From contig JAJYPA010000146.1 of the NCBI GenBank assembly GCA_021795795.1, positions 1 to 15,723 of the forward strand: a stretch of 15,723 bases of DNA, read 5' to 3'. Made by a program: the position numbers and the translations under genes. The notes under the pieces were generated by a model, which was given only the letters and a program-made list of their open reading frames with translations, searched no databases and was not told the origin of the DNA. Positions 1 through 15,723 of this stretch are shown piece after piece; positions within the stretch are counted from its first letter, which is position 1, and every line of letters starts with the position of its first letter. This DNA comes from Pseudomonadota bacterium (GTDB taxonomy: Bacteria > Pseudomonadota > Gammaproteobacteria > Halothiobacillales > Halothiobacillaceae).

Positions 1-889
1 TGCTTACCAGCACATCGGCGCTGGCCAGCACGTCGGACATCGCCTCGTAGGGCTGAAACGGATTCACGCGCAGATTTTTCAGTCCTGCCGAAGCAGCCTG
101 TTCGCGCAGCCAGTCGGCCGGCGCGCCCTGCGAATTGACCACCACTTCCACGTCGTGGTCATCGGCAAAGGCCTTGGCCAGCGCCAGCAGCAGACCGGGA
201 TTGTGCTTGAAGCCCAGCGTGCCCGAGTACAGAAACACCAGCTTGCGCTCCAGCCCCGCGGCCTGCGCCCACAGGTTGTCCTTGGCGCGCGGGCGCACCT
301 CGTCCAGCGGCGCCCAGTTGGGAATGGTGGTGTAGCGCGCCGCGGTCACGCCCGCCGCCAGCGCCGGCGCGCGGAAATCCTCGGTGATCCCCACCACCGC
401 CGCGCTGCGTGCCAGCAAACCGGCTTCCACGCGCTTGTAGTGCTCGCCCACCAGCGCGCCCAGCACCGGCAGGCGTTTGCGCAATACGCGATCGGTGGCC
501 TCGGCCACCAGATCCTGCAACCAGAACACCCAGGGAATGCCCAGCGCATGGCAGGCCGCGTCCAGCGCGCGCACCGCATCCAGCGGCGCGTTGGCGCACA
601 TCACCACGTCCGGTTTCAGCGCGACGATGCGCCGCGCCAGCAAGCGCCCATACAGGCGCTCCAGCCGCCAGCGCCGCACGAACGCGCGCTTGTCCACCGG
701 CCGCGGCAGCGCGATGCCCTCGATCAGCAGTTCATCCGGATCATCGCCGCGCCGCGCCAGTCCGCCCTTGGGCGTGGTCGGATTGGAGGCGTTGTACAGC
801 AGCGTCACCCGATGCCCGCGCCGCGCCAGCGAACGCGCCAGTTGCGCGATGAAGGCGTGGCCGCCGTAGTCATGAACCAGCACGTGCAT
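1..889 (-). CDS. WcaI-like GT4 glycosyltransferase, 3' end outside window
   Basis: An uninterrupted frame of 296 codons starts at the ATG at 889 and leaves the window on the left. The protein starts MHVLVHDYGGHAFIAQLARS, the usual GT-B N-terminus with a glycine-rich loop. It then carries 'FWLQDLVAEATDRVL', 'AAVVGITEDFRAPAL', 'IPNWAPLDEVRP' and 'FLYSGTLGFKHNPGLLLALA'. These segments resemble the WcaI/WbuB group of family 4 glycosyltransferases, which add a sugar to a lipid-linked precursor at the cytoplasmic membrane. The C-terminal acceptor and EX7E part is not visible. A GGAG lies six bases upstream of the ATG, so this start is well supported. The gene is separated from the FkbM gene by about 280 bp of repeats, so it may form its own transcript. 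The sugar specificity cannot be read from the sequence. Confidence 0.9.
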   Translation of the reverse strand, partial: MHVLVHDYGGHAFIAQLARSLARRGHRVTLLYNASNPTTPKGGLARRGDDPDELLIEGIALPRPVDKRAFVRRWRLERLYGRLLARRIVALKPDVVMCANAPLDAVRALDAACHALGIPWVFWLQDLVAEATDRVLRKRLPVLGALVGEHYKRVEAGLLARSAAVVGITEDFRAPALAAGVTAARYTTIPNWAPLDEVRPRAKDNLWAQAAGLERKLVFLYSGTLGFKHNPGLLLALAKAFADDHDVEVVVNSQGAPADWLREQAASAGLKNLRVNPFQPYEAMSDVLASADVLVS

Positions 890-964
890 TCCATTCTCCG
901 CTGTGCAATGAGCCGCAAGCATAACCGCGCAAGCGCCAAGGTCTGGCACTGCCCCCAGACAACG

Positions 965-1018
965 AAAAGCCTTCGTCATTCCGAGTGCCTTTGTCATTCT
1001 GAGCGCAGCGAAGAATCT
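965..1018. repeat. 54-bp direct repeat, copy 1 (contains TCTGAGCGCAGCGAAGAATC unit)
   Basis: This 54-base stretch recurs at 1052-1105 with one difference (CGAGTGCC against CGAGCGCC). It combines a short TCGTCATTCCGAG segment with the dispersed unit TCTGAGCGCAGCGAAGAATC. The gap 890-1171 contains nothing else that I can recognise as a gene. Confidence 0.9.
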
Positions 1019-1051
1019 TCCCCGCGCAAACCTTCCCGCTCTTCGTCAACC

Positions 1052-1105
1052 AAAAGCCTTCGTCATTCCGAGCGCCTTTGTCATTCTGAGCGCAGCGAAG
1101 AATCT
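1052..1105. repeat. 54-bp direct repeat, copy 2
   Basis: Second copy of the 54-base repeat at 965-1018. Its right part doubles as the left arm of the inverted repeat 1080-1156. Confidence 0.9.
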
Positions 1106-1156
1106 CGCTCTTCAGTCACCACACCGAGATCCTTCGGGCAATGCCCTCAGGATGAC
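1080..1156. repeat. Imperfect palindromic element (BIME/REP-like)
   Basis: The left arm (1080-1107) starts GTCATTCTGAGCGCAGCG and ends GAATCTCG. The right arm (1125-1156) starts CGAGATCCTTCG and ends CTCAGGATGAC, so the two pair imperfectly around a short loop. In RNA this would fold into a long hairpin between the FkbM stop and the next gene, where it could end transcription or protect an mRNA 3' end. That role is inference. Confidence 0.75.
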
Positions 1157-1170
1157 AACGGAAAACCATT

Positions 1171-1196
1171 GTCATTCTGAGCGCAGCGAAGAATCT
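1171..1196. repeat. Dispersed repeat unit overlapping the FkbM 3' end
   Basis: A third copy of the GTCATTCTGAGCG..GAAGAATCT unit. It overlaps the last codons of the FkbM gene and supplies its stop codon (TGA at 1174-1172). Confidence 0.85.
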
Positions 1197-1936
1197 CGCT
1201 GTTGCTCTTGCTTCCACCGCCCGAACAAAAAATCCGCCTGCACCGCGCGCCCGTCGTGGTCATAGGCCATGTTGTACACGCCGAGCAGCCGCAGACCGCG
1301 CTCGCGCAGCCAGGCGATCACCTCATCCGCCAGCGCCTGGCCCTCGTACAGCGCCACGAACGAGCACTCGCAGTACACCCACGCGAACGCGTCCAGCAAG
1401 GTTTCGCAACCGCGCAGCGCCTGCAGCTCGTAACCCTGCACGTCGAGCTTGAGCAGCGCAGGGGCGGTGATCTGCGCCGGCGCGAGCACGTCGTCCAGCC
1501 GGCGCACCTCGATCGCGGCGCGACCGGCTTCCTGCGTGCCGGGAAAGATCCGCGTCTGTTCGCGACCGATCGGCAGCAGGGATGACGAGTCGTCCCGAGC
1601 CGACACATGCATCGACGTCGTGCCGGCACGCTCGCCGATCGCGCAGGCATGCAGCGTCACCCGGGTATCGCCGGCAAACACGCGGCGAAAGACCGCCGCC
1701 GGCTCGGGCAGTGGTTCGAAGGAGTCAATCGCCGCCTGCGGCAGCACATGGCGCACGGCCAGCGCAAACTGCCCGCGGTTGGCGCCGATGTCCACCACCG
1801 TTTCAGCGCTCATCAAGCGCAGCACCCGCAAATGCTCCAGGCTCGGCGCCACCCCCTGCCGCAGCGCCCGAAGCCAACGTCGATCCGCCGCCAGCAGCAC
1901 ACGCAGCGCTTTGACGAGTTGCCGCAACCGGCTCAT
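1172..1936 (-). CDS. FkbM family SAM-dependent methyltransferase
   Basis: A 254-residue protein of the FkbM methyltransferase family, which O-methylates sugars in polysaccharides, lipopolysaccharides and some natural products. The SAM-binding motif is VVDIGANRGQFA (about residues 47-58), followed by DSFEPLPE (71-78) and the family hallmark LLKLDVQGYELQALRG (161-176). It ends with a typical QADFLFGR block. The last seven residues (DSSLRSE) and the stop codon are encoded by a dispersed intergenic repeat, so the native C-terminus has been replaced or extended. The start ATG overlaps the stop of a 29-codon frame (ATGA), which suggests translational coupling. As the last gene of the series, it probably methylates a sugar of the repeat unit. 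Confidence in the family is high; the substrate is unknown. Confidence 0.93.
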   Translation of the reverse strand: MSRLRQLVKALRVLLAADRRWLRALRQGVAPSLEHLRVLRLMSAETVVDIGANRGQFALAVRHVLPQAAIDSFEPLPEPAAVFRRVFAGDTRVTLHACAIGERAGTTSMHVSARDDSSSLLPIGREQTRIFPGTQEAGRAAIEVRRLDDVLAPAQITAPALLKLDVQGYELQALRGCETLLDAFAWVYCECSFVALYEGQALADEVIAWLRERGLRLLGVYNMAYDHDGRAVQADFLFGRWKQEQQRDSSLRSE

Positions 1937-2022
1937 GGTTCACCGCACTCGGCAAGAAATCCCGGCGGCAAGCGGCAGGCCGCGAAGCGCTGGAACAAGA
2001 ACGGGCATGGCGTGTCGCTCAT
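1933..2022 (-). CDS. 29-codon small ORF between the hybrid remnant and FkbM
   Basis: An ATG at 2022 follows GGAG by six bases, better than the ribosome site of the FkbM gene itself. It opens a frame of 29 residues beginning MSDTPCPFLFQRF and ending LAECGEP. Its stop overlaps the FkbM start as ATGA, and its start lies one base after the stop of the hybrid remnant upstream. I do not recognise the peptide. It may be the surviving 5' end of a deleted gene or simply a short leader that feeds ribosomes into FkbM. Placement and spacing support translation; function is unknown. Confidence 0.4.
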   Translation of the reverse strand: MSDTPCPFLFQRFAACRLPPGFLAECGEP

Positions 2023-2023
2023 C

Positions 2024-2332
2024 TCATTCTCCTCGCGCTGACCTGGCGTCCCGGTGCCGGGCAATGACCTTCTCGTACTCGGCCGTCAACTGGCTGGCCA
2101 CCACATCCCAGGTCCACTGGCGCTGTACCAGCGCGCCCGGCCGAACGATCACCCCGCATCCGATCCGCGCGCCGAACAGACGCAGCAACCAACAGCGCCA
2201 TCCGTAGAGGAACTGTGGAGAGGAGCGGAACAGCAGCGCGTCAACCAGCCACCAAGGCTGTACGAACCACGCTGGGCGGCCGTGGAAATCTGGGGGCAAC
2301 TTGAACCGACTCAGATCTTGCCAATCGCTCAT
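2024..2332 (-). pseudogene. Hybrid remnant: WcaF-like acetyltransferase N-terminus joined to a glycosyltransferase C-terminus
   Basis: The frame begins at ATG 2332, overlapping the upstream glycosyltransferase stop as ATGA; a GTG at 2338 is possible but less likely. The first 60 or so residues (FKLPPDFHGRPAWFVQPWWL, SSPQFLYGWRCWLLRLFGARIG, GVIVRPG) match the N-terminus of WcaF-type putative colanic acid acetyltransferases, which normally continue with left-handed beta-helix hexapeptide repeats to about 180-200 residues. Here the sequence switches after 'RPG' to 'ALVQRQWTWDVVASQLTAEY', which reads like the last helix of a GT4 glycosyltransferase, and stops about 30 residues later. The likeliest reading is a deletion that fused the 5' end of an acetyltransferase gene to the 3' end of a neighbouring glycosyltransferase gene. 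No catalytic part of either enzyme remains. Confidence 0.7.
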
Positions 2333-3525
2333 CGCCACAACTCGACCGTTTCCAGCGCCTGTAAGTCACCGAGAGCAGCACGATAGGCAGCATGATGTAT
2401 CTGTGCGCAGCGACTCACGTCGAACTTACCCAATGCGAAATTGCGAGCGCCGGCACACATCTTCCTATGAAGCTCCGGATCCATAGCAATCTGCAGCGAT
2501 CGACTCGCCAGCCCGTCCGCGTCACGCTCACCGACCATAAAGCCTGTTTCACCGTCACGTACGATCTCAGCCATTGATCCAGTCGCTGTAGAAACCACGG
2601 GGATTCCAAGCGCCATTGCTTCTTCCGCCGCAGTCGAAATACCTTCTGATCGCGGCTCGGAACTGACCCAGTAAAGATCCAGCGCCTGCGCCAATTCATC
2701 AACCCGCCTCCCTGGATCAACGATCCTGAAGTCATGCCCTGGCACAAAACCGGCTTTACGCGCTTCGTCCAGCACACGTTTGGCGTATTCTGCGTGATGT
2801 GGATACGTCTGGCCGAAGATCACAAAATTGGCATGTGGCAACTGTGCGCGCAAAGCGACCGCAGCCTTCACAAACGTAAGATGCCCTTTCATCGGATTGA
2901 CATTGGCAACGTTCCCGACGACCCATGCATCGCCCACAAAGCCCAATTCTGAGCGCATGCGATTCCGCACTTCACAGCTCGGACTGAATCTCTTCAAGTC
3001 AACCGGAGGATGAAACAACACTGTTGGCGGAGACGTCTCTGGACGCCCAAGATGGTCTCGTGCAACTTGGGCGCCGGTAGACATCACCACAGTCGCATAC
3101 TGCTTGACTAGCGGCCGCATCACTGCACGCACTGCGGGAGGGGGAAAGCTATCAAGAATCTGCCACACCACCGGTCGGCCGGTACGGCGCGCAGCGATTG
3201 CCGCGTGCGGATTCATCAATCCATTAACAACGACAACATCAATGCCCTGCCCAACAATCACGTCGCTGATCGCGCGAACGTTTGCCCTGAATTCAAACAT
3301 GAACCGGACGTGCGTAGCCGGGTTCAGCGTACGCCTCAGACGGGCCAAAGGCATCAACAGCGTCTCACAACCGTGGGACCGAACCCGCTCCGCTGCTGCA
3401 TCAGCTTCAATTGGCAACAATAGCGTGGTGTCCACACCATTGCCGCGCAGCAAACCACCTATCCTGGCATTGCGGTTATGCGGTCCGCCGAACACTGGAA
3501 AGTGTAGAACACTAAGAACTTTCAT
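2329..3525 (-). CDS. GT4 family glycosyltransferase
   Basis: A 398-residue GT-B fold glycosyltransferase from ATG 3525. The N-terminus MKVLSVLHFPVFGGPHNRNA has the glycine loop of the acceptor domain. The donor domain shows VGNVANVNPMKGHLTFVKA (about 203-221) and the EX7E motif in EGISTAAEEAMALGIPVVST (E304 and E312). It would transfer a nucleotide-activated sugar to the growing lipid-linked repeat unit on the cytoplasmic side of the inner membrane. The frame extends 20 codons further upstream, but this ATG overlaps the epimerase stop as TGATG and begins at the usual family start, so I chose it. Its stop overlaps the ATG of the hybrid remnant. Donor and acceptor sugars are unknown. Confidence 0.93.
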   Translation of the reverse strand: MKVLSVLHFPVFGGPHNRNARIGGLLRGNGVDTTLLLPIEADAAAERVRSHGCETLLMPLARLRRTLNPATHVRFMFEFRANVRAISDVIVGQGIDVVVVNGLMNPHAAIAARRTGRPVVWQILDSFPPPAVRAVMRPLVKQYATVVMSTGAQVARDHLGRPETSPPTVLFHPPVDLKRFSPSCEVRNRMRSELGFVGDAWVVGNVANVNPMKGHLTFVKAAVALRAQLPHANFVIFGQTYPHHAEYAKRVLDEARKAGFVPGHDFRIVDPGRRVDELAQALDLYWVSSEPRSEGISTAAEEAMALGIPVVSTATGSMAEIVRDGETGFMVGERDADGLASRSLQIAMDPELHRKMCAGARNFALGKFDVSRCAQIHHAAYRAALGDLQALETVELWR

Positions 3526-4496
3526 CAAGAGTCGCTGGTGCCAGTCGACAACACTACTTCCTGATTTCTGACAAACCAGTCCCACGTAGATTTCAGCCCC
3601 TCTCTAAGATCAACCGACGGCCGAAAGCCAAGTACCCGAGCGGCCTTTTCATAAGAAGCAAAATTGCGCGCCACTTCGCCCTGTCTGGCCGGCCTGAACT
3701 CTATTGGATGGTTCGGTTTTCCAGCAATTTCTCTAAGCATTTTAGCCAACTGCAGAATGGATGTCTCCCGCCCGCTGGCCAAATGAAACACCTCACCACC
3801 ACTAATATCTGCGTCCAGAGCGAGCGCAATGCCAGAACATAAGTCATCGACATGGATGTAATCACGCGACGCAGATCCATCTCCATAGATCACGATTGGC
3901 TCATCAGTCATCAACGCCTTGATAAATACCGTAACCGCGCCCTTCTTGTGCGCACTGTGAGGGCCATACACATTACCGAACCGCAAGCAAACAGTGTTTA
4001 TATCGTATGATTTCGCGAATGCGTGACAATAAGCTTCTCCACACAGCTTGCTGGCCCCATACGGAGAAATCGGTCTTGGCAAAGACAGCTCGTTAACAGG
4101 AGGGATGGCGTCGCCAATCAACGCTCCACCTGTCGAAGCAAAAATAAATTTGCGAACCCCAGCCTCAACCGAGGCCTGCAACACATTAAGCGTGCCTTGC
4201 ACATTGACTGAAAAGTTTGCAGCCGGATCAGAGATCGACTCAATCACCGACCCATAGGCGGCAAGATGCACAACCTTATCAGCATCCAGAAGACCGCTAC
4301 TCAGGCATGTCCGATCCAGCACATCACAACGATAGATCTTAACCGAAGAACCACTGTCGCGACCTGTCGGGGATGAACGGCTCAGATTGTCAAGAACTCT
4401 CAGATTGCTGTTGTGCTCACCCAACAATTTCACCAAGTTGACTCCGACAAAGCCAAGCCCGCCGGAGACAGAAATACCACTTTCTGCGAAAATCAT
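3525..4496 (-). CDS. NAD-dependent sugar-nucleotide epimerase/dehydratase (GalE-like)
   Basis: A 323-residue extended short-chain dehydrogenase of the kind that epimerises UDP- or GDP-sugars. The NAD-binding loop is SGGLGFVGVNLVKLL, with glycines at 12, 15 and 18. Catalytic residues are S121/T122 in FASTGGALIGD and the YxxxK pair Y146/K150 in SPYGASK. The RFGNVYGP and SRDYIHVDDL blocks are typical of UDP-hexose 4-epimerases. The start is firmly placed by GGGAGG five bases upstream of the ATG. The N-terminus (MIFAESGISVSGG) is slightly long and has S in place of the usual T before the glycine loop. It probably makes a precursor sugar for the repeat unit. It could be a UDP-GlcNAc/Glc 4-epimerase or a related enzyme; exact specificity is not resolvable here. 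Confidence 0.9.
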   Translation of the reverse strand: MIFAESGISVSGGLGFVGVNLVKLLGEHNSNLRVLDNLSRSSPTGRDSGSSVKIYRCDVLDRTCLSSGLLDADKVVHLAAYGSVIESISDPAANFSVNVQGTLNVLQASVEAGVRKFIFASTGGALIGDAIPPVNELSLPRPISPYGASKLCGEAYCHAFAKSYDINTVCLRFGNVYGPHSAHKKGAVTVFIKALMTDEPIVIYGDGSASRDYIHVDDLCSGIALALDADISGGEVFHLASGRETSILQLAKMLREIAGKPNHPIEFRPARQGEVARNFASYEKAARVLGFRPSVDLREGLKSTWDWFVRNQEVVLSTGTSDS

Positions 4497-4507
4497 ACAA
4501 GCCTCCC
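4491..4507 (-). promoter_or_regulatory. Strong ribosome binding site for the epimerase gene
   Basis: GGGAGG stands five bases before the ATG at 4496. It is one of the clearest Shine-Dalgarno matches in the window and fits a gene that is not translationally coupled to the frame upstream. Confidence 0.7.
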
Positions 4508-4542
4508 ATTACGAATCACACAACGCAAGCGGGAATACGGAA

Positions 4543-4869
4543 CTATTTTCTTAACGTATCGTTTACGCCAAAGAGCGGACGCTTCCGCTCCTTGGCCCCA
4601 GTTCCTTTATAATGCAAACTGCGTGCACCAAAGCCTTGCTCGCTGATGGCCATGCTTGATGCCGCGACATAAGTGCTCCACAACTGATCACCAGTTTCGT
4701 CAGTTATTTTCGCCGAACCGCGAGCAACAATCTCGTGCTTGCCTCCATAAGTGAAGGTCGCCGAGACCGATCCTGCCATTAAAGGCGCCATAACAATTGT
4801 GAACCCAGAGGCCACTTTCTGTCCATCATTTCTATTGATTCTAACAATGCCAGAAGTTTTACTTAGCAC
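4543..4869 (-). CDS. Hypothetical protein or gene fragment, 108 codons
   Basis: An open frame of up to 108 residues with a GTG start at 4869 and no convincing ribosome site. The sequence includes GFTIVMAPLMAGSVSATFTY and a basic C-terminus (GTGAKERKRPLFG). I do not recognise it. Its first codons overlap the scar where a glycosyltransferase N-terminus breaks off (about 4880), so it may be the 3' part of another gene brought in by the same rearrangement. Base composition is AT-richer than the flanks and like the neighbouring epimerase. It is either a real small gene, a fragment, or a chance frame in about 430 bp of otherwise gene-free DNA. Confidence 0.3.
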   Translation of the reverse strand: MLSKTSGIVRINRNDGQKVASGFTIVMAPLMAGSVSATFTYGGKHEIVARGSAKITDETGDQLWSTYVAASSMAISEQGFGARSLHYKGTGAKERKRPLFGVNDTLRK

Positions 4870-4924
4870 GACCGCGGACTATGTAGGGCGAGGGAATGTT
4901 CCAGTAGACGACGAAGGAGCGCAC
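4859..4924 (-). pseudogene. Truncated glycosyltransferase N-terminus (relic A)
   Basis: Just after the methyltransferase stop, a GTG at 4924, with GGAG nine bases upstream, opens a frame reading VRSFVVYWNIPSPYIV before homology ends near 4880 and a stop follows at 4861. The motif matches the start of the intact GT4 glycosyltransferase of this cluster (MLATFVVYWNNIPSPYMVER). The DNA also aligns well with 7608-7640. This is the first 16 or so codons of a related glycosyltransferase whose remainder has been lost or replaced. Confidence 0.75.
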
Positions 4925-4927
4925 GCG

Positions 4928-5554
4928 CTACTTCTCCGCCCAAAGCATGATGTTTCCGGAAAGAAATTCGCGTACGGGCCAGATCGCTCCCCATCGATCC
5001 AGCAGATGACGCGCCCTTCCACCTCGGGAAAGATCAACAAGCGCGCTACTTTCGACCCGGACAAATCCTGCCTGACCGAAGATCTCCCGCAGGTCTCTGT
5101 GGGTAAAGTAGTGGATATGGCCATCATCCCAAGCCCCATCCAGAGTGTTCCCACCAGCGGTTTGGGGCCCGTAGCCAGAAAACACCAGGCGGGCAATATT
5201 CTTCAGATAGCGGATGTTTGGCGTGGTGACGACGCAGCGCCCTCCGGGGCGAAGAATGCGATGAATTTCCTGGCTGAATTTGACCGGATCGAAGATGTGC
5301 TCGATTACCTGATTAGCAATGACTGCATCGGCAGAAGTAGCCGCCAGCGGGAACAGGCTATTCAGGTCCGCTTCGTGGAACTCCCAGCCATCCGTTTTGC
5401 CGTCCCCCAGAGTATCCAGGCGCGTTCTAGACACGTCTAGACCAATGCGCTGATCAAATCGTTCGGCTAGCGCGTTCAGCAATTGGCCGGAGCCGCAGCC
5501 GAGATCGACAACGCAGGACCCCGTGCCGATAATGGCCGCCATCTTTGGTTCCAT
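4928..5554 (-). CDS. Class I SAM-dependent methyltransferase (methyltransferase 11/23 type)
   Basis: A 208-residue protein with SAM motif I in VVDLGCGSGQLLNALAE, the acidic loop GLDVSRTRLD, motif II-III around ADAVIANQVIEHIFDP, and motif IV-V in ILRPGGRCVVTTPNIRYLKN. This architecture is common in polysaccharide clusters, where such enzymes methylate sugars or lipid-linked intermediates. I place the start at ATG 5554 because AAGGAG lies exactly six bases upstream; an in-frame ATG at 5572 and a TTG at 5575 are less supported. Upstream is a glycosyltransferase relic, and four bases downstream begins another. The enzyme therefore stands between two broken partners, and its present acceptor is uncertain. 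Confidence 0.88.
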   Translation of the reverse strand: MEPKMAAIIGTGSCVVDLGCGSGQLLNALAERFDQRIGLDVSRTRLDTLGDGKTDGWEFHEADLNSLFPLAATSADAVIANQVIEHIFDPVKFSQEIHRILRPGGRCVVTTPNIRYLKNIARLVFSGYGPQTAGGNTLDGAWDDGHIHYFTHRDLREIFGQAGFVRVESSALVDLSRGGRARHLLDRWGAIWPVREFLSGNIMLWAEK

Positions 5555-5576
5555 CACAAACTCCTTTGCCATCAAA

Positions 5577-5609
5577 ATAGAAGCTCAGAGACTCCATAGA
5601 AGCTCAGAG
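5577..5609. repeat. 14-bp tandem-like direct repeat
   Basis: ATAGAAGCTCAGAG occurs at 5577-5590 and again at 5596-5609, just upstream of the methyltransferase gene. It may be a slippage product; no function is evident. Confidence 0.6.
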
Positions 5610-5672
5610 GCCCCCGTCTCTTCTTTGACGCCAGCACCCACAGTGCAGCATATGTGTGAAATGTAGACAAAT

Positions 5673-5726
5673 CCGTTCCTCGTAGGGTGATGGAATGTTG
5701 TTCTAGTAGATTGCCAATTGGCGCAT
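5673..5726 (-). pseudogene. Decayed glycosyltransferase N-terminus (relic B) with an in-frame nonsense codon
   Basis: From ATG 5726 the minus strand reads MRQLAIY, then TAG (5705-5703), then NNIPSPYEER. The intact glycosyltransferase reads MLATFVVYWNNIPSPYMVER at the same place, so the TAG replaces the TGG tryptophan codon. DNA similarity to 7608-7640 is visible over about 35 bases. After codon 18 similarity is lost. This is the start of a dead glycosyltransferase gene, just upstream of a methyltransferase gene. Confidence 0.7.
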
Positions 5727-5763
5727 TAGCGCCCCATGCGCTTTGTCTTCGAGGCCTCAGATT

Positions 5764-5880
5764 TCACCTACAGTCCACATGATCAGACGCGCTGTCTGGA
5801 GCCGCTGATACAACGCTGAGGATGGCCGCACATACAACGTATTGCCTGTTATCGAGTATGTGTCCAAGTGTATAGGTCAT
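5764..5880 (-). CDS. Possible 38-codon small ORF after the methyltransferase
   Basis: An ATG at 5880 overlaps the stop of the preceding methyltransferase as ATGA and opens 38 codons (MTYTLGHILDNRQYVV at the N-terminus). The overlap would allow coupled translation, but I recognise no family and such overlaps arise by chance. It lies in the roughly 300-bp gap 5576-5876, whose only other content is relic B and a short direct repeat. Confidence 0.2.
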   Translation of the reverse strand: MTYTLGHILDNRQYVVCAAILSVVSAAPDSASDHVDCR

Positions 5881-6521
5881 ATGCGTTTGCACTCGACTCC
5901 AAGTGAATTTTCCCATCTCTCCCAACGTTCTACTTCAAGAAATTTTGGCTCTGCCGAATCTCCGAATGCGGCGGGCCTGATATGCATAAATTCCGCTTTT
6001 TTGAGTTCTACCTCAATGGATGGGTAATCCCACATCCAGCGATGCCTCGAATTTCCTAATATCTCTCTTGCCAAACCCTTTATCCCACGGTTTCTTTGCT
6101 GTTCTCCCAGCCCAGAGGAACGCATGAAATCCAGCGCGGCCGTGGGCAAGTTGGCGCCTTGATACTCGCGAATATAGAAAGCCAAATCAGGCAGCACAAG
6201 GCGAAAGATACCGCCCGATTTAAGAATCGTCCTTGTATTACAAAGTGCAATTCTGAAATCGCTCAGGGAAAGATGCTCCAATACGTGGGAGCAATATATG
6301 CCGCGGCAACTCTGCTCCGCGATTGGAAGCCCTCTGACAATGTCGCCGTATCGCACATTGTCGGGGAAAGGCGCTGCATTTCGCTTCATCAGCGCAGACA
6401 GCGCCATGCCAACTACGGAAATTCGTTCCATACGGAGGGTCGGGGACGCATCAAAGTTCAGCCAGCCGTCTGGAGCGTCCCACCCGCACCCGTACTGCAC
6501 ATAAAGCCCTTCCGCCTTCAT
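5877..6521 (-). CDS. Class I SAM-dependent methyltransferase
   Basis: A 214-residue protein starting at ATG 6521, which overlaps the stop of the upstream glycosyltransferase as ATGA; a longer frame to 6593 lies inside that gene and is rejected. Motif I is YVQYGCGWDAPDGWLNFDAS, the usual opening of a methyltransferase group often found next to glycosyltransferases. CSHVLEHLSLSDFRIAL and ILKSGGIFRLVLPDLAFYI follow as motifs for the post-I region and the strand 4-5 loop. The C-terminal half, with an RWMWD segment, is more variable. The direct coupling to the GT4 gene suggests the pair acts together, one adding and the other capping or modifying a sugar. The acceptor is unknown. Confidence 0.88.
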   Translation of the reverse strand: MKAEGLYVQYGCGWDAPDGWLNFDASPTLRMERISVVGMALSALMKRNAAPFPDNVRYGDIVRGLPIAEQSCRGIYCSHVLEHLSLSDFRIALCNTRTILKSGGIFRLVLPDLAFYIREYQGANLPTAALDFMRSSGLGEQQRNRGIKGLAREILGNSRHRWMWDYPSIEVELKKAEFMHIRPAAFGDSAEPKFLEVERWERWENSLGVECKRI

Positions 6522-7651
6522 CGCCTTCCTGCCTTTAATAAGTGATTCACGATCCCCTCGAAATCCGCAGCCCATTGCTCCGGCGTGTGGCACTGGATCT
6601 TCTGCGCCGAAACCGCCCCCATGCGTACGCGCAGTGCGGCGTCCTCTGCCAGTGTGCGCATGGCGCCGGCCAGCGCGGCGCTGTCCTCGGGCGGCACGAT
6701 GTAGCCGTTGCTACCTTCCTCGATGCGGACACGGATCTCACCGGCAGCGGATGTGGAAATTACCGGCAAGCCGCAGGCCATGGCCTCGTCCACCACCAGT
6801 CCATAGGGGTCGCCCAGGGTGGGGAAGACGAACACATCCGCCAGCGAGTAGAAGCGCGGCAGGTCGAGCTTCTGCCGGAAGCCGGCGAACACCACATTGC
6901 GGATGCCACGTTCGGCGCAAATTCGCTTGAGTTTACCTTCCTCCGGACCGTCTCCCACCAGCAGCAGGCTGACCGGCTCGGCGCTCTGGCGCTGCACGGC
7001 TTCGAACGCCTCCAGCAGATAGTTGATGCCCTTGCCCCACCACAGCCGGCCGACGTAGACGAAGGTGGTGCCCTCCAGCCCGAGTTCGCGGCGAAGCGCT
7101 CCGCGCCCTGGCCGCGCGGCATCAGCTCCAGACTGGTAATGCAGCACATCGATAACATGAGGCGCGAAGAAGATTTTCTCAGTATCAACTCCATATTTCT
7201 CGGCGAATCTCCGGCCATCGTCGCCCACCGTCACAACAGCGTCGATCCTGGGAAACAGCCATCGCTTGATCGCCTCTTTGATCGGCGTGCGCTTCACCCA
7301 GCGATCGAATGTCACCTCCGCCCAAAACCCTGTCTTCGCGCCGCGCAGCTTAGCGAGCAGCCAGCCCGCGATGAACACCGGCTCGGCGTAGAGACTGACC
7401 AGCACATCGGGCCGGCGCCCGAACACCGGCAAGGGCCAGTGCAGCATGCGCGTGCCGATGCGGGTCGACGGAAGATATCGGTACTTGAAGCGCCACGTGG
7501 ATTCATCCACATCCCAACTGCGGCCTGATTCGATACGGTCATTGAACCAAGCCTCGAACTCGAACGCACCGCGATCAGCGAGCGCATTGAAGCGCTCGAC
7601 CATGTAGGGCGAGGGGATGTTATTCCAGTACACAACAAATGTCGCAAGCAT
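6518..7651 (-). CDS. GT4 family glycosyltransferase
   Basis: A 377-residue GT-B glycosyltransferase. The start at ATG 7651 gives MLATFVVYWNNIPSPYMVER, the motif also preserved in two broken copies downstream; the 22 extra codons upstream overlap the glycanase 3' end and are not family-like. The donor domain has FVYVGRLWWGKGINYLLEAF (about 197-216), LLLVGDGPEEGKLK and DPYGLVVDEAMACGLPVIST. In the EX7E position the first acidic residue is Asp281 rather than Glu, with Glu289 as the second. It would add one sugar to the lipid-linked unit at the inner membrane. No good Shine-Dalgarno is visible in the 25-base gap after the glycanase stop. Its ATGA overlap with the methyltransferase indicates one operon. 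Confidence 0.92.
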   Translation of the reverse strand: MLATFVVYWNNIPSPYMVERFNALADRGAFEFEAWFNDRIESGRSWDVDESTWRFKYRYLPSTRIGTRMLHWPLPVFGRRPDVLVSLYAEPVFIAGWLLAKLRGAKTGFWAEVTFDRWVKRTPIKEAIKRWLFPRIDAVVTVGDDGRRFAEKYGVDTEKIFFAPHVIDVLHYQSGADAARPGRGALRRELGLEGTTFVYVGRLWWGKGINYLLEAFEAVQRQSAEPVSLLLVGDGPEEGKLKRICAERGIRNVVFAGFRQKLDLPRFYSLADVFVFPTLGDPYGLVVDEAMACGLPVISTSAAGEIRVRIEEGSNGYIVPPEDSAALAGAMRTLAEDAALRVRMGAVSAQKIQCHTPEQWAADFEGIVNHLLKAGRR

Positions 7652-7676
7652 ATGTTTAACAAAACACCAAGTTGAG

Positions 7677-8669
7677 TCAGTGCAGCAAATTTGATTTGGC
7701 TGAATGCTGAAAAACATGCACCGAGCGCACGGTCATTGGTTCGCCTATACCTGTACCAAGGATCAGTACTAAATGCTGGCGATCGAGTACGCAATATGCT
7801 GACTGAGATGTTACAATTGAACTACCCGCCTTCGAGCACATGCTCCAGTTGATACGCTTGCCGACAGGCTTGTTATCAAAGTAGAACTGCGCGTAACCAG
7901 TGCGCTTAGCGGTGGCCGGAACCCAAAGGAATCCGTAGCTATGAAACAGGTTCCAGTTGGTGTCTCGCGGTACGTACATTACAGGCGACGATGTGCTGAT
8001 GTCACACCATCCGTGGCGACATGTCTTCTTCCATACGCCAAACCAGTTATGTAACGTACCGCCGTAAACATTATTCACATGCAAGTATCGCGACATGTCA
8101 TATTCAAAGAAATCGGCCTCCATAAAATCCGAGCTGCCATGTTCGCTCTTTTTCTTGAAGCCATCATAGTTTGCGAGGTTTTCGATCGCCATTGACCAAA
8201 AGGACGGATGACCGATGTAATGAGCGGCCTTAACGTCTGCAGGGCTGAACTTCAAACTGGCTTCGATATATGCACCGCCGCCGAATGCGCGGCCGACGAA
8301 GTCATTTGGTCCATTGATTCGTGCAGCCGTTGCAATTTGACCATTCGGCCCAGTGTGCCCTCCAAGTAGAGTGAGTGTGTGGTCAGCGTTGAACTTGAGT
8401 TCGGATGGCTGTGCAAGTTGCCCGAAAAAATTCCACGTATACCATTTAAAACCAGTTTGTGGCTTAACGGCAATGCCGACAGATGCTCTGCTGAAGTGAC
8501 TTGTGAATGTAAGGTCGTCATACCCCACCGCTCTTGCCTGACTGGGAACACTAATCGGCGCGGCCACGACGATTATTGGCGTTGAGATGAACAACAAAAA
8601 CATGACACTGACAGGCAGCCGAATAAATCGGCGGAACTTTAAAAAAAAGCCAACCCATATTGTGTTCAT
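7677..8669 (-). CDS. Secreted GH16-family glycoside hydrolase
   Basis: A 330-residue protein with an N-terminal export signal (basic KFRRFIRLP followed by a hydrophobic run and an AAP/SQA cleavage region near residue 37-45). The rest is a concanavalin-A-like beta-jelly-roll: GGGAYIEASLKFSP (about 130-143), HPSFWSMA, the catalytic motif EADFFE (E184, D186, E189, matching the GH16 pattern ExDxxE), FHSYGFLWVPA (242-252) and AQFYFDNKPVG. GH16 enzymes cleave beta-linked glucans, galactans and related polymers. Inside a Wzx/Wzy locus such an enzyme usually trims the polymer in the periplasm or frees chains at the surface. Its ATG overlaps the polymerase stop (ATGA). Family assignment is good; the bond cleaved is unknown. 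Confidence 0.82.
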   Translation of the reverse strand: MNTIWVGFFLKFRRFIRLPVSVMFLLFISTPIIVVAAPISVPSQARAVGYDDLTFTSHFSRASVGIAVKPQTGFKWYTWNFFGQLAQPSELKFNADHTLTLLGGHTGPNGQIATAARINGPNDFVGRAFGGGAYIEASLKFSPADVKAAHYIGHPSFWSMAIENLANYDGFKKKSEHGSSDFMEADFFEYDMSRYLHVNNVYGGTLHNWFGVWKKTCRHGWCDISTSSPVMYVPRDTNWNLFHSYGFLWVPATAKRTGYAQFYFDNKPVGKRINWSMCSKAGSSIVTSQSAYCVLDRQHLVLILGTGIGEPMTVRSVHVFQHSAKSNLLH

Positions 8670-9985
8670 TGCACTTTGCCTCTGGAAAAATGAGCAGTCG
8701 GTTCTGATTCGATCAAGTCTGCGCGGCGCAGCAAAATGACAAACAGTGCCAAAATGGAAAATGGATTTCCAAATCCAAATAAATAGCGATCGAAAAAATT
8801 GTTGACCAACAGGACGATAATTATCACAATCAGAAACAATGCGCGCGTCTTCACATCATTACTGCTGTGCCGCAAAAATTGCCGCGAGCTGAACGACAAC
8901 AGCCAAAACATTTGGCCAACGACATATAAAATCCCAATCAAGCCTGACTCATACCACAACGTAAGATAGCCGTTATCAACGCTGAAACCAAGTTCAATTC
9001 CCGATGTACGGTAACCGGATCCAAATAGCCAAGTTCCACTTCTTTCCAATGCATTTAAGGTGGTCTCCCAACGCTCGGTACGACCTGAAAAGCCGCTCCC
9101 GAACCCGCGATACCGCGAATTCAATTGCAAGAAATCTGAAATATATTTTACTGCATTTTCCAATAAGCTAATTCGCAAGACGATTAGTGTTGTAATTCCA
9201 AATATAAATATCGCCAAGGAAGTAATCAGTAAACGCTTACTTGCACGACCTCTTGCGAACAAAGCAGCAGCATAGATCATGACAGCATAAGCGCAGCCTA
9301 GAAATAGCGCCAGCATTGATGCCCGCGAAGATGCGACAAATATCGTAGCAGCGCCGCCCAGTACGGCGAGTATGTATAACGCCCTTGAAATTATATTCCT
9401 GTCCGCAATGAAAATTGTCAATATCATTGCCGCCACGAATCCTGCGAAGATGAAACCAATTGCATTCGGTTGCGCGCTAGCAGGGATGAACCTGCTTGCA
9501 CTGATTGCAGCTCTCAGGATTTGTTTCAACGACATGGCCATGAATATGACAATGCAAATAAGACCTGCGCGCGCGAATGCCATGGCAATCTTTTGAAATG
9601 ATAAAATTGCCAATAAGACCTGCGTGGCACACAGCACTGCAGTCATCAGCAGTGTATACAGTAGCGCATACCACATATTATTGAGCGCTGCGATCATGGT
9701 TGGCAGCACAGGCACTACAAATGCCAGCAGCAAAAAACGCCATCTTCTTAACGCCGCAATTATGCGCGCCACACCCTTTGCTGGGGCCGACATGAGTGTA
9801 ATGACGGCCAGAGTAATCAGCGAGACTGGTCCAATCAGCAGCATTTTCGTATTTACTGTCGTTACATACGGCAAGAACGAAAGTATGAAAACGCCGGAGA
9901 GCAGAATGCTCACGAAATCGTCTTTACGCACAAGCAGTCGCCGGCTCATACGTTCGCCGACTTGGTGCAAAATGAATTCGGGCAT
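8666..9985 (-). CDS. Wzy-type polysaccharide polymerase / O-antigen ligase family membrane protein
   Basis: A 439-residue, very hydrophobic protein with about ten to twelve predicted membrane spans. The signature of the Wzy_C/O-antigen ligase family is visible: VASSRASMLAL (about 218-228), SGRTERWE (300-307) in a long periplasmic loop, and SVDNGYLTLWYESGLIG (335-351). It would join lipid-linked repeat units in the periplasm. Next to a flippase gene, a polymerase role is more likely than a WaaL-type ligase role, but the family covers both. I use ATG 9985, four bases after the flippase stop; an in-frame ATG at 9949 is an alternative. Codon and base composition are AT-richer than in the flippase upstream. 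Confidence 0.85.
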   Translation of the reverse strand: MPEFILHQVGERMSRRLLVRKDDFVSILLSGVFILSFLPYVTTVNTKMLLIGPVSLITLAVITLMSAPAKGVARIIAALRRWRFLLLAFVVPVLPTMIAALNNMWYALLYTLLMTAVLCATQVLLAILSFQKIAMAFARAGLICIVIFMAMSLKQILRAAISASRFIPASAQPNAIGFIFAGFVAAMILTIFIADRNIISRALYILAVLGGAATIFVASSRASMLALFLGCAYAVMIYAAALFARGRASKRLLITSLAIFIFGITTLIVLRISLLENAVKYISDFLQLNSRYRGFGSGFSGRTERWETTLNALERSGTWLFGSGYRTSGIELGFSVDNGYLTLWYESGLIGILYVVGQMFWLLSFSSRQFLRHSSNDVKTRALFLIVIIIVLLVNNFFDRYLFGFGNPFSILALFVILLRRADLIESEPTAHFSRGKVQ

Positions 9986-9989
9986 ATGC

Positions 9990-11417
9990 TCACAGTGGGC
10001 TTGCCCAGAATGAAAGCCGGCGTCGGACTCCGACAGAGTACCCGGCGTAACAAGCGATAAGACTTGCTGATGTTGCCAATGCCGCGCCTGAGGCCCCCAT
10101 TTGCGGAATCAGCGCGAAATTGAGGATTACATTGAGGGCCGCAGCCGCGCTGATGGAACGTGCTGCCGCACGCTCGCCCCCGGTCATGATCAGAGCTTCG
10201 CGTGCAGGCCCAGCGATGGCAACCAGAACCCAGGCGGAGGACAGGATCGCAAGCGGTATCGCCCCTGCTTGATACGCTGCGCCGAAAGCAATTTTCAGAA
10301 TGTCGTGGCCGGCACCGATTAATATAGCAGCCGCGAATGCAGCGGCAGCAAACATGACTTGCGCCGTTCGCTTGCAAACCCGCTTGAAGCGCGCCATATC
10401 GCCCGCTGCATACAGCTTCGCCAATGTAGGCTGAAGCGCAATGCTGCTGATAACTGACACAAAGGCGACCAGCTCTGCGCCGCGCGCCGCCACCTGATAT
10501 ATGCCGGCCTCGGCGGGGCCTTTGATGGCCGCCAGCATGATCACATCAGTCTGTGTTGTGATAACGCTCATTGCGCCAACCCATAGCAGCGGGCCAGCGG
10601 CCATGGCCCATTCCCGCATCCGGTGCTCCTGTTCTGCAACGCGCAGCGCAGCCGGAAGCCGTGCAAGCAGAATCAACGCGCCAACGACAAATGCCGCCGC
10701 ATAGGCCAACAGACGCAGGCCTACGGCAAGCTCTGCGGTGAGAACACTCGATGTCAGGTGTACCACGCCAATGCCAAGCAGAAAGACCATCGGCATCACC
10801 AGCGTTTCCGGCATCAAGCCCAGCACGACATGGTGCAGGCCGCGCAACGCCGCCATGCGCAGTGCGCCCAGCAAGGTGAGCGGCAACAGGGCAAACGTCA
10901 TCCATATCAAAGGAGTGCTGTAGCCACCCGGGAAGACGTGCAGCACTTGCAACACCAGCAGCAGCAAGCCGAGCAACACTGACACGACCAGCACCGCCTG
11001 ATTGGCACGCACCAGCAAGCCTTTCGCCAGGCCCCACTGCGCATGCACGCGGTATGCAGCCACTTGGCGAACGATGAGATTCGGCAGGCCCAATGATGCC
11101 GGAACGCCAATCAAGGTTACCAAGGCAACTGCCGCCGCATAGACCCCATATCGAGCAGGCCCCATCAGCCGCGCCAGTACGATGCTAAGCAACAACATCA
11201 GTATCTTCGCAACAAGGCTCAACACGAAAACACCCGACATGCCCAACGCAAGTTGGCGTCGAAGGCCATCGATGGGCCCTAACAGGCGTTGCAAAGTAAT
11301 ACGCGGAGCACGCGCAGGCTGCAGGGTTGAATCAACTGCAACCCGCACGTTTTGAGACATTACGACGGAACACGTGCGTTTGCTTGCGTCGTCATCGTCA
11401 TCATCCGACGTACTCAT
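9990..11417 (-). CDS. Wzx-type polysaccharide flippase (MOP superfamily)
   Basis: A 475-residue membrane protein with about twelve hydrophobic segments from residue 60 on. The opening GVFVLSLVAKILMLLLSIVL, ARLMGPARYGVYAAAVALVT and SLGLPNLIVRQVA are typical of polysaccharide transporters of the RfbX/Wzx family, which flip undecaprenyl-linked repeat units across the inner membrane. Before the first span is a soluble tail of about 55 residues with an unusual run of six aspartates (MSTSDDDDDDASK), coded by a mixture of GAT and GAC. The start at 11417 follows the SqdB stop by one base; a second ATG at 11360 would give a shorter tail. It partners the polymerase directly downstream. Confidence 0.9.
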   Translation of the reverse strand: MSTSDDDDDDASKRTCSVVMSQNVRVAVDSTLQPARAPRITLQRLLGPIDGLRRQLALGMSGVFVLSLVAKILMLLLSIVLARLMGPARYGVYAAAVALVTLIGVPASLGLPNLIVRQVAAYRVHAQWGLAKGLLVRANQAVLVVSVLLGLLLLVLQVLHVFPGGYSTPLIWMTFALLPLTLLGALRMAALRGLHHVVLGLMPETLVMPMVFLLGIGVVHLTSSVLTAELAVGLRLLAYAAAFVVGALILLARLPAALRVAEQEHRMREWAMAAGPLLWVGAMSVITTQTDVIMLAAIKGPAEAGIYQVAARGAELVAFVSVISSIALQPTLAKLYAAGDMARFKRVCKRTAQVMFAAAAFAAAILIGAGHDILKIAFGAAYQAGAIPLAILSSAWVLVAIAGPAREALIMTGGERAAARSISAAAALNVILNFALIPQMGASGAALATSASLIACYAGYSVGVRRRLSFWASPL

Positions 11418-11418
11418 T

Positions 11419-12633
11419 TCACATCTCTGGGGCCGCAGCGGAATGACTTAATGTCGCGTTATGGCCTATTTCACGACGCCACAGCGACACACACGGGATC
11501 TTGTCGCGATTACAACGGTGCGCGTACCTGCGTGCAATTTCGGCGATTTCGTGCATCAGGCCCTCACCCAGCGTGATCGGATCCAGCCCCAGATGCAGGA
11601 AGCGATCGTTGGCCACATACAGTTCGTTCTCGTCAGCTTCGTTGCGCGGGTTGACCAGGTTTTCTATTTTCGCGCCTGTCATGTCGGCGATCATCTTGGC
11701 CAATTCGCGCACACGATGGGTCTCGGTCATCTGGTTGTAGATATGCACGCGATCGCCACGCGCAGGCGGGTTTTCAATCGCCAGTTCAATGCACTTGACG
11801 GTGTCCTGGATGTGGATGAAGGCGCGCGTCTGGCCGCCGGTGCCGTGCACGGTGAGGGGGTAATCCACCGCCGCCTGCATGAGAAAGCGGTTGAGCACGG
11901 TGCCGTAATCGCCGTCGTAGTCGAAGCGGTTGATCAGACGCTCGTCAAGTCGCGTTTGCGCCGTTTGCGTGCCCCAGACGATGCCTTGATGCAGGTCAGT
12001 CACGCGCACTTTGTCGTTCTTGTTGTAAAAATAAAACAGCAACTGATCCTGGGTCTTGGTCATGTGATAAATGCTGCCGGGGTTAGCCGGATACAGGATC
12101 TCGTTTTCGACCAGCGTACCGTCATCCACCTCCACCTTGACCTTGAGGTAACCCTCGGGGATCTTCATGCCGGCGGTGCCGTAACCGTACACGCCCATGG
12201 TGCCCAGGTGTGCAATGTGGATGTCCAGCCCGCTTTCCACCACCGCCGCCAGAAGGTTGTTGGTGGCATTGAGGTTGTTGCTGACGGTGTAACGCTTGTG
12301 CCAACTGCTCTTCATCGAGTACGGCGCGGCGCGCTGCTCGGCAAAATGCACCACCGCATGCGGCTGCCACGCCAGGAGCAGATCCAGCAGACGCTGGTAG
12401 TTCACGGCCACGTCGAAGTTGTGAAAACCGATGTCCTTGCCGGAAATTTGCTTCCACGCGAGCAGGCGCTCGCCCATCGGGCGGATCGGTGTCAGCGAAT
12501 CGCACTCCAACTCGATGTCGATGCAGCGCCGCGAAAGGTTGTCGACGATGGCCACTTCGTGGCCCTGCGCAGAAAGATGCAGCGCCGTAGGCCACCCGCA
12601 GAAACCGTCACCACCGAGTATGAGAATTTTCAT
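11419..12633 (-). CDS. sqdB: UDP-sulfoquinovose synthase
   Basis: A 404-residue protein of the SqdB/SQD1 family, which converts UDP-glucose and sulfite to UDP-sulfoquinovose (EC 3.13.1.1) in the cytoplasm. The N-terminus MKILILGGDGFCGWPTALHL is almost diagnostic, as are VDNLSRRCIDIELECDSLTPI and VVHFAEQRAAPYSM. Catalytic residues fit the family: T145 in LGTMGVYGYG and the YxxxK pair Y189/K193 in SIYHMTK. HQGIVWGTQT and RAFIHIQDTV are further conserved blocks. About 30 extra residues follow the usual end. AAAGGAG lies six bases before the ATG. It is the first gene of the polysaccharide series. No SqdX/SqdD sulfolipid glycosyltransferase is recognisable nearby, so the product more likely feeds a polysaccharide than the lipid SQDG. 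Confidence 0.94.
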   Translation of the reverse strand: MKILILGGDGFCGWPTALHLSAQGHEVAIVDNLSRRCIDIELECDSLTPIRPMGERLLAWKQISGKDIGFHNFDVAVNYQRLLDLLLAWQPHAVVHFAEQRAAPYSMKSSWHKRYTVSNNLNATNNLLAAVVESGLDIHIAHLGTMGVYGYGTAGMKIPEGYLKVKVEVDDGTLVENEILYPANPGSIYHMTKTQDQLLFYFYNKNDKVRVTDLHQGIVWGTQTAQTRLDERLINRFDYDGDYGTVLNRFLMQAAVDYPLTVHGTGGQTRAFIHIQDTVKCIELAIENPPARGDRVHIYNQMTETHRVRELAKMIADMTGAKIENLVNPRNEADENELYVANDRFLHLGLDPITLGEGLMHEIAEIARRYAHRCNRDKIPCVSLWRREIGHNATLSHSAAAPEM

Positions 12634-12639
12634 GGCTTA

Positions 12640-12646
12640 CTCCTTT
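12640..12646 (-). promoter_or_regulatory. Ribosome binding site of sqdB
   Basis: AAAGGAG, six bases upstream of the ATG at 12633. It fixes the start of the first gene of the series. I could not identify a convincing -35/-10 promoter in 12640-12860. Confidence 0.75.
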
Positions 12647-12683
12647 GCGCCGGTCAAAGCCAGCAACGTGAAATGGTGAAAGT

Positions 12684-12863
12684 TCAAACAACGAAAGGGA
12701 CAGCCAACTGCGTTGGCCTCGAGTCATGTGCCGCTGCCCGTGAGAGAAGGAGCGAAGCGTTGACAAGAGAAGATGCAGGCCGGGCAGTCACGTGCACGTG
12801 CGCGCCAAATTCCTCAGCTACAGCAGTGCGGATGATCACGGCTTGTTCGGGGCCTAGGCGCAT
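12684..12863 (-). pseudogene. MNT nucleotidyltransferase 5' remnant
   Basis: From ATG 12863 the frame begins MRLGPEQAVIIRTAVAEEFG, the usual opening of small MNT-type nucleotidyltransferases (commonly MRLTxEQxxxIRxxxxExFG...VWLFGSR). Similarity ends after AHVHV, directly before where the GS motif should be. The remaining 34 codons are unrelated and run to a stop at 12684. No catalytic residue remains. The start region resembles the remnant at 15074, including the DNA GGCTTGTTCGG and AGGCGCATGG. It marks a third MNT locus in the island and lies between the last repeat block and sqdB. Confidence 0.6.
12703..12717. promoter_or_regulatory. Perfect 6-bp inverted repeat upstream of sqdB
   Basis: GCCAAC-TGC-GTTGGC, about 70 bases upstream of the sqdB start. 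It could be an operator or a weak hairpin. There is no poly-T, and evidence for function is limited to symmetry and position. Confidence 0.25.
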
Positions 12864-12893
12864 GGTCTGTTCAATGGACTGCTGAGTGAGGCT

Positions 12894-13053
12894 GAGATCC
12901 TTCGCTGCGCTCAGGATGACAACAATTCCGGCTGCGGCTGATGGGCATGGTGCCTGGATGACCAGCTTCGCTGTTGGTAAAGCGCCTCCCGTCCCCGACA
13001 CAGACGCTCGGGGATGACGTTCCTGCGCGGGGATGACGAGACAAAAGCGCGGG
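12894..13053. repeat. 160-bp repeat, copy 1
   Basis: Identical to 13458-13617 except for two bases. It contains half of a GAGATCCTTCG..CTCAGGATGAC palindrome, an imperfect ACCAGC..GTTGGT hairpin, and a perfect TCCCCGA/TCGGGGA inverted repeat (12992-12998 and 13008-13014). It ends in GGATGACGAGACAAAAGCGCG. No gene is contained. Confidence 0.9.
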
Positions 13054-13069
13054 ATGACCGTTTTCAGTT

Positions 13070-13157
13070 GTCATGCTGAGGCCGACGGCCGAAGCATCTC
13101 GCCTTGGGGCGTGGCGATGGGGCGAAGAGCGAGATCCTTCGCTGCGCTCAGGATGAC
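13070..13157. repeat. 88-bp palindromic repeat, copy 1
   Basis: The left arm GTCATGCTGAGGCC..GAAGCATCTCGC pairs imperfectly with the right arm GCGAGATCCTTCGCTGCG..GATGAC around a G-rich loop. It belongs to the same family as the units at 993-1196. Translated by chance, it gives the peptide CHPERSEGSR. Confidence 0.9.
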
Positions 13158-13168
13158 AGCCCTTAATT

Positions 13169-13256
13169 GTCATGCTGAGGCCGACGGCCGAAGCATCTCG
13201 CCTTGGGGCGTGGCGATGGCGCGAACAGCGAGATCCTTCGCTGCGCTCAGGATGAC
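13169..13256. repeat. 88-bp palindromic repeat, copy 2
   Basis: Tandem to copy 1 with an 11-base spacer and nearly identical; the loop differs slightly. Confidence 0.9.
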
Positions 13257-13297
13257 AGGGAACCTGGGGTGCGATGCGGCTGCATGTCAACTCGAAC

Positions 13298-13364
13298 GTC
13301 ATTCCCGCGAAGGCGGGAATCCAGTGACACTTGCGGACTGGATCCCCGCCTGCGCGGGGATGAC
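13298..13364. repeat. ATTCCCGCGAAGGCGGGAAT-type palindromic element
   Basis: GTCATTCCCGCGAAGGCGGG opens the element, and GGATCCCCGCCTGCGCGGGG followed by ATGAC closes it. It is thus two head-to-head hairpins with GTCAT/ATGAC ends. Similar sequences are widespread intergenic repeats of proteobacteria. Confidence 0.85.
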
Positions 13365-13396
13365 GAGACAAAAGCGCGGAGTGACAGCCTTCAGTT

Positions 13397-13484
13397 GTCA
13401 TGCTGAGGCCAACGGCCGAAGCATCTCGCCTTGGGGTGTGTTGGTGATGCGAAAAGCGAGATCCTTCGCTGCGCTCAGGATGAC
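13397..13484. repeat. 88-bp palindromic repeat, copy 3
   Basis: Same structure as 13070-13157, with small changes (AACGGCC for GACGGCC, and a GTGTTGGTGATG loop). It lies inside the 236-bp repeat. Confidence 0.88.
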
Positions 13485-13617
13485 GACAATTCCGGCTGCG
13501 GCTGATGGGCATGGTGTCTGGATGACCAGCTTCGCTGTTGGTAAAGCGCCTCCCGTCCCCGACACAGACGCTCGGGGATGACGTTCCTGCGCGGGGATGA
13601 CGAGACAAAAGCGCGGG
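13458..13617. repeat. 160-bp repeat, copy 2
   Basis: Differs from 12894-13053 at two positions only. It lies 22 bases from the stop of the HepT gene and carries the TCCCCGA/TCGGGGA inverted repeat at 13556-13562 and 13572-13578. Confidence 0.9.
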
Positions 13618-13639
13618 GCGACGGGCCATTTGCGGGTTG

Positions 13640-14053
13640 TCATTGGGCATGACGCATGGCCTCCAGCGCGAACGATCCAAAATCATCCAGATGCCGATGC
13701 ACGATGCGATGCACGATCTGCCAGTCGATGGCGCGGTAGCTGTGTACGGCCACGTTGCGAAAGCCGACCGCGCTGCGCAGGCGTTGCGCAAGCCCGGCGT
13801 CGAGCACGCCCGCGTCGGCGAGGCGCGCGAAGGCTTCACCCATGGTTTGCGGCGCGGGCAGTCCGCTGGCGGCGATCCAGTGCGCTGCGATGTCCACGCA
13901 CAATTGCACGGCTCGCGTCAGGTTCACGGCGATGATGTCTTGCGCATCGATGTCACGCACGAGGTCCTCGGCAAGTGGCGGGCACTTGTCGTGGATGCGC
14001 TGCGTGCACTGCCGCAGCGATTCGACTTTCTGCTCGATCAGCGCCCGATCCAT
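13640..14053 (-). CDS. hepT: HepT-like HEPN-domain ribonuclease toxin
   Basis: A 137-residue, mostly helical protein from ATG 14053. Near the C-terminus it has RNVAVHSY (residues 99-106), which is the HEPN motif Rx4H (R99, H104) plus the downstream tyrosine Y106. In described HepT toxins this Tyr is the site adenylylated by the MntA antitoxin. HEPN proteins of this type cleave RNA. The preceding helix NLTRAVQLCVDIAAHWI is the usual dimer helix. The gene overlaps the 3' end of the MNT gene by 16 bases, as expected of a co-translated pair. A longer frame upstream is rejected because it lies within the MNT gene. The stop is followed within about 25 bases by repeats. Confidence 0.88.
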   Translation of the reverse strand: MDRALIEQKVESLRQCTQRIHDKCPPLAEDLVRDIDAQDIIAVNLTRAVQLCVDIAAHWIAASGLPAPQTMGEAFARLADAGVLDAGLAQRLRSAVGFRNVAVHSYRAIDWQIVHRIVHRHLDDFGSFALEAMRHAQ

Positions 14054-14457
14054 CGTTGCCTCCGCGCGTCGAGGATGCGTTGCTGCAAGGGCACGAAGTC
14101 GGCCACATCGGTCAGGTGGCGGCTGAGCAGCGCGCCGTGCCTGATGCTGTCGCCCAGCACGCGCACGCCGTGGGCGAGGATTTGCCCGAGCAGCGGCTCG
14201 CCGGCGTCGGCCAGGTCGATCAGGTCCACTGGGCGGCCGGTGGCCGTGGCCAGATCGCTGATCAAGGCGATGATCTCGTCGGCGTGCAGGGGGCGATCGG
14301 CGCCCACCGCCAGATCGAGGTCGCTGTCGGGCCGCGCCGTGCCGCGCGCCAGCGATCCGAACAGCATGGCGAAGTTGACCTGCGGGTGCCGCGCCAGCAC
14401 GGCGCGCAGTTGGCTGGCCAGCGGCTCGGGCGCGATGGGGTTGGGCTGCGCGGTCAT
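14038..14457 (-). CDS. mntA: MntA-like nucleotidyltransferase antitoxin
   Basis: A 139-residue minimal nucleotidyltransferase. The active site reads FGSLARGTARPDSDLDLAV, the exact GS-x10-DxD pattern (G34, S35, D46, D48), with a third acidic residue around D78 in RPVDLIDLAD. In MntA/HepT systems this enzyme transfers AMP to a tyrosine of HepT and silences it. All catalytic residues are present, so the pair looks functional. The start at ATG 14457 has only a weak ribosome site. The gene precedes and overlaps hepT. It is not similar at its N-terminus to the two truncated MNT relics in the same island (MRLxxEQ type), so at least two MNT lineages are mixed here. Confidence 0.88.
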   Translation of the reverse strand: MTAQPNPIAPEPLASQLRAVLARHPQVNFAMLFGSLARGTARPDSDLDLAVGADRPLHADEIIALISDLATATGRPVDLIDLADAGEPLLGQILAHGVRVLGDSIRHGALLSRHLTDVADFVPLQQRILDARRQRWIGR

Positions 14458-14550
14458 GTTCGCAGCTCGATCCCGCTTGCGTGGGCGATAAGCACGATGG
14501 CGCGGGTGTCACCGGGGTGCTGGATGTAGCGGATGCATGTCAACTCGAAC

Positions 14551-14617
14551 GTCATTCCCGCGAAGGCGGGAATCCAGCGACACTTGCGGACTGGATCCCC
14601 GCATGCGCGGGGATGAC
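14551..14617. repeat. ATTCCCGCGAAGGCGGGAAT-type palindromic element, copy 2
   Basis: Same as 13298-13364 with two base changes (CAGCGACAC and CGCATGCGC). Confidence 0.85.
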
Positions 14618-14649
14618 GAGACAAAAGCGCGGGATGACAGCCTTCAGTT

Positions 14650-14737
14650 GTCATGCTGAGGCCGACGGCCGAAGCATCTCGGCGTGGGGTGTGGCGATGA
14701 CGCAAAGAGCGAGATCCTTCGCTGCGCTCAGGATGAC
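14650..14737. repeat. 88-bp palindromic repeat, copy 4
   Basis: Arms as in 13070-13157; the loop reads GGCGTGGGGTGTGGCGATGA. Confidence 0.88.
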
Positions 14738-14829
14738 AACAATTCCGGCTGCGGCTGATGGGCATGGTGCCTGGATCCCCGCCTGCGCGGGGATGACGAG
14801 ACAAAAGCGCGGGATGACCGTTTTCAGTT

Positions 14830-14917
14830 GTCATGCTGAGGCCGACGGCCGAAGCATCTCGCCTTGGGGCGTGGCGATGGTGCGAAGAGCGGGATCCTTC
14901 GCTGCGCTCAGGATGAC
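14830..14917. repeat. 88-bp palindromic repeat, copy 5
   Basis: Arms as in 13070-13157, with one change in the right arm (GGGATCC for GAGATCC). Confidence 0.88.
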
Positions 14918-15036
14918 AACAATTCCGGCTGCGGCTGACGGGCATGGTGTCTGGATAACCAGCTTCGCTGTTGGTAAAGCGCCTCCCGTCCCCGACACAG
15001 ACGCTCGGGGATGACGTTCCTGCGCAAGGATGACGA
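14891..15036. repeat. 160-bp repeat, diverged copy 3
   Basis: Follows the pattern of 12894-13053 with several changes (TGACGGGC, GGATAACC, GCGCAAGG). It keeps the TCCCCGA/TCGGGGA inverted repeat at 14989-14995 and 15005-15011. It ends against the MNT remnant at about 15040. Confidence 0.85.
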
Positions 15037-15041
15037 GGCAG

Positions 15042-15074
15042 GAGCATGGCGGCTTGTTCGGTGGTGAGGCGCAT
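15042..15074 (-). pseudogene. MNT nucleotidyltransferase start cut off by repeats
   Basis: Thirty-five bases after the HEPN stop, ATG 15074 opens MRLTTEQAAML, a typical start of MNT-type nucleotidyltransferases. It then runs straight into the GGATGACGAG end of the repeat block. Only about 11 codons survive. The frame continues through the repeats as a nonsense peptide. Confidence 0.5.
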
Positions 15075-15109
15075 GGGGTCAGTGGGCGGTGTCGTGACGG
15101 TTGAGCAGA

Positions 15110-15589
15110 TCATGGCGCGGCGTCGGGCAGCAGCCGCTGCGCCTGCAGGCGTTGTCGCCAATCCAGGTACAGCGTACGCAGCGATTGCGCGGCCTGGATG
15201 GCTGCCAGCAGCGCTGCGTAACGCAATTCGGGCTGGTCCGGATATTCGTGGGCAAGCCGATTGCGCACGTCGCGCCAGGCCAGCCAGCAATCCACATCGA
15301 CGAAGCCGAGCTTTTCCAGCCGGTTGAGGCGATCGCGCATGCTCATGGCTTCTCCGGGCTCGGCCAGCGCATCGAGCGTGGCCGGCACGAGGCGTTCGCC
15401 CATCACATCCTGCAGCTTGATGAAGCGAAACAGCAGTTGATCCACCAGGCGTACCTTGCCGCGGTCACTCTCCAGGGCCGGCAAATCGGGCGCCGGCTGG
15501 CGATGCCAGTCCGCCAGTGACTCGCCGAGCACATGGGCGTGCTGGTCGGCTTCCCAGGCAGCGGCGGCTAGCCGGTCGCGCGCGATCAT
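15110..15589 (-). CDS. HEPN-domain protein, putative HepT-like toxin
   Basis: A 159-residue helical protein. It has WRDVRNRLAHEYPDQPELRY, which contains the HEPN motif Rx4H (R109, H114) followed by Y116. The same layout occurs in the second HEPN protein of the window (RNVAVHSY), but the rest of the two proteins is different, so this is another subfamily. The FRFIKLQDVMGERL helix with the preceding LVDQLLF resembles nucleotidyltransferase-partner HEPN proteins. The start ATG overlaps the stop of the upstream MNT gene (ATGA). It is probably an RNase toxin kept in check by that partner. Confidence in the HEPN fold is good; activity is inferred. Confidence 0.8.
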   Translation of the reverse strand: MIARDRLAAAAWEADQHAHVLGESLADWHRQPAPDLPALESDRGKVRLVDQLLFRFIKLQDVMGERLVPATLDALAEPGEAMSMRDRLNRLEKLGFVDVDCWLAWRDVRNRLAHEYPDQPELRYAALLAAIQAAQSLRTLYLDWRQRLQAQRLLPDAAP

Positions 15590-15723
15590 GCGTCCACCAG
15601 CTGGATGCCGTGGTGCCGCGCTGCGGCCACCACGGGGAGTGAGTCGGGCTCGCCGCGCACGGTGATCACCATGTCGATGCGTTGCTCGCCGAGACCGCGG
15701 TACAGGCGTGCGGCATAACGTGT
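15586..15723 (-). CDS. C-terminal end of a nucleotidyltransferase, 5' part outside window
   Basis: The last 45 codons of a frame entering from the right edge, ending at TGA 15586, which overlaps the HEPN start. It includes YRGLGEQRIDMVITVRG, where RIDMVI fits the third strand of MNT domains carrying the third acidic residue, and it ends HHGIQLVDA like many MNT C-termini. The GS-x10-DxD site would lie beyond the window. Its position immediately before a HEPN gene, with an ATGA overlap, supports the call. Confidence 0.6.
   Translation of the reverse strand, partial: TRYAARLYRGLGEQRIDMVITVRGEPDSLPVVAAARHHGIQLVDA

Follow-up and report, generated by a model that had tools for sequence, protein, structure and literature searches.

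The gene cluster in the window (the whole 15,723-nucleotide stretch of DNA that was analysed) most likely directs the synthesis of a Wzx/Wzy polysaccharide that contains sulfoquinovose. What is known of this sugar comes mainly from the sulfolipid SQDG, whose head group it forms, and from archaeal glycans; SqdB, the UDP-sulfoquinovose synthase, is normally known from membrane sulfolipid synthesis. At the level of sequence, support comes from the enzyme family, the catalytic residues, the gene order, the recurrence of SqdB with Wzx, and the lack, in the clade loci described below, of an adjacent gene of SQDG-synthase type; from these we infer the activity of SqdB, how the sugar reaches the polymer, and the role of each transferase.

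All recognised genes of the cluster lie on the minus strand. At its head stands sqdB (11419–12633; 404 amino acids), one base from wzx, the gene of a polysaccharide flippase (9990–11417; PF01943, 50.7 bits against a cut-off of 28.2), followed by wzy, which encodes an O-antigen polymerase/ligase-type protein (8666–9985; PF04932, 39.7 bits against 31.7, a family that also includes O-antigen ligases). In the same co-directional run behind sqdB is the gene of a GH16-like glycanase, probably exported (7677–8669), with a GH16 jelly-roll fold and with E184, D186, and E189 invariant across 29 sequences, matching ExDxxE, which we take to be the GH16 catalytic motif. Next comes the GT4 glycosyltransferase GT_A (6518–7717; PF13692/PF00534), the candidate sulfoquinovosyltransferase, whose true start is probably near 7650 because its match begins at residue 20. 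The remainder comprises two methyltransferases (5877–6593, PF08241, weak at 26.4 bits against 21.2; and 4928–5575, PF13489/PF08241), an NAD-dependent sugar epimerase/dehydratase (3525–4496; PF01370, 183 bits), the GT4 glycosyltransferase GT_B (2329–3585; PF00534), a 104-residue remnant of a WcaF-like acetyltransferase (2024–2338) that has only the N-terminal part (positions 2–73 of 183 in PRK10502) and no Pfam match, an FkbM-type methyltransferase (1172–1936; PF05050, 79 bits), and the GT4 glycosyltransferase GT_C (2–997; PF13579/PF13439/PF00534), truncated by the contig end. The initial annotation had described a flippase gene one base from SqdB, a row of polymerase, glycanase, glycosyltransferase, and methyltransferase genes, and no recognisable SQDG synthase alongside, all of which is confirmed, with neither SqdX nor SqdD recognised in the window. 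In the window, where the contig breaks off within a glycosyltransferase gene, searches recognised neither an initiating phosphoglycosyl transferase nor Wza, Wzc, cysH, or a sulfotransferase gene; INPHARED phages gave no match.

By family and catalytic residues, the product of sqdB is predicted to be a UDP-sulfoquinovose synthase. It is homologous over its full length to the PDB structure of SQD1 (E 6e-91, residues 2–387), and the family fingerprint [ST]MGxnYx3K, as stated in an excerpt of PMC8987622, is complete (T145, M146, G147, and Y189xxxK193); the initial annotation had already named T145 and Y189/K193. In the archaeal homologue Agl3, according to an excerpt of PMC4388408, alanine mutants of His95, Arg101, Met145, Tyr182, and Lys186 are inactive, and the counterparts of all five are present in the window SqdB (H96, R101, M146, Y189, and K193). 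The same excerpt assigns Glu147 a dehydration role and describes E147A as impaired rather than dead; its counterpart is Val148 in the window SqdB and in all 108 rows compared. Given that SqdB encoded next to SqdD also carries Val148, Glu147 does not define the family, and a reading of Val148 as the mark of an altered reaction was rejected. The active-site positions checked are identical between the window SqdB and SqdD-linked SqdB, to which it is 62–63% identical, as against 44% for a cyanobacterial SqdB; the closest named SqdB among the matches listed is from the acid-tolerant Metallibacterium. The NCBIfam model NF041015 (cut-off 575) was dropped as a membership test because its cut-off is missed by the SqdB of S. 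meliloti (332 bits) and of a cyanobacterium (467 bits) as well as by the window protein (331 bits). An AlphaFold model of the window SqdB, built from 11 closely related rows, had a mean pLDDT of 45.7 and was not used.

In the tree, the window SqdB falls inside a clade of 22 rows (SH-aLRT 100), hereafter clade W; viral rows, copies of 42–44% identity, L156, L068 (whose SqdB, cut at a contig start, adjoins Wzx and a GT4), second copies of the same locus, and all searched proteins except P0002 and P0010 were excluded. Twenty clade loci were compared with 86 loci outside the clade. Relatives' stretches were the best 80 of 578 confirmed, genome searches covered 48 of those 80 genomes, and searches for SqdD, SqdX, and GT_A covered these and 4 more, 52 in all; for L165–L168 the gene context came from longer sequences of the same genomes. 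Genes of comparison loci were called by a home-made codon-bias score, longest-ORF calling having been rejected because it chose antisense frames where loci were GC-rich and missed the SqdB of L171.

The pairing of SqdB with Wzx recurs well beyond the window. Of the 28 PF01943 genes that score above cut-off in 19 clade genomes, 7 are no more than 5 kb from the clade SqdB, with 0.08 expected, and these seven represent five lineages if three Rubrobacter-type genomes are counted once. In Salinisphaera hydrothermalis (G042) the order is Wza-Wzc-SqdB-Wzx-GT4-GT_A-FkbM and then a transposase-type integrase, beyond which lie more GT4s, Gmd, and, about 17 kb on, an initiating transferase; its GT_A (68–69% identity to that of the window) is 2.9 kb after SqdB and is the only homologue at E<=1e-60 in the 52 genomes searched. 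Other loci read Bac_transf-SqdB-Wzx (L006, whose Wzx is 50% identical to that of the window), Wzc-Bac_transf-Wzx-CysH::SqdB (L001), and, in G418, a NusG-like gene, CysH::SqdB, and a Wzx cut off after its start by the contig end; L001 and L006 thus each have an initiating transferase (Bac_transf) near SqdB. In L158, Wza and Wzc precede SqdB and Wzx is also present. A blastp search of the window proteins against L001–L080 found Wzx in L001 and L006 only, and iterated HMMs found more. These HMMs nevertheless showed no Wzx within 5 kb in 13 of 20 clade loci, of which set only 10 extend 5 kb on both sides, and they missed the partial Wzx of G418; counts of Wzy were left unused because its HMM was too narrow, missing L181, where Pfam found one. 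At least one clade SqdB, that of G242 (86% identity), is surrounded by non-polysaccharide genes. Outside the clade, Wzx is near SqdB in 3 of 86 loci, which means that the link is not confined to the clade, and the second, 42% identical SqdB of Rhodanobacter G007, in a Wzc-UGD-CysH-...-SqdB-Wzx-Wzy locus, shows the pairing in a distant SqdB lineage. Sulfotransferase-type genes occur near SqdB in L001 and L006 (Pfam) and in L064 and L188 (custom HMMs). The repeated occurrence of SqdB in polysaccharide clusters suggests that sulfonated polymers are produced at the surface of some bacteria. The comparison of gene order that the initial annotation had proposed found proximity of SqdB and Wzx in unrelated genomes.

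The SqdB might instead serve membrane SQDG by way of an unlinked SqdX or SqdD, its position in the cluster being incidental or its role dual. This would accord with the excerpted text of PMC11346425, in which sqdB of R. sphaeroides is required for SQDG, and with relatives outside the clade in which SqdB has SqdX-like neighbours. SqdX/SqdD-type genes lie within 3 kb of SqdB in 13 of those 86 loci (12 without L183, a doubtful label on a protein set apart from other SqdB-linked ones) and in 0 of 20 clade loci, a contrast that by itself falls short of significance (Fisher p 0.12) and is drawn from related rows. Across the 52 genomes, SqdD homologues were found in only three, none of them a clade genome. 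Matches to cyanobacterial SqdX at E<=1e-30 are far commoner, in 37 of the 52 and in 13 of the 17 clade genomes covered (G290 and G418 lay outside this search), but most of those 13 are 31–39% identical and need not be SQDG synthases. The matches in Rhodanobacteraceae clade genomes (G007, G182, G226, and G242) fall in a group of their own (SH-aLRT 98), outside the SqdB-linked SqdX-like group (10 rows, SH-aLRT 100). In the three Rubrobacter-type genomes, where Wzx is close to SqdB, there is an unlinked homologue of 49–50% identity that groups with cyanobacterial SqdX, and SqdB there may therefore serve both lipid and polymer. In the gammaproteobacteria G042 and G418, however, the two functions appear divided between paralogues, since the clade copy adjoins Wzx and a second SqdB (74% and 67% identity, respectively) is near an SqdX-like gene. 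Set against this division, the one-base junction of sqdB and wzx, and the recurrence of their pairing, a lipid role for the window SqdB is unlikely.

An APS/PAPS reductase makes sulfite, and SqdB consumes it. Among the 120 closest proteins listed, 42 are fusions of such a reductase (CysH) to SqdB, a finding new to this analysis; CCxxRK and GCxPC motifs are in all 42 and ECG[IL]H in 35, and one, P0024, scores above the cut-offs of the TIGR02055 APS reductase model (241.1 against 235.3) and PRK02090 (249.7 against 154). Several of the records (P0027, P0030, P0093, P0106, and P0119) are named merely APS/PAPS reductase. The fusion itself adjoins Wzx in L001 and G418, and a CysH lies within 2 kb of SqdB in 11 of the 86 loci outside the clade; both arrangements point to the use of sulfite by SqdB. 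They also bear on the suggestion that the enzyme supplies the polymer with another sulfonated or dehydrated nucleotide sugar, such as a sulfonated amino sugar derived from UDP-GlcNAc or the 5,6-ene sugar that UDP-sulfoquinovose synthases form when sulfite is lacking. Agl3 does yield UDP-Glc-5,6-ene without sulfite (excerpts of PMC4388408 and PMC8987622), but with sulfite so indicated, and the checked active-site positions the same as in SqdD-linked SqdB, such a product is distinctly improbable. It is more improbable still that UDP-sulfoquinovose goes into a protein glycan or a small glycolipid flipped by the window Wzx while Wzy and the GH16 enzyme serve another product, for although clade loci L173 and L176 pair SqdB with a GT2, a PF03706 protein, and an unassigned protein of 677–683 residues, and Agl3 serves archaeal N-glycans (excerpt of PMC8987622), the window has Wzy and GH16 in one co-directional run, L158 has Wza, Wzc, and Wzx, and L001 has Wzc and Wzx.

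The preferred reading, sulfoquinovose in a Wzx/Wzy polymer rather than a lipid, thus draws on the recurrent proximity to Wzx, the empty count of SqdX and SqdD in clade loci, the split paralogues, and the CysH fusions and adjacencies. A cytosolic glycosyltransferase, for which GT_A is the best candidate, would add sulfoquinovose to an undecaprenyl-linked repeat unit, with sulfite presumably from the cell's general APS/PAPS reductase; the unit would be decorated by the methyltransferases of the cluster, flipped by Wzx, and polymerised by Wzy, and the polymer trimmed by the GH16-like enzyme. The product, whether exopolysaccharide, capsule, or O-antigen, would carry sulfonate groups joined by C-S bonds and charged even at low pH.

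Known systems resemble this arrangement in part. The SqdB/SQD1 enzymes of sulfolipid synthesis in plants, cyanobacteria, and bacteria with sqdBDC (R. sphaeroides and S. meliloti) share the enzyme family and fingerprint, whereas the window SqdB has a flippase and polymerase in place of an SqdX/SqdD-type neighbour and belongs to a separate clade partly fused to CysH. Agl3 of Sulfolobus acidocaldarius, which makes UDP-sulfoquinovose for S-layer N-glycans (excerpts of PMC4388408 and PMC8987622), is the precedent outside lipids that had been invoked, and it stands, although its product is an archaeal protein N-glycan rather than a Wzx/Wzy polymer, and Glu147 is replaced by Val148 in the window. Group 1 capsule and O-antigen loci have Wzx, Wzy, GT4s, and modification enzymes in common with the window but not the sulfonated-sugar precursor gene at its head. 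O-sulfated capsules such as that of Vibrio sp. KMM 8419 (excerpt of PMC11641403) likewise come from surface polysaccharide loci and carry anionic sulfur groups, yet their sulfate esters derive from PAPS by way of sulfotransferases, whereas in the window cluster the C-S sulfonate would enter with the sugar.

More broadly, the evidence leans slightly towards a gammaproteobacterial and actinobacterial SqdB subfamily that has departed from sulfolipid synthesis and is dedicated to surface glycans, feeding Wzx-dependent C-sulfonated (sulfoquinovose) polymers, often with sulfite supplied by an APS reductase domain at the N-terminus of the SqdB chain itself. In parallel, polysaccharide loci would have acquired other SqdB lineages, namely those of a Mariprofundus and of a Thiotrichaceae genome and that of the distant Rhodanobacter DHG33 copy. 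The CysH::SqdB fusion makes sulfite channelling directly testable. If the reading is true, it counsels caution in annotation that equates every sqdB with sulfolipid. Such polysaccharides would represent a new class of biopolymer whose charge is permanent, with uses at low pH or against metals, and a further source of organosulfonate for sulfoglycolytic bacteria.

All recognised genes of the window between 12633 and the left contig end lie on the minus strand, in the order sqdB (11419..12633), wzx (9990..11417), wzy (8666..9985), a GH16-like glycanase gene (7677..8669), the GT4 gene GT_A (6518..7717), two methyltransferase genes, an epimerase gene, a second GT4 gene, a short WcaF-like remnant, an FkbM methyltransferase gene and a GT4 gene truncated by the contig end. 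The initial annotation had placed SqdB at the head of a Wzx/Wzy-type series, which is confirmed as one co-directional run with a single base between sqdB and wzx. Of the WcaF-like acetyltransferase (2024-2338) the N-terminal part alone is left (model positions 2-73 of 183), and an MntA/HepT-type toxin-antitoxin pair (Polbeta nucleotidyltransferase and HepT-like protein, 13640-14457) lies upstream of the cluster.

Recognition of SqdB by its fingerprint was also borne out. The motif [ST]MGxnYx3K, described in the accessible text of PMC8987622 for UDP-sulfoquinovose (UDP-SQ) synthases, is present in the window protein, as are all residues that the accessible text of PMC4388408 identifies as essential for activity of the archaeal UDP-SQ synthase Agl3; these are invariant or nearly so across 108 aligned rows (Thr145 and Met146 in 106 each). 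Agl3 Glu147, given a part in dehydration in that text (PMC4388408), corresponds to Val148 in the window and likewise in the SqdB beside SqdD. Arabidopsis SQD1 is the nearest PDB relative, and the closest named match, among the matches listed, is SqdB of Metallibacterium scheffleri (97%), described in part of PMC12843825 as an acid-tolerant isolate of an acidic biofilm. Natural fusions to the APS/PAPS reductase CysH strongly indicate that family members are genuine UDP-SQ synthases, because there the sulfite-making enzyme shares one chain with the sulfite-using enzyme. An N-terminal PF01507 domain occurs in 42 of the 120 homologues listed, the best 120 of 7997 above threshold (P0008, P0024, P0106 and 39 others); all 42 carry the cysteine motifs CC..RK and GCxPC and 35 a C-terminal ECG[IL]H, P0024 exceeds the NCBIfam cut-offs for both APS reductase and PAPS reductase, and some have only "APS/PAPS reductase" as record name. 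Among the best 80 of 578 genome loci, CysH is fused to SqdB in three (L001, L005, L008) and lies within 2 kb in eight (L032, L033, L038, L041, L053, L056, L069, L080). In the literature searched, a single paper, on Desulfoluna, combines the words APS reductase, sulfoquinovose and fusion. At L179, a further fusion locus, GGCGGTAG stands at 2946 (-) between a NusG-like gene and CysH::SqdB, with a second copy at 3990 (+); we take it to be an ops-like core, although as only an 8-mer it may be there by chance.

The SqdB group containing the window, clade W, holds 22 of the 108 rows of a quick IQ-TREE phylogeny (SH-aLRT 100), and 26 rows of a first tree built from another row set (SH-aLRT 97). Among its 20 loci with DNA, Wzx lies within 5 kb in seven, SqdX or SqdD (sulfolipid (SQDG) synthase-type genes) within 3 kb in none, and CysH is fused in four, against three, 13 and none of 86 loci outside, 11 of which have CysH no farther than 2 kb away; at 10 of the 20 and 56 of the 86 the sequence reaches 5 kb to either side of SqdB. 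The Wzx contrast has a Fisher p of 0.0003 and the SqdX/SqdD contrast one of 0.12, both uncorrected for kinship; SqdX was labelled from the GT4 adjoining cyanobacterial SqdB in L160, as no family model names it, and SqdD (S. meliloti, Marinovum) by its place directly after SqdB and glycosyltransferase/glycogenin annotation. In an independent count over 19 clade genomes (74 Mb), seven of 28 genes above the Pfam PF01943 cut-off lay within 5 kb of clade SqdB, against 0.08 expected (G001, G006, G012, G015, G019, G042, G418), six downstream on the same strand and one upstream (G001); G012, G015 and G019 are near relatives, and the pairing is therefore seen in five lineages and the window. Pfam confirmed key neighbours at L006, L158/L178, L001, L019 and L064, and at L181 found Wzy_C, APS kinase, UDP-glucose dehydrogenase and SqdB.

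These comparisons support the earlier proposal that the window SqdB would supply sulfoquinovose for a Wzx/Wzy polysaccharide, yet clade W is not solely polymer-linked, because some contexts differ: in G242 (86%) SqdB stands among unrelated genes, and in other Rhodanobacteraceae it is paired with a GT2, a membrane protein of PF03706 and an unassigned protein of 677-683 aa (L173, 5958-9714; L176, 11975-19046, with a GDP-mannose dehydratase as well), perhaps for another sulfoquinovose glycoconjugate. The window's own genome might, moreover, still make SQDG. At E<=1e-30, 37 of 52 genomes contain a match to cyanobacterial SqdX, and 13 of the 17 clade genomes searched are among them. SqdD was found in three of the 52, every one outside clade W. 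In a quick SqdX tree of 18 unlinked SqdX-like matches and the SqdB-linked ones, with some very long branches, ten SqdB-linked proteins from Pseudomonadota cluster together (SH-aLRT 100). The unlinked matches of four Rhodanobacteraceae genomes make up a second group (98), Prauserella-type and Nocardioides-type genomes supply the third (94), and the matches of Rubrobacter-type genomes join cyanobacterial SqdX (99). By these groupings, the unlinked matches look like SQDG synthases in Rubrobacter types but do not in the window's nearest relatives.

Genomes with two copies bear on the polysaccharide role as well. In S. hydrothermalis (G042) one copy (83%) forms part of Wza-Wzc-SqdB-Wzx and the other (74%) lies at a distance of 1.5 kb from an SqdX-like GT4; in G418 a CysH::SqdB (84%) precedes the beginning of a Wzx, where the contig ends, and a second SqdB (67%) adjoins an SqdX-like gene. 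In Rhodanobacter DHG33 (G007) the clade copy lies in ABC-SqdB-GT2-GT2-GLF-GT2 and a 42% copy in Wzc-UGD-CysH-PF02719-epimerase-SqdB-Wzx-Wzy_C-GT4. Across 369 gammaproteobacterial genomes, SqdB at E<=1e-100 gave 17 copies in 15 genomes, eight with an SqdX-labelled gene within 3 kb (seven without the doubtful L183); none lay that close to the clade copies G042:C2, G418:C53 and G290:C48, which adjoin Wzx, Wzx and Wzy_C respectively, the last two near contig ends. GT_A is no more than a candidate for adding sulfoquinovose: it is the one window glycosyltransferase for which a close homologue turned up at a second SqdB locus (G042, 69%, 2.9 kb after SqdB), the other two having been compared with the SqdB loci only, and at E<=1e-60 it matched in one of 52 genomes. 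Relatives of Wzx and of GH16 may repeatedly co-occur, because their longest contigs are equal in size (P0245/P0122, 9740; P0247/P0127, 17745), as are those of Wzx P0261 and SqdB P0062 (9823); equal size suggests a shared contig and is not proof.

Sulfoquinovose is already known in archaeal N-glycans, according to the accessible portions of PMC8987622 and PMC4388408, and a map of EPS potential in cyanobacteria (PMC12555021) includes UDP-SQ synthase with its nucleotide-sugar enzymes. The accessible open-access literature, with most subscription journals outside its scope, yielded no bacterial polysaccharide containing sulfoquinovose, which is no proof of absence. Viral contigs of IMG/VR carry SqdB homologues at 45-67% (L104, L113, L145 and others of L081-L151), with a phage-type ribonucleotide reductase at L104 and L145, an exonuclease and PhoH additionally at L104, and an FkbM-labelled ORF in 26 of 71 loci; a search of INPHARED phages gave no match. 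Large phages may modify glycans with a sulfonated sugar.

SqdB at E<=1e-40 is present in five of 233 genomes of the family of G007, and is therefore an accessory trait there. In the window, G+C is 0.60-0.68 in the flanks and 0.45-0.63 in the cluster, with a minimum of 0.45-0.49 at about 7500-10000. A repeat family of ~35 nt at 960-1203 has inverted copies at 13124-14919; 35-38-nt and 275-nt repeats together occupy 960-1203 and 12774-15045, the short element being inverted on the cluster's two sides, and the G+C dip falls between. Given the low G+C and the inverted flanking repeats, the polysaccharide cassette appears to have been acquired and could be mobile.
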